A stretch of 64,000 nucleotides of DNA, taken from contig NZ_CP114901.1 in the NCBI RefSeq assembly GCF_027497175.1, positions 1,860,001-1,924,000 of the forward strand, given 5' to 3'. Below, in pieces: positions 1-64,000 of the stretch (positions within the stretch are counted from its first letter, which is position 1; every line of letters starts with the position of its first letter). The notes beneath the pieces were generated by a model. It ran no database searches, had not been told where the DNA came from, and worked only from the letters and a program-made list of their open reading frames with translations. A program made the translations under genes and the position numbers. The DNA comes from Verrucosispora sp. WMMD573 (GTDB lineage: Bacteria; Actinomycetota; Actinomycetes; Mycobacteriales; Micromonosporaceae).

Positions 1-1731
1 ACGGACTGGCGGCGGGGCAAGGTGCTGCGCCGGCTGGCCGGGGACGACCCCCAGGTCAACGAGGAGTGGAACTGCGACAAGGGGCGCTGGGGCTTCCAGT
101 ACGCCCGCGCCGCCGACCGGCTCACCACCCCGCTGGTCCGCGACGAGCACACCGGCGAGCTGCGGGAGGCGTCCTGGAGCGAGGCGCTCAGCGTCGCCGC
201 CGAAGGGCTGCGGGCCGCCCGGGACACCGGCCAGGGTGCCGCGGTGCTCACCGGCGGTCGACTGACCGTCGAGGACGCGTACGCGTACGCCAAGTTCGCC
301 CGGGTAGCACTGCACACCAACGACATCGACTTCCGGGCCCGCCCGGTCTCCCGCGAGGAGGCCGACTTCCTGGCCAGCACGGTCGCCGGCAGCACCGAGG
401 TCACCTACACCGACGTCGAGAACGCGCCGGCCGTGGTGCTTGTCGGCCTGGAGCCGGAGGAGGAGTGCCCGATCCTCTTCCTGCGGCTGCGAAAGGCGTA
501 CCTGAAGAACAAGCTGAAGGTGTACGCGATCGCCCCGTTCGCCACCCGCGGCCTGGAGAAGCTCGGCGCCAAGCTGGCCCGGGTGGTGCCGGGCGAGGAG
601 GCCGGGGTGCTCGCCGAGCACGCCACGGTCGCCGAGGCGCTCAGCGCCGAAGGGGCGATCCTGATCGTCGGCGAGCGGCTGGCCACCGTACCGGGCGGCC
701 TTTCCGCCGCCGCCGAGGTGGCCGCGCGTACCGGGGCGAAGCTGGCCTGGGTGCCGCGACGCGCGGGTGACCGCGGTGCCGTCGACACCGGCTGCCTGCC
801 GAACCTGCTGCCCGGCGGTCGCCTGGTCACCGAGCCGGGCGCACGTGCCGAGCTGGGCGAGGCGTGGGACATCCCGGCCGGGGTGATCCCCAGTCAGGCC
901 GGCCGGGACACCGATGGCATTCTCGGTGCCGCCGCCGCGGGCCAGGTGGGCGCGCTGGTGGTGGCCGGAGTCGATCCGGCCGACCTGGCCGACCCGCGCC
1001 TGGCCGAGCAGGCTCTGGACACGGTGCCGTTCCTGGTCAGCCTGGAGTTGCGGGCCAGCGCCGTTACCCGTCGGGCGAACGTCGTCCTCCCGGTCGCACC
1101 GGTGGTGGAGAAGGCCGGCAGCTTCCTCGACTGGGAGGGCCGGTTGCGCCCGTTCGACGCGGTGCTGGACACCGCCGCGATGACCGACGGCCGGGTGCTC
1201 GACGCGCTCGCCGCCCAGCTGGACGTGCGGCTGGGCACCGGGGACGTGCTGACCGTTCGACGTGAGCTGGGCAGCCTGCCGGTGACCCGCGCTGAGCGCC
1301 CGGCCGCGCCCACGGTGCAGCCGGGCTCGGTGCCGCAGCCGGGCACCGGTGAGGCGGTGCTGGCGACCTGGCATCAGCTGATCGACCTGGGCAGCCTCAC
1401 CGATGGCGACGAGCACCTGGGTGGTACCGCCCGCCCGCCGGTGATCCGGCTGGGCAAGGGCAGCGCGGAGGCGCTCGGTGTCGCCGACGGTGACCCGGTC
1501 ACGGTGGGTACCGACCGGGGTGCGGTGACCCTGCCGGCGGCGATCACCGAGATGCCGGACGGTGTGGTCTGGCTACCCACCAACTCGCCCGGCTCGACCG
1601 TGCGGCGCAGCCTCGGCGCGACCTCCGGCGCGGTGGTACGGATCTCCGCGCCCGGCGTGACGGAGCCGGTCGCCGCCGACGCGGCCGGCCGTTCGGGCCC
1701 GCTCCTCAACTCCTCCGGGGGTGTCGCATGA
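1..1731 (+). CDS. nuoG: NADH-quinone oxidoreductase subunit G, 3' part
   Basis: The frame is open from base 1, so the start lies upstream and only the C-terminal 576 residues are present. NuoG is the large peripheral-arm subunit of complex I, carrying iron-sulfur clusters and a molybdopterin-oxidoreductase-like fold with no redox role of its own. The visible part starts in that fold (the [12 protein letters not shown] stretch is typical of NuoG) and ends with a molybdopterin-dinucleotide-binding-like domain at about residues 480-560. The N-terminal 2Fe-2S and 4Fe-4S cysteines are outside the window. Its stop overlaps the nuoH start (ATGA), and the order nuoG-H-I-J-K-L-M-N follows without a break, which makes the call secure. 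Confidence 0.93.
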
Positions 1732-3074
1732 ACGTCATCGCCCAGGCGCCGTCGCTGAGCGACTTCGGCCACGACCCGTGGTGGCTGGTCCTCGGCAAGA
1801 TCGTCTTCGCCTTCGTCGTGGCTCTGCTCGGCACCCTGCTCGGCGTCTGGTTCGAGCGGCGGGTGGTGGGGCGGATGGCCGTGCGCCCCGGCCCCAACCA
1901 GCTCGGTCCGTTCGGTCTGCTGCAGACCCTCGCCGACGGACTGAAGATGGCCTTCAAGGAGGACATCCTCCCGAAGTCGGCGGACAAGGTCATCTACTTC
2001 TTCGCTCCGGCCATCTCGGTGATCTGCGCGGTCACCGCACTGTCGGTGATCCCGTTCGGTCCGATGGTGAGCATCTTCGGCCACCAGACACCGTTGCAGG
2101 TCACCGACGTGCCGGTCGCGGTGCTCGTAGTGCTCGCCCTCTCGTCGATGGCGGTCTACGGCATCGTGCTCGCCGGCTGGGCGTCCGGCTCGACCTACCC
2201 GCTGCTCGGCGGCCTGCGGTCCGCCGCCCAGCTGATCTCCTACGAGGTGGCGCTGGGGCTGTCCATCGTGGCGGTGTTCATGCTCGCCGGCACGATGTCC
2301 ACGAGCGAGATCGTGGCCGCCCAGGGCAACGGAACCCAGCTGACCCTGTTCGGCGTGGACATCCCGACGCCCGGCTGGTACGCGCTGCTGCTCTTCCCGA
2401 GCTTCATCGTCTTCTTCATCTCCATCGTCGGCGAGACCAACCGGCCGCCGTTCGACCTGCCGGAGGCGGAGTCGGAGCTGGTCGCCGGCTTCATGACCGA
2501 GTACAGCTCGCTCAAGTTCGCGCTGATCATGCTCAGCGAGTACGTCGCGATGGTGACCATGTCGGCCTTCACCGTGACGCTCTTCCTGGGCGGGTGGCAC
2601 GCGCCGTGGCCGATCACCGAATGGTCGGGGGCCAACTCCGGTTGGTGGCCGATGCTCTGGTTCTTCGGCAAGGTCATCCTGCTGGTCTTCGTCTTCGTCT
2701 GGCTGCGCGGCACGCTGCCCCGGCTGCGGTACGACCAGCTGATGCGTTTCGGCTGGAAGGTGCTCATCCCGATCAGCCTGGTCTGGATCGTGGTCCTCGC
2801 CGGCCTGCGCACCATCGACGACTGGGACACCCAGAGCCGGATGTACGCCATCGGCATCCCGGCCGGCATCGTGTTGCTCGCCGCGCTGTTCTGGCCGAGC
2901 CGCAAGGCGGCACCGAAGCCGACCCTCGCCGAGCAGGTCGACAACCGGCCGCCGGGCAGCTTCCCGCTGCCCCCGCTGGATCTCCAGGTACCACCGAGCC
3001 CGCGTACCCGGCGCATGGTCGCCGAGCGGGAGCCGGCCAACGCCCCCGCCGGCCAGGACTCTGAGGAGGTGTGA
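1728..3074 (+). CDS. nuoH: NADH-quinone oxidoreductase subunit H
   Basis: NuoH is the membrane subunit that joins the peripheral arm to the proton-pumping arm and forms part of the quinone chamber. The 448-residue product has about eight hydrophobic helices and the family signatures [17 protein letters not shown] near residue 50 and [17 protein letters not shown] near residue 235. The first cytoplasmic loop carries the charged segment that lines the quinone site. The C-terminus has a hydrophilic, proline-rich extension of about 60 residues after the last helix; I recall similar tails in actinobacterial NuoH. The ATG overlaps the nuoG stop by 4 bp, implying translational coupling. Confidence 0.96.
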
Positions 3075-3075
3075 C

Positions 3076-3717
3076 GTGGGCGCGATCACCGGAACGTTCA
3101 AGGGCTTCGGGGTCACCTTCTCGCACATGTTCAAGAAGGTCGTCACCACCGACTACCCGTTCACCCCGCCGACGCCGGCCCCCCGCTACCACGGGCGGCA
3201 CATCCTCAACCGGCACCCGGACGGGCTGGAGAAGTGCATCGGTTGTGAACTGTGCGCCTGGGCCTGCCCGGCGGACGCGATCTACGTCGAGGGCGGCGAC
3301 AACACCGACGAGCAGCGCTTCTCGCCGGGCGAGCGGTACGCCAGCGTCTACCAGATCAACTACGCCCGGTGCATCTTCTGCGGGCTCTGCATCGAGGCCT
3401 GCCCGACCCGCTCGTTGACCATGAGTAACGAGTACGAGCTGGCCCGGGACAACCGTCAGGATCTGATCTTCACCAAGGAGCAGTTGCTGGCCCCGCTGCT
3501 GCCGGGGATGGAGCAGCCGCCGCACCCGATGCGGCTGGGTGACAGCGAGAAGGACTACTACGTCGGCAGCCTGACCAACCCGGGCACCTCCGCCGGGGCG
3601 GAGCGCTCGCCGATGGGACCGGGCCGCTACCAGGTCGACGAGCACCCGGGCGTCACCTTCCCCGGTGCCGAGCAGGCCGCCGCGCGGGCCGAGGCGGAGA
3701 AGGGGGAGTCGGCATGA
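3076..3717 (+). CDS. nuoI: NADH-quinone oxidoreductase subunit I (two 4Fe-4S clusters)
   Basis: NuoI is the ferredoxin-like subunit that passes electrons through clusters N6a and N6b towards N2 and quinone. Both cluster motifs are intact: C54, C57, C60, C64 ([12 protein letters not shown]) and C99, C102, C105, C109 ([12 protein letters not shown]). At 213 residues it is slightly longer than many homologues because of a hydrophilic C-terminal tail. The GTG start at 3076 follows GAGGAGG at the end of nuoH by a short spacer, and the stop overlaps the nuoJ start (ATGA). Confidence 0.96.
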
Positions 3718-4484
3718 ACACCTCGACGCTGCTCGCCGCCTCCGGTGCGGTCTCCGGCGGCGAGGCGGTGACCTTCTGGATCCTCGCTCCGCTCGCGCTG
3801 GCCGGTGCGATCGGCATGGTCGTCGCCCGCAACGCGGTGCACTCGGCGCTGTGGCTGGTGCTGACCATGCTCAGCCTGGGGGTGTTCTACGTGCTCCAGG
3901 CGGGACCGTTCATCGGCATGGTGCAGATCATCGTCTACACCGGCGCGATCATGATGCTCTTCCTGTTCGTGCTGATGCTGGTCGGCCGGGAAGCCTCCGA
4001 CTCACTGATCGAGGTGCTGCGCGGCCAGCGGATCGCCGCGATCGGGCTGGGCCTCGGCTTCGCCGGCCTGCTCGGCAGCGGGGTCTACCGGGCCACGCAG
4101 GGCAGCACCCCGGTCGGCCTGGAGCAGGCGAACGCGGGCGGCAACGTGGAGGGCATCGCCCGGTTGCTCTTCACCGACTACGTCTTCGCCTTCGAGCTCA
4201 CCGCGGCGCTGCTGATCACCGCCACCATCGGCGGCATGATCCTCGCGCACGTGGAGCGGCGCAAGGAGGACAAGCGCGACCAGGTGGCCACCATGAAGGC
4301 CCGCTTCGCGCCCGGCAACTACCCCGGCCCGAAGCCCGGCCCGGGTGTCTTCGCCACCTCCTCGTCGGTCGCCACCCCGGCCCGACTGCCGGACGGCCGG
4401 CTGAGCGACCGCAGCACGCCGGACATCCTGCCGGTGCGGGAGCTGACCGCCGAGGAGACCACGCTGAAGGGCACTGAGAAATGA
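3714..4484 (+). CDS. nuoJ: NADH-quinone oxidoreductase subunit J
   Basis: NuoJ is a small membrane subunit of the complex I proton-translocating arm. The product of 256 residues has five hydrophobic helices, with the conserved [15 protein letters not shown] segment in helix 3, where the pi-bulge lies in known structures. It is followed by a long hydrophilic C-terminal tail (about residues 185-256). The tail is absent from the E. coli protein; I recall such tails from actinobacterial NuoJ. Both ends overlap their neighbours by 4 bp (ATGA). Confidence 0.95.
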
Positions 4485-4798
4485 GTGACTTCTTCTCGGT
4501 CGAGCCGAACTACTACCTGGTCCTCGCCGCGGTGCTGTTCACCATCGGCGCGGCCGGGGTGCTGGTCCGGCGCAACGCGATCGTGCTGTTCATGTGTGTC
4601 GAGCTGATGCTCAACGCGGCCAACCTGGCGCTGGTCACCTTCAGCCGGATGAACGGTGACCTCAACGGCCAGATCATGGCGTTCTTCGTGATGGTGGTGG
4701 CGGCGGCCGAGGTCGTGGTCGGGTTGGCCATCATCATGGCGATCTTCCGCACCCGACGCTCCGCCAGCGTCGACGACGCCAACCTGCTGAAGTACTAG
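4481..4798 (+). CDS. nuoK: NADH-quinone oxidoreductase subunit K
   Basis: NuoK is the MrpC-like three-helix subunit of complex I. The 105-residue length is typical. Helix 2 contains the conserved membrane glutamate in the [13 protein letters not shown] stretch, and a second glutamate lies in helix 3 ([11 protein letters not shown]); both are needed for proton transfer in characterised homologues. The start overlaps the nuoJ stop. Twelve bases separate it from nuoL, including the AGAGGGG that serves as the nuoL ribosome-binding site. Confidence 0.96.
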
Positions 4799-4810
4799 AG
4801 GGGCCCACCG

Positions 4811-6769
4811 GTGGACGAAATCATGACGTACGCCCAGGCTGCTCCGGCCGAGACCGTCTCGTACGCGACGGCGGACGGGCTGCTGAGCAGCGTCTGGCTG
4901 CTGGTGGCCATCCCGCTGGTCAGCGCGACGATCCTGCTGCTGCTCGGCCGGCGGGCCGACCGCTGGGGGCACTGGCTCGGGGTGACCGCCGTCGGTGCCG
5001 CCTTCCTGCTCGGCCTGAGCTACTTCCTCGGCCTGCGCGGCCTGGAGAACCGGTCGGTCGAGCTGAGCCTCTGGGACTTCATCGCGGTCGGCGGCCTGCA
5101 CGTGGACTTCGGTCTGCTGTTCGACCCGCTGGCCGGGGTCTTCGTCCTGCTGATCACCGGTGTGGGCTTCCTGATCCACCTGTACGCCGTCGAGTACATG
5201 GCGCACGACGCGGGCCGGCGTCGCTTCTTCGCGTACTTCAACCTGTTCATCGCGGCCATGTTGCTGCTGGTGCTCGGCAACAACTACGTGATGCTGTACT
5301 TCGGCTGGGAGGGCGTCGGTCTGGCGTCGTACCTGCTGATCTCCTTCTGGTACACCAAGCCGGCCGCCGCCACCGCCGGTAAGAAGGCGTTCCTGATGAA
5401 CCGGGTCGGCGACGCCGGCCTGGCCATCGCGATCTTCATCATGTTCGCCACCCTCGGCACCACGCAGTACGACGAGGTGTTCAACGGGGTGAGCGCGCTG
5501 GCCGGAGGCACCGTGCTGGTGCTCGGCCTGCTGCTGCTGCTCGGCGCGGCCGGCAAGTCCGGCCAGTTCCCGCTCCAGGCGTGGTTGCCGGACGCGATGG
5601 AGGGCCCGACCCCGGTGTCGGCGCTGATCCACGCCGCGACGATGGTGACCGCCGGTGTCTACCTGATCGCCCGCTCGAACGTCATCTTCTCGGCCAACGC
5701 CACGTTGCAGCTGGTGGTGGTGAGCGTCGGTGCGTTGACCCTGCTCATCGGTGCGATCATCGGCTGCGCCAAGGACGACATCAAGCGGGTGCTGGCCTGG
5801 TCCACGGTCAGCCAGATCGGCTACATGTTCCTCGGCGTCGGGCTGGGTGGCGCGGCGTACGCGCTGGCCATCGTGCACCTGCTGGCGCACGGCTTCTTCA
5901 AGGCCAACATGTTCCTCGGCGCTGGTTCGGTCATGCACGGCATGAAGGATCAGGTCGACATCCGTCGCTTCGGCGGGCTGTCGAAGTACATGAAGATCAC
6001 CTGGCTGACCTTCGGCGCGGGCTGGCTGGCCATCATCGGCATGTTCCCGTTCTCCGGTTACTTCTCCAAGGAGCCGATCATCGCCGCCGCCTTCGAGCGG
6101 GAGGGCTGGACGGCCTGGCTGTTCGGCGGGGCGGCGGTGCTCGGTGCCGCGTTGACCGCGTTCTACATGACCCGGCTGTTCGTGCTGACCTTCCACGGGC
6201 CGAAGCGGTGGACCGAGGACATCGAGCACCCGCACGAGTCCCCGGCGCTGATGACGATCCCGCTGATCCTGCTCGGCATCGGCTCGCTGGGTGCGGGTTG
6301 GCTGCTGGCCACCTCAGTGCCGGACTGGCTGACCACCACCGCCGGGCTCGGCACGGCCGAGGCGCACCACGACGCGGTGCTGCCGCACTGGGCGATCGTG
6401 GCGTTGTCGCTGGGGGTCACCGTGCTCGGAGCGTTGCTGGGTTGGTTCCTGTTCCGCAACGGAACGGCTACCGCGCCGCAGCCGGCCGGGGTGCTGGTCA
6501 CCGCCGCCCGCCAGAACCTCTACACCGACGCGGTCAACGAGGCGGTCTTCGAGAAGCCGGGCATCTTCCTCACCCGGGCGCTGGTCTATCTCGACAACCG
6601 GGGCATCGACGGGCTGATCAACGGCCTGGCGGCGGGCGTCGGCGGTGGATCGGGCCGGCTCCGGCGGTTGCAGACCGGCTTCGTCCGGTCGTACGCCACC
6701 TCGATCCTGACCGGCGCGCTGCTGGTGGTGGCCGCCTTCCTGGCGGTGCAGGCGGGGTGGTTCGCGTGA
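4811..6769 (+). CDS. nuoL: NADH-quinone oxidoreductase subunit L
   Basis: NuoL is the distal antiporter-like proton-pumping subunit of complex I. The 652-residue protein has the Proton_antipo_N and Proton_antipo_M domains, with the conserved GWEGVGLASYLLISFW segment near residue 165 and LPDAMEGPTPVSALIHAATM near residue 260. The lateral amphipathic helix that clamps the membrane arm should lie in the C-terminal third. GTG 4811 is preferred over ATG 4823 because AGAGGGG lies about seven bases upstream of it. The stop overlaps a GTG that opens a 27-codon ORF reaching nuoM. Confidence 0.95.
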   Translation: MDEIMTYAQAAPAETVSYATADGLLSSVWLLVAIPLVSATILLLLGRRADRWGHWLGVTAVGAAFLLGLSYFLGLRGLENRSVELSLWDFIAVGGLHVDFGLLFDPLAGVFVLLITGVGFLIHLYAVEYMAHDAGRRRFFAYFNLFIAAMLLLVLGNNYVMLYFGWEGVGLASYLLISFWYTKPAAATAGKKAFLMNRVGDAGLAIAIFIMFATLGTTQYDEVFNGVSALAGGTVLVLGLLLLLGAAGKSGQFPLQAWLPDAMEGPTPVSALIHAATMVTAGVYLIARSNVIFSANATLQLVVVSVGALTLLIGAIIGCAKDDIKRVLAWSTVSQIGYMFLGVGLGGAAYALAIVHLLAHGFFKANMFLGAGSVMHGMKDQVDIRRFGGLSKYMKITWLTFGAGWLAIIGMFPFSGYFSKEPIIAAAFEREGWTAWLFGGAAVLGAALTAFYMTRLFVLTFHGPKRWTEDIEHPHESPALMTIPLILLGIGSLGAGWLLATSVPDWLTTTAGLGTAEAHHDAVLPHWAIVALSLGVTVLGALLGWFLFRNGTATAPQPAGVLVTAARQNLYTDAVNEAVFEKPGIFLTRALVYLDNRGIDGLINGLAAGVGGGSGRLRRLQTGFVRSYATSILTGALLVVAAFLAVQAGWFA

Positions 6770-6849
6770 TCGACCTCTTGAGGCTGTCGGCCTCACAGGC
6801 GGCCGTCGCCGGCGGACCGCACAGTGACGACGGAGGTAAGGCCGCATAA
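6766..6849 (+). CDS. Possible 27-residue ORF linking nuoL to nuoM
   Basis: A GTG overlaps the nuoL stop (GTGA), and this frame runs 27 codons to a TAA that overlaps the nuoM ATG (TAATG). The peptide begins MIDLLRLSASQAAVAGG and resembles nothing I know. The nuoM ribosome-binding site GGAGGT lies inside its last codons. The double overlap fits translational relay between two stoichiometric subunits, but the ORF may equally be a chance frame in a spacer. There is no protein-level evidence. Confidence 0.3.
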   Translation: MIDLLRLSASQAAVAGGPHSDDGGKAA

Positions 6850-8381
6850 TGTCCGACTTCCCGTTCCTCTCGGTGCTCACCGTGGCGCCACTTGTCGGCG
6901 CCGTGGTCGTCGCTCTCCTGCCGCGCAGCCGGCCGACGCTGGCCAAGCAGGTCGCGCTCGGCTGGTCGCTGCTGGTGCTGGCGCTGTCGGTGGTCATGTG
7001 GGTGACCTTCCAGGTCGGTGGCGACCGGTTCCAGTTCCGCGAGTCGTACCCGTGGATCCCGAACTGGGGGGTCAACTTCACCTTCGCCGCCGACGGCATC
7101 GCGCTTGTCATGCTGATGCTGATCGCGGTGCTGGTGCCGCTGGTGATCCTGGCGTCCTGGCACGACGCGGAGTCCTCAAGGCGGTCGGTGCCGGTCTACT
7201 TCGCGCTGCTACTCGTCCTCGAATGCACGATGATCGGTGTCTTCGCCGCCGCCGACGTCTTCCTGTTCTACGTGTTCTTCGAGGTCATGCTGGTGCCGAT
7301 GTACTTCCTGATCGGCAGCTACGGCGGTCACCAGCGGCAGTACGCGGCGGTGAAGTTCTTCCTCTACTCGCTCGTCGGTGGTCTGTTCATGCTGGCCGCC
7401 GTGATCGGCCTGTGGGTGGTCGGCGGCAAGACCTTCGACTGGGTGGCGCTGTCGCAGGTGGACATCTCCACAGGCGCCGAGCGCTGGCTCTTCCTCGGGT
7501 TCTTCGTCGCGTTCGCGATCAAGGCACCGTTCTTCCCGTTCCACACCTGGCTGCCGGACGCCGGTGGGGCGGCACCCGCCGGTGCCGCCGCGCTGCTGGT
7601 CGGCGTGCTGGACAAGGTCGGCACCTTCGGCATCCTGCGGTACTGCTTGCCGCTGTTCCCGGACGCGGCCCAGTGGTTCGCGCCGTGGGCGCTGGCCCTG
7701 GCGGTCATCGGGATCATCTACGCGGCGCTGCTGGCCGTCGGGCAGAACGACCTCAAGCGGCTTGTGTCGTACACCTCGATCGCCCACTTCGGCTTCATCG
7801 GTGTGGGCATCTTCGCCTTCACCACGCAGGCGGGCACCGGGGCGGTGCTCTACATGGTCAACCACGGCCTCGCCACCGGGCTGCTGTTCCTGGTGGTGGG
7901 CATGCTGATCGCGCGTCGGGGCTCGGCGCTGGTAAGCGACTTCGGTGGCGCGGGCAAACTGGTGCCGGTGCTGGCCGGTGTGCTCTTCTTCGCCGGTCTC
8001 GCCTCGCTGGCCCTGCCCGGCACCGCGCCGTTCGTCTCCGAGTTCCTGGTGCTGATCGGCACGTTCACGGTGAACAAGCCGGTCGCGGTGATCGCCACGT
8101 TGGGCATCATCCTGGCGGCGGCGTACGTGCTGTGGATGGTGCAGCGCACCACGCAGGGCACGCTGAACCCGGCGCTGGCCGAGATCGACGGCATGAAGCG
8201 TGACCTCAACCTGCGCGAGAAGGTCGTCGTGGCCCCCCTGATCGTGCTGATCGTGCTGCTCGGCTTCTATCCGAAGCCGGTGACGGACGTGATCAACCCC
8301 GCCATCCAGGCGACCATGCAGGACGTCGGCCGGACCGACCCGGCCCCGTCGGTAGACACCGTCCAGGAGGCGAGTCGGTGA
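6849..8381 (+). CDS. nuoM: NADH-quinone oxidoreductase subunit M
   Basis: NuoM is the middle antiporter-like proton-pumping subunit of complex I. The product has 510 residues with about 14 helices. Family markers include FFEVMLVPMYFLIGSYGG near residue 140 (the conserved glutamate of helix 5) and KAPFFPFHTWLPDA near residue 225 (the conserved lysine of helix 7). GGAGGT at 6832-6837 precedes the ATG. The stop is embedded in the GTGA that opens the first of two inserted repeat units before nuoN. Confidence 0.96.
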   Translation: MSDFPFLSVLTVAPLVGAVVVALLPRSRPTLAKQVALGWSLLVLALSVVMWVTFQVGGDRFQFRESYPWIPNWGVNFTFAADGIALVMLMLIAVLVPLVILASWHDAESSRRSVPVYFALLLVLECTMIGVFAAADVFLFYVFFEVMLVPMYFLIGSYGGHQRQYAAVKFFLYSLVGGLFMLAAVIGLWVVGGKTFDWVALSQVDISTGAERWLFLGFFVAFAIKAPFFPFHTWLPDAGGAAPAGAAALLVGVLDKVGTFGILRYCLPLFPDAAQWFAPWALALAVIGIIYAALLAVGQNDLKRLVSYTSIAHFGFIGVGIFAFTTQAGTGAVLYMVNHGLATGLLFLVVGMLIARRGSALVSDFGGAGKLVPVLAGVLFFAGLASLALPGTAPFVSEFLVLIGTFTVNKPVAVIATLGIILAAAYVLWMVQRTTQGTLNPALAEIDGMKRDLNLREKVVVAPLIVLIVLLGFYPKPVTDVINPAIQATMQDVGRTDPAPSVDTVQEASR

Positions 8382-8489
8382 GCGCGAGGAGTGAGCTTGC
8401 GAGCCCCGCAGTCGCGAACGAAAGGCTGGTGGGGTGAGCGCGAGGAGTGAGCTTGCGAGCCCCGCAGTCGCGAACGAAAGGCTGGTCCA
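8378..8489 (+). repeat. Two tandem 56-bp units inserted between nuoM and nuoN
   Basis: Unit 1 is 8378-8433 and unit 2 is 8434-8489; their first 53 bases are identical. Each unit begins with GTGA, and the next GTGA is the nuoN start. In frame, each unit is a 19-codon ORF reading VSARSELASPAVANERLV plus one residue, whose stop overlaps the next GTG. Each carries CGAACGAAAGG about eight bases before the following GTG, a usable ribosome-binding site. I recall very similar segments scattered through Micromonospora genomes, which suggests a dispersed repeat family. Confidence 0.9.
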
Positions 8490-10040
8490 GTGACCGAGCT
8501 TGAACTGCCGCCGATCGACTACGCGGCGATCGCGCCGATCCTGATCATGCTGGGCGCGGCGGTGGTCGGGGTGCTGGTCGAGGCGTTCGTGCCCCGGCGG
8601 CTGCGGCACCCCGTACAGCTGCCGTTGGCGCTGCTGGCGGTGCTCGCGGCACTGACCATGGTGGTGGTCAACGCCGACAAGCGAGTGATCACCATCGGGG
8701 TGATCGCCGTCGACGGGCCGACACTGTTCCTTCAGGGCGCGATCCTCGCGCTGTCGGCGGTCGCGCTGCTGCTGCTCGGCGAGCGGGTGGTCGAGCGGGG
8801 CGGTGCGTTCGTCGCGCAGGCCGCGGTGACCGCCGACTCGCCGGAGGACCGCCAGCAGGCGGAGAGCGCCGGTGGTGCGGGCGAGGTGTACCCCCTCACC
8901 ACCTTCGCCATCGGCGGCATGCTGATCTTCGTGTCGGCGAACGACCTGCTGACCATGTTCATCGCGCTTGAGGTCTTCTCCCTGCCGCTCTACCTGCTCT
9001 GCGCGCTGGCCCGTCGCCGCCGGCTGCTGAGCCAGGAGGCGGCGATGAAGTACTTCCTGCTCGGCGCGTACGCCTCGGCGTTCTTCCTGTTCGGCCTGGC
9101 GCTGATCTACGGCTTCACCGCCGGGCTCGGTGACCGGGCGGCCGGGGTGGACTTCGCCACCGTCAACGCGGCCGTGGCCAACTCGACGGCCAGCCCGGTG
9201 CTGCTCTTCGCCGGTATGGCGCTGGTCGCCATCGGTCTGCTGTTCAAGGCTGCCGCCGCGCCGTTCCATGTCTGGACGCCGGACGTCTACCAGGGTGCGC
9301 CGACGCCGTTGACCGGATTCATGGCGGCCTGCACCAAGGTCGCCGCGTTCGGTGCCCTGCTGCGGGTGTTCCATGTGGCCTTCGAGGGTGCCCGCTGGGA
9401 CTTCACCCCGGTGCTGGGCGCTGTGGCGGTGCTCACCATGCTGGTCGGCGCGCTGTTCGCGGTGACGCAGACCGACATCAAGCGGCTGCTGGCGTACTCG
9501 TCGATCGCCAACGCCGGCTACCTGCTCGTCGGTGTGCTCGCACCGGGCAGCGAGGGCCTTTCCGGCACCATGTTCTACCTGGTCGCCTACGGTTTCACGG
9601 TGTTGGCCGCGTTCGCGGTGGTGACGTTGGTGCGCGACGCCGACGGTGAGGCGACCCACCTGTCCCGCTGGGCCGGGCTCGGTCGACGCTCGCCGGTCTA
9701 CGCCGCCGTCTTCACCTTCGTCCTGCTGGCCTTCGCGGGCATCCCGATGACCAGCGGCTTCACCAGCAAGTTCGCGGTCTTCGGTCCGGCGTTGGACGGT
9801 GGGCAGGTGTGGCTGGTCATCGCGGGCGTGTTGACCAGCATGGTGCTGGCCTTCCCGTACCTGCGGGTCGTGGTGCTGATGTGGCTCTCCGAGCCGGGTG
9901 ACTCGACGCCCACGGTGGCCGTTCCCGGCGGGCTCACCTCGGCCGCCCTGGTGATCGGGGTGCTCGCCACGCTGGTGCTCGGCGTCGCGCCGTCGCCGCT
10001 GCTCGACCTCGCGTCCTCGGCCGCCGACTTCGTCCGGTAA
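8490..10040 (+). CDS. nuoN: NADH-quinone oxidoreductase subunit N
   Basis: NuoN is the proximal antiporter-like proton-pumping subunit of complex I. The 516-residue product shows the conserved FIALEVFSLPLYLLCAL segment near residue 160 and KAAAAPFHVWTPDVYQGAPTP near residue 255. The GTG at 8490 overlaps the stop of the second inserted mini-ORF. The nuoM tail carries GGAGG eight bases before 8378, so an ancestral nuoN start probably sat directly on the nuoM stop before the repeats arrived. It is the last gene of the operon and a strong hairpin follows. Confidence 0.95.
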   Translation: MTELELPPIDYAAIAPILIMLGAAVVGVLVEAFVPRRLRHPVQLPLALLAVLAALTMVVVNADKRVITIGVIAVDGPTLFLQGAILALSAVALLLLGERVVERGGAFVAQAAVTADSPEDRQQAESAGGAGEVYPLTTFAIGGMLIFVSANDLLTMFIALEVFSLPLYLLCALARRRRLLSQEAAMKYFLLGAYASAFFLFGLALIYGFTAGLGDRAAGVDFATVNAAVANSTASPVLLFAGMALVAIGLLFKAAAAPFHVWTPDVYQGAPTPLTGFMAACTKVAAFGALLRVFHVAFEGARWDFTPVLGAVAVLTMLVGALFAVTQTDIKRLLAYSSIANAGYLLVGVLAPGSEGLSGTMFYLVAYGFTVLAAFAVVTLVRDADGEATHLSRWAGLGRRSPVYAAVFTFVLLAFAGIPMTSGFTSKFAVFGPALDGGQVWLVIAGVLTSMVLAFPYLRVVVLMWLSEPGDSTPTVAVPGGLTSAALVIGVLATLVLGVAPSPLLDLASSAADFVR

Positions 10041-10057
10041 CGGCTGACCTGCCGATC

Positions 10058-10090
10058 GAGGGCCGGCCCACGCGCTGTGGGCCGGCCCTC
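10058..10090 (+). terminator. Terminator of the nuo operon
   Basis: A perfect 14-bp inverted repeat (GAGGGCCGGCCCAC, 10058-10071, with its complement at 10077-10090) has a 5-base loop and starts 17 bases after the nuoN stop. There is no T tract, as is usual for hairpin terminators in this window. Confidence 0.75.
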
Positions 10091-10122
10091 GCCGCGTATC
10101 CCCGGTCCGGTGCAGGTAGAAC

Positions 10123-11217
10123 GTGTGTGGCATGGTTGGAGGCGTGGTGATTAGGGGTGGCGAGGGTTCAGGCGTCACCGGCTCCGGTGGTCGCCGGAGC
10201 CGGTCCGGCGCGGCTCAGTTCGGCGCGCTCGGCCTTCACCTCGCCGATCCGCGCACCGAGGAGTCCGTGCTCGGCGTGTTGGCGGCGGTCGAGGCGGAGC
10301 TGCTGGCGAGCATCGCCAGCGCCGACCCGTTCGTCACCGAGGCGGCCCGGCACCTGGTGGAGGCCGGCGGTAAGCGGTTCCGGCCGCTGCTGGTGGCCCT
10401 GGGTGCCCAGTTCGGCGATCCGACCCGCGCCGAGGTCGTCTCGGCGGCCGTGGTGGTGGAGCTGACCCACCTGGCCACGCTCTACCACGACGACGTGATG
10501 GACGAGGCGTCGGTGCGTCGGGGCGCACCCAGCGCCAACTCCCGATGGACCAACTCGGTGGCCATCCTGGTCGGCGACTACCTCTTCGCCCGGGCCGCGG
10601 ACGTCGCGGCCGAGCTGGGCCCCGAGGCGGTACGTCTCCAGGCGCGGACCTTCGCCCGGCTGGTGCACGGGCAGATCGCCGAGACCATCGGCCCACGGGC
10701 CGGTGACGATCCGGTGGCGCACTACCTGCGGGTGATCGCCGAGAAGACCGGTTCCCTGATCGCCACGAGCGTGCATTTCGGCGCCCAGTTCAGCGGGGCC
10801 GCCCCGGAGCAGGTGGCGGCGCTGGCCGGGTACGGCGAGACCATCGGGGTGGCCTTCCAGCTCTCCGACGACCTGCTCGACATCGCCAGCGAGTCGACCG
10901 AGTCGGGCAAGACGCCCGGTACCGACCTGCGGGAGGGCGTGCCCACCCTGCCGGTGCTCTACGCCCTCGCCTCCGACGACGCCGACGCCGCCTCCGTGCG
11001 CCTGCGGGAGATCCTGGCCACCGGTCCACTTACCGACGACGCCCTGCACGCCGAGGCGCTCGGCCTGCTCCGGGAGAGCCCGGCGCTCAAGCGGGCCCGC
11101 GAAACCGTCCGCAGCTTCGCCGAGGACGCCCGCGCCCACCTCGCACCCCTTCCACCCGGCCCGGCCCGCCGCGCCCTCGAATCCCTCTGCGACCACATCG
11201 CCGACCGCACCAGCTAA
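10123..11217 (+). CDS. Polyprenyl diphosphate synthase
   Basis: This is a trans-isoprenyl diphosphate synthase, which elongates allylic diphosphates with isopentenyl diphosphate. The two aspartate-rich metal-binding motifs are intact: DDVMD in LYHDDVMDEASVRRGAPSA near residue 126 and DDLLD near residue 248. KRFRPLL near residue 80 binds isopentenyl diphosphate. Lying just after the complex I operon, it probably makes the menaquinone side chain, but product length cannot be read from the sequence. GTG 10123 gives 364 residues; ATG 10132 and GTG 10144 are in-frame alternatives and the first roughly 30 residues are not conserved. Confidence 0.85.
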   Translation: MCGMVGGVVIRGGEGSGVTGSGGRRSRSGAAQFGALGLHLADPRTEESVLGVLAAVEAELLASIASADPFVTEAARHLVEAGGKRFRPLLVALGAQFGDPTRAEVVSAAVVVELTHLATLYHDDVMDEASVRRGAPSANSRWTNSVAILVGDYLFARAADVAAELGPEAVRLQARTFARLVHGQIAETIGPRAGDDPVAHYLRVIAEKTGSLIATSVHFGAQFSGAAPEQVAALAGYGETIGVAFQLSDDLLDIASESTESGKTPGTDLREGVPTLPVLYALASDDADAASVRLREILATGPLTDDALHAEALGLLRESPALKRARETVRSFAEDARAHLAPLPPGPARRALESLCDHIADRTS

Positions 11218-11244
11218 CCCCCCCACCCCACCCCACCGGGTTGA

Positions 11245-12444
11245 TCAAAAAGTCTTGGTCGCCGTACGCGTGGGGGTGGAGAGGAGCGGGGTGGCGGTGA
11301 GCATGAGGGTGGCGGCGGCGAGCATGGCGGCGGCTGCGGTGAGCCACATGGCCGGGTAGCCGGCTGTGGCGGCGAGCGGGCCCAGGGCGAGCGGGCCGAG
11401 ACAGCCGCCCGCGTACACCCCGGTTTGGGTGATCGAGGTGGCTGCGGCCGGTGCCTGCGGGTGCAGTTGGACCACCGCGAAGTTCATTAGCCCGGGCCAG
11501 GACCAGCCCAGACCGAAGCCGAGCACCACGCCGACCACCAGCGGCCCGGGGCCGGCCACCGCAAGCAGGCCCAGCCCCACGGCACCGGCCACCAGCAGAC
11601 CGGCGATCACCGCGATGTGTCCACCGGTGCGTCGATCGGCCAGCCAGCCGACCCCGATCCGGGCCGCGACGCAGACCGCGCTGCCGAGGGTCAGGGTGAG
11701 CCCGGCCATGCCCGGCCCGAGCCCCCGGTCGACCGAGGCGTCGACCACGAAGGTGCCGAGCGCGTTCGCCGCACCCGCCGCCAGCGTCGCGGCCACCCCG
11801 ACGAGTACCAGGCCCGGGTTCGCGCCGCCGGTCCGCTTGGTGCGCCGCCGCGCGGCCTGGGCGCGCTGCGCGGGTACCGCCGGCAACACGGCCAGCGCGG
11901 CACCGGCTGCCGCCACGAAGGCCCATCGCCAACCGACGGTCAGCGCGAGGGTGGGTACCGCGACTCCGGCCAGCAGCGTGGAAACCGGGATGGCTGCCTG
12001 CTTGACGCCGAACGACAGCCCTTGCCGTCGGGGCGGGACGTGCCGGGCGAGCAGCGCGTTGCTGGACAGTTGACCGAGCGCGTTCGCGGTGCCGGCCACG
12101 GCGAGCAGACCGACCAGCACCGGGTACGACCGGGCAACCACCGCCACGGCCAGCAGGGCGCCGGCGGACACCACGATGCCGGCCCGGGCCACCACGGCGG
12201 CACCCCACCGCTCGACCAGCGCACCGGACGGCACCGAGGCGAGGGTGCCGACGCCGAAGTAGACCGCCACGACGAGTCCCAGACCGGCGGGGGAGAAGCC
12301 CAGCTCCTCCCGCATCTGCACGGCGAGCCCGCCGACCAGGAAGACCGGCAGGACACAGACGATCGTGACGGTGACCGCGACCGCACTGGCCCGTACGGGT
12401 CGTGCGGCGGCTTCCGAGGTGCGTGCAGGGGCGATGCGGGCCAT
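11245..12444 (-). CDS. MFS transporter
   Basis: The 399-residue protein has about 12 hydrophobic helices in two halves and belongs to the major facilitator superfamily. The loop between helices 2 and 3 has the pattern PSGALVERWG, a version of MFS motif A. The substrate is unknown; the overall look is that of CynX/NimT-like or drug-type permeases. It is convergent with the polyprenyl synthase and divergent from the IclR-type regulator, which may control it. The ATG at 12444 starts a product with a short basic N-terminus before helix 1. Confidence 0.85.
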   Translation of the reverse strand: MARIAPARTSEAAARPVRASAVAVTVTIVCVLPVFLVGGLAVQMREELGFSPAGLGLVVAVYFGVGTLASVPSGALVERWGAAVVARAGIVVSAGALLAVAVVARSYPVLVGLLAVAGTANALGQLSSNALLARHVPPRRQGLSFGVKQAAIPVSTLLAGVAVPTLALTVGWRWAFVAAAGAALAVLPAVPAQRAQAARRRTKRTGGANPGLVLVGVAATLAAGAANALGTFVVDASVDRGLGPGMAGLTLTLGSAVCVAARIGVGWLADRRTGGHIAVIAGLLVAGAVGLGLLAVAGPGPLVVGVVLGFGLGWSWPGLMNFAVVQLHPQAPAAATSITQTGVYAGGCLGPLALGPLAATAGYPAMWLTAAAAMLAAATLMLTATPLLSTPTRTATKTF

Positions 12445-12598
12445 GGTGCGGCTAACCTACGCCAGCCGCATCTTGGCGACGGAAAGTGCGGTCAACTTCA
12501 CATCGCGTATTCGATTACCCTGGATCATCCACCCGATCAGGCGTTTCGCGCCGAGCCGCTTTTTCATATGGTGTAAGTCCCCGGTGGCGGAGGTGGTT

Positions 12599-13381
12599 GT
12601 GCGTGACCCCCTGGCGGAACCTTCGGACCTGATCCGAAGTGTCTCCCGCGCGCTTCGAGTGCTTGAGTCGGTCGGTCGTGCCCCGCGGGGCCTGACGGTC
12701 AAACAGATCGCCCGCCGCTGCGAGCTGACCGTGGCCACCACGTACCACCTGGTTCGTACCCTCGCGTACGAGGGATACGTGATTCGTCGGGAGGACGGCA
12801 CGTACATCGTGGGCCTGGAGGTGGCCGACCGCTACCGGGAACTGGTCGCCGCTTTCCGTGGTTCACCGGCCATCGGCGAGAGCCTGCGCCGGGTGGCCCT
12901 GGAGACCGGCTGGAGTCACTTCCTGGGCCGGTTCGTGGGTGGCCAGGTGGCGATCACCGCAGTGGCGGAGGGCAACCGCTCGCCGTACCTGGAGGATCTG
13001 GTCCCCGGTTTCGACGAGGGGGCCCACGCGACCGCGCTCGGCAAGGCCCTGCTGGCCACGCTCACCGCCGAGCAGCGCCACCGCTACCTGCGTGATTACG
13101 GCATGCGTCCGTTCACCAGCGCCACCCTCACCACCCCGGAGGCGTTCGAGGCCGACCTGTCCGCGGGGGACCGACGCGGGATGCAGTTGGAGCTGGGTCA
13201 GTTCCGGCAGGGCGTGGCCTGCGCCGCCGTGCTGGTGAGCCCGGACAAGGACATGGAGCGGCGGACGGTGCTGGCCTGCGCACTGCCCGCCAGCGAGATG
13301 ATGACCTCCGCCCGGGTGGTGCGGACCAAACTGCTCACCGCCGCGCGCGCCATCGCCGACGGCCTGGCCGCCGACAACTGA
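12599..13381 (+). CDS. IclR-family transcriptional regulator
   Basis: The protein has the IclR layout: an N-terminal winged helix-turn-helix (about residues 10-75, with LTVKQIARRCELTVATTYHLVRTL) and a C-terminal effector-binding domain (about 90-255, with the conserved GAHATALGKALLA segment). GTG 12599 is chosen because GCGGAGG at 12586-12592 lies six bases before it and gives the usual length of about 260 residues. An open frame extends to 12365 but crosses the promoter region of the divergent MFS gene. The 12445-12598 spacer has noticeably lower GC than its surroundings and probably holds both promoters. Confidence 0.85.
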   Translation: MRDPLAEPSDLIRSVSRALRVLESVGRAPRGLTVKQIARRCELTVATTYHLVRTLAYEGYVIRREDGTYIVGLEVADRYRELVAAFRGSPAIGESLRRVALETGWSHFLGRFVGGQVAITAVAEGNRSPYLEDLVPGFDEGAHATALGKALLATLTAEQRHRYLRDYGMRPFTSATLTTPEAFEADLSAGDRRGMQLELGQFRQGVACAAVLVSPDKDMERRTVLACALPASEMMTSARVVRTKLLTAARAIADGLAADN

Positions 13382-13398
13382 CCGGCGCCACCCGCCGA

Positions 13399-13431
13399 GA
13401 CGGCCCCCTCCCTGGTGGGGAGAGGGCCGTC
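13399..13431. terminator. Bidirectional terminator between convergent genes
   Basis: A 14-bp stem with one mismatch (left arm begins GACGGCCCCCTCCC, right arm ends AGAGGGCCGTC) lies between the IclR regulator stop and the phoX stop. It can serve both strands. Confidence 0.7.
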
Positions 13432-13463
13432 GGATGGGCGGCCGGCGCGATGCCGGATCGGGG

Positions 13464-15587
13464 TCAGCTACCGACCGGTCCGCCGTCCAGCCGCCAGGTC
13501 ACGACCACGCCCGGCTTGGCGTAGTCGCCGTCCGGCCACGTGGAGGCCGGGTTGTCGACCGTGGCGCCGGTGATCTCCCCCGGGTGCTGCACGGCCACGA
13601 AGACCGAGCGGCTGTCCTCGGTGATGAACGGACCGCAGGTCTCCGCACCCGTCGGGACGGTCAGGAACTGCTTCAGGTGGCCGCGCTCCGGCCCTTCGGT
13701 CGCGGTGGCGAAGAGGCCGTCGTTGCTACCCAGCGCGTTACCGTCGGTGGAGATCCAGAGGTTGCCGGTGGCGTCGAACGCCACATTGTCCGGGCAGGAG
13801 ATCGGCGAGACCTTGGTCTTGTCGTACCCGGCGAAGTAGGTCGACGGGTCCGCCGGGTCGCCGCAGACGATCGGCAGCGACCACGTGAACGTGTCGGAGG
13901 TGTTGTCCCCCCGGTCCTCGACCAGTTCCAGGATCTGCCCGTGCCGGTTCGCGGTACGCGGGTTGGCCTCGTCCGGCGCCGGGTTGCTGCCGACCCCACG
14001 GTTGGAGTTGTTGGTGAGCGCCACGTACACCTTGCCGGTGAGCAGGCTCGGCTCGACGTCCTCCGGACGGTCCATCTTGGTCGCGCCGACCTTGTCACCG
14101 GCGAATCGGGTGAAGGTCAACACCTCGGCGGCGGTCATCCCGTCCACGTAGGAACGGTTGCCGCTGACCAGCTTGATCCAGCGGCCCCGGCCGTTGAAGG
14201 CGCCGTCGCTGGGCAGGGCGCCTGAGCCGTCGATCTCCTCGGCGCTGGTCTGGTCGAGCTTGGCGACGTACAGGGTGCCGGACTCCAGCAGCGTCAGGTT
14301 GTGCTTGCGGGCGACCCAGGAGTCACCCTTCATGAACTTCTTGTCCGAGACGAACTTGTAGAGGTAGTCGAAGCGCTCGTCGTCGCCCATGTAGGCGACC
14401 ACGTGCCCGCTGCGCGCGACGATGACGTTCGCGCCCTCGTGCTTGAACCGGCCGAGCGCGGTGTGCTTGCGCGGACGGCTCTCCGGGTCGAACGGGTCGA
14501 TCTCCACGACCCAGCCGTGCCGGTTGGCCTCGTTGGGGTGCTTGGCGAGGTCGAAGCGCTCGGCGGCCCGGTCCCACTTGCGGCTGCCGCTCGGGTAGCG
14601 GGCGGTGGTGCTGATCCCGTACCGGGCCAGCCGGGCCTTCTCCGACTCCGGTGCCGCGTCGCCGCCGACGAAGTACTGGTTGAAGTTCTCCTCACCGGAG
14701 AGCACGGTGCCCCAGGGGGTCACGCCGCCGGCGCAGTTGTTGAGTGTGCCGATGACCGTACGACCCTTCGGGTCGGCGGCCGTCTTCACGAACGACGAGC
14801 CGGCGGCCGGGCCGGTCAGCTCGAACTTGCTGCTCAGTGCGTCGACGCGGCGGTTGTACGGCCGGCGGCCGGAGTCGACGACCTGCCACTGGCCGGTGCC
14901 GGCGACCCGCTCGATCTCCACCACGGACATCCCGTGTGCGGCCATCGCCACCTTCACCTGCTCGACGCTTAGCGCGTCCTGGCTGGTGAAGCCGGGGAAC
15001 ATCAGGTCCTCGTTGGTGTACTCGTGGTTGACCACGAGCAGCGCCCGCTTGCCCCGCTTGTCCAGCGGCAGCACGCCGACGAAGTCGTTGTTGTAGCCGA
15101 ACTGCTTGGCCTGCGCGGCGGCGGTCTGCCGGCGCAGGTTGAACTCCGGCGCACCGGGCACCACCGGGTCGCCCCAGCGGATGACCACGGCGTGGTCGTA
15201 GCCGTTCGGCACGACGAACGTGTCGAGGGTGTTCGGCGGGATCGGCTTGAAGCTCAGGGCACCGCTGCCCGGGCGACGGCCGGCCGCCGCCGGCTGACCG
15301 GCCGGGGGCACCGGCGGAACCGGGGCGGCAGCGGCGGGGGCCGCGCCGGCCAGCGCGCCGGCCGCAGCGCCGCTGAAACCGAGCACCAAAGCGCCGACCG
15401 CTCCGGCGCGGACCACACCGCGGCGGCTGACCTCGGCGTTCACCACGTCACCGAAGTACGCGTTGTCGGAGGTGTTGGGTACCGGGTGGTCACAGGCGTT
15501 GCCGCAGCGGTAAAGGCAGGTCATGGCGTCGCGGCTGCCGTGGCGGGGGGTGCCCAGCAGCGGGAGCAGCCGGGGACGGTCGCTCAT
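13464..15587 (-). CDS. phoX: Tat-exported PhoX-family alkaline phosphatase
   Basis: The 707-residue protein belongs to the PhoX family (DUF839), calcium- and iron-dependent phosphatases that release phosphate from organic esters outside the cytoplasm. A twin-arginine motif (VSRRGVVRAG, about residues 53-62) is followed by a hydrophobic segment and an alanine-rich cleavage region. Family landmarks include NCAGGVTPWGT, SGEENFNQYF and KHPNEANRHGWVVEIDPF. ATG 15587 follows AGGAGG on the minus strand; the longer open frame to 16055 is antisense to the sigma-factor gene. It is divergent from an ECF sigma factor, which may control it. Confidence 0.9.
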   Translation of the reverse strand: MSDRPRLLPLLGTPRHGSRDAMTCLYRCGNACDHPVPNTSDNAYFGDVVNAEVSRRGVVRAGAVGALVLGFSGAAAGALAGAAPAAAAPVPPVPPAGQPAAAGRRPGSGALSFKPIPPNTLDTFVVPNGYDHAVVIRWGDPVVPGAPEFNLRRQTAAAQAKQFGYNNDFVGVLPLDKRGKRALLVVNHEYTNEDLMFPGFTSQDALSVEQVKVAMAAHGMSVVEIERVAGTGQWQVVDSGRRPYNRRVDALSSKFELTGPAAGSSFVKTAADPKGRTVIGTLNNCAGGVTPWGTVLSGEENFNQYFVGGDAAPESEKARLARYGISTTARYPSGSRKWDRAAERFDLAKHPNEANRHGWVVEIDPFDPESRPRKHTALGRFKHEGANVIVARSGHVVAYMGDDERFDYLYKFVSDKKFMKGDSWVARKHNLTLLESGTLYVAKLDQTSAEEIDGSGALPSDGAFNGRGRWIKLVSGNRSYVDGMTAAEVLTFTRFAGDKVGATKMDRPEDVEPSLLTGKVYVALTNNSNRGVGSNPAPDEANPRTANRHGQILELVEDRGDNTSDTFTWSLPIVCGDPADPSTYFAGYDKTKVSPISCPDNVAFDATGNLWISTDGNALGSNDGLFATATEGPERGHLKQFLTVPTGAETCGPFITEDSRSVFVAVQHPGEITGATVDNPASTWPDGDYAKPGVVVTWRLDGGPVGS

Positions 15588-15807
15588 GGGGAGGATCCTC
15601 CTGAGGGTCGGTGCACGTCGGTGCAGGTCACCGACGCGTACCCGCCGGACGCTAGGGCGGCGCGGTGAGCGCGGGTCGGCGTCGATGTGAACCAGCGATG
15701 AACTCCATCCCCCGGGAATCCCAGGTTGAGCTGGGAATGAACCGTTCGGTGTGACAGCACGTATCTCCTGTCGTAACACCGCGCCCGCTCGCGCCGAGAG
15801 CGAGGAG

Positions 15808-16329
15808 ATGACCATCAGCGACCACGACGCCCACCTGCTGCGCGCCCTGCATGACGAGCATGCCGAGGCGCTGTACGCGCACGCGTTGCGGCTGGTCAAC
15901 GGCGACCGGCAGCGCGCCGAGGACCTGGTGCAGGAGACGCTGCTGCGGGCCTGGCGGCATCCGGAGTCGCTAGACCCTCGGCGCGGTTCGGTACGTGCCT
16001 GGCTCTTCACCACCGCGCGCAACCTCGCGATCGACGCCTGGCGACGGCGGTCCACCCGGGTCGGCGAGGTCTACACCGACGAGCTTCCCGAGCCGCCGGA
16101 GGTCGTAGACGAAACCGAGCGGGCCGTCGAGGCGTGGACGGTCGCGGAGGCGCTCAACCGGCTCAGTCCCTCGCACCGTGATGTCCTGGTGGAGTGCTTC
16201 TACCAGGGACGATCGGTTTCCGAGGCGGCCTCCCGGCTGGGCGTGCCGCCGGGCACGGTGAAGTCCCGCACCCATTACGCGCTGCGCTCCCTACGGCTGG
16301 TCCTGGCCGAGATGGGGGTGACCGGATGA
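15808..16329 (+). CDS. ECF-type RNA polymerase sigma factor
   Basis: This is a group 4 sigma factor of 173 residues. Region 2 holds AEDLVQETLLRAWRHPE (-10 recognition and core binding), and region 4 holds LSPSHRDVLVECFYQGRSVSEAASRLGVPPGTVKSR (split here only by description; helix-turn-helix for the -35). ATG 15808 is preceded immediately by CGAGGAG; GTG 15751 would add 19 residues. GGAATG at 15734-15739 could be an ECF-type -35 element, but no convincing -10 was found. The stop overlaps the downstream zinc anti-sigma gene by ATGA, the usual sign of a cognate pair. Confidence 0.88.
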   Translation: MTISDHDAHLLRALHDEHAEALYAHALRLVNGDRQRAEDLVQETLLRAWRHPESLDPRRGSVRAWLFTTARNLAIDAWRRRSTRVGEVYTDELPEPPEVVDETERAVEAWTVAEALNRLSPSHRDVLVECFYQGRSVSEAASRLGVPPGTVKSRTHYALRSLRLVLAEMGVTG

Positions 16330-17018
16330 ACCGTTGCGAGTTCGCGTACGACGACGGGGCGTACGTGCTGGGCGCGCTCTCCCCGGCCGACCGCGTGGCC
16401 TACGAACGGCATCTCGTCGACTGCCCGGCCTGCCAGCAGTCGGTTTCGGAGATCGCCGTGCTGCCCGGCCTGCTCGGTCGGTTGGACCCGGCCAGCCTCG
16501 AACAGTTCCTGCCGCCGCCGGAGAACCCCCGGGTGCCCGAGCTGCTCGACGCCGCGCGGGAGCGCCGACGCCGCGAGCGGCAGGCCGGGCGGCTGCGGTA
16601 CGCGGTGATCGGGCTGGCCGCCGCCGCGTTCGCGCTGGTGGTCGGCTTCGGGGTGGCCACGGTGCTGCCCGGGCAGGGACCGAACGGGCCGCTGGCACAG
16701 GTTCGGATGGTGCAGATGCAACCGGTCTCCGGCACGGTGTCGCTGCACGCCGAGATCGGCCTGACCGGTACCAACTGGGGCACCGAGGTCACCATGCACT
16801 GTGGCTACGACGAGCGGGCCGGGTACGGCAAGGCGAACGCCTTCCGGCTGGTGGCGCACGCCGGGGACGGTTCGCAGGAGCAGATCGGTTCCTGGCTGGC
16901 CGCGCCCGGCGACGATCTGCGGATCACCGGGGCGACCCGCTTCACCAACGCCGAGCTGGTCCGGCTGGAACTGATCCGTGCCGACGGCACCCCCGTGCTC
17001 GCCTACGAGGTCCGCTGA
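16326..17018 (+). CDS. Membrane-anchored zinc-binding anti-sigma factor
   Basis: The 230-residue protein starts on the sigma-factor stop (ATGA). Its N-terminus carries the zinc-associated anti-sigma motif HxxxCxxC (H29, C33, C36, in RHLVDCPACQ). One transmembrane helix lies at about residues 98-120, and an extracytoplasmic domain of about 110 residues follows (TNWGTEVTMHCGY). It probably sequesters the upstream sigma factor at the membrane and releases it on an envelope signal. The outer domain resembles the anti-sigma-K (RskA) type, judged by layout only. Confidence 0.85.
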   Translation: MNRCEFAYDDGAYVLGALSPADRVAYERHLVDCPACQQSVSEIAVLPGLLGRLDPASLEQFLPPPENPRVPELLDAARERRRRERQAGRLRYAVIGLAAAAFALVVGFGVATVLPGQGPNGPLAQVRMVQMQPVSGTVSLHAEIGLTGTNWGTEVTMHCGYDERAGYGKANAFRLVAHAGDGSQEQIGSWLAAPGDDLRITGATRFTNAELVRLELIRADGTPVLAYEVR

Positions 17019-17030
17019 AGCGGGCCAGTG

Positions 17031-17966
17031 TCAGCGGCCGGTGGCGACCGCCGCCGTGGGTGGCACGGTGCCGCCCAGGCGCAGGCGGCGGGCGTGCCGC
17101 GCCTGGCGTACGGCGTCGGCGGTGAAGACGATCAGGGCGAGCCAGACGAGGGCGAAGCCGGCCAGCCGGGCCGGCGGCATCGGCTCGTGGAAGATCAGTA
17201 TGCCGCAGCCGAGCTGGAGGATCGGCGCCACGTACTGGAGCATGCCGAGGGAGGTCAGTGGCAGCCGGTTGGCGGCACCGGCGAAGAGCAGCAGCGGGAT
17301 GGCGGTCAGCGCTCCGGCGAGCACCAGCAGGGCCGTGTGCCCGGCCGAGACGTGACCGAACGCGGCGTCACCGGTGGCGGCGAGCCAGCCGAGGTAGCCC
17401 AACGCGGGCAGCGACAGCACCGCCGACTCGACGAACAGGCCCTCCGCCGCGGGCAGGCCCAGGCGCTTCTTCACCAGGCTGTACCCGCCGAAGGTGAACG
17501 CCAGGATCAGCGCGAGGTACGGCAGCCGGCCGTAGTCGACGGTGAGCACGGCCACGGCCAGGGCGCCGACGCCGAGGGCCAGCCACTGCGCCGGGCGTAG
17601 CCGCTCGCGTAGCACCAGCACCCCGAGCAGGACCACCACCAGCGGGTTGATGAAGTAGCCGAGGGCGGTTTCCACCACCCGGTCGGAGTTGACGCCGTAG
17701 ATGTAGGTGAACCAGTTGACCGCGATCAGCGTGGCGGCGGCGCCGATCCCCGCGAGCGTCCGGGGCCGACGCAGCAGGGATCGCAGGAAACCGACATTGC
17801 GTAGCGCGACGAGCAGCAGGGCGACGAAGGCGACGGACCACACCACCCGGTGGGCCAGGATCTCCAGCGGACCGGCCGGGCGCAGCAGCTTGAAGTAGAG
17901 CGGAAAGAACCCCCACAGCAGGTACGCACCGAGTCCGTAGAGGTATCCGAGGCGGAGCGACGTCAC
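17031..17966 (-). CDS. rarD: EamA-family permease RarD
   Basis: RarD proteins are ten-helix members of the drug/metabolite transporter superfamily with two EamA repeats. This 311-residue product has the typical opening YGLGAYLLWGFFPLYFKLL and the NWFTYIYGVN and ALGYFINPL signatures. Substrates are unproven; the name comes from an E. coli chloramphenicol-sensitivity phenotype. It is convergent with the anti-sigma gene, 12 bp apart. Its GTG start overlaps the stop of the GNAT remnant (GTGA), so decay of the upstream gene may have left the two coupled. Confidence 0.88.
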   Translation of the reverse strand: MTSLRLGYLYGLGAYLLWGFFPLYFKLLRPAGPLEILAHRVVWSVAFVALLLVALRNVGFLRSLLRRPRTLAGIGAAATLIAVNWFTYIYGVNSDRVVETALGYFINPLVVVLLGVLVLRERLRPAQWLALGVGALAVAVLTVDYGRLPYLALILAFTFGGYSLVKKRLGLPAAEGLFVESAVLSLPALGYLGWLAATGDAAFGHVSAGHTALLVLAGALTAIPLLLFAGAANRLPLTSLGMLQYVAPILQLGCGILIFHEPMPPARLAGFALVWLALIVFTADAVRQARHARRLRLGGTVPPTAAVATGR

Positions 17967-18169
17967 GGCTCCACCGTAAGGGGCGTACGGGGTTGTCGAT
18001 CCTTGCTGGTGAGCGGGCTCACGGCCTGGTAGCGCAACGTCACCGTCTCCCGGTCCCGCCCGAGCGCCCAGTACGCGTCCCCACTGAGCCGGGTATGCAC
18101 GAGATCCAGATCGAGCCGGGCCGGATCGGTGCTGATCGTGTAGCCGTCATCGCGGGCGAGAGTGAACAC
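17963..18169 (-). pseudogene. N-terminal remnant of a GNAT acetyltransferase
   Basis: A 68-codon frame from GTG 18169 reads DGYTISTDPARLDLDLVH and then SGDAYWALGRDRETV, which matches the start of a common GNAT N-acetyltransferase family (ISTDPARLD, then a YWALGR-type motif). Homology appears to stop after about 45 residues. The rest, including the acetyl-CoA-binding segment expected of a protein of about 140 residues, is missing, and an unrelated tail runs into the rarD start. An internal deletion is the simplest explanation. Confidence 0.65.
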
Positions 18170-18229
18170 TCCACCGAAGCTAGTGCCGCACCCGGGGCTT
18201 CTCGGCAGCCAATTCCCGGGATATGGCCG

Positions 18230-18284
18230 CCGCTCGCCCCGGCCGGTGGTCACCGGCGGGTGGCCGCCGGCCGGGGGCGAGCGG
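18230..18284 (-). terminator. Long hairpin downstream of the YvlD-like gene
   Basis: A stem of 17 bp with a one-base bulge (18230-18246 with 18267-18284; left arm CCGCTCGCCCCGGCCGG) encloses a 20-base loop. It lies 16 bp beyond the stop of the membrane-protein gene at 18300. Confidence 0.6.
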
Positions 18285-18299
18285 TGTGCCGAGAGGCGG

Positions 18300-18686
18300 T
18301 CAGTCGCGGTCGAGGATGGCGCCGAGGATCCAGGTGACGACGCCGACGAAGAGCGCCCCCAGCACCGCGGCCGGCCAGAAGCCGTCGACGTCGAACGGCA
18401 GCCCGGCCTGATCCGCGATCCAGCCGGTGAGCAGGAAGAGCAGACCGTTGACCACAAGTGCGATCAGGCCGAGGGTGAGCAGGTAGAAACCACAGCCGAC
18501 GGTCTTGATGATCGGCTGGAGCACCCCGTTGACGACCCCGAAGATGACCGCGACGAGGATCAGGGTCAGGATCGTCTCGGAGACCGATTCGGTGTCGAGT
18601 GAGATGCCGGGGATGAGCAGCGTGGCCAGCCAGAAGGCCACCGCCGTGGCGCCGACCCGGATCAGTAGACCTTTCAGAAAACCCAT
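18300..18686 (-). CDS. YvlD / phage-holin-4-family membrane protein
   Basis: The small membrane protein (128 residues from ATG 18686; ATG 18695 adds three) has four hydrophobic helices and the family pattern GVVNGVLQPIIKT and LGLIALVVNGLLF. It belongs to Pfam family 4 phage-holin-like proteins (YvlD). Despite the name, family members are chromosomal and of unknown role; in Bacillus yvlD sits in an envelope-stress operon. There is no phage gene nearby, so a lytic role is unlikely. Confidence 0.8.
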   Translation of the reverse strand: MGFLKGLLIRVGATAVAFWLATLLIPGISLDTESVSETILTLILVAVIFGVVNGVLQPIIKTVGCGFYLLTLGLIALVVNGLLFLLTGWIADQAGLPFDVDGFWPAAVLGALFVGVVTWILGAILDRD

Positions 18687-18731
18687 GGCGGGCATGGTGC
18701 CACGGCGGGCGCGTGGGCGGAACCCGCGAGA

Positions 18732-20612
18732 TCATCCGGCCCGGCGGAGGGTCCGGGCGTCGATGAGCTGCGCCTCGATCGCGGTGCAGGCGAGCAGTGC
18801 CCACCGCAGGGCGCGCCGGTTGACCACGGCGACCATGTCGTGCCGGCTCCGGGTCAGCAACTCCGCCGCGTCGCCGAGCCCCAGCGCGTTGCCGGCGACG
18901 GTGGCTTCCGCCGGGCTGAGCGGCTGGAAAACTGCCAGGTCGGCCCGGCTCAGCGCGTCCGCGTCGGCGGTGGTCAGCACGTCGCGGACCAGCAGCGTGG
19001 TGTGCCAGGCGGTGCCCGGCCGGGGACCGGCGGGCGCTGGCGCGTCCAGCACCACGAGCACCGGGGCCAGTGGCGTGCCGGGTTCTCCCGCCACCGGGCG
19101 GTCCGGTGGGGTCAGCCGGACCGGCCCGCCCGGCCAGCCGACGCCCCGGACGAGCGGCTCCCAGGCGGGTGGCCGGGCGGTCTGGACGATCACCCTGGCC
19201 CCGAGTGCCACCGCACGCACCACGACCAGTTGGGCGGCGGGTACCCCGCCGACGAGCATCAGTCGGGTGCTTTCCGGCCGGAACAGCCGGATGGTGACGG
19301 CGTGGCCGCGCCGGTTGACGCCGAGCATCAGCCCGGCGGCACCGATCGGCAGTTCCCGGGCCAGGCCCTCGCTACCGATCGGTGCCTCCCGCTCCGGTTC
19401 TCCGGCACCGGTCGGTGACGGCGTCCCGGGCAGAGCCAACGGCAGCGTTCCGGCGAGCCCGTCCAACTGCCCGCCGTCGAGTCGCTCCACCGCCGCGCCG
19501 TCGGCGGCCACCGTCCGCCGTAACTGCCGGGCCGCCACCGAAAGCTCGGTGGGTGTCGTCGCGGCCAGCCGGACGAGCAGCCCGGCGGCCGTGGGCCGCT
19601 CCGTCCCGGTGTGCAGCGACACCGTGACCGCGGTCGCCGGCAGCTCCCACAGCCGGGGCAAGAGTGTGGCCGCGTCCCCGCCCGGCCACCGGCTCAGCCG
19701 GAAGGTGGTCTGCAACAGGCCGCCGCAGCGGACCGCCTGCCAGGACTCCCGCAGCGGACGTCCGTCGTGGTGGGCGAACTCGGCGAGCACCCGCCGGATC
19801 GGCTGCTCGCCCATCGGCCGCACGGTCACCGGTCGGAGCCGCCGGACGATGCGCCGAACGGTGCCCGCGAGGGCGTGCCGCAGCGCCTCCTCCGGCCAGC
19901 CCCGCGTCCGCGACACCCGCACCGCCAGCACGGCCCGCTCGCGGCCGGCCAGCTGCCCGTCGGTGAGCTGACGGTAGGAGACGGCCGGCGCGCTGCCGCC
20001 GGCACCGACCGCCGGTGCCGGCGTGCCGGTCAGGAGAAGTTGTACGCGTACGGGTGGTGCCTGGTCGGTCTCGGCCGGGAGCAGCGATGCGGGTGACGGT
20101 AGTGACAGTTCGCCGTCACCGAGCAGGTCGGCCGGATCGCCGATCTCCAGCAGGGCGACCAGGCCGCCCGGATCGTCCAGCAGGGCGGCCGGACCATCGC
20201 CCAACTCCACGACACGGATCACGGCGTGCGGGTCCACCAGGTCGAGTAGCTCGGCCTGGCCGGAGTGGGGGCTGGTCAGCCGCCGTCGGGCCAGGTAGCC
20301 GAGGCCGACGACCAGCCACTCGTGCAACCAGCGCCGGCGAACCCGGCACCAGGTCACGGTGAGCAGCGCGGCGGCCACCAGTGTCGTGGCAATCGTCGCC
20401 AGGAGGCCCCGGCCCGGTACGGCGATGAGCGTCGCCGCCACCACCTGGGTCGCGACGATCTGCCCCGACCGAAGCCGAGCCGGTTGCCTTCGACGGCCGG
20501 TGCGTGGCGGGGCCCCGGCGGGGAGGATTCGAGGCTCGGGGCCGGCAGACGGATCGCCGTAGAAAGGGAGAGCGGCCGCATCCGGGCGGGTGGGAGTTAG
20601 GGTCGCCGTCAC
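18732..20612 (-). CDS. eccE: Type VII secretion system component EccE
   Basis: EccE is a peripheral component of the ESX membrane complex. The 626-residue product has two N-terminal membrane helices (QIVATQVVAATLIAVPGRG and LLATIATTLVAAALLTVTW), followed by the EccE domain of about 100 residues and a long C-terminal region. GTG 20612 is preferred because GGGGAGG lies four bases upstream; ATG 20639 and ATG 20660 are in-frame alternatives. It is divergent from two WXG100 genes and near mycP. EccB, EccC and EccD must be encoded elsewhere. Confidence 0.85.
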   Translation of the reverse strand: MTATLTPTRPDAAALPFYGDPSAGPEPRILPAGAPPRTGRRRQPARLRSGQIVATQVVAATLIAVPGRGLLATIATTLVAAALLTVTWCRVRRRWLHEWLVVGLGYLARRRLTSPHSGQAELLDLVDPHAVIRVVELGDGPAALLDDPGGLVALLEIGDPADLLGDGELSLPSPASLLPAETDQAPPVRVQLLLTGTPAPAVGAGGSAPAVSYRQLTDGQLAGRERAVLAVRVSRTRGWPEEALRHALAGTVRRIVRRLRPVTVRPMGEQPIRRVLAEFAHHDGRPLRESWQAVRCGGLLQTTFRLSRWPGGDAATLLPRLWELPATAVTVSLHTGTERPTAAGLLVRLAATTPTELSVAARQLRRTVAADGAAVERLDGGQLDGLAGTLPLALPGTPSPTGAGEPEREAPIGSEGLARELPIGAAGLMLGVNRRGHAVTIRLFRPESTRLMLVGGVPAAQLVVVRAVALGARVIVQTARPPAWEPLVRGVGWPGGPVRLTPPDRPVAGEPGTPLAPVLVVLDAPAPAGPRPGTAWHTTLLVRDVLTTADADALSRADLAVFQPLSPAEATVAGNALGLGDAAELLTRSRHDMVAVVNRRALRWALLACTAIEAQLIDARTLRRAG

Positions 20613-20839
20613 CACACCTCCCCAGAGCCGATCACCCATCGCGACACTGCCGCCGCCCATCGTAGTTACCGGGCAGCGATCGCGTTGTCCACAGGGGAAC
20701 TCGGCGGGGTAGCAGAACCGCGATCGTGTCGCTACTCTCAGCGACGAGTTCTCGTTGGCCCATCCCGCGTCGTGCTCCCCCTCCGGCGTCGTGGGTGGTG
20801 CGTTCCCGCCGTAGGGCCAGCCACGATCGAGGAGACGAG

Positions 20840-21172
20840 GTGACGTCCAAGGTGTCCCAGACCCAGGCAGAGGCCGCGGTGATGCAGCAGACCGCGGCGA
20901 AGTTCGAGCAGACCGACCAGTCGTTGCAGTCGATGCTCAGTGGACTGCTGGTCCAGTTGGAGATCCTCCAGCAGGCCTGGCGCGGGGCTGGTGGCCGGTC
21001 GTTCGAGCAGGTCAAACGGAAGTGGGCGGAGGACCAGGCCGGGTTGCAGCAGGCCCTGCGAGAGACGGCGGGGGCGATCCGCGCCGCCGGCACGCGGTAC
21101 GACGCGTCGGACGCCGAGGCGGCCGTCCGGGTGGCCGCCACCAACCGCGGCGGCATCCAACTGCCGCTCTAG
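20840..21172 (+). CDS. WXG100-family ESX substrate (first)
   Basis: This 110-residue helical-hairpin protein has the WXG turn as WRG in QQAWRGAGGRSFEQV and the C-terminal secretion signal YxxxD as YDASD. GTG 20840 follows GGAG (20831-20834) at good spacing; upstream reading in the same frame is spurious. It probably forms a heterodimer with the next protein and is exported by the ESX machinery that uses EccE and MycP. TTGTCCACA at 20695 lies in the divergent promoter region shared with eccE. Confidence 0.88.
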   Translation: MTSKVSQTQAEAAVMQQTAAKFEQTDQSLQSMLSGLLVQLEILQQAWRGAGGRSFEQVKRKWAEDQAGLQQALRETAGAIRAAGTRYDASDAEAAVRVAATNRGGIQLPL

Positions 21173-21200
21173 AGCCCACGACCACAGGGAGAAGAATCCG

Positions 21201-21494
21201 ATGGAGCACGGTGTGCTGGTCGTCAACTTCGCCGCGCTGCAACAGGCCAGCGCGGACATCCAACGGGCGCTGAACACACTGGACGCCCAACTCGGCCAGT
21301 TGGAGCGCGACGCGGCGCCGCTGGTCGCCAGCTGGTCCGGCGCGGCCCAGCAGGCCTACGAGCAGCGGCAGGCACGGTGGCGCAACGCCTCGCAGGATCT
21401 CCAGGTGATGCTGCGCGACATCAAGCTCGCGGTGGACGAGTCCGCTGCCGACTATCTCGACACCGAGAAGCGGAACACCAACCTCTTCCAGTGA
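21201..21494 (+). CDS. WXG100-family ESX substrate (second)
   Basis: This 97-residue EsxA-like protein has the WSG turn in VASWSGAAQQAYEQRQ and the C-terminal export signal YxxxE as YLDTE. ATG 21201 follows GGGAGAAG. It lies 28 bp after the first WXG100 gene and should be co-transcribed with it, the usual arrangement for an exported heterodimer. A hairpin follows that overlaps the mycP stop. Confidence 0.92.
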   Translation: MEHGVLVVNFAALQQASADIQRALNTLDAQLGQLERDAAPLVASWSGAAQQAYEQRQARWRNASQDLQVMLRDIKLAVDESAADYLDTEKRNTNLFQ

Positions 21495-21512
21495 GCCGCT
21501 GCGCACCGACGG

Positions 21513-21540
21513 CGGGGTGACGTCGATCGGCGTCACCCCG
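21513..21540. terminator. Bidirectional hairpin between esx pair and mycP
   Basis: A perfect 10-bp stem (CGGGGTGACG, 21513-21522, with 21531-21540) and 8-base loop separate the convergent esx pair and mycP. The right arm contains the mycP stop codon. Confidence 0.65.
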
Positions 21541-22783
21541 CGTCGTGGTCATGGTCGGCCGGACGCCATCGGCGGCGTACCCCTCGGGGCAGCACCGCCG
21601 CGGCCAGCACGACGGCAGCCACCATCGGCACCCCCGCACCGGTCAGCAGCAGTGCATGGCGTCGCGCGTCGCTCCTACGGTCCTGCTGCGCCAGCAATGT
21701 CGGATCAGGCCGATCGCCAGCCGGCCCGGTCACCGGTCGCGGGTGTCCCGACGCCGATCCGGTCTCGGTCACCGCCCGGTACGGATTGAGCACACCCGCG
21801 CCGTACCCGACACCGGGTGCCGGATCGGCGGTGGCGACGATCCGCCGTGCCACCTCGACCGCGTTGAGGTCCGGGCGGTACTGGCGCAGCAGGGCCGCGG
21901 TGGCGGCGACGAAGGGCACCGCGTAACTGGTTCCGTCGGCGCTGCGGTGACCGTGCCCGGGGGCGGCGATCAGCACATCGACACCGGGAGCGACGAGATC
22001 CACGTGCGCTCCGGTCTGCGAGAAGTCGGCCCGTGCCCCGTCCTCGCCGACCGCGCCGACCGCGAGCACCCCTTCGTACGTGGCTGGATACGGGCGGCGT
22101 TCGGCACCACCGGAGAGGTTGCCGGCGGCGGCCACCACGACCACGTCCCGGCTGAGCGCGTATCCGACCGCCGCGCGGACCGTGGGATGGTCGACGTAGA
22201 GCACCACGGAGAGGTTGACGACGGTGGCGCCCTGGTCGACCGCCCATCGGATGGCCCGGCCGAGGTCCCGTGGGGCTACCGTGCGTCCCGTCCCATGCCC
22301 ATCCACGACCTGCTGTTCGCTGACCCGGACCGGCAGGATCCGGGCCTTCGGTGCCAGCCCACGGAAGCTGGTCCCGGCGCGTGGCGCGGCGGCGATGAGG
22401 CTCGCCACGCCGGTGCCATGACCGACACAGTCGAGGCCACCGTCGCCGCCGGCATCGAGCAGGTCGCTGCCGGCGAGCACCCGCCCGGCCAGTTGGGGAT
22501 GCCGCCGGTCCACGCCCGAGTCGACCACCGCCACGGTCACTCCGGCACCGGTGGCCAGCCGGGCGAGGCGCTCCGGTGCGTACCGCTGCTGTGCCCACGG
22601 GGTCGCGGCAACCGGTCGGGCCGGTGCCGGTGGCGACGCGCATCCCGGCGCGGCGCGGGCCGGCGTCACCGCGCCTGGCGTCATCGGGCCGGCCAGCAGG
22701 GCTGCGACCAGACCCGCCAGGACGAGGTACGGCAGGCGTCGAGCAGCCCGCCGGTGTCGCCACGCACCTGGTACCCGGTACAT
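21533..22783 (-). CDS. mycP: Mycosin, ESX-associated subtilisin-like protease
   Basis: Mycosins are membrane-anchored serine proteases that stabilise ESX complexes and process some substrates. The 416-residue protein has an N-terminal signal sequence (about residues 15-45) and the catalytic triad D88 (AVVDSGVD), H122 (GHGTGVAS) and S286 (GTSYAVPF). N222 is the oxyanion asparagine, and a C-terminal transmembrane helix lies near residues 375-395. ATG 22783 is preceded by GGAGG with a six-base spacer; the extra frame to 22852 lacks support. All key residues are intact. Confidence 0.92.
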   Translation of the reverse strand: MYRVPGAWRHRRAARRLPYLVLAGLVAALLAGPMTPGAVTPARAAPGCASPPAPARPVAATPWAQQRYAPERLARLATGAGVTVAVVDSGVDRRHPQLAGRVLAGSDLLDAGGDGGLDCVGHGTGVASLIAAAPRAGTSFRGLAPKARILPVRVSEQQVVDGHGTGRTVAPRDLGRAIRWAVDQGATVVNLSVVLYVDHPTVRAAVGYALSRDVVVVAAAGNLSGGAERRPYPATYEGVLAVGAVGEDGARADFSQTGAHVDLVAPGVDVLIAAPGHGHRSADGTSYAVPFVAATAALLRQYRPDLNAVEVARRIVATADPAPGVGYGAGVLNPYRAVTETGSASGHPRPVTGPAGDRPDPTLLAQQDRRSDARRHALLLTGAGVPMVAAVVLAAAVLPRGVRRRWRPADHDHDAG

Positions 22784-22934
22784 CGACCGCCTCCGTATCG
22801 TGTCGACACCGGGACCGGATGTTATCGGTTGCTGGTGAACCGGGCGGGCCACCGCCGGCCTGGCATTGTGATCTTGTGATCACCTTGTAGGTTGTATCCG
22901 ATACCTATGGCTGTGCCCGGGAGGAGGGGTGGCC

Positions 22935-25811
22935 GTGACCGACTGGGAGCCGGCCACCGGGGCCGAGGCGGCGATGCGCGACGCGCTGCACGGCAATGAC
23001 CAGCAGCTTTACTTCCGTATCCTGTCCGGTGTCGAGCTGCTGCTGCCGGTCTCCGCCCAGGCGGCGGCAGGGCAGACGCCGGTGGGCTGGGGCACCTGGA
23101 CGACGGGCGGCCGCACACACGTGCTGGCGTTCACCTCCGCCGAGGCGATGCGGGCCTGCCTCGGCGAGCACGCCGGCCCCAGCCGACGTACCGGCTACGC
23201 CGAACTCGCCGCGAGCTGGCCGAACCACGAGTGGTGGCTGGCGGTGAACCCGGGCCTGCCCATCGAGGGCTACCTGCCCGCCTGGTACGTCTCCCAGCTG
23301 TCCCGAGGTGACGTCCGGCTACCGGGCCGCACGGTGGGTGCCCGCGCCCGGTTGGAACGCGTGGAGGCGCTGAACCGGGCTCGCGACGCCGCCTCCGCAG
23401 GCGCCCCGGCGACGCCGAATCCGCCGTCCCCACCGCGACAACCGGGCCCGGTCCGACCGACCCAGCACTCGCCGGCGCCGCCGGTGGTGCCGGCGGCCTT
23501 CCATCTTCCCGAGGTGCCATCGGCGGCGGCGGGCACGGTCGCCGGCCCGCACCGACCGGAGCCCGCCGACCGGGCACCCGCCCCGCCCCGTCCGGCCCGC
23601 CCCGACGGCAGCGGTATGGGCCGTACCGGTGCGGCCGGCCCACAGTGGCCGGGTGATCTCGGCGGTGTCCGGCCGGACGACCCGAGCAGGGACGGCATGG
23701 CGCCCCGGCGGCCGTCGCCGGGCCGGAACGAGGAGCCGACCTCCGCCGGGCCGGGATGGCCCGCGACGCCGGAGCGGCCCGGAGCGCCCAGCAACGGACG
23801 AGCGACCGGTTCCGACCCGCCAGCTCAGCGCTCCTTCTTCGAGCCCGCCAACGGTCGCTCGACGCATCGCGGTGACCGCCTTGCCGAGCGGGCCGCGCCA
23901 CCGTCCCGGTTCCGGGGCGGTCAGCCGTTTCCCCGGCGCGGACCGGCCGGCGAACCGCCATCCGACGGGCCGACTCGCGCCTTCGTGTTCAGCGAGACCG
24001 ACCAGGCCACCCGGACGCGACAGGTCCCGGACGAGGAGGCGACCCAACCGCTGCCGCCGCCCGACGGGCCGGTCCGGTCGCTGCGGGTGAGCACGCCGGC
24101 GGGCTGGGCGGCACCGGGCGGCGGTGATCCGACCGCTGGCGGCGGTGACCCGACCCAGGCGCTACCCCGGCGCCAGCCGGTCGAGGAGGAGCCGGCCACG
24201 GCGGCCGAGCCGGTCTCCGCTCCGCCCGCGCCGCGCCGCGGTTTCACCCCGATCGTCATAGAGGGCACCATCATCGAGGCCCGCGACCTCACCATGACCA
24301 ACGGTCACCCCGGCCAACCCGGCGGGGCGCCGCACGACGGCAGCGGGCCGGTGCCCCGGGCGGGGGCACCGTCCGCTCGTCGGGCACCGCAGGACACCGA
24401 GGTGGCGGCCCCGCCCGTGCCGGCACCGGAGCCGACGGCCGCCGATCCGGAGCCGACGGTGCGCTTCCCGACGCCGAGCGTCTCGGAAGCCGAGCCGACC
24501 GTGGCGACGCCGACGGTGACGCCCGAGCCGACCGTGCCGGTCCGGACGGTGACGCCCGAGCCGACGGCGGCTGTTCCGACGGCAGCCCCGGCAACGGACA
24601 GCCGGCCCCGGACGGACACCGACGGCGGGGCGGCACCACCGGCCACCGCCGACCCGACGGCCGCCCCGGTCACGGAGACGCCCTCGCTGTTCACCCCGGT
24701 GTCCGCACCGCCGTCGGCGGCGTCGCCGTCCTCGGTGCCCGCATCGACCGCGCCGGCCACGGAAGCGCCCCCGGCTGCCGGATCCTCGGAGCCCGAACCC
24801 GAGCCCGAGCCCGCGTCGGCGGCGCCCGCCGCCGCGCCGCCCTTCCGGCCCGCCAACGAGGTAGAGGACGACCTGTACGGCGCCGCCGAGACCGGCAGCA
24901 CGGACACCTTCCTGTCCACGCTGCTGCTGGCCCGGGTCCTCATGCCGGTCGCGGCCGACTCCGCCACCGGTAGCCGCCCCGGCGACCCGGGTTTCGTCTG
25001 GCCGGCGGTGCAGCTGGACGGGCAGACCTTCGTGGTGGCCTACACCTCCCCGCAGCGCCTCGCCGACCACACCGATCCGGCGGCCGAGACGGTCCAGGTC
25101 CGTTTCGTCCAGCTGATCCGGAGGTGGCCCGACCCTTCGTGGTCGTTCGCGGTCAACCCCGGCACCCCGGTGGGCGCGAAGCTGCCCGGCGAGCAGATCG
25201 TCGGGCTGGCCAACTGGGCTGCCGAACTCGGCCTCGGCGACGACGCGGAGGGCGAGCCCGAGACGACCGTCGAGGCTCCCGCACCGGCGAGCAGTCCACG
25301 ACAGGCGGCACCGTCGGGCGACCCGGCCCGGCCGATCGTGATGCAGAAGGCGATCGCCCCGAGCCAACTCGGCTACTACCTGGAACGGGGCTACGACCGG
25401 GTCTCCGGGTTCGTCCACCGGGCGACCGAGTTGGCGCATCTCACCACCCCGGCCGCCCTGTACCAGGCGCTCGGCCTCAACCATGCCGAGTCGCCCTTCG
25501 CGCCCGACGCCGAACAGATCTACGTGCTCAGGTGGCCGGCCTACCGGCCGAGCCTGTACCGCATCCCCTACGGCGGGCAGAACGAGGCGGCCATGCGGGC
25601 GATGGAGGGTTGGGTGATCGAACGGCCCCCGTTCCGGGGCAACGGCTTCGCCCCCGGTTCGGGTAGCGACGTGCTTGCCGAGTTCAAGGTGGACAGCGTC
25701 CGGCTCCCGCACGGTGCCCAACTCGTGCGCATCGACGCCTCGGGTACCGAGCGGCTGATCGCCGTGCTCGACGCCGACACGCTCTCCTGGCAGGAGGTCG
25801 GTGAGCGGTGA
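22935..25811 (+). CDS. Large proline-rich protein with two SseB-type domains
   Basis: The 958-residue protein has an N-terminal SseB-like domain (about residues 10-120, with HEWWLAVNPGLPIEGYLP), about 500 residues of Pro/Ala/Thr/Glu-rich low complexity including TPEPT repeats, a second SseB-like domain (about 645-760, with SWSFAVNPGTPVGAKLPGE) and a C-terminal domain (about 795-950, with YYLERGYDRVSGFVHRA). There is no signal peptide or membrane helix. SseB-type proteins recur in actinobacterial ESX loci with no settled role; scaffolding is a guess. GTG 22935 follows GGAGG by seven bases; GTG 22929 is too close to it. Confidence 0.75.
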   Translation: MTDWEPATGAEAAMRDALHGNDQQLYFRILSGVELLLPVSAQAAAGQTPVGWGTWTTGGRTHVLAFTSAEAMRACLGEHAGPSRRTGYAELAASWPNHEWWLAVNPGLPIEGYLPAWYVSQLSRGDVRLPGRTVGARARLERVEALNRARDAASAGAPATPNPPSPPRQPGPVRPTQHSPAPPVVPAAFHLPEVPSAAAGTVAGPHRPEPADRAPAPPRPARPDGSGMGRTGAAGPQWPGDLGGVRPDDPSRDGMAPRRPSPGRNEEPTSAGPGWPATPERPGAPSNGRATGSDPPAQRSFFEPANGRSTHRGDRLAERAAPPSRFRGGQPFPRRGPAGEPPSDGPTRAFVFSETDQATRTRQVPDEEATQPLPPPDGPVRSLRVSTPAGWAAPGGGDPTAGGGDPTQALPRRQPVEEEPATAAEPVSAPPAPRRGFTPIVIEGTIIEARDLTMTNGHPGQPGGAPHDGSGPVPRAGAPSARRAPQDTEVAAPPVPAPEPTAADPEPTVRFPTPSVSEAEPTVATPTVTPEPTVPVRTVTPEPTAAVPTAAPATDSRPRTDTDGGAAPPATADPTAAPVTETPSLFTPVSAPPSAASPSSVPASTAPATEAPPAAGSSEPEPEPEPASAAPAAAPPFRPANEVEDDLYGAAETGSTDTFLSTLLLARVLMPVAADSATGSRPGDPGFVWPAVQLDGQTFVVAYTSPQRLADHTDPAAETVQVRFVQLIRRWPDPSWSFAVNPGTPVGAKLPGEQIVGLANWAAELGLGDDAEGEPETTVEAPAPASSPRQAAPSGDPARPIVMQKAIAPSQLGYYLERGYDRVSGFVHRATELAHLTTPAALYQALGLNHAESPFAPDAEQIYVLRWPAYRPSLYRIPYGGQNEAAMRAMEGWVIERPPFRGNGFAPGSGSDVLAEFKVDSVRLPHGAQLVRIDASGTERLIAVLDADTLSWQEVGER

Positions 25812-26173
25812 CGCGGGACGGCTATGTGGCGCGCTGGCGCGGGCGGGAGTTCCAGGCCAGCCCGGACGGCGGCGAGGTTCGGCTGTACCAGCCGGAGGCG
25901 ACCGAGGGTTTCACCGAGGTGCGTCCCGGCCGGCACGTCCGGGTGGTCGCGGCGAACGAGATCGAGGAACTGGCGTACGTCCGCACCACCTGCACCTGGA
26001 AGGGGCAGCCGTTCATCGTGCTGGCCGAGCACGACGGATGGCTGCGGGTCGAGTACACCGGTGGACGCTGGCCGGTCGCGCAGGCGATGCGGCTGGAGGC
26101 GTTCGACTTCGGCGTCTACCAGGGCTGGGCCCCCGTCGGCGAGGTCACCGACGTACGCGAGCAGCGGGTCTGA
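25808..26173 (+). CDS. Small protein coupled to the SseB-domain gene
   Basis: The GTG overlaps the stop of the SseB gene (GTGA). The 121-residue acidic protein looks like a small beta-rich domain (GYVARWRGREFQASPDGGEVRLY, described as one domain only) with the later stretch FIVLAEHDGWLRVEYTGG. I do not recognise the family. There is no signal peptide. Coupling suggests it works with the SseB-domain protein, perhaps as a partner in the ESX locus. Confidence 0.7.
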   Translation: MTRDGYVARWRGREFQASPDGGEVRLYQPEATEGFTEVRPGRHVRVVAANEIEELAYVRTTCTWKGQPFIVLAEHDGWLRVEYTGGRWPVAQAMRLEAFDFGVYQGWAPVGEVTDVREQRV

Positions 26174-26188
26174 GCCCGTCCGCGCGGG

Positions 26189-27121
26189 TCAGGACTTCGC
26201 CCAGCGCAGGATCTCACCGAGCACCAGTTCCGGTGTCTCCAGGTGAGGGAAGTGCCCGACCTCGTCGAGCAGTCGCCACTCGTACGGCGCACTGACGTAG
26301 CGTCCGGATCCCTGGGCGGTGCGCGGCAACGCGGCCACGTCCCGTGCGCCGTGCAGTTGCAGGGTGGGAGCGGACAGCGGTCGTTGCATCAGCTTCACGA
26401 ACCGGTAGCCGTGCAGCCGCAGCACCGATCGGAACGCCCACCGGTAGCCCTCCAGGGCGCAGAAGGCAGCCTGCGGGATCCGCATGGCCTCCCGGTAGCG
26501 CCGCGCGTAATCGGCGAAGTCAGCGCCGCTGACCCAGCGGTCGCCGGCCCACCGGCGCAGGATCTCCTCCACCGCGCGGCCGTTGTCGCGGGTGAGGAGG
26601 TGTTCGTACCGGGGCAGCTGGAACCTCAGTGCGGGGGTCGACGCGGCGAACTGACCGCGCGGGTCGGCGAAGATGGCGGCCCGCAGCCGCAGCGGGTGCG
26701 GGGCGCCGAGCACCACCAGGCGGCGTACCAGGTTGGGGTGGAACGACGCCGCGGTCCAGGCGATCATGCCGCCGGCGCCGGTGCCGACAAGCGTGGCCGA
26801 GCGCTCGCCCAGCGCCCTGATCAGCCCGGCGATGTCGGCCGCGAGGGTGTAGCCGTCGTACCCCCGGGGTGGTTTGTCGCTGGCGCCGTAGCCCCGCAGG
26901 TCCACCGCGACGGCGCGAAAGCCGGCGTCGGCGACCGCCGGCAGCATCCGGTGCCAGGCCCACCAGTGTTCGGGGAAGCCGTGCAGGAAGAGCACCATCG
27001 GCCCGGTGCCGGCCTCCACGACGTGGAAGCGGCTGCCGTTGGCACCCACGAACCGGTGCGTCCACGGCCCCTCGGTGAGTACGCAGGACTCGTCGACGGC
27101 CTCGTCACGCTGCTCGGTCAT
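26189..27121 (-). CDS. Alpha/beta hydrolase-fold protein lacking the nucleophile
   Basis: The 310-residue protein is of the epoxide-hydrolase/haloalkane-dehalogenase type, with the oxyanion segment HGFPEHWWAWH (about residues 47-57), DLRGYGASDKP (74-84), and a C-terminal VGHFPHLE supplying the usual histidine. At the nucleophile elbow, where relatives have GHDWGG, it reads GTGAGG (113-118), with glycine at 115 in place of aspartate or serine. Either the enzyme is inactive or chemistry has moved elsewhere. It is convergent with the ESX-linked gene and downstream of a lipoprotein gene; no operon partner is evident. Confidence 0.8.
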   Translation of the reverse strand: MTEQRDEAVDESCVLTEGPWTHRFVGANGSRFHVVEAGTGPMVLFLHGFPEHWWAWHRMLPAVADAGFRAVAVDLRGYGASDKPPRGYDGYTLAADIAGLIRALGERSATLVGTGAGGMIAWTAASFHPNLVRRLVVLGAPHPLRLRAAIFADPRGQFAASTPALRFQLPRYEHLLTRDNGRAVEEILRRWAGDRWVSGADFADYARRYREAMRIPQAAFCALEGYRWAFRSVLRLHGYRFVKLMQRPLSAPTLQLHGARDVAALPRTAQGSGRYVSAPYEWRLLDEVGHFPHLETPELVLGEILRWAKS

Positions 27122-27209
27122 GCCCGACAGCCTAGGGCCCGCTGTCCTGCCGATCGGTTGGTGCCGTCGGCGTGGGTGCCGGGCCGGTCCGACCGAAGGG
27201 CGCTGTCGG

Positions 27210-27698
27210 TCAACCCACCGGGCTCATCTTGAGGATGCTGACCGGGGTTCCCGGGCCGCAGTCCACCTCGGCAGTTGCCGGAGCGGTGGTCACCCGTACC
27301 CAGGTTCCGGTGGCGAAGGTGCCCTTGTCGGTGCCGTGCAACGCGTACTCCCGGCCGTCGTCGGTGACCAGGGTGTAGCAGGGACCGCTTCCGCCCCGGC
27401 TGAGTCGGCCGGCCAGGACATTGGACTTGCGCAGCTCGGTGGGATGGCGTGGCGGTGCCGTCGGGGTGCCGATCAGCGGCGGGTCGGTGGGTGACGGAGG
27501 GCTGCCGGTCCGCCCCACGGGAGGCTGCCCGCTGGCATCGCCGGCCGGGCGGTCGGGGCTGCCGACCGGAGAGCTGCCGGTTGCGGTGGGGCTCTGGTCG
27601 GCGGTCACGGCGCCTCCGTCCGGCTCGCCGCAACCGGCCAGGGCCAGCAGCATGGCGAGGCAGGTCGCCGGCGTGCGGATGCGGTTGGTGGTGGGCAT
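27210..27698 (-). CDS. Putative lipoprotein
   Basis: The 162-residue protein begins with a basic segment, a short hydrophobic stretch and a lipobox ending LALAGC (cysteine 23), so it is probably exported and lipid-anchored. A Pro/Ser/Thr-rich linker (about residues 30-90) leads to a small C-terminal domain with two cysteines (PCYTLVTDDGREYALHG and AEVDCGPGTPV) that may form a disulfide. I do not recognise the family. No clear ribosome-binding site precedes ATG 27698. Confidence 0.7.
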   Translation of the reverse strand: MPTTNRIRTPATCLAMLLALAGCGEPDGGAVTADQSPTATGSSPVGSPDRPAGDASGQPPVGRTGSPPSPTDPPLIGTPTAPPRHPTELRKSNVLAGRLSRGGSGPCYTLVTDDGREYALHGTDKGTFATGTWVRVTTAPATAEVDCGPGTPVSILKMSPVG

Positions 27699-27760
27699 CA
27701 GGGTACGACGTGAGCAGGCTCGTTGCGGTTCCCTGCCGGGTCAGGCCGGTGCCGAGAAAG

Positions 27761-27799
27761 CGTGCCGCCCCGGGCAAGTTGCACGCCCGGGGCAGCACG
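27761..27799 (-). terminator. Terminator of the M6 protease gene
   Basis: A 14-bp stem with one G-U pair (27761-27774 with 27786-27799; left arm CGTGCCGCCCCGGG) and an 11-base loop lies 18 bp beyond the stop of the protease gene. Confidence 0.72.
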
Positions 27800-27817
27800 T
27801 CGTCGGTTCGGCGTGGG

Positions 27818-30238
27818 TCAGGAGAAGCGGACCTTGGTGTAGATCCCCTTCTGTTCCAGCACCTTGATCTTGGTGCCGGTGGCGGGGAGCTTGACGCCGT
27901 GGTTCGGCAGCTCCGGGAACCAGTACTTCTTGGTGTCGTCGAACAGCGGCTGCGCGGCCTGCCCACGGATGTACTGCGGCTGGCTGTTCAGGTGCAGCGT
28001 GAACGAGTCCGCCTTCTTGAGACCGAACGGCGCGTCGTAGACCTGGATCCGAGCCCGCCAGGGCTGCCCGGTCAGGTTGTAGATGGGCCGCGGGTGGGCG
28101 TCGATGATCATGTTCCGGCCCTCACCCGGGTGCGCGAACGTGTCGTTGTCCGCCCACCGGGTGTTCCAGTACGAGATCAGCAGCCCCTCCTGGTACGCGT
28201 AGTGGTCCACGTAGTCCGGCTTGGTGTTCCCGTACCCGAAGAAGTACGGGCCGGTCTTGAGGTACCTGTCGTACGAGATGTACTGCCGGGTGCCCGCGAT
28301 GTAGTAGTTCGCGAAGTTCCGCGTGTACGTTGCCTCGACCACCTCGAACCCGCCGGCCAGCGTCCAGCCGTCCGCGTCGGACTCCGCACCGTCGGTGAAG
28401 ACGGTCTCGCCGTCGGCGACGAGGGCGACCGCGTCGCCGAAGAAGCCGCCCTCGGAGACACCGCCGTCGGTCTGGTAGCGCAACCGGAACGCGACGCTGT
28501 CCCCGGCCACCTGGTCCAGCGGGATCTCGATGTCGACCCACTCGTCGTCGGAACTGCCGTCCAGCGCGAACCGGCCGGGGGAGATCTCCTTCAACGGCTC
28601 GCCGTCGACCGTCCCGTTCTGCGACGTCCAGGTCTGCCCGCCGTCGACGGAGGTCTCGAAGAAGAGGTAGTCGTAGTCAGCCTCGATGCTGTAGCGGCCC
28701 TTCATCGACAGGGCCGCCGCCGACTTGCCGGTCAGGTCGAACGTGCGGGTCATGGTGCTGTTGAGGTCGTCCGCGTTGCCGGAGAAGAACTGCTTGTCGC
28801 CCTCGAACGGCGCGCCGTTGTCGAAGGTGTACTCCCGCTCGGGCAGCACCACCACGGCGGCCTGGGCCTCCTTGGTGTTGTACTCCTGCGGGCCGAGGGT
28901 CAGCGTCCGCTTCTGCCCGGCCACGATCACCTCGTAGTCGAGCCAACCGAGCTGGAGCTTGTTCCAGGCGCCGAGGTCGCCGCCGCGCTCGCCGATGCCG
29001 CCGTCGTTCTTGGCGCCGAGCCGGCTCTGGGCCATCAGCGTCCAGTGCTCGTTGTTGTTGTCGCCGCCGCTGATGACGTTGTAGTCGTCCGGCAGGCCGA
29101 GGTCGTGGGCGTACTCGTGGTAGAAGACGCTGCGACCGCCGTTCTCCGGCTGGATGGTGTAGTCGCCGATCCAGACGCCGGTGTCGCCGATCTGGGTACC
29201 GCCCGCCGGGAAGTTCGACGGCCCGGTGCGGCCCTGGTCGGAGGCGTACGCGTACCAGCGGTGGCTCCAGATGGCGTCTTCGCCCTGGATCGGGTCACCG
29301 TCGGCCATGTCGCCGCCGGCGTGCACGATCTGGAAGTGGTCGATGTAGCCGTCCGGCTCGTTGAAGTTGCCGTCCGAGTCGTGGTCGTAGCGGTCCCACT
29401 CGTCCATCGCCCGCACGTCGGCGGCGATCTCCTCGTCGGTCCGCCCGGCCGCCTTCTGGTCGGCGACCCACTGGTTGGCGGCGTCGCGCACCAGCGCCCA
29501 GACGTTGTTGCAGACGATCCCCTCGCACGGGTAGCCGCTGGAGCGGCCGTAGCGGGCCTCGTTGTACTGGACCTTGACCCAGTCGGTGACCACGCCGTCG
29601 ACGCTGTAGCGGCCGGAGGACTGGGCTTCGTAGTACTGCTTCACCGACTGGTCACCGGAACCGGTGCCGAAGTAGAGCTTCCGGTAGTGGTCGGCGTCGT
29701 AGTCCGCCTGCCAGACGGTGGAGTTGTCCACCGACCGGTCCGGCTCGGGGATCTCGTTGTGCAGCGGGCCGTCGAACCTCGTCGGGCCGGGGGTATCCGG
29801 GTCGGTGTCCTGGTCTGGGTAGCTGGGGTGCCGGTCGTTGCCGAACTCGGCGAGGATCACGAAGATCTGGTCGGTCTGTTCCCGGGACAGCTCGACGTAC
29901 TGCTTCTCGGTTGGGCCTCGGCCGCGCTTGGTGGCCTTCGCGTTGGGACCGGCCTCACCGCCACGGGCGGCCCGCTCGCCGACCTTGACCACCGTGCTGC
30001 CGTTGATTCGTTCGGCCTTGGCTCGGCCCGAGAGCACCTCACTGAGGCCCTCCTGACGCAGGGCGCGGCGCTTGGCCTCAAGCGGGTTCGGTAGGTCGTG
30101 TTCGGCGTGGGCGGGCTCCGCGATGGACGGGGCGGCCGCCAGAGCCTCCGGCTGCGGCGCGGCTGCGGCGGATGAGCCGACCGTTAGTCCTGTCGCCGTC
30201 AACGAGAGCCCGAGCAGACCCACTGCGACTTTCCGCAC
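27818..30238 (-). CDS. Secreted M6-family metalloprotease (immune inhibitor A type)
   Basis: The 806-residue protein has a signal peptide (basic start, hydrophobic run VAVGLLGLSLTATGL, then Ala-rich), a propeptide-like region, and the zinc motif HEYAH at residues 374-378 inside FYHEYAHDLGLPDDYN. It belongs to the M6 peptidases (InhA, PrtV). C-terminal beta-rich domains (about 430-800) resemble the MAM-like modules of InhA. GTG 30238 is chosen because GGAGGT lies five bases upstream and it gives a clean signal peptide. It is probably a monocistronic gene encoding an extracellular protease. Confidence 0.9.
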   Translation of the reverse strand: MRKVAVGLLGLSLTATGLTVGSSAAAAPQPEALAAAPSIAEPAHAEHDLPNPLEAKRRALRQEGLSEVLSGRAKAERINGSTVVKVGERAARGGEAGPNAKATKRGRGPTEKQYVELSREQTDQIFVILAEFGNDRHPSYPDQDTDPDTPGPTRFDGPLHNEIPEPDRSVDNSTVWQADYDADHYRKLYFGTGSGDQSVKQYYEAQSSGRYSVDGVVTDWVKVQYNEARYGRSSGYPCEGIVCNNVWALVRDAANQWVADQKAAGRTDEEIAADVRAMDEWDRYDHDSDGNFNEPDGYIDHFQIVHAGGDMADGDPIQGEDAIWSHRWYAYASDQGRTGPSNFPAGGTQIGDTGVWIGDYTIQPENGGRSVFYHEYAHDLGLPDDYNVISGGDNNNEHWTLMAQSRLGAKNDGGIGERGGDLGAWNKLQLGWLDYEVIVAGQKRTLTLGPQEYNTKEAQAAVVVLPEREYTFDNGAPFEGDKQFFSGNADDLNSTMTRTFDLTGKSAAALSMKGRYSIEADYDYLFFETSVDGGQTWTSQNGTVDGEPLKEISPGRFALDGSSDDEWVDIEIPLDQVAGDSVAFRLRYQTDGGVSEGGFFGDAVALVADGETVFTDGAESDADGWTLAGGFEVVEATYTRNFANYYIAGTRQYISYDRYLKTGPYFFGYGNTKPDYVDHYAYQEGLLISYWNTRWADNDTFAHPGEGRNMIIDAHPRPIYNLTGQPWRARIQVYDAPFGLKKADSFTLHLNSQPQYIRGQAAQPLFDDTKKYWFPELPNHGVKLPATGTKIKVLEQKGIYTKVRFS

Positions 30239-30435
30239 GTGGTACCTCCGGATTGAGGGAACCGGCCCGTCGGGGGTTGCGGACCGGTGAAAGTGGCCCC
30301 CGTGAATGGGGCCAGTGGTGAACCTAGGCACTACTGGGGCTGGTGAGAAGAGTTACGGCCGAATTTGTTGCACCTTTTTGTTGGCAGGCGTTTTCACTGT
30401 CACATTCGAGTACGGGTTGACGTGCGCAAACATGA

Positions 30436-30473
30436 CGAAGGGTGGCGGCCCGATCCCGGACCGCCACCCTTCG
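30436..30473 (-). terminator. Terminator of acs
   Basis: A perfect 13-bp inverted repeat (CGAAGGGTGGCGG, 30436-30448, with 30461-30473) with a 12-base loop begins 17 bp beyond the acs stop. The remaining 30239-30435 holds the promoter of the M6 protease gene, and I see no further gene there. Confidence 0.75.
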
Positions 30474-30489
30474 GGTCGTACGCCTGTCG

Positions 30490-32484
30490 TCAGTCCTCGT
30501 CGGACTTGCCGCCGCTCATGCCGGAGGCGATCAGGTCCATCACGGACGAATCCTGCAACGTGGTCACGTCGCCCAGCGAACGGTTCTCCGCCACGTCCCG
30601 CAGCAACCTCCGCATGATCTTGCCGGACCGGGTCTTCGGCAGCTCCGGCACCAGCATGATCTGGCGGGGCTTGGCGATCGGGCCGAGCGTCTTCGCCACG
30701 TGGTTGCGCAGCTCGGCGATGAGCTGCTCACCGGCCTCGCCGGAAATCTCGGTGCTGCCCCGAGGAATGGCGAATGCGACGATCGCCTGCCCGGTGGTCG
30801 GATCGGTCGCGCCGACCACCGCTGCCTCCGCCACCGACGGGTGCGACACCAGCGCCGACTCCACCTCGGTGGTGGAGATGTTGTGCCCCGACACCAGCAT
30901 CACGTCGTCGACCCGGCCGAGCAGCCAGACGTGCCCGTCGTCGTCCTTCTTCGCGCCGTCCCCGGCGAAGTAGATCCACGGGTCGTTGGCGTCGCCACTG
31001 GCACCCGCGCCGAACCGAGACCAGTACGTCTCGATGAACCGGTTGTCGTCGCCCCAGATGGTGCGCAGCATCGACGGCCACGGCTCGCGCAGCACGAGGT
31101 AACCGCCGCCGCCGTTGGGCACCGACTGGCCCTGGTCGTCCACCACGTCCGCGACGACGCCCGGCAGGGCGGTCATCGCCGAACCCGGCTTGGCTGCCGT
31201 CACGCCCGGCAGCGGCGAGATCATCATGCTGCCGGTCTCGGTCTGCCACCAGGTGTCCACGATGGGCAGCTCACCCCGCCCGACGTGCTGCCTGTACCAC
31301 ATCCAGGCCTCGGGGTTGATCGGCTCGCCGACGCTACCGAGTAGCCGCAACGAGGAGAGGTCGTGCTCGGCCGGGATCTCCTCACCCCACTTCATCATCG
31401 TGCGGATCAACGTCGGCGCGGTGTAGAGGATGGTCACCCGGTACCGGTCGACGATCTCCCAGAAACGGCCCTTGTGCGGAGTGTCCGGGGTGCCCTCGTA
31501 CATCACCTGGGTCACGCCGTTGGAGAGCGGGCCGTAGACGATGTAGGAGTGGCCGGTCACCCAGCCGATGTCCGCCGTGCACCAGTAGACGTCGGAGTCC
31601 GGCTTCAGGTCGAAGACCGCGTACGAGGTGTACGCCGCCTGGGTCAGGTAACCGCCGGTGGTGTGCAGGATGCCCTTCGGGCGGGCGGTGGTGCCGCTGG
31701 TGTAGAGGATGAACAGCGGGTGTTCGGAGTCGAACGACTCCGCGGTGTGCTCGGCCGACGCCTGCTCCACCGTCTCGTGCCACCAGTGGTCCCGCTCGGA
31801 CCAGCCGACCTCCTCGCCGGTACGCCGGACCACCAGGACGTGCTCGACCGACGGGCAGTTCGCCACCGCCTCGTCGACGGTCGGCTTGAGCGCGGACGGC
31901 TTGCCGCGCCGGTACCCGCCGTCGGCGGTGATCACCACCTTCGCCGAGGCGTCCTGGATCCGGTTGGTCAGCGCGTCGGCGGAGAAGCCGCCGAAGACCA
32001 CGCTGTGCGTGGCGCCGATCCGGGCACAGGCCAGCATCGCGACCGCGGCCTCCGGGATCATCGGCAGGTAGATCGCCACCCGGTCACCGGCCGTCACCCC
32101 GAGGTCGGTGAGCGCGTTCGCCGCCTGGCAGGTCATCCGGTGCAGGTCGGCGTAGGTGATGGTGCGGCTGTCACCGGGCTCGCCCTCCCAGTGGATCGCC
32201 ACCCGGTCGCCCCGGCCGGCCTCCACGTGCCGGTCGAGACAGTTGTAGGCCACGTTCAGCTGCCCGCCGACGAACCACTTCGCGAACGGCGGCCGGGACC
32301 AGTCCAGCACCTGGTCCCACTGCTTGGTCCAGGCCAGCCGGGCGGCCTGACGCTCCCAGAAGGCGAGCCGGTCGGCCTCCGCCTCGGCGTACGCGTCCGC
32401 GGTGACGTTGGCGTCAGCGGCGAGTTCGGCCGGCGGCGGGAACTGGCGCGTCTCGTTCAGCAGATTGGCCAATGCCTCGCTCAT
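30490..32484 (-). CDS. acs: Acetyl-CoA synthetase
   Basis: This AMP-forming enzyme activates acetate to acetyl-CoA. The 664-residue product has the adenylate-forming P-loop [11 protein letters not shown] near residue 265 and the C-terminal [11 protein letters not shown] with K622, the catalytic lysine that is inactivated by acetylation in known homologues. The family length matches. ATG 32484 gives the usual start MSEALANLL; the upstream in-frame ATG 32535 lies inside an inserted repeat and is out of register with homologues as I recall them. The ATG overlaps the stop of a mini-ORF made by that repeat. Confidence 0.95.
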
Positions 32485-32564
32485 GCCGGCACTCCGCTTC
32501 GCTTCGTGCCGCCCTGAGGCACCAGCGCGCTGCATTTATGATTCGCTCGCTGCCGCTCGCTCAT
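32481..32564 (-). repeat. 80-bp inserted element forming a 27-codon ORF at the acs start
   Basis: The sequence ATGAGCGAG occurs at the acs start (32484-32476) and again exactly 80 bases upstream (32564-32556), flanking a single inserted unit. GAGGAG stands seven bases before the upstream copy, so that was probably the original acs start. The insert reads as a 27-codon ORF beginning [10 protein letters not shown] whose TGA overlaps the acs ATG. I recall the AGCGAGCGAATCAT core as a common dispersed segment in Micromonospora genomes. Confidence 0.7.
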
Positions 32565-32790
32565 GCGGTGACTCCTCGTTGCTCGGGTGACCTGGGTCTC
32601 TCCCGGGCAGGTTAGTCGCGGCGGCCGAGCGAGGCGACCGATCCCCGACGCGCCCGTCGCTCAACGGCCCCTCCCACGCGCCGAGGTGCAGCGCGGACCT
32701 GCCACTACCCGGTGCGTCTCATCGGCCGGGCAGCGTGACGTGCCCGTCCGGCTGGGCCGCTCACCGGGTCGGCAGCTGGGCCCGTCGGGT

Positions 32791-32838
32791 TGCGGCATGT
32801 CGGGCCTTCCCGTCGGCGTGAAAGCCCGACATGCCGCA
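32791..32838. repeat. 15-bp inverted repeat in the acs/Fic-like spacer
   Basis: TGCGGCATGTCGGGC (32791-32805) pairs perfectly with 32824-32838 around an 18-base loop. The spacer from 32565 to 33056 is about 490 bases. It contains the acs promoter region, this hairpin, the 11-bp tandem repeat at 32862-32894 and otherwise only GC-rich sequence without a convincing gene. The palindrome may be a dispersed REP-like element. Confidence 0.6.
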
Positions 32839-32861
32839 CGGCGCGACCGCGGGCCTCCCGT

Positions 32862-32894
32862 CGCAGCCCTTTCGCAGCCCTTTCGCAGCCCTGT
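32862..32894. repeat. Three tandem 11-bp repeats
   Basis: CGCAGCCCTTT occurs at 32862 and 32873, with a third copy at 32884 that differs at one base. The array lies in the non-coding spacer between acs and the Fic-like gene. Confidence 0.8.
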
Positions 32895-33056
32895 CGGGGG
32901 GTCGCCGGGGTCCTTGCCGGGGTCGTCTCTGGCTGGGCGGGGTGGTTCCTGCCGGGCCGGGTGGGTGGTCCTGCCCGCCGGGCCGGGCGGGTGGCGGGGA
33001 TCGCGTTGCCGGTGACTCGCGCCCGGGGCAACAGGCATCGTCGCTAACGTGTCGGG

Positions 33057-33800
33057 GTGACCGCCGATCCGCTCGCGCCGCTGCTCGACCTCGCCGACAT
33101 CGCCGCCGCCGTGGAGCGTGCCCGTGACCGGTTCGACCGGGCACTGGGCCACCGGGCGCTGCGCCGCCACGGCGGCCAGGTAGCCGCCGAGGTCAGCCTG
33201 CGCTCCGCGGTGGCCAGCGCCGGGCTGGAGGGCCACCACCACGAGCGGGAGGCGGTACGCGCCGGCACGGTCACCGAACCGGTGCTCCAGGGTGCGCTGC
33301 GGGTGGCCGGAGCCCTGCCCGGGCTCAGTGAACTCTGGCCGAAGGCCCCCCGGCAGGCGCTGGCGAAGCTGCACGTGCTCGCCGCCCGCGAGCTGGTCAC
33401 CGAGGCCGAGTTGGGCCGCCCGGTCGACGACCCGGTGGTCGCCGCCCGGCTCGACGCCCTCGCCACGCTGGTGGCCGGCGGCACCCGGGTCACCCCGCTG
33501 GTGCTGGCCGCCGTCGTGCACGGCGAGCTGATCAACCTGCGGCCGTTCGCCGGCCCGTCGGGCGTGGTGGCCCGGGGCGCGGCCCGTCTCGTGCTGCTCT
33601 CCACCGGATTCGACCCACGCGGCCTGCTCGCCGTCGATGTCGGGCACCGGAAACGCGAGCCGGAGTACGTGGGCGCGGCCGGTGCCTTCGCCACCGGCAC
33701 CCCCGACGGCCTACGATCCTGGCTCCGCCACTACATGTCCGCCGTCGAGGTGGGCGCCGACCAGCTCACCGCGATCGGCGACGAGATCCTCGCCGCCTGA
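33057..33800 (+). CDS. Fic-fold protein with degenerate active site
   Basis: The 247-residue protein aligns by pattern with Fic domains, but the catalytic motif HxFx(D/E)GNGRxxR reads RPFAGPSGVVAR at residues 162-173. The catalytic histidine is arginine and the GNGR anion hole is lost. The N-terminal inhibitory-helix motif (S/T)xxxE(G/N) is still present as SAGLEG at residues 54-59. AMPylation activity is therefore unlikely. I recall similar degenerate proteins beside acs and the HAD gene in other actinomycetes, sometimes labelled oxidoreductase. GTG 33057 has only a weak ribosome-binding site. Confidence 0.7.
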   Translation: MTADPLAPLLDLADIAAAVERARDRFDRALGHRALRRHGGQVAAEVSLRSAVASAGLEGHHHEREAVRAGTVTEPVLQGALRVAGALPGLSELWPKAPRQALAKLHVLAARELVTEAELGRPVDDPVVAARLDALATLVAGGTRVTPLVLAAVVHGELINLRPFAGPSGVVARGAARLVLLSTGFDPRGLLAVDVGHRKREPEYVGAAGAFATGTPDGLRSWLRHYMSAVEVGADQLTAIGDEILAA

Positions 33801-33810
33801 CCGCATACGG

Positions 33811-33846
33811 CTGCTCGTGCGCCTGCGCCTGCTCGTGCGGCTGCGC
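33811..33846. repeat. Two tandem 18-bp repeats
   Basis: CTGCTCGTGCGCCTGCGC (33811-33828) is followed directly by a copy with one mismatch (33829-33846). The pair lies in the spacer between the convergent Fic-like and HAD genes; no stem of terminator quality was found there. Confidence 0.8.
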
Positions 33847-33906
33847 CCTGCGGCAAGGTCAGACGGGGCGCGGCCGGCCCGGGTATGGCTACGGTGTTCG
33901 GCCGGG

Positions 33907-34713
33907 TCAGGCCGGCGAGGTGGCGGCACGGGTGCGGCGGTGCCGGCCGTACCAGGCGATGCCGATGGCCACTCCGACGCCCACGCCGAGCGCCGCCGCG
34001 GCGACCGGGACGGCGGGCCGCTCGCGCAGTCGCCGGCCCAGCGGCACCGGGTGCCGGAATTCAAGCACCGGCCAGCCGTTCTCCACCGCCAGGCGGCGTA
34101 GCTGCCGGTCCGGGTTGACCACCGACGGATGACCCACGCACTCCAGCAACGGGCGATCGCTGTACGAGTCGGAGTAGGCGTACGAGTCGGCCAGGTCGTA
34201 GTCGCGGGCGGTGGCGAGTTCGCTTACCGCCTCGACCTTGCTGGGACCGGCGGCGTAGAACTCGACCTCACCGCTGTACCGACCGTCGACCACGCCCATC
34301 CGGGTGGCGATCACGTCGGTCACCCCGAGCAACGCGCCGATGGGACGCACCATCTCCTCGCCCGAGGCGGACACCAGCACCACGTCCCGACCGGCGGCCT
34401 GATGCTCCTCGATCAGCGCGGCGGCCTCCGCGTACACATAAGGGTTGATCAGCTCGTGCAGCGTCTCCGCGACGATCTGGCGGACCTGCTCCACCGGCCA
34501 CCCCTTGCAGAGCGTGGCGAGATAGTCGCGGGTCCGGGCCATGGTCTGCTCGTCGGTGCCGCCCAGCCGGAACATCAGCTGCGCGTACGCCGACTTGACC
34601 ACATCACGCCGAGTGATCAGGCCGTCCCGGTAGAACGGCCTGCCGAACGCCAAGGCGCTCGACTTGGCGATGACGGTCTTGTCCAGATCGAAGAAAGCGG
34701 CACTTCGGCCCAC
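33907..34713 (-). CDS. HAD-IB (SerB-like) phosphatase with C-terminal membrane helix
   Basis: The 268-residue protein is an HAD-superfamily IB hydrolase: the nucleophile motif DLDKT (D9, D11) at the N-terminus, VLVSASGEEM as motif II, and the later SYAYSDSYSDRPLLE region as the acidic metal site. A transmembrane helix near residues 235-255 follows the catalytic part, so it is tail-anchored with the enzyme domain probably cytoplasmic. Its substrate is unknown. The same gene (Rv3661 in M. tuberculosis) lies beside the 6C RNA and ssd in other actinobacteria. Confidence 0.85.
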   Translation of the reverse strand: MGRSAAFFDLDKTVIAKSSALAFGRPFYRDGLITRRDVVKSAYAQLMFRLGGTDEQTMARTRDYLATLCKGWPVEQVRQIVAETLHELINPYVYAEAAALIEEHQAAGRDVVLVSASGEEMVRPIGALLGVTDVIATRMGVVDGRYSGEVEFYAAGPSKVEAVSELATARDYDLADSYAYSDSYSDRPLLECVGHPSVVNPDRQLRRLAVENGWPVLEFRHPVPLGRRLRERPAVPVAAAALGVGVGVAIGIAWYGRHRRTRAATSPA

Positions 34714-34809
34714 GGCGCGAAAGTCTAGCCCGATGCACTATGGTCGGCGGGTGCCCGGGGGCTGAAGAGCACTCGGACCTGCGGGCCGACCCCCGCCCGC
34801 CTGCGAACA

Positions 34810-34823
34810 GTGATTGCGGTCAC
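34810..34823. promoter_or_regulatory. CRP-like palindromic site
   Basis: GTGATTGCGGTCAC matches the cAMP-receptor-protein pattern GTGA-N6-TCAC on both arms and is symmetric. It lies 97 bases upstream of the HAD gene and just over 100 bases upstream of the 6C RNA. Actinobacterial Crp proteins bind this pattern; binding here is inferred. Confidence 0.45.
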
Positions 34824-34934
34824 ACGCTGCGAACAGGATTTCGCGGGGAGTGGAGGCTACACCACTCGACGTACACAGGTCCGCTCAGGCAGACTTGTGT
34901 AGAGCACGAGCATTCATATCTCGTACACCGGCAG

Positions 34935-35040
34935 ACCCTCGGCGGTTGCACCCCCCGTGACCGCTGAGCGGGTTCGGCTCGACCCCCCCGGAGCCGAACC
35001 TCAGACGACCCCCGTCTCCCCCCGACGGGGGTCGTCCCTT
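34935..35040 (+). ncRNA. 6C RNA (B11 / scr3559-type small RNA)
   Basis: Two perfect hairpins carry runs of C in their loops: GGTTCGGCTC (34971-34980) with 34991-35000 around a loop of seven C, and ACGACCCCCGTC (35005-35016) with 35024-35035 around a loop of six C, the latter followed by CCCTTT as terminator. These are the defining features of the actinobacterial 6C RNA. The position between the HAD gene and ssd matches M. tuberculosis B11 and Streptomyces scr3559. A further C6 loop (34942-34964, stem GCGGT/ACCGC) precedes them. The 5' end is estimated; TATCTC at 34917 is a possible -10. The rest of 34714-35170 shows no gene. Confidence 0.85.
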
Positions 35041-35170
35041 TGCGCCCTGAGTGCGTCGGCACCTGGGCTGCCGAGGTCCGATGTCCAAGGCACGGCCGTT
35101 GCGTCCGTCGATGCTGCTTGCTACCAGGTCGCTTCGCTCCGGGGCGTCGGTCCGGCCGGCCGATCGTGCG

Positions 35171-35689
35171 TCAGAGGATCGCGAGCTGTCGGGCTGGGTC
35201 GGCGCGGAAGGCGGGTCGAGCCGGGGTGGGGGTCAGCACGAACTCGTACGTAGCGTCGTCGGTTCCCGCAGCTTGCGGATGTGCTCGGACTTCGGTTTCG
35301 TACCAACCGGCTGGCACTGTCACGCGGCGGTGTTTCGGGTGGTCGGGCCGCCAGTGACGGAGGTAGCCGATGCCGCAGAGCAGCAACGAGCCGGTCTCCG
35401 TCCCCAGGACCCAACCCGTTGAGGAGAGGGTAGCGGCGGGCCATGGTGGATGATCCGCCGCGTGACGCACCAGCACGGTGTAGTACCCCGTAGCCAAACC
35501 TGTCAGCGGTAGCGCTATCCCCTGCCGGGCGACAGTGCCACCGGCCTCGGTGGTAGCGAACAGCTCCAGCAGGTCGCGACCCGTGCCGTCCGCACCGAGG
35601 TGCCGGTCCAGGCGCGCGGGGTCGAGCAGCACGAACCCGTGAGCCTCGGGGAAACAGCCGGTCAGTTGTACGGCCGGAAAGACGGTCAC
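35171..35689 (-). CDS. Unknown protein coupled to the VHL-domain gene
   Basis: GTG 35689 overlaps the stop of the VHL beta-domain gene (GTGA). The 172-residue product is soluble, with no signal peptide or membrane helix, and rich in beta-like stretches (TGYYTVLVRHA, GSLLLCGIGYLRHW, VPAGWYETEVRAH). I do not recognise the family. The longer open frame to 36274 is out of phase with the VHL gene and is a shadow. Tight coupling to a membrane-anchored binding protein suggests a shared function. Confidence 0.65.
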   Translation of the reverse strand: MTVFPAVQLTGCFPEAHGFVLLDPARLDRHLGADGTGRDLLELFATTEAGGTVARQGIALPLTGLATGYYTVLVRHAADHPPWPAATLSSTGWVLGTETGSLLLCGIGYLRHWRPDHPKHRRVTVPAGWYETEVRAHPQAAGTDDATYEFVLTPTPARPAFRADPARQLAIL

Positions 35690-36561
35690 CTGATCGCGGC
35701 GCGGGCGGGTTCGCGTGTCGGTTCGAAGCAGACCAGGGCGCGGCCTCGGCGGTCGGTCACCACCCAGGGGTGGCCGACGTAGGTGTGCTGCTGGTGCGAC
35801 TCGCTCGGGTGCAGCACGGCGTACTGCCTCCGCTGCCCGTGGTGGTCCAACCAGTACACGATCACCGATCGCGAACGCAGGTTGACGAACTCGATGCTGG
35901 TCTCGCTGCCGCCGCTGACCGAGCGCAGCCCACGCTCCCGCCATGCCGGTAGCGGGGTCAGGTGCTCCGGCCGGGGTGGCCGGGTGCTCGCTGGCGGTTT
36001 CGCCGGCTGGCTCGGCGAGGGTGTCGGGCGGGTGCTCGGTGTGGCGGGCACTGTCGATGAGTCGGCCTGGGTCGGCGACGGGGCCGGCGTCGCCCTGCGG
36101 CTTAGTTGCGGCCGGGAGGACGAGACCCCGCCGACGGACGACGCGGCGGACGGCGAAGGCGCGTCGGCGGACGCGGAGCCGTCCGGGTTGGACCCGGGGC
36201 TGTCCGGAGGCGGCGCTACCCAGTCCGACGGCACATCGGGGGCCGCGACCGTCGGTGGCTCGGTCGCCGGCCACAGCACGGTGAGCATGAGCCCGAGCGT
36301 GGCGGCCGCGAGGCCGGCCAGCACCAGCCGGTGCGACATTCGACCGGGAGCTCGATGGGTGGGTTCGACGGAGACGGCGGCGGCCCGGATGGGCGGGGGT
36401 GGATCGCCCGGCCCGCCCGGCGGCTCCGGCGCTGGCGGAAGTGCCCGCGGTACCGGGCGTGCCGCGAGCTGCCGGGCGCGGGAACGTGGGTCGAACAGCC
36501 AGGGGCCGACCCGCAGCCTCGGCTCGACACGGGCATGTTCGTGATCTGGCGACTGCGTCAT
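35686..36561 (-). CDS. Membrane-anchored protein with C-terminal VHL beta domain
   Basis: The 291-residue protein has a cytoplasmic Pro-rich N-terminus (1-75), one transmembrane helix (about 77-98), a Ser/Thr/Pro-rich linker (100-205) and a C-terminal domain (211-284) matching the von Hippel-Lindau beta domain by pattern. W237, Y247, H259, T260, H264 and W266 line up with human VHL W88, Y98, H110, S111, H115 and W117, most of the hydroxyproline pocket. By the positive-inside tendency the domain would be outside the membrane. ATG 36561 follows GAGG closely. It is divergent from ssd and the Tad genes. Confidence 0.75.
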   Translation of the reverse strand: MTQSPDHEHARVEPRLRVGPWLFDPRSRARQLAARPVPRALPPAPEPPGGPGDPPPPIRAAAVSVEPTHRAPGRMSHRLVLAGLAAATLGLMLTVLWPATEPPTVAAPDVPSDWVAPPPDSPGSNPDGSASADAPSPSAASSVGGVSSSRPQLSRRATPAPSPTQADSSTVPATPSTRPTPSPSQPAKPPASTRPPRPEHLTPLPAWRERGLRSVSGGSETSIEFVNLRSRSVIVYWLDHHGQRRQYAVLHPSESHQQHTYVGHPWVVTDRRGRALVCFEPTREPARAAIR

Positions 36562-36713
36562 GACCTCGATCCGACGAGGAATGCCGTTCTCTGCCGACGG
36601 CACGGAACGTCGATTATGCGTGTTGCGCGTCACGTTGCGCCATGGCTGGCGAGGGTCGAGATAGGTGCGATGTGCGTCCCGTTCCCGTAACAGATCAACG
36701 CCCCTTGTGGGCG

Positions 36714-36741
36714 TTGTCCACACAACGGTTCGTTGTCCACA
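36714..36741. promoter_or_regulatory. Paired TTGTCCACA motifs in the VHL/ssd divergent spacer
   Basis: TTGTCCACA occurs at 36714-36722 and 36733-36741, 19 bases apart in the same orientation. It equals the DnaA-box form preferred in Streptomyces. The motif recurs at 20695 and 54159, also between genes. The spacer 36562-36826 should hold the promoters of both divergent genes. Confidence 0.4.
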
Positions 36742-36826
36742 GGCCAGCCGACAGGGGCGGCGGTCGAGGCGGCAGCGGCGGCAGGGTTCGACCCAGTGAA
36801 CCCGCGCCGACCGCTTGGAGGCCGCG

Positions 36827-37930
36827 ATGCCATCCCGTACCTCCGTCCCACCGGACCGGCGTCTGCCGCTGGTCGTCACCTCGGACGGTGACCTGCTCGA
36901 TGACCTGCTCCGGCTCGCCGCCGCAGGCGGAGTCGAGGTGGAGGTGGCCGCCGATCCGGCGGCCGCCCGCACCCGCTGGCGGCCATCCCCGCTGGTCCTT
37001 GTCGGCAGCGACCAGGCGCAACCCTGCCTGCGGGCGCGACTTCCCCGGCGTTCCGGGTTGGTCCTGGTGGGACGGTCCGGTGACGTCGAGTCCGGTTGGC
37101 AGGTGGCCGACCTGCTCGGTGCCGAACACGTCGCCGTGTTGCCGGCGGCCGAGCCGTGGCTGGTGGACCGGTTCGCCGATTGCGGGGTCGAGGGCGCGGC
37201 CACCGCCTCGGCCCGGATGGTCGCGCTGGTCGGTGGCCGGGGCGGGGCCGGCGCGAGCATTCTCGCCGGGGGCCTCGCCGTCACCGCCGCCCGGGCACGG
37301 CTGCGTACGCTCCTGCTCGACGCCGATCCGCTCGGCGGTGGCCTGGATCTGGTTCTCGGCTGGGAACAGCTGGAAGGGCTGCGCTGGCCGGCCCTGACCG
37401 GGGCCGATGGGCGGGTCGACGCGCCCGCCCTGGTGCGGGCGTTGCCCAGTCGGGGCGATCTGGTGGTGCTCTCCTGGGACCGTGGCGATTTGCTCGCCGT
37501 GCCGGCCGAGGCGGTGGCCGCCACCCTGGACGCCGCCCGGCGGGGGCGTGACTTCGTGGTGGCCGACCTGCCCCGACACCTCGACGACGCCGCGGTGACC
37601 GCACTTCAGGCGGCCGACCGGGTGTTCGTGGTGGTGCCCGCCGAGCTGCGGGCGACCGCCGCGGCGGCCCGGGTGGTAGCGGCGGTCACCCCGCACTGTT
37701 CCGACCTGTCCGTCATCGTCCGGGGTCCCGCTCCCGGCCGCCTGCGCGCCACCGAGGTCGCCAAAGCGCTCGGTCTGCCCTTGGCCGGTTCGCTACGACC
37801 CGAGCCCGGGTTGTGTCGGGCGCTGGAACGGGGCGAGGCCCCGGCGGCCGGTGGGCGCGGCCCGCTGGCCGAGCTCTGCCAGCGCATCGTCAACGAACTC
37901 ACCGGCCAGCCCGTGGCGGGTGCGGCATGA
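36827..37930 (+). CDS. ssd: Ssd / CpaE-like septum-site and pilus-localisation protein
   Basis: The 367-residue protein combines an N-terminal receiver-like region (about residues 10-105) with a MinD/ParA-type ATPase domain (about 125-350). The deviant Walker A reads GGRGGAGAS (about residues 136-144) and lacks the usual signature lysine, as in several Ssd proteins. Ssd in M. tuberculosis (Rv3660c) affects septum formation; in Tad systems the same family (CpaE/TadZ) localises the pilus machine. ATG 36827 follows GGAGG by six bases. The stop overlaps tadA (ATGA). Confidence 0.88.
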   Translation: MPSRTSVPPDRRLPLVVTSDGDLLDDLLRLAAAGGVEVEVAADPAAARTRWRPSPLVLVGSDQAQPCLRARLPRRSGLVLVGRSGDVESGWQVADLLGAEHVAVLPAAEPWLVDRFADCGVEGAATASARMVALVGGRGGAGASILAGGLAVTAARARLRTLLLDADPLGGGLDLVLGWEQLEGLRWPALTGADGRVDAPALVRALPSRGDLVVLSWDRGDLLAVPAEAVAATLDAARRGRDFVVADLPRHLDDAAVTALQAADRVFVVVPAELRATAAAARVVAAVTPHCSDLSVIVRGPAPGRLRATEVAKALGLPLAGSLRPEPGLCRALERGEAPAAGGRGPLAELCQRIVNELTGQPVAGAA

Positions 37931-39126
37931 CCGGCGAGAACCTTGCGGCCCGGGTACGGCAGCGGATCGCCGCCACCACCACGCCGGTCACCCCGGCCGC
38001 GATCGTTTCTGCGGTACGCGCCGAACCCGACGCCGCCGTACTCGGTGACAACGCCCTGCTGCGGATGGCCGACCGGGTGCGCGACGACCTGGTGGGCGCG
38101 GGTCCGCTGGCCGCGCTGCTGGCCGATCCCGAGGTGACGGACGTCCTGGTCAACGGGGCGCGGGTGTGGGTCGACCGGGGGCAGGGGCTGCACCAGGTGC
38201 CGGTGCCGGTGGGCACTCCGGACGACGTCCGCCGGCTCGCGCAACGGCTCGCGGCCGGGGCCGGTCGTCGGCTGGATGACGGTTCGCCGTGCGCCGACGC
38301 ACGACTGGACGACGGTACGCGGCTGCACGCCGTGCTACCGCCGGTGGCGACCGACGGGCCCTATCTGTCGCTGCGTACCTTCCGGCAACGGCCGTTCACG
38401 CTGGACGAGCTGGTGGCACAGGGTGCGGTGGTTCGGCCGGTGGCGCCGGTGTTGGCCGCCGTGGTGGCGGCCCGGCTCGCCTATCTGGTGATCGGCGGCA
38501 CCGGCTCCGGCAAAACGACCCTGCTGAACACGCTGCTCGGCCTGGTGCCGACCACCGAGCGGATCGTGCTGGTCGAGGACGCCGCCGAGTTGCGGCCGGT
38601 GCACCCGCACGTGGTGGGTCTGCAAACGCGTACGGCCAATGTGGAGGGATCGGGTGCCGTCGGCCTGAGCGAGCTGGTCCGGCAGGCGCTGCGGATGCGG
38701 CCGGATCGCCTGGTGGTCGGCGAGTGTCGGGGCGCGGAGGTGGTCGACCTGCTGGCCGCGCTGAACACCGGGCACGAGGGCGGGGCGGGGACGTTGCACG
38801 CCAACACCCCGTCGGACGTGCCGGCCCGGCTGGAGGCGCTCGGTCTGCTCGGTGGGCTGCCACGTCCGGCGCTGCACGCCCAGGTGGCGGCGGCGCTTCA
38901 GGTGGTGCTCCAGATTCGCCGTACGCCGCAGGGCCGCGTGCTGGAGTCCATCTGTCTGCTGCTGCCGGAGGGGCCCGACCGGTTGGTCACCGCCGTCCCG
39001 GCGTGGATCCGCAGTCGAGGGCTCGGTGTGGCCGCCCGGGCGCTGGGCACGCTGATCCGCAACCGCGATGTGCCGGTGCCGCCGATCCTGTGTGAGCCGT
39101 GGCCCGCGTCGGCGGTCTCGTCGTGA
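37927..39126 (+). CDS. tadA: Tad pilus assembly ATPase TadA/CpaF
   Basis: This is the secretion-superfamily ATPase that powers Tad/Flp pilus assembly. The 399-residue protein has an N-terminal domain (to about residue 170), Walker A GGTGSGKTT at 190-198, an Asp-box in IVLVEDAAELRPVHPH, Walker B in RMRPDRLVVGECRGAE, and the His-box GHEGGAGTLHANTP. All catalytic motifs are intact. It starts on the ssd stop and its stop overlaps tadB (GTGA), so the pilus genes form one operon. Confidence 0.93.
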   Translation: MTGENLAARVRQRIAATTTPVTPAAIVSAVRAEPDAAVLGDNALLRMADRVRDDLVGAGPLAALLADPEVTDVLVNGARVWVDRGQGLHQVPVPVGTPDDVRRLAQRLAAGAGRRLDDGSPCADARLDDGTRLHAVLPPVATDGPYLSLRTFRQRPFTLDELVAQGAVVRPVAPVLAAVVAARLAYLVIGGTGSGKTTLLNTLLGLVPTTERIVLVEDAAELRPVHPHVVGLQTRTANVEGSGAVGLSELVRQALRMRPDRLVVGECRGAEVVDLLAALNTGHEGGAGTLHANTPSDVPARLEALGLLGGLPRPALHAQVAAALQVVLQIRRTPQGRVLESICLLLPEGPDRLVTAVPAWIRSRGLGVAARALGTLIRNRDVPVPPILCEPWPASAVSS

Positions 39127-40457
39127 GCGGCGCGTGGTGGTGGGCGGTGTCGGTGTTGCCGGTCCTGCTGGCACTCGCACACCGGCTGCGTGGGCGACGG
39201 GTGCTGAGTTGGTCCGGAGACGGCGGGAAGGCAGCCGACGATGCGCTGGTCGCGTGGGTCGTCGCCCTGCGACAGGAGGGCGGTCGGAGTGACGGCGAGG
39301 GGCCGCAGGTCCCGCGTCGGAGCGGCCCGCAACCGACCGGTGTCGGGTGGCCGGCGAAGGAGACACCGCCTTACTCGATGGTGGCCCACCCGTGCAGGCC
39401 GGCTGCTTCACCGATCGCCTGGCCCAGGTCAGGACCGCCGACAGCACCGACCGCGCCTCGTCCGCCGGGGCCGCGCGGAAGCCGGCGGCCGAATCGGCCC
39501 GGTGGCGGGCCCGGGGTGGTCGTACGGGGACCAGCACCCGCCGTCGTGGAGTCGACGGCGCGGGCGCTCGGCACGGCGGTGCTTGACGAGAATCAGATCG
39601 CCGCAGCCGGCACCGAACACCCGGCACCGGCCAACCACCGCGAGCAAGCGGATCACCGTGATCAGGCCGACCGCCGCGAGCACGCTGACCGCCGCGAGCC
39701 GACCGATCAGCGCTCGACGGGGTTGAGCCGACGGGCGGCGCTGCTCGCAAAGCCACGACGCATCCTGGTGCTGACCTGCCTGGTCGGCGCGGCGGTCGGC
39801 GGGCTGCTCGCCGGTCCGGTGGCGGCGACGGCGCTGGCCGGCTACGGCACCCTGGGGGTGCGGGCGCTGCGCCGTCGGGCAACTGTGGGCCGGGCCGACC
39901 GGGAGCGCCGGGAGCGGCTGGATCAGCTGGCTGCCCTGGCCGGGGACCTGCGGGTCGGGCTGCCGGTGCCGGTGGCCACGCAGGTGCTGACCAGTGCGCC
40001 TCCCAGCGCCGCTTCAGCTGCGGCGCAAATGGTCCGGCCAGACGAGGCCGACGCCGGCCAGCCCGTCGGGCCCGAGCGGCGTCTGTCCGACGACAGCGCG
40101 CCCGGTTCGGCGGGAGACCGCCTCGGGCGACTGGCCGGGGCTGCGGTGCGTCTGGCTGAACGTACGGGAGCGCCGTTGGCCGATCTGGTGGAGCGGATCG
40201 AGGCCGATGCCCGATCGACGGACCGAGGGTTGGCTGCGGCCGCGGCCCAGGCGTCCGGTGCCCGGGCCACCGCCTGGTTGCTGGCTGCTCTGCCGCTGGG
40301 CGGGATCGGCCTCGGCTACGGGATCGGGGTGGACCCACTTCAGGTGCTGCTGCACACCCCGGTCGGCGGCGCTTGCGCGATCGCTGCCGTGGGCCTTCAG
40401 GTGATCGGGCTGCTCTGGGCGGAGCGTCTCTCGGCCACCTCGTCCGGGGGCAGCTGA
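39123..40457 (+). CDS. tadB: Tad pilus inner-membrane platform protein TadB, with insertion
   Basis: The protein has membrane helices at its start (SGAWWWAVSVLPVLLALAH) and in its C-terminal half (VLTCLVGAAVGGLLAGPVA; AWLLAALPLGGIGLGYGIG; ACAIAAVGLQVIGLLW). Its C-terminal part has the type II secretion F pattern. At 444 residues it is much longer than usual: between about residues 45 and 205 lies a disordered Pro/Gly/Arg-rich region ending in hexapeptide-like repeats (REQADH, RDQADR, REHADR, REPTDQ). GTG 39123 overlaps the tadA stop. Confidence 0.8.
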   Translation: MSGAWWWAVSVLPVLLALAHRLRGRRVLSWSGDGGKAADDALVAWVVALRQEGGRSDGEGPQVPRRSGPQPTGVGWPAKETPPYSMVAHPCRPAASPIAWPRSGPPTAPTAPRPPGPRGSRRPNRPGGGPGVVVRGPAPAVVESTARALGTAVLDENQIAAAGTEHPAPANHREQADHRDQADRREHADRREPTDQRSTGLSRRAALLAKPRRILVLTCLVGAAVGGLLAGPVAATALAGYGTLGVRALRRRATVGRADRERRERLDQLAALAGDLRVGLPVPVATQVLTSAPPSAASAAAQMVRPDEADAGQPVGPERRLSDDSAPGSAGDRLGRLAGAAVRLAERTGAPLADLVERIEADARSTDRGLAAAAAQASGARATAWLLAALPLGGIGLGYGIGVDPLQVLLHTPVGGACAIAAVGLQVIGLLWAERLSATSSGGS

Positions 40458-41314
40458 TGTCCGGGACGCCACTTGTCGCCTGTGGCCTGGCCGGTGCAGC
40501 TCTGGCCGCCGCGCTCGCGGTCGGCCGATACCGGCCCCGGCGTCGGTTGCGCCGGTTGTCCAGGAACGTGACGGCCAGCCGGACAGGTCAGCGGTTCTGG
40601 ATTTCGATGCTCCGACGGTCCAGGTGGCGTGGGGTGCCGCCGGCCGTCCAGCGGGACGGTTCAGCCGGCGAGACCTCGGCACCGGCTTCGGCAGTCGAGT
40701 CACGATGGTCGAGTCAGTGGCGGCCGGACCTGGTCCGGCTGACCGCCGGGCTGTCCGGGCTGGCGGTGGCGGTGCTGGTCGAAGGCTGGGCCGGCCCGGT
40801 GGCGGCGCTGCCCACGGCGGTGTTGCTCGACCGGCTGCTCCGGCGGATCGAGCCGCCGGCCGTACGCCGTCACCGACTGCGTGCCGCAGCCGACCTGCCA
40901 CTCGCCGCTGACCTGCTGGCGGCGGCGCTGCGGGCCGGGGCACCCGTGGAGCGTTCGGTGCTCGCAGTGGCTGACGCGCTCGGCGGGCCGCTGGGCCGGC
41001 AACTTGCCCGGGTCGGTCGGATCCTGCAACTCGGCGGTGGGCCCCAGGAGGCGTGGGGACATCTGGCGGCGGTTCCGGGAGCGCACCGGGTGGCGACCGC
41101 CGCGATCCGCTCGGCGAGCAGCGGCGCAGCCCTGGCCGGAGCGCTCAGCCGGCTCGCCGACGACCTGAGAGCAGACCGGGCCGTCGCGCTCGAAACGGCC
41201 GCTCGCCGTTCGGGCGTGCTGATCGTGTTGCCGCTGGGGCTCTGCTTCCTGCCCGCCTTCATTCTCGCCGGTCTGGTGCCGGTGATCGTCGCTGTCCTTG
41301 GCGACGTGCTGTGA
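40457..41314 (+). CDS. tadC: Tad pilus inner-membrane platform protein TadC
   Basis: The 285-residue protein has a type II secretion F domain (about residues 140-270, with DLPLAADLLAAALRAGAPVE and the later GALSRLADDLRADRA), framed by membrane helices, the last being VLIVLPLGLCFLPAFILAGL. ATG 40457 overlaps the tadB stop (TGATG). It should pair with TadB as the platform on which the ATPase acts. Confidence 0.85.
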   Translation: MSGTPLVACGLAGAALAAALAVGRYRPRRRLRRLSRNVTASRTGQRFWISMLRRSRWRGVPPAVQRDGSAGETSAPASAVESRWSSQWRPDLVRLTAGLSGLAVAVLVEGWAGPVAALPTAVLLDRLLRRIEPPAVRRHRLRAAADLPLAADLLAAALRAGAPVERSVLAVADALGGPLGRQLARVGRILQLGGGPQEAWGHLAAVPGAHRVATAAIRSASSGAALAGALSRLADDLRADRAVALETAARRSGVLIVLPLGLCFLPAFILAGLVPVIVAVLGDVL

Positions 41315-41337
41315 ATTCATCGAGAAAGGACGAACAC

Positions 41338-41505
41338 GTGCGCAGAATCCTCGCCCGCCTTCGCGGGGACGCCGGGATGAACACGGCGGAGTACGCGGTC
41401 GGAACCCTCGCCGCGGTGGCCTTCGGCGGCGTCCTGCTCAAGGTGCTGACCTCCGATGGTGTGCAGTCCGCGTTGACCGCCGTCATCGACCGGGCACTGA
41501 AGTGA
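41338..41505 (+). CDS. Flp-type pilin (DUF4244 family)
   Basis: The 55-residue prepilin has a short basic leader, then GDAGMNTAEYAVGTLAAVAFGG: a glycine before the mature end, a glutamate five residues in, and a hydrophobic helix, as in class III prepilins. GTG 41338 follows GAAAGGA by about eight bases; GTG 41311, on the tadC stop, would add nine residues. This is the probable major pilus subunit (the Rv3656c position). No prepilin peptidase is encoded in the window. Confidence 0.82.
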   Translation: MRRILARLRGDAGMNTAEYAVGTLAAVAFGGVLLKVLTSDGVQSALTAVIDRALK

Positions 41506-41870
41506 CCGGGCGCCGGCCGGCCGGCCACGACCGGGGATCGTTCACGGCCGAGATGGCGGCCGGCCTGCCGGCGCTGGTGCTGCTCCTGCTCACCGGGCTG
41601 ACCACGATCAACGCGGTGAGCACCAAGGCGGCGTGCCTGGACGCGGCCCGGGAGGCGGCGCTCGCCGCCTCCCGGGGGGAGCCGGGCACCGCCGCCGGCA
41701 GCCGGCACGCACCGACCGGGGCGGAGGTGCTCGTCGCCTCGGACGGTGAGCACGTCCGGGCGACGGTCCGCGCCTCCGTCCGCGCCCTCGGTACCGATCT
41801 GCCCGCGATCAGCGTCGTGGCGACGGCCGTCGCGGCGGTCGAGCCGGGTGCGCCGGAGCCGCAACCGTGA
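41502..41870 (+). CDS. TadE-like minor pseudopilin
   Basis: The 122-residue protein starts on the pilin stop (GTGA). The segment RGSFTAEMAAGLPALVLLLL has the prepilin-like site, glutamate and hydrophobic helix of TadE proteins. Two cysteines and a small extracytoplasmic domain follow. Its position matches Rv3655c in the M. tuberculosis Tad cluster. It probably acts as a minor subunit or in pilus assembly. Confidence 0.8.
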   Translation: MTGRRPAGHDRGSFTAEMAAGLPALVLLLLTGLTTINAVSTKAACLDAAREAALAASRGEPGTAAGSRHAPTGAEVLVASDGEHVRATVRASVRALGTDLPAISVVATAVAAVEPGAPEPQP

Positions 41871-42421
41871 GCGCCCCCGCAGTTAGCCCTGCCACCACCG
41901 CCCCCGGGCGCGGCCTGCACGCCCGTCGGCCGCGTCGTCCTTCCCGGTGGCGGTCTCTTGTGGTGGAAGGGCTGAGTCTTGTCGGCCGATGGTGCGGCCG
42001 GTTCGGGCCACGGAGGGGGCGGCCGGCCCAACCGTCTGCCCAACCGCTCGGGCTGGCGGGCCGGCCGGCGACCGGGGGTGGTGAGCGGGGCGGAGCCACG
42101 ATCTGCCTGCTCGGCGTGGGGTTGTTGTTCGTCGTGGCGGGTCTGCTCGGCGCGGGTGTGGGAGCGGCTCGGGTGGCGCGGCAGCAGGCCCGGGTGGCCG
42201 CCGATCTCGGCGCTCTGGCCGGTGCGGCTCGGGTCCTTCAGGACGAGCCGGTGGCGTGCGCGCGGGCAGCGGAGTTGGTCGCCGCGAACGCTGCCCGACT
42301 GGTGCGGTGCCAGATCGATGGGCTGGACGTGCTGGTCACCACTGAGGTGATCGTGAGCCCGTTGCCGGGAATGACCCGGGCCGCCAGGGCCACCAGCCGG
42401 GCCGGCCCGCTGCGCGGCTGA
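41867..42421 (+). CDS. TadG-like / Rv3654c-type secretory protein
   Basis: GTG 41867 overlaps the tadE stop. The 184-residue protein has a hydrophilic Arg-rich N-terminal region of about 75 residues, then GGATICLLGVGLLFVVAGLL, the TadG-like helix, and a short alanine-rich C-terminal domain with two cysteines. Rv3654c-type proteins are usually under 130 residues, so either the N-terminus is an added domain or translation starts later. It is the last gene of the pilus operon. Confidence 0.7.
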   Translation: MSAPAVSPATTAPGRGLHARRPRRPSRWRSLVVEGLSLVGRWCGRFGPRRGRPAQPSAQPLGLAGRPATGGGERGGATICLLGVGLLFVVAGLLGAGVGAARVARQQARVAADLGALAGAARVLQDEPVACARAAELVAANAARLVRCQIDGLDVLVTTEVIVSPLPGMTRAARATSRAGPLRG

Positions 42422-42462
42422 CCGCGTACCGGCCAGCAGGGCGGTTGGTCGGTGGTGGTGGA

Positions 42463-42496
42463 CCGGCCCGCTCGACCACCATGTCGAGCGGGCCGG
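42463..42496. terminator. Terminator between the Tad operon and the LURP-like gene
   Basis: A perfect 13-bp stem (CCGGCCCGCTCGA, 42463-42475, with 42484-42496) and 8-base loop lie between two convergent genes and can serve both. Confidence 0.75.
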
Positions 42497-42532
42497 GCCC
42501 GGGGCCAGGTGGATCGCGGGTCGGGACCGGCG

Positions 42533-43111
42533 TCAGCGGCCCTGGAGGGCGTCGAGGGCGACGGCCATGGCGATCACCAGGCGGCGGTCGATCTGCGGGT
42601 TCTGGATCTCGACGACGTACCGGTCGCGCAGACCCCACTTCTTGACCACGGAGAAGACGGGCTGGCCGTCCGCGACGAAGTCGAAGTGGTACGGCAACCA
42701 GGACAGCGAGTCGACGAAACGGCGCAGTAGTGCCACCGGCATGCTGCGCTCCTGGCCGGTGACGTTGGGCAGACCGGCCTGCTCGACGTGCCAGGTCGAG
42801 CGGAGCAGCGACTGCGCGAAGTCCTTCCGGAACAGGCCGATCGGGTTGCCCGCGTCGTCGGTGACGTCGTACGTGGCACCGAGGTCAAGGCGCTGGCGCG
42901 CCTTGAAGCCGAGCAGCGGCTGCTGCTTGGACTCGTCGGTGTAGATCGTCACCTGTTCCTTGAAGGCGAGCCGCTTCTGCTGGGCGAACGCCAGCAGCCC
43001 GCCCTCGGAACCGTCCGGCGCGACGCTGTGCACCTCGTACTGGTTGACCATGAACCGCACCCGTTGACGGATGTGGAACTGCTGCTGTGCCTGCAAGCTG
43101 TCGAGCTGCAT
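42533..43111 (-). CDS. LURP-one/scramblase-like domain protein
   Basis: The 192-residue protein resembles the LURP-one-related/Tubby-like C-terminal fold (beta-barrel around one helix): FHIRQRVRFMVNQYEV, then FKEQVTIYTDESKQQPLLGFKAR, described in parts, and a C-terminal VEIQNPQIDRRLVIAMAVALD. Bacterial members have no settled function. ATG 43111 follows GAGGAG at five bases. No membrane helix or signal peptide is present. Confidence 0.7.
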   Translation of the reverse strand: MQLDSLQAQQQFHIRQRVRFMVNQYEVHSVAPDGSEGGLLAFAQQKRLAFKEQVTIYTDESKQQPLLGFKARQRLDLGATYDVTDDAGNPIGLFRKDFAQSLLRSTWHVEQAGLPNVTGQERSMPVALLRRFVDSLSWLPYHFDFVADGQPVFSVVKKWGLRDRYVVEIQNPQIDRRLVIAMAVALDALQGR

Positions 43112-43183
43112 GAGAACTCCTCGATTGTGGTGCGCCGGAGTGTCGCACAGTCGGACAACGGCTGCGCCCAGGGTCTGCCGGGG

Positions 43184-43390
43184 TCAGCGGACGCCGTCTA
43201 CGCCCGACCGGTGCGTCATGGTGGTCAGCAGCAGATGGATGGTGCGCAGACGTTCGTTGATCTGATCCAGCCGTTCGGCCTGGGCCAGGGTGGCGAGCGC
43301 GGTCCCCAGCGCGATCTGCTGGTTGATGTCGAGCTTCTCCTGATCGATGGTGTAGAGCAGGTCGACGGTCTCGGCGATGGTGTCGGCCAC
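43184..43390 (-). CDS. Small helical protein of unknown function
   Basis: GTG 43390 follows GGAGGAGAGG and opens a 68-residue acidic, leucine-rich, largely helical protein (DTIAETVDLLYTIDQEKLD and ALATLAQAERLDQINERL). I do not recognise it. It lies upstream of the LURP-like gene on the same strand, 72 bp away, so the two may be co-transcribed. Confidence 0.6.
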   Translation of the reverse strand: MADTIAETVDLLYTIDQEKLDINQQIALGTALATLAQAERLDQINERLRTIHLLLTTMTHRSGVDGVR

Positions 43391-43496
43391 GGCCTCTCCT
43401 CCATGCTGGCAAGGACGGTGAACGGCAAGCACGGCGCTCTATGGAAGCGCTCCCACCATCATTGCCCGGTGGCCCCGGTTTTCATACCCGGCGATG

Positions 43497-45992
43497 TCAT
43501 TCCGGCAGGTTGGCGAGCACCACGTCGAGTACCCGGATCGCGTCCGGCTTGGACAGCGGATTGTTGCCGTTGCCGCACTTGGGTGACTGCACGCAGGACG
43601 GACAGCCGGCCTCGCAGCCGCACTCGGCGATCGCGGCCCGGGTGGCCCGCAGCCAGGACGCCGCCATGCCGTACGCCCGCTCGGCGAAGCCCGCACCCCC
43701 CGGATGGCCGTCGTAGACGAAGACGGTCGGGGCCTCGGTGTCCGGGTGCACCGCCGTGGAGAGCCCGCCGATGTCCCACCGGTCGCAGGTGGCGACCAGC
43801 GGCAGCAGCCCGATCGCGGCATGCTCGGCCGCGTGCAACGCCCCCGGCACGTCGGCCGGATCCACCCCGGCGGCGATCAGCGACTCGGGGGAGAGGGTGA
43901 ACCAGACCGCGACGGTACGCAGCTCGCGAGCCGGCAGGTCCAGCGGACGGGTGTCGATCACCTCGCCGGTGGCGATCCGTCGTCGCTGATAGGAGACCAC
44001 CTGACTGGTGACGTCCACCTCACCGAGGAAGAGCCCGACCGGTCCGGCGTCGACGTAGGAACGCACCGAGACCACCGACAGTGAGGTGACGTCGCGGGCG
44101 TGGGTGGACCAGTCCGGCTCCTCGGGCCGCACCAGCGCGCATCCGTCGTCGAGGTCGAGCGAGTCGACCACGTACGACACGCCCTGATGCAGGTAGACCG
44201 CGCCGGCGTGCAGCAGGAAGTGCGCCGAGCCGCCGTCGACCGTGCCGAGCAGCCGGCCGGTCGCCGCCTCCACCACGCAGACCGGAGCACCGCCCTCGCC
44301 GCGCAGATCCACCTCGGGACGTTCCCGGTGTCGCCAGTACCAGCCGGTGGGCCGTTGGCGCAGCGCACCCGCCTCGACCAGCGCTGCCACGGCCTCCTTG
44401 GCGCCGTCACCGAAAAGCTCCAGGTCGGCCGCGGTCAACGGGGCCTCCGCCGCCGCGCAGGCCAGTTGCGGACCGAGCACGTACGGGTTGGCCGGATCGA
44501 GCACGGTCGCCTCCACCGGCGCGCCGAAGACCGCCTCCGGATGGTGCACCAGATAGGTGTCCAGTGGGTCGTCCCGGGCCACCAGCACCGCGAGGGCCTC
44601 CTGGCCGGAGCGCCCGGCCCGGCCCGCCTGCTGCCACAGCGACGCCCGGGTGCCCGGATAGCCGCAGATCACGACGGCGTCCAGCCCGATCAGGTCGACC
44701 CCCAGCTCCAGAGCATTTGTCGAGGCCAGTCCCAGCAACTCGCCGTGCAGCAGCGCCCGCTCCAGCTCGCGACGCTCCTCGCGCAGGTAGCCGGCCCGGT
44801 ATGCGGCCACCCGGTCGCCGAGCCCCGGCACCGCCTCGTCGAGGCTGCGTCGGGCGCTGGTCGCCACCACCTCGGCACCCCGGCGGGAGCGGACGAAGGC
44901 CAGCGTGCGTACCCCGGCGGCGACGGTGTCGGCGAGCAGGTCGGCGGTCTCCCGCAGCGCCGACCGGCGAACCTGGGTCAGATCGGACCCCGGGTCAGGC
45001 TCCCCGGACGCGGCTGGCTTCCCGGCCCGCTCCCGGCGTGGTGCCGGCATGGGCCCGGCGGCGGACGGGTCCGGCGGGAGCAGCGGCGGCTCCCAGAGGG
45101 CGAAGGTGACCCCGGCGCGCGGTGAGGCGTCCTCGGTGACGGCCGTTACCGGGAGGCCGGTCAACCGGCCGGCCGCCGCGGCCGGATCGCCCGACGTCGC
45201 CGAGGCCAGTACGAACGTCGGGCCGGCGGCGCGAGCGTACCGGGCACACTGCCGCCGCAGCCGGCGCAGCACGTGGGCGACGTGCGAGCCGAACACGCCC
45301 CGGTATACGTGGCACTCGTCGACCACCACGTATGCCAGCCGACGCAGGAAACCGGACCACTGGGCATGCCCGGGCAGGATGCCGTGGTGCAGCATGTCGG
45401 GATTGGTCAGCACGAACCGGGAGTGCCGCCGGATCCACTCCCGCTCGGCGCGCGGGGTGTCTCCGTCGTAGCAGGCCGGGCGTACGCCCTCGATCTCCAA
45501 CGCGGCGACGGCGCGCAACTGGTCGGCGGCGAGCGCCTTGGTGGGTGCCAGGTAGAGCACGGTGGCGCGCGGGTCGGCGAGCAGCGTGGCCAGCGCCGGC
45601 AACTGGTACGCCAGGGACTTGCCGGACGCGGTGCCGGTGGCCACCACGACGTGCTGGCGGTCGTACGCCAGACCGGCCGCCTCGGCCTGGTGCCGCCACG
45701 GTGTCACCACTGCGCGCCGGGCGTACGCCGCGCGCAGTTCCTCCGGTGCCCAGGACGGCCACGCTGCCGGCGACCCGGTCCGGGGTGGCACCCGCTCGAC
45801 GTGGGTGACCGGATCGGCGGGGTGCCGTTGGCGTAGCCGGCGCAGCAGTTCTCCCGGCGACGCGACCGGCGCGCCGGTGGGGACGTCCTCCGGCGGGCCG
45901 GCCACCGGAACCGGACCCGCCGGGACCGCGCCGGGCGGTCGCTCGGGGCCGCTGCCGGCGGATACGGTGGCTGCCGAGGTCACGTCCTGCAC
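43497..45992 (-). CDS. MrfA/YprA-type DEAD-box helicase with C-terminal zinc-binding domain
   Basis: This superfamily 2 helicase has Walker A TGTASGKS, a DECH box (VVDECHVYRG), motif III SATSGDP and motif VI QQAGRAGRSGQ. Its C-terminus carries the DUF1998/MZB cysteines (CGCEAGCPSCVQSPKCGNGN). B. subtilis MrfA acts in repair of mitomycin damage; M. tuberculosis Rv3649 is the positional counterpart. GTG 45992 gives 831 residues; GTG 45983 is an alternative. The first 80 residues are Pro-rich and poorly conserved. It is divergent from bldG. Confidence 0.88.
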   Translation of the reverse strand: MQDVTSAATVSAGSGPERPPGAVPAGPVPVAGPPEDVPTGAPVASPGELLRRLRQRHPADPVTHVERVPPRTGSPAAWPSWAPEELRAAYARRAVVTPWRHQAEAAGLAYDRQHVVVATGTASGKSLAYQLPALATLLADPRATVLYLAPTKALAADQLRAVAALEIEGVRPACYDGDTPRAEREWIRRHSRFVLTNPDMLHHGILPGHAQWSGFLRRLAYVVVDECHVYRGVFGSHVAHVLRRLRRQCARYARAAGPTFVLASATSGDPAAAAGRLTGLPVTAVTEDASPRAGVTFALWEPPLLPPDPSAAGPMPAPRRERAGKPAASGEPDPGSDLTQVRRSALRETADLLADTVAAGVRTLAFVRSRRGAEVVATSARRSLDEAVPGLGDRVAAYRAGYLREERRELERALLHGELLGLASTNALELGVDLIGLDAVVICGYPGTRASLWQQAGRAGRSGQEALAVLVARDDPLDTYLVHHPEAVFGAPVEATVLDPANPYVLGPQLACAAAEAPLTAADLELFGDGAKEAVAALVEAGALRQRPTGWYWRHRERPEVDLRGEGGAPVCVVEAATGRLLGTVDGGSAHFLLHAGAVYLHQGVSYVVDSLDLDDGCALVRPEEPDWSTHARDVTSLSVVSVRSYVDAGPVGLFLGEVDVTSQVVSYQRRRIATGEVIDTRPLDLPARELRTVAVWFTLSPESLIAAGVDPADVPGALHAAEHAAIGLLPLVATCDRWDIGGLSTAVHPDTEAPTVFVYDGHPGGAGFAERAYGMAASWLRATRAAIAECGCEAGCPSCVQSPKCGNGNNPLSKPDAIRVLDVVLANLPE

Positions 45993-46123
45993 TCTCGCAC
46001 TGGTGTTCGGAAATGGGAAATCGGCGTGCCGGGTACGGATCCACCTGCCCCGGTGAGTCGTCGGCCCGCCCCTGGGGTAGTGGTTAGATGCCAAAAGAGT
46101 TTACGGCTGCCTGAGGAGGACGG

Positions 46124-46465
46124 ATGGAGCTGTCACTGGCGACCCGGACCGTGGGTGAGCACACGGTGCTCGAGGTCGGCGGTGAGGTGGACGTCTACAC
46201 CGCCCCCCGGCTGCGCGAGCGGCTTCTGGAACTTATCGACGCCGGAGCCCGGCACGTGGTCGTCGACCTGGGCCGGGTGGACTTCCTCGACTCCACCGGT
46301 CTGGGCGTGCTGGTCGGCGCGCTCAAGCGGCTGCGTACCGCGGACGGCACCTTCGCCCTGGTCTGTGACAAGGAGCCGCTGCTCAAGATCTTCCGGATCA
46401 CCGCGCTGGACCAGGTGTTTCCGCTGTACCCGACGGTCGAAGCAGCGACCGGCGCCGGCCAGTGA
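46124..46465 (+). CDS. bldG: BldG-like anti-anti-sigma factor (STAS domain)
   Basis: The 113-residue STAS protein has the phosphorylation site S57 in [12 protein letters not shown], the same residue number as in Streptomyces BldG. Much of the rest also follows BldG as I recall it ([20 protein letters not shown]). Unphosphorylated forms bind anti-sigma factors and free sigma factors controlling development and stress. ATG 46124 follows GAGGAGG. The stop overlaps an anti-sigma kinase gene, the standard arrangement. The neighbours (helicase, hppA, topA) match the Streptomyces bldG region. Confidence 0.88.
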
Positions 46466-46899
46466 TGGCCACGGTCCGGCTCTCCTTCTCGCCCGCGCCG
46501 GTGCACGTGCGTACCGCCCGCCTGGTCGGCGTCGCGGTGGCCCGGCGCGCGGGCGTCCGCGAGGATCTGCTCGACGAGGTCCGCCTGGCCATCGGCGAGG
46601 CGTGCACCCGGGCGGTCGCCCTGCACCGCCAGTACGGTGTCGCCGAGCCGGTGCTGGTGGAGATGTCCGACTCGGGGGCGTACTCGGTGCGGGTGGTGGA
46701 TCGGGCGCCGATCGAGGCGAGCATCGGTCTGGCCGCGCTCGACGCCGACCAGCTGGCCAACGAGTCGCTGAACGAGGACGACCTGACCACCGGGGTCGGC
46801 TTCGCTCTGCTCGCCGGATTCGTCGAGGATCTTCAGGTCCGTCCGGTGGACGAGGGCGTCGGCACCGAGGTGCGGATGGTCTGGCCGGTCAACCACTGA
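46462..46899 (+). CDS. Anti-sigma factor / serine kinase of the BldG pair
   Basis: The 145-residue protein has a GHKL ATPase layout, with the N-box in [20 protein letters not shown] and a glycine-rich lid in [16 protein letters not shown]. It should bind a sigma factor and phosphorylate the upstream STAS protein on serine. GTG 46462 overlaps the bldG stop; ATG 46465 is adjacent. It corresponds to the gene after bldG in Streptomyces (SCO3548 position). Confidence 0.82.
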
Positions 46900-47017
46900 A
46901 CCGACGGTCCGGCCGCCCCGGCCGCCCGCTGCCGGATCACCATGGACCGCCTCCCATATCAGATTTCGGTTCATAACACAGCGACGGAGATCATCCAGAC
47001 CCGCCGCCACCTCGGTG

Positions 47018-47046
47018 TGACCTCGAACACTGGGGGCGGCTAGAGT
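47018..47046 (+). promoter_or_regulatory. Candidate hppA promoter
   Basis: TGACCT (47018-47023) and TAGAGT (47041-47046) stand 17 bases apart, a fair match to the main actinobacterial sigma consensus. The leader to the hppA start would be about 150 bases. The rest of the 46900-47204 spacer holds no visible gene. Confidence 0.35.
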
Positions 47047-47204
47047 ACGCGGGTTGTCAGCAAGTGATCCACCCGGCACCCAGCGCAGATGGGCGTGGAG
47101 CGCTGGTTCGTCGGGTGGATCGGCGCGCGCTTGCGAATTCGCATCCAGGCGCCGGGCGGTGCGTCTCCACCGGCCGGCGCGTTGTTCGGCACAGGAGGAC
47201 ACAG

Positions 47205-49583
47205 ATGTCCGACACCTTGGCCGCCGAGGGCGGCGGGATCTCCCTCACCGGAGCCAATGTCACGTACGTCGTCATCGCCGCGGTGATCGCGCTGGTCGCG
47301 CTCGCCTTCGCCGCCGCCTTGACGAAAACGGTGCTGGCCGCCGGCAAGGGCACCACCAACATGCAGGAGATCTCCGGGGCCGTGCAGGAGGGCGCCTCGG
47401 CCTACCTGCTCCGGCAGTTCCGGACCCTGGCGATCTTCGTGGTGATCGCCGTGGTGCTGCTGTTCCTGCTGCCGGTGCACGACACCGACGGCAGCGAGAC
47501 TGCGGTGAAGATCGGTCGCTCGCTCTTCTTCGTGGTCGGTGCCCTGTTCAGCGCCTTCATCGGTGGCGCGGGCATGTGGCTGGCGACCCGGGCCAACCTG
47601 CGGGTGGCCGCCGCCGCCCGGGAGCGCGAAGGTGGCCGGGAATCGGCCATGAAGATCGCCTTCCGGACCGGTGGCGTGGTCGGCTTCCTCACCGTCGGTC
47701 TCGGCCTCTTCGGTGCCGCGCTGGTCGTCCTGATCTTCCGGGGTGACGCGCCGACGGTGCTGGAGGGCTTCGGCTTCGGCGCCGCCCTGCTGGCCATGTT
47801 CATGCGGGTCGGTGGCGGCATCTTCACCAAGGCCGCCGACGTCGGCGCCGACCTGGTCGGCAAGGTCGAGCAGGGCATCCCCGAGGACGACCCGCGTAAC
47901 GCCGCCACCATCGCCGACAACGTGGGCGACAACGTCGGCGACTGCGCCGGCATGGCCGCCGACCTCTTCGAGTCGTACGCGGTCACCCTGGTCGCCGCGC
48001 TCATCCTGGGTCGGGCCGCGTTCGGCACCGACGGCCTGGTGCTGCCGCTGATCATCTCCACCATCGGGGTGCTGGTCGCCATCATCGGCGTCTTCATCAC
48101 CCGGCTGCGCGCCTCCGACCGCAACGGCCTGACCGCGATCAACCGGGCCTTCTACCTCTCCGCGCTGATCTCGGCGGTGCTGGTCGCGGTGGCCTCGTTC
48201 GCCTACCTCCAGCCGTCCTGGACGGCGCAGCTCGGTGACGACTGGCGGACCACCCTCGGTGTGAACGGTGGCGACCCGCTCTTCGGCCCCCGTGGCGTGG
48301 TCATCGGCGCGGTGATCATCGGTATCGTGCTGGCCGCCGCCATCCAGGCGCTGACCGGCTATTTCACCGAGACCGACCGACGACCGGTACAGGACATCGG
48401 CAAGAGCTCGCAGACCGGTCCGGCCACCGTCATCCTGGCCGGCATCAGCGTCGGCCTGGAGTCGGCGGTCTACTCGGCGCTGCTCATCGGTGCCGGTGTC
48501 TTCGGCGCCTTCCTGCTGGGTGGCGGCTCCATCACCCTGTCGTTGTTCGCCGTGGCGCTGGCCGGTACCGGTCTGCTCACCACCGTCGGCGTGATCGTCG
48601 CGATGGACACGTTCGGCCCGATCTCGGACAACGCCCAGGGTGTGGCCGAGATGTCCGGTGACATCGACGAGCACGGCGCCCGTACGCTCACCGAGCTGGA
48701 CGCCGTCGGCAACACCACCAAGGCGATCACCAAGGGCATCGCGATCGCCACCGCGGTGCTGGCCGCGACCGCGCTGTTCGGCTCCTACACCGACACGCTG
48801 CGAACCGCGTACGCCGACGCCGGGGTGACCGACGTGGGCGCCGAGATCCTGAACTCGCTGAACGTGTCGAACCCGCAGAACCTGGTCGGCCTGATCATCG
48901 GCGCGGCGGTGGTGTTCCTCTTCTCCGGTCTGGCCATCAACGCGGTCTCCCGCTCGGCGGGTGCCGTGGTGATGGAGGTCCGTCGGCAGTTCCGCGAGCT
49001 GCCCGGAATCATGGACCGCACCCAGCGTCCGGAGTACGGCAAGGTCGTCGACATCTGCACCCGGGACGCGCAGCGTGAGCTGCTCACCCCCGGCCTGCTG
49101 GCGATCCTGGCGCCGATCGCGGTCGGCTTCGGCCTCGGGCCTGGCGCGCTGGCGTCGTACCTGGCCGGTGCGATCGGTGCCGGCACCCTGATGGCGGTCT
49201 TCCTGGCCAACTCCGGTGGTGCCTGGGACAACGCCAAGAAGATGGTCGAGGACGGCGCGTACGGCGGCAAGGGTTCCGAGGCGCACTCCGCGACCGTCAT
49301 CGGTGACACCGTCGGCGACCCGTTCAAGGACACCGCCGGCCCCGCGATCAACCCGCTGATCAAGGTGATGAACCTGGTGGCGCTGCTGATCGCGCCGGCC
49401 GTGGTGGCGTGGAGCGTGGGCGACGACCGCAACGTCGGTCTGCGGGTCACCATCGCGGTGGTGGCGACGCTCATCGTCGTCGCGGCGGTGGTGTTCAGCA
49501 AGCGCAAGAGCATCGCGATGGGCGACGACGCCGACAGCGGTTCCGGCAGCGCGGACCCGCGTCCGGAGGAGATCAAGGCCTGA
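47205..49583 (+). CDS. hppA: Proton-translocating membrane pyrophosphatase
   Basis: The enzyme couples pyrophosphate hydrolysis to proton export. The 792-residue protein has about 16 membrane helices and the pyrophosphate/magnesium site DVGADLVGKVEQGIPEDDPRN with the following DNVGDNVGDCAG. GNTTKAITKG carries lysine where potassium-dependent enzymes have alanine, indicating the potassium-independent class. ATG 47205 follows AGGAGG; the longer open frame from 47064 is unsupported. The C-terminus has a short charged tail. Confidence 0.96.
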   Translation: MSDTLAAEGGGISLTGANVTYVVIAAVIALVALAFAAALTKTVLAAGKGTTNMQEISGAVQEGASAYLLRQFRTLAIFVVIAVVLLFLLPVHDTDGSETAVKIGRSLFFVVGALFSAFIGGAGMWLATRANLRVAAAAREREGGRESAMKIAFRTGGVVGFLTVGLGLFGAALVVLIFRGDAPTVLEGFGFGAALLAMFMRVGGGIFTKAADVGADLVGKVEQGIPEDDPRNAATIADNVGDNVGDCAGMAADLFESYAVTLVAALILGRAAFGTDGLVLPLIISTIGVLVAIIGVFITRLRASDRNGLTAINRAFYLSALISAVLVAVASFAYLQPSWTAQLGDDWRTTLGVNGGDPLFGPRGVVIGAVIIGIVLAAAIQALTGYFTETDRRPVQDIGKSSQTGPATVILAGISVGLESAVYSALLIGAGVFGAFLLGGGSITLSLFAVALAGTGLLTTVGVIVAMDTFGPISDNAQGVAEMSGDIDEHGARTLTELDAVGNTTKAITKGIAIATAVLAATALFGSYTDTLRTAYADAGVTDVGAEILNSLNVSNPQNLVGLIIGAAVVFLFSGLAINAVSRSAGAVVMEVRRQFRELPGIMDRTQRPEYGKVVDICTRDAQRELLTPGLLAILAPIAVGFGLGPGALASYLAGAIGAGTLMAVFLANSGGAWDNAKKMVEDGAYGGKGSEAHSATVIGDTVGDPFKDTAGPAINPLIKVMNLVALLIAPAVVAWSVGDDRNVGLRVTIAVVATLIVVAAVVFSKRKSIAMGDDADSGSGSADPRPEEIKA

Positions 49584-49595
49584 CGCGTGGCGCAC

Positions 49596-49637
49596 ACCGG
49601 TCCCCGGTCGGCAGCTGTCTGCCGGCCGGGGACCGGT
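49596..49637 (+). terminator. Terminator of hppA
   Basis: A 19-bp stem with one G-U pair (left arm from 49596 begins ACCGGTCCCCGG, right arm ends at 49637) closes on a 4-base CTGT loop, starting 12 bp after the hppA stop. It is the longest hairpin terminator in the window. Confidence 0.8.
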
Positions 49638-49702
49638 CGCCTCTCCGGACCCGGTACCGATGACCGGTGCCGACCGGGGAGAGAAGCCGTACGCTGCAAC
49701 GC

Positions 49703-50245
49703 ATGCGTACGTGCCGGGCGGCAGCCGCCGGAAAGTTCACGGTGGTCCTGGCCACGCTGATGATGTTGGTCGCCTGCGGCGCCGATGGCCCCAGTCCGCG
49801 GGCCTGGGCCGCCTCGGTCTGTTCGGCGCTCACCCCCTGGCGGGCCGAGATCAGCAAGCTGACCAACAGCACCGACCAGCAGATGACCGCGCAGACCACC
49901 CCGGCGCAGGCCAAGGAGAACCTGGTCCGGCTCTTCGGCGGCGCAGAGCAGGCGAGCGAGACCGCCCGGCGCAAGGTGGAGCAGGCCGGAGTGCCCGAGG
50001 TCGAGCACGGCGAGGAGGTCTCCGCCGGCTTCCGCGCCTCGCTCGCGTCGATGCGGGACGCCTACGGCCGGGCCCGGGCCACCATCGACGGCCTGGGCAC
50101 CGGTGAGGCCAGCACGTTCTACGACGGGGTCCAGGCCGCCGTGGAAACCCTCCAGCAGGAGTACGACGCGAGCGCGCTGGACACCAGCCGACTCGACTCC
50201 GAGGAGTTGAAGCGCGCCTTCGACGAGGTACCCGAATGCCGCTGA
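49703..50245 (+). CDS. Putative lipoprotein
   Basis: The 180-residue protein starts with a basic segment and hydrophobic run ending in the lipobox LMMLVAC, so it is probably lipid-anchored outside the membrane. The mature part is helical, with two cysteines (SVCSALTPWRAE and the C-terminal PECR). ATG 49703 has no ribosome-binding site; TACGCT at 49690-49695 would place a transcript start next to the ATG, so the mRNA may be leaderless. The function is unknown. It overlaps the next gene by 10 bp. Confidence 0.7.
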   Translation: MRTCRAAAAGKFTVVLATLMMLVACGADGPSPRAWAASVCSALTPWRAEISKLTNSTDQQMTAQTTPAQAKENLVRLFGGAEQASETARRKVEQAGVPEVEHGEEVSAGFRASLASMRDAYGRARATIDGLGTGEASTFYDGVQAAVETLQQEYDASALDTSRLDSEELKRAFDEVPECR

Positions 50246-51000
50246 GCGGTTCCGGCGAGACACCGGCGGCGCAACCGCTGCCGGTGTCCTTCCCACCGCC
50301 CGACGAGACATCACCGGTGCGCCCTCGTCGGCCAACCGGCCGGCGGCCCGCCCCCGCCGGCCCGCCGGCCGATCACGACTCTCCGGACCGCCCGACAACG
50401 TCGCCGGCCGACGCCACCGGCAGCGATCGGCAACTGGTCTTCTTCGGCGCGGAGACCGGTGAGCCCTCCGTGGCCGACCTTGCCGGGCTACTCGCCGGCC
50501 CGGGCGAGGTGCACCGGATGGGCGGCACGGCCCGGTTGTCGGTGGTGGTGGCCGCGGCGTGGCGGGTGCACGTGCTCATCGCTGAACTGGCCCAGCGGGG
50601 CGTCCGGAGCAGCTGGGCACCCACCGAGGACCAGCGCTACGCGGTGCGGACCGCGTACACCCGGACGATCGTGCCGCTCGCGGCGGCCTGGCTGCGCGGC
50701 CCGACGCAGCATCCGCCGCCGGGGTTCCAGCTCGACGGCCGGCGGCTGCGCCTCTGGCTCGCCGCGGCCGGCGTGGCCGATCCGCCCGACTTCCTGCTCC
50801 ACCTCGGCGGCGACCCGACGGGATGGGCCGCGGTCGGTGCCGCCCTGGCCACGGCCGGGCTGACCGGAGAACTGGTCGAGGCGGGACCGGGCGGGCCCGC
50901 GTACCGGATCGCGGGCCGTCGCGGGACGCAGCGGCTGGCCGAGCTGGTCGGTGAGCGCCCGCCCGCGAGCCCGCCCTCGGCCTGGCCGACCCGGGCCTGA
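50236..51000 (+). CDS. Unknown actinobacterial protein
   Basis: The 254-residue product has a Pro/Ser-rich N-terminus (1-65) and an alpha/beta C-terminal part with VFFGAETGEPSVADLAGLL and ARLSVVVAAAWRVHVLIAEL. ATG 50236 lies inside the lipoprotein gene, 10 bp before its stop, so translation is probably coupled. I do not recognise the family; a similar gene sits between hppA and topA in other actinomycetes as I recall. There is no signal peptide. Confidence 0.65.
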   Translation: MPLSGSGETPAAQPLPVSFPPPDETSPVRPRRPTGRRPAPAGPPADHDSPDRPTTSPADATGSDRQLVFFGAETGEPSVADLAGLLAGPGEVHRMGGTARLSVVVAAAWRVHVLIAELAQRGVRSSWAPTEDQRYAVRTAYTRTIVPLAAAWLRGPTQHPPPGFQLDGRRLRLWLAAAGVADPPDFLLHLGGDPTGWAAVGAALATAGLTGELVEAGPGGPAYRIAGRRGTQRLAELVGERPPASPPSAWPTRA

Positions 51001-51302
51001 CGGCCGGGGCGGCTGTCCGATCTGAGACAGCCGGGTGTCCGGGAACACAGGGAGAATCGGCCGGGTTTGACCTCCACCGAGGGGCTGCCATGGTCACAGC
51101 GGCCCGCTCGACACCCTACCCAGGGTGTACGGTGACGCCGTCCGGCGTGACCACAGATCGTCCGGGGCGGATCGCCGCCCGCGAAACCCGAAACACGGAC
51201 GGCGCGTTACGTTGGACATCCGGACCGCCGGGCACCGGTGGGCCGAGTGCGCCCCAAGCCGGCCAGGCGCGGCCATTGAGTGGGAATGAGGTCGAAACAG
51301 AC
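51001..51302. other. Spacer upstream of topA
   Basis: This 302-base stretch holds no convincing gene, although the topA frame stays open to 51090. It contains TTGACC at 51065-51070 as a possible -35 and a small palindrome ACACCCT-N4-AGGGTGT (51111-51128) that could be an operator. The topA promoter should lie here. Confidence 0.4.
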
Positions 51303-54095
51303 GTGCCGAGCAACGCTGGAACCACCCGTCTGGTCATCGTCGAGTCTCCGGCGAAGGCCAAGACGATCTCGGGCTACCTGGGCCCGGGGTACGTCGTGGA
51401 GGCCAGCTTCGGGCACGTCCGTGACCTGCCCCGCAACGCCGCCGACGTACCGGCGAAGTACAAGGGCGAGTCGTGGGCGCGGCTCGGCGTCGACGTCGAC
51501 AACGGCTTCCACGCCCTCTACGTCGTCTCCGCCGACCGCAAGCAGCAGATCAGCAAGCTGACCAAGCTGGCCAAGGAGGTCGACGAGATCTTCCTGGCCA
51601 CGGACGAGGACCGCGAGGGCGAGGCGATCGCCTGGCACCTGGTGGAGACGCTCAAGCCCAAGGTGCCGGTCCGGCGGATGGTCTTCCACGAGATCACCAG
51701 GCCGGCGATCCAGGCGGCGGTGGCCAACCCCCGGGAGATCGACCGGGACCTGGTCGACGCCCAGGAGGCCCGACGCATCCTCGACCGGCTGTACGGCTAC
51801 GAGGTCTCCCCGGTGCTGTGGAAGAAGGTCATGCCGAAGCTCTCGGCGGGCCGGGTGCAGTCGGTGGCCACCCGGATCGTGGTCGAGCGGGAACGGCAGC
51901 GGATGGCCTTTCGCACCGCCGAGTACTGGGACATCCTGGCCACCCTCGCCGTGACCAACCCGGGCGAGGGGCCGCGCAGCTTCAACGCCACCCTGGTCGC
52001 GCTGAACGGCGACCGGATCGCCACCGGCAAGGACTTCGAGCCGACCACCGGCCGGGTCCGGCCCGGTGCCGGCGTGGTCCACCTCGACGAGGGCGGCGCC
52101 CGAGGGCTCGCCGCCCGCCTGGCGGGGCGGCCGTTCGCCGTCACCCGGGTCGAGGAGAAGCCGTATCGGCGCCGCCCGTACGCCCCCTTCATCACCTCCA
52201 CCCTCCAGCAGGAGGCGGCCCGGAAGTTGCGGTTCTCGTCGCAGCAGACGATGCGCACCGCGCAGCGGCTCTACGAGAACGGCTACATCACCTACATGCG
52301 TACCGACTCGGTGAACCTGTCGGACACCGCCATCGCGGCGGCTCGCCGGCAGATCGTCGAGCTGTACGGCGAGCGCAGCGTGCCGCCGGAGCCGCGTCGC
52401 TACACCGGCAAGGTGAAGAATGCGCAGGAGGCCCACGAGGCGATCCGTCCGGCGGGGGACAACTTCCGCACCCCGGGCGATGTGGCCAAGGAGTTGTCGG
52501 CCGAGGAGTTCAAGCTCTACGAGCTGATCTGGCGGCGCACCATCGCCTCACAGATGACCGACGCCGTGGGCTCCAGCGTCTCGGTGCGGATCCGGGCGAC
52601 CACCACCGGCGGCGAGGAGGCCGACTTCGGCGCCACCGGCAAGACCATCACCGACCCGGGCTTCCTGCGGGCGTACGTCGAGTCCAGCGACGACGAGAAC
52701 GCCGAGGCCGAGGACGCCGAGCGTCGGCTGCCGAACCTGGTCAAGGACCAGCCGCTGACCGCCGACCAACTGGCCGCGCAGGGGCACCACACCCAGCCGC
52801 CGGCCCGCTACACCGAGGCGTCGCTGGTGAAGGCCCTGGAGGAGTTGGGCATCGGCCGCCCGTCGACGTACGCGTCGATCATGCAGACGATCCAGGACCG
52901 TGGGTACGTCGTCAAGCGTGGCCAGGCGATGATCCCGTCGTTCCTGGCCTTCGCGGTGATCGGGCTGATGGAGCGGCACTACCCGCGCCTGATCGACTAC
53001 GACTTCACCGCCAGCATGGAGAACGAGCTGGACGAGATCGCCGGTGGCGACCACGCCGCCGTCGACTTCCTCACCGCTTTCTACTTCGGCAGCAGCAACG
53101 GCACCGGCGACCAGGCCATCGCGCACGCGGGCGGGCTGAAGAAGCTGGTCACCGAGAACCTCAGCCAGATCGACGCGCGCAGCGTCAACTCGATCCCGCT
53201 GTTCACCGACGACGACGGGCGTGAGGTGGTGGTGCGGGTCGGCCGGTACGGGCCGTACCTGCAACGCTCGGTGCCCGGAGAGGAGCACACGCCTGCCGCG
53301 GAGGGCGAGGAGGCCACCACCCCGGGCGACCGGGCGCCGATCCCGGAGGGGCTGGCACCTGACGAACTGACCCCGGAGAAGGTGCACGAGCTGTTCCTCG
53401 GCGGCGGGGGCGAACGCAAGCTGGGTGACGACCCGGCGACCGGGGAGCCGATCCTGCTCAAGTCCGGCCGGTTCGGCCCGTACGTGGCCAGTGGCGAGCG
53501 CAAGTCGTCGCTGCTGCGCTCGCAGTCGCCCGACTCGCTCACCCTCGATCAGGCACTCAAGCTGCTCAGCCTGCCTCGACTGGTCGGGGTCGGGCCGGAC
53601 GGCGTGGAGGTGTTCGCCAACAACGGCCGCTACGGCCCGTACGTCAAGCGTGGCGACGAGTTCCGCTCGCTGGACTCGGAAGACAAGATGTTCACCGTCA
53701 CGCTGGACGAGGCCCTGGCATTGCTGGCCGCACCGAAGACCCGCCAGCGGCGGGCCGCCGCCCCGCCGCTGCGGGAGATGGGCAACGACCCGCTGACCGA
53801 GAAGCCCCTGGTCATCAAGGACGGCAGGTTCGGCCCGTACGTCACCGACGGGGAGACCAACGCCTCACTGCGGCGCGGCCAGACGCCCGAGGCGTTGAGC
53901 CTGGAGGAGGCCTCCGAGATGCTCGCCGAGAAGCGGGCAAAGGGTCCGGCCCCGAAGAAGAAGGCCGCCGCGAAGAAGGCCCCGGCCAAGAAGGCGACGG
54001 CGAAGAAGGCGACCGCCACGAAGGCCACGAAGGCAACCGCCAAGAAGACCCCCGCCACCAAGTCCACCCCGGCGAAGGCCCGCACCACCGACTGA
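51303..54095 (+). CDS. topA: DNA topoisomerase I
   Basis: This type IA topoisomerase relaxes negative supercoils. The 930-residue product has the Toprim domain (LVIVESPAKAKTI at the start; TDEDREGEAIAW at 100-111 with the acidic metal ligands) and the catalytic tyrosine Y331 in ITYMRTDSVNLS. The C-terminus has Topo_C-type repeats with G(K/R)(F/Y)GPYV and no zinc fingers, followed by a Lys/Ala-rich tail (about 880-930) typical of actinobacterial TopA. GTG 51303 is chosen because conserved sequence begins just after it. Confidence 0.95.
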   Translation: MPSNAGTTRLVIVESPAKAKTISGYLGPGYVVEASFGHVRDLPRNAADVPAKYKGESWARLGVDVDNGFHALYVVSADRKQQISKLTKLAKEVDEIFLATDEDREGEAIAWHLVETLKPKVPVRRMVFHEITRPAIQAAVANPREIDRDLVDAQEARRILDRLYGYEVSPVLWKKVMPKLSAGRVQSVATRIVVERERQRMAFRTAEYWDILATLAVTNPGEGPRSFNATLVALNGDRIATGKDFEPTTGRVRPGAGVVHLDEGGARGLAARLAGRPFAVTRVEEKPYRRRPYAPFITSTLQQEAARKLRFSSQQTMRTAQRLYENGYITYMRTDSVNLSDTAIAAARRQIVELYGERSVPPEPRRYTGKVKNAQEAHEAIRPAGDNFRTPGDVAKELSAEEFKLYELIWRRTIASQMTDAVGSSVSVRIRATTTGGEEADFGATGKTITDPGFLRAYVESSDDENAEAEDAERRLPNLVKDQPLTADQLAAQGHHTQPPARYTEASLVKALEELGIGRPSTYASIMQTIQDRGYVVKRGQAMIPSFLAFAVIGLMERHYPRLIDYDFTASMENELDEIAGGDHAAVDFLTAFYFGSSNGTGDQAIAHAGGLKKLVTENLSQIDARSVNSIPLFTDDDGREVVVRVGRYGPYLQRSVPGEEHTPAAEGEEATTPGDRAPIPEGLAPDELTPEKVHELFLGGGGERKLGDDPATGEPILLKSGRFGPYVASGERKSSLLRSQSPDSLTLDQALKLLSLPRLVGVGPDGVEVFANNGRYGPYVKRGDEFRSLDSEDKMFTVTLDEALALLAAPKTRQRRAAAPPLREMGNDPLTEKPLVIKDGRFGPYVTDGETNASLRRGQTPEALSLEEASEMLAEKRAKGPAPKKKAAAKKAPAKKATAKKATATKATKATAKKTPATKSTPAKARTTD

Positions 54096-54104
54096 CCTCG
54101 CCGA

Positions 54105-54150
54105 ATCTTGGTCCCGAAACGCCCGCAGGAGGGCGCTCGCGGACCAAGAT
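54105..54150. repeat. Hairpin element, left of the DUF559 gene
   Basis: Outer arms ATCTTGGTCC (54105-54114) and GGACCAAGAT (54141-54150) are perfect; an inner stem CGCCC/GGGCG (54120-54124 with 54131-54135) is nested inside. It starts 10 bp after topA and may terminate it. A related element lies at 55426-55471, on the other side of the DUF559 gene. Confidence 0.75.
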
Positions 54151-54207
54151 CTCTCGGGTTGTCCACAGGGGCAGCGCGGGGGGAGGGGAGGTGGGCAGGG
54201 TGGGGGT

Positions 54208-55417
54208 GTGGCGGGTCGGGATGTGGCGGGTCGGGATGTGGGATGGGTGGGATGGGGAACCGGGGCTGGTGCGTCCGCAGAACGCGGGATGGGGCAGTTG
54301 CGGCCACCTGGTGGGCGGGAGGAGACCCGCCGCGGACCGGGCCAAAGGGTGGGCCGGCGAGACGCTTGGGAGCGTGATCCGGGGGCGGGTCGGCGGAGTA
54401 CTTGGGGGCGTGATCCGGGGGCGGGTCGGCGAGAGGCTTGGGGGCGTGATCGGGGGGCGGCGTTCCGGGGCTGGGGACCGGCCCTACCGCGGGACGACGC
54501 GGACGAGCTGACCTGGCTGCTGTTCCACCAGGAGCAGGTGCTCAGCCTCGATCAGGCCCGGCTGCACCTGTCGCCGAAGGCCATCCGGCACCGGGTGGCC
54601 TCCGGACGCTGGCGGCAGGTGCACCGGGCCGTTTATGTGACACACAACGGGCCGGTGACACCTGAGCAACTGCCGTGGATCGCCGTCCTGTCGGTCGGCC
54701 CGGCGGCGGTGCTCGGCGGGCTGAGCGCCGCGCGGGCGTGAGGTCCTGCGCAGACCTGGCGACGGAATCGTGCATCTGCTGATACCGGCCGGGCGCCGGC
54801 CGCGTTCGCTGCCGCCCAGCGTCCGGGTGCACCGCACCACCATCCTGACCGCCGAGGACATCCTCGATGTCGGGCTGCCGCGCCGGACGATGCCCGCCCG
54901 TTCGATAGTGGACGCGGCGCAGTGGGCGGCCAGCGACCAGGACGCGTGTGCCATCATCGCGGCCGGCTTTCAGCAGCGCCTCGTCGGCGGCGACGATGTG
55001 CGGAAGGTACTCGATCGGCTGCCCCGCGCCCGGCGGCGCGCCCTGATCCGACGGACCACCGTCGATGCGGCGGGTGGTGCTCATTCCCTGCCGGAGTTGG
55101 ATTTCCTCGCCCTCGCCCTCGCCCTCGTCCGGCGCGCCGGGCTGCCCGAGCCGACTCGGCAGGTGGTTCGGCGGGATGCTGCCGGCCGGCGCCGCTACCT
55201 GGACGCACTCTTCGAGGAGTGGCGGGTGCTCGTGGAGATCGACGGCGGTCAGCACCTGGACCCGGCTACCGCCTGGGCGGACATGCGACGGCAGAACGAC
55301 CTGTGGCAGCGCGGTGACCGGGTACTCCGCTTCCCGGCGTGGGCGATCCGCCACGCACCCAGCCAGGTCATCACCCAACTCCGCGCCGCCCTCACGACGG
55401 CGGGTTGGTGCCCGTGA
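54208..55417 (+). pseudogene. Frameshifted DUF559 protein with AbiEi-type N-terminal domain
   Basis: Two frames together make one protein. The first (to the stop at 54739-54741) has an antitoxin-like winged helix (LDQARLHLSPKAIRHRVASG) and ends GGLSAARA. The second, one base out of phase, resumes with LRRPGDGIVHLLIP and carries the DUF559 Vsr-like nuclease fold (RRYLDALFEEWRVLVEIDGG, described in part; then RRQNDLWQRGDRVLRFP). A one-base insertion or two-base deletion near 54735 explains this. GTG 54770 could still start the second half. The 5' end is uncertain because the first 270 bases are repetitive. Confidence 0.75.
54364..54471 (+). repeat. Three tandem 36-bp repeats
   Basis: Units at 54364-54399, 54400-54435 and 54436-54471 differ at few positions in the first two; the third diverges at its end. 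In the DUF559 frame they read AWERDPGAGRRS, TWGRDPGAGRRE and AWGRDRGAAFRG. A 15-bp repeat (GTGGCGGGTCGGGAT) lies just upstream near 54210-54240. Confidence 0.85.
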
Positions 55418-55425
55418 CCATGCAG

Positions 55426-55471
55426 ATCTTGGTACGACAGCGCCCCCTGAGGGGCGGATTCGGACCATGAT
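55426..55471. repeat. Hairpin element, right of the DUF559 gene
   Basis: Arms ATCTTGGT (55426-55433) and ACCATGAT (55464-55471) pair with one mismatch around an inner perfect stem CGCCCC/GGGGCG (55441-55446 with 55451-55456). The order ATCTTGGT, CGCCC, GGGCG, CGGACCA, GAT matches the element at 54105-54150, in the same orientation and of the same 46-base length. Confidence 0.7.
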
Positions 55472-55481
55472 TCGCGGTGGT

Positions 55482-56798
55482 TCACCCGAGGAGGCTGGCC
55501 AGGTAGGGGGTGGTGAAGGTGTGGTGGGGGTCGAGGTGGGCGCGGATGCGCCGGAAGTCGGGCCAGCGGGGATAGGCGGTGGCGAGCGAGGCGGCGTCGC
55601 GCCAGTGCAGCTTGCCCCAGTGCGGTCGACCGCCCAGCCCGGTCGCCACCTCCTCGAAGGCCCGGAAGTACGGCTCGTAGGGCATGCCGACGTACTGGTG
55701 CAGGGCGAGGTACGCCGAATCCCGGCCGTGGGCGGGTGACAGCCAGATGCCGTCCCCCGCGCTGAAGCGAACCTCGACCGGAAAGAGCACCTTGAACGGC
55801 AACCCGCCGATGATGCGACGCACCGCCGCCAGCGCCTCGGGCAGCGCCTCCCGTGGCAGCGCGTACTCCATCTCCAGGAAGCGGACCCGGCGCGGGCTGC
55901 AGAAGACGGCGTCGGAGCGGCCGGTGTAGCGGCGCTCGCTGAGCGCCCGCGCGGAGATCGCGCTGATGCCCGGTGCCAGGCCCGGCACGGCGCGGCTGAG
56001 CCGGCAGGCGCCGGCGAAGACGGTGTTGGCCAGGAAGTAGTCGTCCAGCCAACCGCGCCAGCGGGACAGCGGGCGGTCGTCCACGGGTACCCGGTCGTTG
56101 GTCTTGAGCTGCACCCGGTCGGTGTAGGGGAACCAGAAGAACTCCAGGTGATCGTGCGCGTCGACCAGGCCGGGCAGCTGCGCGAGCACGGTGTCCAGCG
56201 ACGCCGGTCGTTCGTGAGCCAGCAGGACGAAGGCGTCCACACAGCGCAGCGTCACCTCGACCAGTACGCCGAGCGCGCCGAGCGAGACCCGGGCGGCGTC
56301 GAACACCTCAGGATGCGACTCGGCGGAACAGTGCAGCACCTCCCCGGCGCCGGTGACCAGGGTCAGCGCCTCGACGAAGGTGGCCAGGCCACCGTGGGCC
56401 GCACCCGTGCCGTGGGTGCCGGTGGCGATGGCGCCGGCCACGGTCTGTGCGTCGATGTCACCGAGGTTGGGCAGAGCCAGTCGGTGACCGGCGAGTAGCG
56501 CGTTGACCCCCCGTAGCGTCATCGCGGCCGGTACGGTGACGAGGCGTCGATCGACGTCCACACGTACGTCGATGGCGAGTCGGGTCAGGTCCATCCGCTG
56601 CCCGTCGCTGACCGCGACGGGGGTGAAGGAGTGGCCGCTACCGACCGGGCGGATCCGCTCACCGGTTTCGGCGGCACGTCGAATCTGCTCGGCGGCCTCG
56701 TCGACCGAGGATGGCCGTAGCACGGCGCTGGCCACGGCGCGTTGGTTGCCCGCCCAGTTCGACCAGGCGGCGGTCTCGGCGGCGGTGCTCTCGGCCAT
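55482..56798 (-). CDS. FAD-linked lactone oxidase (D-arabinono-1,4-lactone / L-gulonolactone oxidase family)
   Basis: The 438-residue protein has the VAO-type FAD domain with VGSGHSFTP, in which H56 is the usual site of covalent FAD, and GALGVLVEVTLR. The C-terminal ALO domain ends with the family signature HWGKLHW. Relatives oxidise aldonolactones or alditols; the substrate here is not determined. ATG 56798 follows GAGGAG by seven bases. It is divergent from a TetR regulator across a palindromic site, which suggests repression. Confidence 0.88.
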   Translation of the reverse strand: MAESTAAETAAWSNWAGNQRAVASAVLRPSSVDEAAEQIRRAAETGERIRPVGSGHSFTPVAVSDGQRMDLTRLAIDVRVDVDRRLVTVPAAMTLRGVNALLAGHRLALPNLGDIDAQTVAGAIATGTHGTGAAHGGLATFVEALTLVTGAGEVLHCSAESHPEVFDAARVSLGALGVLVEVTLRCVDAFVLLAHERPASLDTVLAQLPGLVDAHDHLEFFWFPYTDRVQLKTNDRVPVDDRPLSRWRGWLDDYFLANTVFAGACRLSRAVPGLAPGISAISARALSERRYTGRSDAVFCSPRRVRFLEMEYALPREALPEALAAVRRIIGGLPFKVLFPVEVRFSAGDGIWLSPAHGRDSAYLALHQYVGMPYEPYFRAFEEVATGLGGRPHWGKLHWRDAASLATAYPRWPDFRRIRAHLDPHHTFTTPYLASLLG

Positions 56799-56818
56799 GG
56801 GCCCGCTCCTCAAGATGA

Positions 56819-56837
56819 ATATGAACCGAATTCATAT
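56819..56837. promoter_or_regulatory. Palindromic operator between lactone oxidase and tetR
   Basis: ATATGAA (56819-56825) and TTCATAT (56831-56837) form a perfect 7-bp inverted repeat around five bases, in an AT-rich patch just upstream of the oxidase gene. A partial copy (GATATGTTCATC) lies near 56912. Position and symmetry fit binding by the divergent TetR protein. Confidence 0.6.
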
Positions 56838-56944
56838 CAGGAACGTTGTCCCTGGTAAACACCGCAATCGAGGTCCGCTCGTTGTACCGGTAGTCACGGA
56901 CTCGTGACGTGCAGATATGTTCATCCGTCGAGAGGGGGTGGCGA

Positions 56945-57676
56945 GTGTCCACTTCAGCCGCCACGACCGGGCCACTGCGTCGAGTGCCAGTGCAGGGTCG
57001 TAGTGTCGCGCGGGTCCAGCGGATGCTGGACGCCTGCGCCGAACTCGTCGACGAGGTGGGGTACGAGGGACTGACCACCACCCTGCTCGCCGAGCGGGCC
57101 GAGGTGGCGATCGGGTCGGTCTACCAGTTCTTTCCGGACAAGCGGGCGATCGTGCAGGCGCTGACGCTGCGCACGATGGAGTCCTACCTCCAGCGGCTCG
57201 ATGAACGCTTCGCCTCGGACGACCTGACCCACTGGTGGGACGGAGTCGACGCGGGGATCGATGAATACATCACGATGCACCGCACCGTTCCCGGGTTCCG
57301 TACCCTGCACTTCGGCGACGTGGTCGACCTGCATCTGCTCGATGAGCAGCGGGACAACAACGGGGTGATCGCCGACCAGCTGGCCCGGGTGCTCACCGAG
57401 CGGTTCGGGCTGGCTGACGTGCCGGACCTGCGTTTCCATCTGGAGATCGCGGTCGAAGCGGCCGACGCCCTGATCAAGCTGGCGTTCCGGCGCAAGCCGG
57501 ACGGGGACGACCGGGTGCTGACCGAGGCGAAGGCGCTGATCCGGGAGTACCTGCACCGGCAGGTCAACGCTCGGGGTGACGCCGGTCGCCGGCCGGTGGG
57601 GCAGCCGGCGAAGCCGGCCGACGACCAGATCGTCGTCGACGCCGAGCCCGTGCAGCCGGCGGCCCAACCCGCCTGA
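56945..57676 (+). CDS. TetR-family transcriptional regulator
   Basis: The 243-residue protein has the TetR helix-turn-helix (about residues 20-70, with LTTTLLAERAEVAIGSVYQFFPDK) and a C-terminal ligand domain (75-210). The last 30 residues are Pro/Ala-rich. GTG 56945 is chosen for the GAGAGGGGG upstream and the fit to the DNA-binding domain. It probably controls the divergent oxidase, and perhaps itself, through the 56819 palindrome. Confidence 0.88.
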   Translation: MSTSAATTGPLRRVPVQGRSVARVQRMLDACAELVDEVGYEGLTTTLLAERAEVAIGSVYQFFPDKRAIVQALTLRTMESYLQRLDERFASDDLTHWWDGVDAGIDEYITMHRTVPGFRTLHFGDVVDLHLLDEQRDNNGVIADQLARVLTERFGLADVPDLRFHLEIAVEAADALIKLAFRRKPDGDDRVLTEAKALIREYLHRQVNARGDAGRRPVGQPAKPADDQIVVDAEPVQPAAQPA

Positions 57677-57680
57677 CACC

Positions 57681-57793
57681 GACCAGCCGGACCGCCAAGC
57701 CAGGCCGACCAGCCGGGCCGACCAGCCGGGCCGCCAAGCCGGGCCGCCAAGCCAAGCCGGGCCGACCGACCCGGGGCCGACCGACCCGGGGGC
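57681..57793. repeat. Tandem 13-bp repeats between tetR and the PLP enzyme gene
   Basis: About eight copies of a 13-bp unit with two main forms, GACCAGCCGGGCC and GCCAAGCCGGGCC, fill the spacer between these convergent genes. One copy is extended to 18 bp. The array is not a clear hairpin, but its GC-rich repeats could affect transcription termination. Confidence 0.8.
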
Positions 57794-57816
57794 GGGAACG
57801 GTCACCGACCGGATGG

Positions 57817-59025
57817 TCAGAGGAAGGCCCGACCCTCGCCCCGGTAGGTCGGCACGGTGGCCACCACCTGGTCGCCGTCGACCAGGTGCAGCTCGTTGAC
57901 CCGTTCACACAGCTCGCCCGACTTCGCGTGCCGGAACCAGACCCGGTCGCCGATGCGCAGGTGGGCGGCGGGTGTGCCGGTCAGCGGGGTCTGCACCTCG
58001 CCGGCACCCTCGGTGCCGAGCAGGCTGAGCCCGGCGGGCAACCACGGGCGGGGTAGCCGACTGCGGTCGGCCGAGCCGGAGGCGATCCAGCCACCGCCCA
58101 GCACAGTGGCCAGGTCGGGCGTCGGGCGTCGGACCACCCCGCAGGCGAAGAAGGCCGCCGGGGTGGGACGCCAGGCGCGGTAGGCGTCGAACAGCGTCGG
58201 CCCGTACAGGCCCGATCCCGCGGTGATCTCGGTCACCGCGGGGTCGGCGCGGGTCGCGGCCACGCTGCCGGTGCCGCCGCCATTTACGAACTCCAGGTCG
58301 GCGTGCTCGCGTACGGCGGCCACCGCCGCGCTCCGGCGGACCAGCAGCTCGCGGTACGAACCGCGTTGGGCCAACCGGATCGCGGCGCCGAGCGTCGCCC
58401 GCCCGGGCGGTGCGTCGCCCAGGCCGGCGATCTGCGCCTCGTACGACATCAGCCCGACCAGGCGGAAGCCCGGCCGGCGAGCGACGGTGGCGGCCAGCCG
58501 GCCGGCCGCCCGGGCGCTGTGCACGGGTGACCGGCGGACGCCGACGTGCAGCCGCCCGCCGAGCAGCCGCCACGAGGCGTCCAGGTCCAAGCAGATGCGC
58601 AGCTCGGAGCGGCATCCCGGGGGCGACACCGCGTCGCAGAAGTCCAGTTGATCCGGGTCGTCGACCATCAGGGTGATCGCTCCGGCCAGCACCGGATCGG
58701 CACCGAGTTCGGTGAGCGCGCCTCGGTCGACGGTGGGGTACGCCACCAGCACGTCGGCGCTGGTCCCGCTGCGAACCAGCCAGATCGCCTCGGGCAGGGT
58801 GAATGCCAGCACCGCCGGCCAGCCCGGCCGGGCCAGCGTGCGGGCGATCAGCTCGCGGCTGCGCACCGACTTGCTGGCGACCCGCAACGGCTTGCCGTCG
58901 GCCAGGCCGACGAGGGCGGCGGCGTTGGCGTCGAAGGCGTCGAGGTCGACCACCGCGTACGGCGGGTCGAGGTGTGCGGTCGCCCGGTCCAGCCGGTGGC
59001 GCAGATTCTCGCTGTCGGTGGCCAC
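57817..59025 (-). CDS. Fold-type III PLP enzyme (amino acid deaminase/aldolase, alanine racemase-like)
   Basis: The 402-residue protein has the alanine-racemase N-terminal barrel with the PLP lysine K52 in LRVASKSVRS, and a C-terminal domain of the D-serine dehydratase/D-threonine aldolase type (about residues 300-395). EFVNGGGTGS and GSGLYGPTLFD match the phosphate-binding area. The substrate is unknown. I recall homologues beside lactone or alditol oxidase genes in other actinomycetes, so a shared pathway is possible. Confidence 0.82.
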   Translation of the reverse strand: MATDSENLRHRLDRATAHLDPPYAVVDLDAFDANAAALVGLADGKPLRVASKSVRSRELIARTLARPGWPAVLAFTLPEAIWLVRSGTSADVLVAYPTVDRGALTELGADPVLAGAITLMVDDPDQLDFCDAVSPPGCRSELRICLDLDASWRLLGGRLHVGVRRSPVHSARAAGRLAATVARRPGFRLVGLMSYEAQIAGLGDAPPGRATLGAAIRLAQRGSYRELLVRRSAAVAAVREHADLEFVNGGGTGSVAATRADPAVTEITAGSGLYGPTLFDAYRAWRPTPAAFFACGVVRRPTPDLATVLGGGWIASGSADRSRLPRPWLPAGLSLLGTEGAGEVQTPLTGTPAAHLRIGDRVWFRHAKSGELCERVNELHLVDGDQVVATVPTYRGEGRAFL

Positions 59026-59173
59026 GTGTGCACGCTAACTGTGAAACGGTGAATGCGAAATACCCTCGCGTCCGCGTTGCCTGGGTCGGGCTGGCCACGG
59101 CGGCCTAGGCTCGGCGAGCAGGCGGTGCAGGACGGGAGGACGTCCTTACCGGGTCTAGAGTGTTCCACCGGGG

Positions 59174-61504
59174 GTGCCCAGCGATGGGCCGGCACGTGGA
59201 GGTACGGCCATCGAAAGCGAGTTCAACGGCGAGTCGTCCGGCGTGTCGCCGTCCACGGACCAACCTGCCGGCACGGCCGGGCAGCCCACCGGCGCGACCG
59301 GCCAGCCCGGCGGTGCCACGAACCAGTCCGGCAAGGCGGGGACGCAGAGCCCGTCGGGCGGCCCCGGCGGCCAACCCGACCTGACCGGGTACGGTGCGAT
59401 CCGCTCGGTGCTGCGCATCCGGCCGTTCCGGCGGCTCTGGATCGTGCTCGGCGCAGCCTCCTTCGGTGACTGGCTCGGCCTGCTCGCCACAAGCGTCTTC
59501 GCCGCCGCCCAGGTGGAGGGGAGCACCGCCAAGGGCGCGGCCTTCGGTGGCGTGATCGCCATTCGGCTGTTACCCGCCCTGCTGCTCGGCCCGGTCGCCG
59601 GAGTGCTCGCCGACCGGTTCGACAGGCGCTGGACGATGGTCATCTGCGACCTGCTGCGGTTCGTGCTCTTCGCCTCCATCCCGCTCTACGCGCTGACCGG
59701 CGCCAGCGGCGCGCGGGTGGTCAGTTGGGCGGCGATCGCCACCTTCCTGATCGAGACGGTCACCCTGCTCTGGATCCCGGCCAAGGAAGCCGCGGTACCG
59801 AACCTGATCCCACGGGCCCGGCTGGAGTCGGCCAACCAGCTCACCCTGATCACCACGTATGGCCTGACCCCGGTCTTCGCCGCGATCGTGCTCTCCGCGC
59901 TCGACGGCATCGTCCGGGGTGCCACCGGCGGCGAGATGCCGGACTGGGCCCAGCCGGCCCAACTCGCGCTCTGGTTCAACGCGTTCTCCCGGCTCGCCAC
60001 CGCCGTCGTGGTGGCCTTCGGCATCAAGGAGATCAGCCAGGGTCAGACCGACGAGCAGGAGCGCACCGAGCAGAGCATGATGCGCCAGTTCACCGAGGGC
60101 TGGCGGTTCATCGGCCAGACCCCGCTGGTGCGCGGGCTGGTCCTCGGCATCCTCGGCGCCTTCGCCGGGGGCGGCATCGTCATCGGCACGGCCCGGTTCT
60201 TCGCCGACTCGCTCGGTGCCGGCGACGCGGCGTTCTACCTGCTGTTCGGCGCGATCTTCATCGGCCTGGCGATCGGCATCGGGCTCGGGCCGATGATCGT
60301 GCGGGAAATGTCCCGGCGTCGCTGGTTCGGCATGAGCATCGTGCTGGCCAGCGCCTCGGTGATGACCCTGGCCTTCGCCATCCACCTGTCCATGGCGCTT
60401 GTCGGCGCGGTCTTCGTCGGGGCCGGCGCCGGGATGGCCTTCCTCTCCGGCACCACCCTGCTCGGCGGCGAGGTCGCCGACGAGGTACGCGGCCGGGTCT
60501 TCGCCGTGGTGCAGATCGGTACCCGGCTCGTGCTGATCCTGGCGATCGCGCTCGGAAGTTTGCTGGCCGGTGTCGGTGGTTCCCGCACGCTCACCATCGC
60601 CGACCTCGGCATCTCCGTCTCCTCCACCCGCCTGCTGCTGCTCGCTGCCGGCGCGGCCGGAATCTTCGCCGGGATCAGCGCCTTCGGGCAGATGGACGAC
60701 AAGAAGGGCGTGCCGGTCCTGGCCGACCTGTGGGGGTCGATCCGGGGCCGTCCGCTGATGCCGGCCGAGCCGTTCGTCTCCGCCGGACTCTTCGTGGTCT
60801 TCGAGGGCGGCGAGGGCGCCGGCAAATCGACCCAGCTCGGCAAGCTGGCCGAGCTGCTGCGCGGCCAGGGACGGGACGTGGTGGTCACCCGGGAACCGGG
60901 CGCCACCGGCGTCGGCGCCCGGATCCGGTCACTGGTGCTGGACACCGCGACCGACGAGGCGCCCTCACCGCGCGCCGAGGCGCTGCTCTACGCCGCCGAC
61001 CGGGCGCATCATGTGGCCACCGTGGTCCGGCCCGCCCTGACCCGGGGCGCCGTCGTGATCAGCGACCGGTACGTCGACTCGTCCCTGGCCTACCAGGGTG
61101 CCGGCCGGACGCTGCCGGTCGACGAGGTGTCCTGGCTCTCCTCCTGGGCCACCGGCGGGCTCAAGCCCGATCTGGTCGTGCTGCTCGACGTCGATCCGCG
61201 TACCGGGCTGTCCCGGGTCGCCGCGCGCGCGGAGAGCGCCGACCGTCTGGAGGCCGAGTCGATCACCTTCCACGACCGGGTCCGGTACGCCTTCCTCGAT
61301 CTCGCTGCCGCCGACCCGAAGCGTTACCTGGTGCTCGACGCCGCCCGCTCGGTCGAGGAAATCGCCGAGCGGGTCGCCCGCCGGGTGGAGGACCTGCTCG
61401 GCAACGCCGACGGGGTCGATCACCCGGGCCGGGCGCAGGGTCCGGACACCTCGGTGCAGCCCGAGTTATCCCCGTCGGAGCTGGTGACGACGGAGCGGAC
61501 CTGA
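59174..61504 (+). CDS. tmk: MFS-like domain fused to thymidylate kinase
   Basis: The 776-residue protein has a Gly/Pro/Thr-rich N-terminus (1-70), a 12-helix MFS-like membrane region (about 80-525) and a cytoplasmic thymidylate kinase (about 540-740) with P-loop EGGEGAGKST (544-553), REPGATG and SDRYVDSSLAYQG. The kinase converts dTMP to dTDP; the membrane part has no known substrate. Such fusions are typical of actinomycetes. GTG 59174 has no ribosome-binding site; GGAGG at 59198-59202 lies seven bases before ATC 59210. The stop overlaps holB. Confidence 0.88.
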   Translation: MPSDGPARGGTAIESEFNGESSGVSPSTDQPAGTAGQPTGATGQPGGATNQSGKAGTQSPSGGPGGQPDLTGYGAIRSVLRIRPFRRLWIVLGAASFGDWLGLLATSVFAAAQVEGSTAKGAAFGGVIAIRLLPALLLGPVAGVLADRFDRRWTMVICDLLRFVLFASIPLYALTGASGARVVSWAAIATFLIETVTLLWIPAKEAAVPNLIPRARLESANQLTLITTYGLTPVFAAIVLSALDGIVRGATGGEMPDWAQPAQLALWFNAFSRLATAVVVAFGIKEISQGQTDEQERTEQSMMRQFTEGWRFIGQTPLVRGLVLGILGAFAGGGIVIGTARFFADSLGAGDAAFYLLFGAIFIGLAIGIGLGPMIVREMSRRRWFGMSIVLASASVMTLAFAIHLSMALVGAVFVGAGAGMAFLSGTTLLGGEVADEVRGRVFAVVQIGTRLVLILAIALGSLLAGVGGSRTLTIADLGISVSSTRLLLLAAGAAGIFAGISAFGQMDDKKGVPVLADLWGSIRGRPLMPAEPFVSAGLFVVFEGGEGAGKSTQLGKLAELLRGQGRDVVVTREPGATGVGARIRSLVLDTATDEAPSPRAEALLYAADRAHHVATVVRPALTRGAVVISDRYVDSSLAYQGAGRTLPVDEVSWLSSWATGGLKPDLVVLLDVDPRTGLSRVAARAESADRLEAESITFHDRVRYAFLDLAAADPKRYLVLDAARSVEEIAERVARRVEDLLGNADGVDHPGRAQGPDTSVQPELSPSELVTTERT

Positions 61505-62718
61505 TGCCGGACGCCTTCGCCGATCTGGTCGGGCAGGACGAGGCGGTGCAGACGCTGCGCCGGGCCGCCGCGGCTGCCGCCGCCGTGCTGCGCACCACCG
61601 GCGAACCCGAGGCGGCCCTCGGCGCTGACCCGGGCGGAGGTATGACCCACGCCTGGATCTTCACCGGACCGCCCGGTTCGGGCCGATCGGTCGCGGCACG
61701 GGCCTTCGCCGCCGCGTTGCAGTGCGTGCACGGCACCGGCTGCGGCGAGTGCCCCGGCTGCCACACCACCCTCGCCGGCACCCACGCCGACGTCCGGCTG
61801 GTGGTGCCCGAAGGGCTCTCCATCGGGGTCAACGAGATGCGGGCGCTGGTGCTGCGCGCGGCAAGTACGCCGTCCGGTGGGCGCTGGCAGGTAGTCATCA
61901 TCGAAGACGCCGACCGGCTGACCGAGGCGGCCGGCAACGCACTGCTCAAGGCGGTGGAGGAACCCCCACCGCGTACGGTCTTCCTGCTCTGCGCGCCGTC
62001 CACCCACCCGGACGACATCTCGGTGACCATCCGGTCGCGGTGCCGGGTGGTGCCGTTGCGACAGCCGGCGGCCGAGGCGGTGGCCGACGTGCTCGTCCGT
62101 CGGGACGGGATCGCCCCCGACGTGGCCCGCTGGACGGCCGCCGCCACGCAGGGCCATGTCGGGCGGGCCCGCCGGTTGGCGCGTGATCCACAGGCTCGTG
62201 CCCGGCGGGAGGCGGTGCTTGCGGTGCCGCGTCGGCTCACCGGGGTCGGTGCCGCCTTCGACGCGGCGTCCGCGCTGATCGAGGCCGCTGAGGCCGAGGC
62301 CGAGGCGTCGGTCGCGGAGATCGATACCGCGGAGCGTGCGGCGCTGGAGACGGCGCTCGGCGCCGGCGGCACCGGTCGGGGCGCGGCCGGCGCCGCCCGG
62401 GGAGCCGCCGGGCAGCTCAAGGACCTGGAACGACGCCAGAAGTCACGGGCGACCCGGGCTCAGCGGGACGCGCTGGACCGGGCTCTGGTGGACCTCGCCG
62501 CCTTCTACCGGGACGCGTTGACCCTGGCGCTGGGTGCGCCGGTGTCGCCGGTGCACTCCGACACCGCCGAGCTGGCCGAGGCCGGTGCCCGTAGCTGGCG
62601 GGCGGAGGGGACGCTGCGCCGCCTGGAGGCGGTGCTCACCTGTCGCGCCGCGATCGAGGCCAACGTCAAGCCCCGGATCGCCGTCGAGGCGATGATGCTC
62701 GCCCTGTGGAAGGGCTGA
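61504..62718 (+). CDS. holB: DNA polymerase III subunit delta'
   Basis: Delta' is a clamp-loader subunit. The 404-residue protein has an AAA+ domain with a modified P-loop GPPGSGRS (55-62, arginine for lysine), fitting the known absence of ATP use by delta'. It has a zinc-binding set C74, C80, C83, C86, the delta'-type LTEAAGNALLKAVEEPP segment and the conserved SRC (TIRSRCRVV). A Gln/Ala-rich stretch (about 280-310) precedes the C-terminal collar. ATG 61504 overlaps the tmk stop (TGATG), as in other actinomycetes. Confidence 0.93.
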   Translation: MPDAFADLVGQDEAVQTLRRAAAAAAAVLRTTGEPEAALGADPGGGMTHAWIFTGPPGSGRSVAARAFAAALQCVHGTGCGECPGCHTTLAGTHADVRLVVPEGLSIGVNEMRALVLRAASTPSGGRWQVVIIEDADRLTEAAGNALLKAVEEPPPRTVFLLCAPSTHPDDISVTIRSRCRVVPLRQPAAEAVADVLVRRDGIAPDVARWTAAATQGHVGRARRLARDPQARARREAVLAVPRRLTGVGAAFDAASALIEAAEAEAEASVAEIDTAERAALETALGAGGTGRGAAGAARGAAGQLKDLERRQKSRATRAQRDALDRALVDLAAFYRDALTLALGAPVSPVHSDTAELAEAGARSWRAEGTLRRLEAVLTCRAAIEANVKPRIAVEAMMLALWKG

Positions 62719-62862
62719 CCGCCGCCGCTCGGCGTCCCCGGCCGCCTGTAGCCGGACCGTTGCCCACAGCCATCGACAGGCGCAATTCGCGTGCGGTACG
62801 GTCCGGTGTGCCGTGGTGACGGTGACGGCACGCACAGTGATGAAACCGGGAGGAGTCCGGCG

Positions 62863-63192
62863 ATGCCGCGGGGTGAGATCGACGAGGCATGGATAGAGGA
62901 GGCGGTCCGGCGCTACCGCCGCATCGAGTCCCTCCAGGCCGAGTTCGACCAGGCTGTGGCAACTGTCGAAGTCACCGTCCGCTCCCCGGACGGCCTGGTC
63001 GAGGTGGTGGTCACCGCCGGCGGCCGGATCACCGACGTGCGGTTTCTCGGCCCCCTGCACGCCCGGGCACCGCGCGACGTCGCCGACTCGGTGCGAGCCG
63101 CGGTCGCCGCCGCCGCCGACGCTGCCGAGTGGGCGAGGGAAAAGCTGCACAACGAGACCTTCACCGCGTACCGACCGCTGACAGGGGCCTGA
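62863..63192 (+). CDS. YbaB/EbfC-family protein
   Basis: The 109-residue protein has the YbaB/EbfC pattern: a helical N-terminus (RRYRRIESLQAEFDQAV), beta strands (VEVTVRSPDGLVEVVVTAGG) and a C-terminal helix. Members of this family lying in ESX-type loci are separate from the recR-linked nucleoid protein and of unknown role. ATG 62863 follows GGGAGGAG. It is directly followed by an ESX-substrate-like gene. Confidence 0.78.
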   Translation: MPRGEIDEAWIEEAVRRYRRIESLQAEFDQAVATVEVTVRSPDGLVEVVVTAGGRITDVRFLGPLHARAPRDVADSVRAAVAAAADAAEWAREKLHNETFTAYRPLTGA

Positions 63193-63193
63193 G

Positions 63194-63499
63194 ATGGACA
63201 GCCTTCGCATCCTGGCTGGCCGCCTCGACGAGGCGAGCGCGACGCTCACCGCGCTCTCCCGATCGGTCACCGCCGGGGATCCGGCGCAGGTGGCGTTCGG
63301 CGCCGACGCACCCGGCCGACCGGGCGAGATCGGTCGGGCGCTGCACCGGCAGTGGGTGGCCGCCACCGGTGATCGCGCCCGGGAGGCGCACACCGCTGCC
63401 ACGCAGGTGGCGTCCGTGGCCGCCGCGCTGCGCGAAGCCGCTGAGCGCTACTCCGACACCGATTCCGCAGTTGCCCGCAGGCTCGCCGGTGAGGCGTGA
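63194..63499 (+). CDS. EspC/WXG100-like ESX substrate
   Basis: The 101-residue helical protein has a W-containing turn (LHRQWVAATGDRA) and the C-terminal YxxxD export motif as YSDTD. This suits an EspC- or WXG100-type substrate. The ATG is one base after the YbaB stop and the gene's own stop overlaps the next start (TGATG), so these three genes form an operon. Confidence 0.75.
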   Translation: MDSLRILAGRLDEASATLTALSRSVTAGDPAQVAFGADAPGRPGEIGRALHRQWVAATGDRAREAHTAATQVASVAAALREAAERYSDTDSAVARRLAGEA

Positions 63500-64000
63500 T
63501 GGATCTCCTGGACCGGCTCGCCGAGCCCGGCCTCGACCTGCTCGGGCGGGTCGACACGCTGCTCGCGGCGGGCGCTCCCGAGGGGCACCGGGTCTGGCCC
63601 TTGCTGCGCCGGATGCAGGTGCTGCCCGGTGACGCGATGCGCGGCTTCCTCGACCTGCGGCCGGGGCCGCTGGCCACCGCGGGGCACGCCGTGCGCCGGC
63701 ACGTGCACGGCTACGACCACGCCTGCGCCGCGCTGACCGACCCGTTGCTCTGGTCCGGCTCGGCCGCCATGGCGTACGGCCAGTCCCGCGCGGCGCTCCT
63801 GCGGCATCTTGACGAGGGCCCCGAGAGCCTGGTCGGGCGGCTGGAAGCCACCGCCGGCTACGCCGACGCGCTCGCCGACTGGGTGGAAGGCAGCCGGCTC
63901 GCCGTGGCCCGAGCACTGGCCGAGGCGATCGGCTCGGCCGAGGCGGTGGCCGTCGTCGCCGCCACCTCGGTACGCCGCGGGGCGCCGGACTCCGGAGCGT
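63499..64000 (+). CDS. ESX-locus protein, 5' part only
   Basis: The frame from ATG 63499 is open to the window edge (167 codons). The visible part is helical and Ala/Leu-rich (MDLLDRLAEPGLDLLGRVD; then ESLVGRLEATAGYADALADW), with no signal peptide. I do not recognise it. Its place after an EspC-like substrate suggests a large ESX-exported protein, perhaps with a C-terminal toxin domain outside the window, but that is a guess. Confidence 0.6.
   Translation, partial: MDLLDRLAEPGLDLLGRVDTLLAAGAPEGHRVWPLLRRMQVLPGDAMRGFLDLRPGPLATAGHAVRRHVHGYDHACAALTDPLLWSGSAAMAYGQSRAALLRHLDEGPESLVGRLEATAGYADALADWVEGSRLAVARALAEAIGSAEAVAVVAATSVRRGAPDSGA

Follow-up and report, generated by a model that had tools for sequence, protein, structure and literature searches.

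Mycobacterial interspersed repetitive units (MIRUs), traced to Supply et al. 1997 in the consulted portions of two papers (PMC12548453, PMC4128351), are the closest described counterpart of the repeat reported here. In the available part of a 2025 review (PMC12548453), MIRUs are apparently mobile, insert at start codons and carry an internal ORF coupled at -4 nt, with a minimal impact on genes considered likely; the class I MIRU is given as 77 nt in an excerpt of a transcriptome paper (PMC4128351). REPs, according to the accessible portion of a REP survey (PMC3733652), are placed downstream from coding regions, and the word actinobacteria is absent from that portion.

The repeat described here was encountered in a window of 64,000 nucleotides (contig NZ_CP114901.1, positions 1,860,001 to 1,924,000), where two units lie between the genes nuoM and nuoN, named as in an earlier, sequence-only reading of this DNA. 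Like the MIRUs, the Micromonospora repeat is short, dispersed and either single or tandem, is inserted at start codons (79 of 119 arrays, against 10 of 6000 random positions), and contains an ORF that overlaps the downstream start by 4 nt in 123 of 158 last units. Mobility is a further likeness, read here from occupied and empty junctions, with at least six changes at nuoN. The two differ in that the Micromonospora repeat comes from another family, in that its units are mostly 56-62 nt as against the 77 nt of the class I MIRU, and in its several loop classes and possible hairpin. By analogy, the Micromonospora repeat appears to work like a MIRU, a likeness of described behaviour. The senX3-regX3-like junctions inspected, from 23 of 24 same-order genomes, showed no repeat by eye. 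The earlier reading knew of no described element with this behaviour, a statement that does not hold, as the available text of the review (PMC12548453) presents MIRUs in the same terms. Our search of open-licence papers found no Micromonospora version of such a repeat. The observation is real, well supported and wider than the window alone could show, and it is of a kind already described in mycobacteria. While the start-codon habit is known from MIRUs, the present case adds another family, with tens of copies in each genome, several loop classes and numerous empty sites. The copies, loop classes and empty sites make a statistical test possible, with the outcome that the phase of the mini-ORF is kept and the peptide is not.

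At the nuoM-nuoN junction, both the sequence and the repeat finder give two 56-bp units, head to tail and 56 nt from start to start (TRF score 220; Table 1). The units agree at 53 of 56 positions in the register that opens on GTGA, where only the last three bases differ, and at 54 of 56 in the register of the repeat finder (8377-8432 and 8433-8488). By the ORF coordinates, the nuoM stop lies inside the first GTGA and nuoN starts on the third, and each unit is a 19-codon ORF with an SD-like sequence, all as the sequence-only reading had it. The same reading took the GGAGG of the nuoM tail to fit an ancestral overlap of the two genes. Those empty congeners whose junctions were displayed do have GGAGG directly 5' of the nuoN start, and this motif is likely the original Shine-Dalgarno sequence (SD) of nuoN. 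The repetition is not fortuitous: the 19-nt left end of the unit occurs at 2 places only in the window with up to three mismatches, against a mean of 0.08 in 100 shuffles, one of which had two or more.

Table 1. Features of the nuoM-nuoN junction, in window positions
Feature	Positions	Strand	Description or basis
ORF called nuoM	6849..8381	+	510 aa; stop TGA within GTGA 8378-8381
ORF called nuoN	8490..10040	+	516 aa; starts at GTG 8490; same start codon as in empty relatives
GGAGG of nuoM tail	8366..8370	+	sequence; upstream of mini-ORF 1
Element unit 1, loop class A	8378..8433	+	sequence, repeat finder, family matches
Element unit 2, loop class A	8434..8489	+	sequence, repeat finder
Mini-ORF 1	8378..8437	+	19 sense codons and TGA; TGA overlaps mini-ORF 2 start by 4 nt
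Mini-ORF 2	8434..8493	+	19 sense codons and TGA; TGA overlaps nuoN start by 4 nt
AACGAAAGG, SD-like end of unit 1	8417..8425	+	sequence
AACGAAAGG, SD-like, before nuoN	8473..8481	+	sequence
Proposed imperfect hairpin of unit 1	8378..8415	+	GTGA foot, GCG-GG-G stem vs C-CC-CGC, short loop

Insertion at this junction, as first claimed from the window, is borne out by its relatives. With nuoN matched at E <= 0.001 in all 41 genomes, the junction was compared in 25 congeners: 11 have no unit there, and the other 14 have one or two units, partial units or units of other loop classes, so that no identical two-unit junction runs through all relatives. On the nuoN tree, these states require at least six changes between occupied and empty. 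The same alternation is found at 18 further loci, chosen because they are occupied in the genome of the window: in six relatives, 43 of 103 orthologous junctions are occupied by an automatic count with up to five mismatches, which is rough (L015 was scored 1 in G001, where it reads empty, and 3 in G013, where it reads 2). Of the 18 loci, all but L007 are empty in at least one of the relatives found. The alternation of occupied and empty junctions between relatives indicates that units have come and gone in these soil bacteria.

The unit has 35 BLAST matches (E <= 0.001) in the 6.5-Mb genome of the window, and its 20-nt core, at up to three mismatches, has 33 matches there against 4 for a reversed control. 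Allowing two mismatches, all 49 same-genus genomes have the core (8-81 matches each), as do 3 of 32 genomes from other families of the order, with one match each; the remaining 29 have none. A family-wide draw of 300 genomes gave the core in all 106 same-genus genomes (8-96 matches each) and in 80 of 194 genomes of other genera; many of the latter have one or two matches, which is the level of the reversed control, and the genera coded g56, g60, g61, g39 and g51 clearly exceed it. The 80 matches listed, of at least 120 stretches, come from Micromonospora, Plantactinospora, Phytohabitans and one unclassified member of the Micromonosporaceae. The majority of the other-genus copies examined (L402-L410) lie near a start, L408 before a gene read as tryptophan synthase alpha. 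Single units occur as well as tandem arrays, the number of units ranging from partial to five.

Two features of this distribution may be recorded separately. One genome of the genus coded g53 (G248) has five exact core copies in four places, and other drawn members of its genus have none to two; a horizontal arrival of these copies is possible. In the genome of the window, two three-unit arrays (L010, 261318-261470, and L011, 3220552-3220709) stand at unrelated genes and have a common spacer sequence, as though one site had received its entire array from the other.

Where the repeat sits was tabulated for 119 arrays with enough flank, among the matches listed in the genome scan, against 6000 random positions held to equal criteria. 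Under lax thresholds, 85 of the 119 arrays and 22 random positions have a coding ORF that ends in the left NTGA (82 and 14 under strict ones); for a coding ORF starting on the right, the figures are 109 and 1481 (94 and 1027 strict). Because 1481 random positions also pass, a start on the right is by itself a weak criterion; the left-hand criterion and the joint one are strong, with both a stop and a start at 79 arrays against 10 random positions (lax; 65 and 6 strict). By eye, nine of the 10 arrays without a called start stand before a probable one (least certainly L134 and L201) and one (L142) is intragenic, and in about 10 of the 34 arrays without a called stop the upstream gene ends in the first GTGA. 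No array was recognised at a plain intergenic site among the 119. A crude gene caller puts the RTGA sites without an element in the same DNA at 1178 intergenic and 127 stop/start sites, and survival of harmless insertions alone would therefore place most copies in plain intergenic DNA. The preference for start codons, chiefly at stop/start overlaps, is thus found in relatives too, and copies scattered without such preference, which the sequence-only reading had named as the outcome against it, did not turn up.

The one intragenic array of the 119 is L142, from Micromonospora solifontis (3607-3666), a 60-nt unit in frame inside a gene read as kynureninase-like, which gains 20 residues. Of the 61 genomes that gave a match, the 20 relatives listed have an empty site, and any duplication would not exceed one base. 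In-frame insertion into a coding gene is a feature of the Rickettsia palindromic elements; L142 resembles them in this respect, but it is a single case here.

The ends of the element indicate how it meets the native start codon. Both ends were recognised in 154 arrays, with GTG on the left and GTG on the right in 117, GTG and ATG in 33, ATG and ATG in 2, ATG and GTG in 1, and GTG and TTG in 1. An ATG start is thus preceded by an element with GTG at its left end in 33 of 35 cases, the other 2 having ATG. Where the native ATG could be read from empty relatives, four arrays run from native flank to element GTGAGCG and then to native ATG (L264 at the L018 locus, L026 and L272 at the L026 locus, L274 at the L053 locus). 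A GTG to the left of a native ATG means that the element brings its own 5' GTGA and that the native start stays. Accordingly, the early suggestion that insertion targets and regenerates the 4-bp overlap stands in its first part, as the repeat sits chiefly at stop/start overlaps, but the overlap is not simply duplicated. Nor is an RTGA-type overlap, although the chief site, an absolute target, as the intragenic L142 and L309, before an ATGC start, both show. L309 is also an exception to clean start-site insertion, as are the L048 locus, with a distance of about five bases, and the L020 locus, described below. Flank repeats of 13-16 nt accompany L239, L171 and L238, in L239 including the SD, with GGAGGCCACCCTGTGA on both sides; these repeats are not explained by insertion without duplication, and the two ATG/ATG arrays likewise count against the favoured reading. 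A fixed target duplication is not general, only a few arrays carrying such repeats.

L020, in the genome of the window (6084693-6084956), consists of five 58-nt units with GTGGCTGA on both sides, and its SD part is unlike that of the other loci displayed.

Reading phase was followed in 223 arrays of 104 downstream locus groups, 176 of them with a recognised start and 158 with a measurable last unit; the 65 left out had no recognised start or left end. Measured as far as the downstream start, the last unit has a length of 2 mod 3 in 132 cases, 0 in 21 and 1 in 5 (n=158), with peaks at 56, 59 and 62 and few at 65 and 68. A length of 2 mod 3 makes the mini-ORF stop on a TGA that overlaps the next start, and 123 of the 132 do end in an NTGA overlap; the other 9 stop in frame just before, read as TGATGA. 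When each locus group is represented by its majority phase, the split is 61/13/2 for 2/0/1 mod 3 (n=76), with a binomial p of about 6e-17 for 61 of 76, a value that overstates the case because units are copies of one another and inherit their lengths in part, so that the independent events are effectively fewer than the counts suggest. Internal units divide 62/30/9 (n=101), and the fraction out of coupling phase is 26/158 for last and 39/101 for internal units. Loop classes with core offsets of 23, 26, 28, 32, 55 and 56 (few units in the last three) have spacers that restore the phase. Peaks spaced by three bases and compensation between loop classes would be difficult to obtain unless phase is selected for.

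The peptide behaves differently from the phase. In the three main classes, 83 distinct substitutions fall 25/28/30 by codon position; so even a spread argues that the peptide is not what is kept, and the 3' half of class B is in another frame. A conserved peptide thereby finds no support. Avoidance of stop codons was considered as further support for the mini-ORF and is uninformative, with 1 stop-creating change seen and 1.5 expected. From the phase, we infer that the mini-ORFs are translated and coupled. The passage of ribosomes from nuoM through both mini-ORFs to nuoN, proposed at the outset, stands to the extent that the phase for a stop-to-start hand-over is kept, but the coupling itself is a deduction from that phase.

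Very probably, then, both units belong to a small mobile repeat that is dispersed in the Micromonosporaceae, inserts at start codons and would be made transparent to translation by termination-reinitiation. The repeat would insert immediately 5' of a start codon, in the orientation of the downstream gene. The TGA of its 5' end, GTGAGCG, would end the upstream gene where it ended before, and the GTG, spaced from the native SD as the native start had been, would open the mini-ORF, while the 3' end would supply a new SD (about AACGAAAGG and 7-8 nt) before the retained native start codon. As units are mostly 2 mod 3 in length, the mini-ORF would stop on the TGA that overlaps the downstream start, and ribosomes could pass nuoM, mini-ORF 1, mini-ORF 2 and nuoN by termination-reinitiation. 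A mini-ORF kept in phase, with its own SD, would render the element nearly silent in an operon, where it could then expand to tandem arrays. The movement would be by a transposition-like step. A larger claim is more doubtful, though it deserves mention: that translation-transparent mobile elements may have arisen more than once, independently, with these repeats as a second class that has no recognisable transposase, is aimed at start sites and is selected for an in-phase mini-ORF without fixed sequence, so that operon coupling survives both insertion and tandem expansion.

Several other explanations have to be set against the start-codon-inserting mobile repeat. That the two units arose by local tandem duplication, or are an assembly slip at one junction, would suit their near-identity, but single units exist and the repeat is dispersed in all 106 same-genus genomes of the draw, which rules out such an origin for practical purposes. 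It is also improbable that the repeat serves the host in regulation, as an attenuator, leader peptide or RNA hairpin retained because it acts on the downstream gene. Placement before starts, the kept phase and one co-varying pair in the putative stem would agree with such a role; however, presence varies between close relatives for the same gene, the 223 arrays precede 104 locus groups, the peptide is not conserved, and the number of units runs from partial to five. A MITE of a DDE transposase, which has terminal inverted repeats and makes a target duplication, can be set aside: around the nuoM-nuoN units, the repeat finder gave no inverted repeat reaching 12 nt, and any duplication at L142 is of one base at most.

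REP and IS200/IS605 elements are moved by a Y1 transposase, and the repeat could be of their type, a single-strand hairpin with a GTGA foot, moved in trans by a Y1 HUH transposase (RAYT) without target duplication, its start-site placement following from an RTGA target. We consider this rather unlikely. A tetranucleotide foot beside a possible imperfect hairpin, tens of copies per genome, the absence of inverted repeats in the region, and the lack of duplication at cleanly read sites such as L142 and the ATG starts are what such elements would give, and one stem pair co-varies, G13-C26 becoming A-T in 11 of 196 unique units from four locus groups, with 6 others that break or wobble. A GTGA-foot hairpin is thus a possibility, but of the five classes folded as RNA, four are no more stable than shuffles (z of -2.2 for A, -0.16 for B, -0.75 for C, -0.61 for E and +0.82 for D). 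The foot pairs with TCGC in the minimum-energy fold of classes D and E only; fold energies lend no support to a shared stable hairpin beyond class A, which folds otherwise. In 34 of the 49 same-genus genomes, that of the window included, there is no match to Pfam Y1_Tnp, and the other 15 have one to eight; since all 49 carry the core, a Y1 transposase is not a mover common to all carriers. Moreover, the Micromonospora repeat contains an SD and an ORF, precedes starts, runs in the direction of the gene and is head to tail in arrays, unlike the REPs downstream from coding regions in the accessible survey text (PMC3733652), and neither L309 nor L142 fits RTGA. A spread that needs no transposase is also on the unlikely side, to a similar degree. 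Here SD, spacer and GTGAGCG would flank every unit, and template switching or short-homology recombination between SD-start regions would copy the core and expand arrays. This would explain the target, the orientation, the tandem arrays and the longer flank repeats, as in L239, and L010 and L011 with their common spacer look copied. The right spacers, however, are mostly of element type with the native start kept, which makes junctions sharper than random crossover within homology would, and the insertion in L142 took place without such homology.

With the mobile, start-codon-inserting repeat as the favoured reading, termination-reinitiation as a filter on mobile DNA becomes directly testable. 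Start-site annotation is affected as well, for in-phase 60-nt units lengthen a reading frame by 20 codons. Among the less regular forms of the element, a long-loop class is represented by two Phytohabitans records and one Micromonospora record (L151, L164, L186), and the nuoM-nuoN junctions of G011, G020 and G016 (L105, L106 and L108) hold longer composite inserts with nested repeats of the GAGCGAG type.
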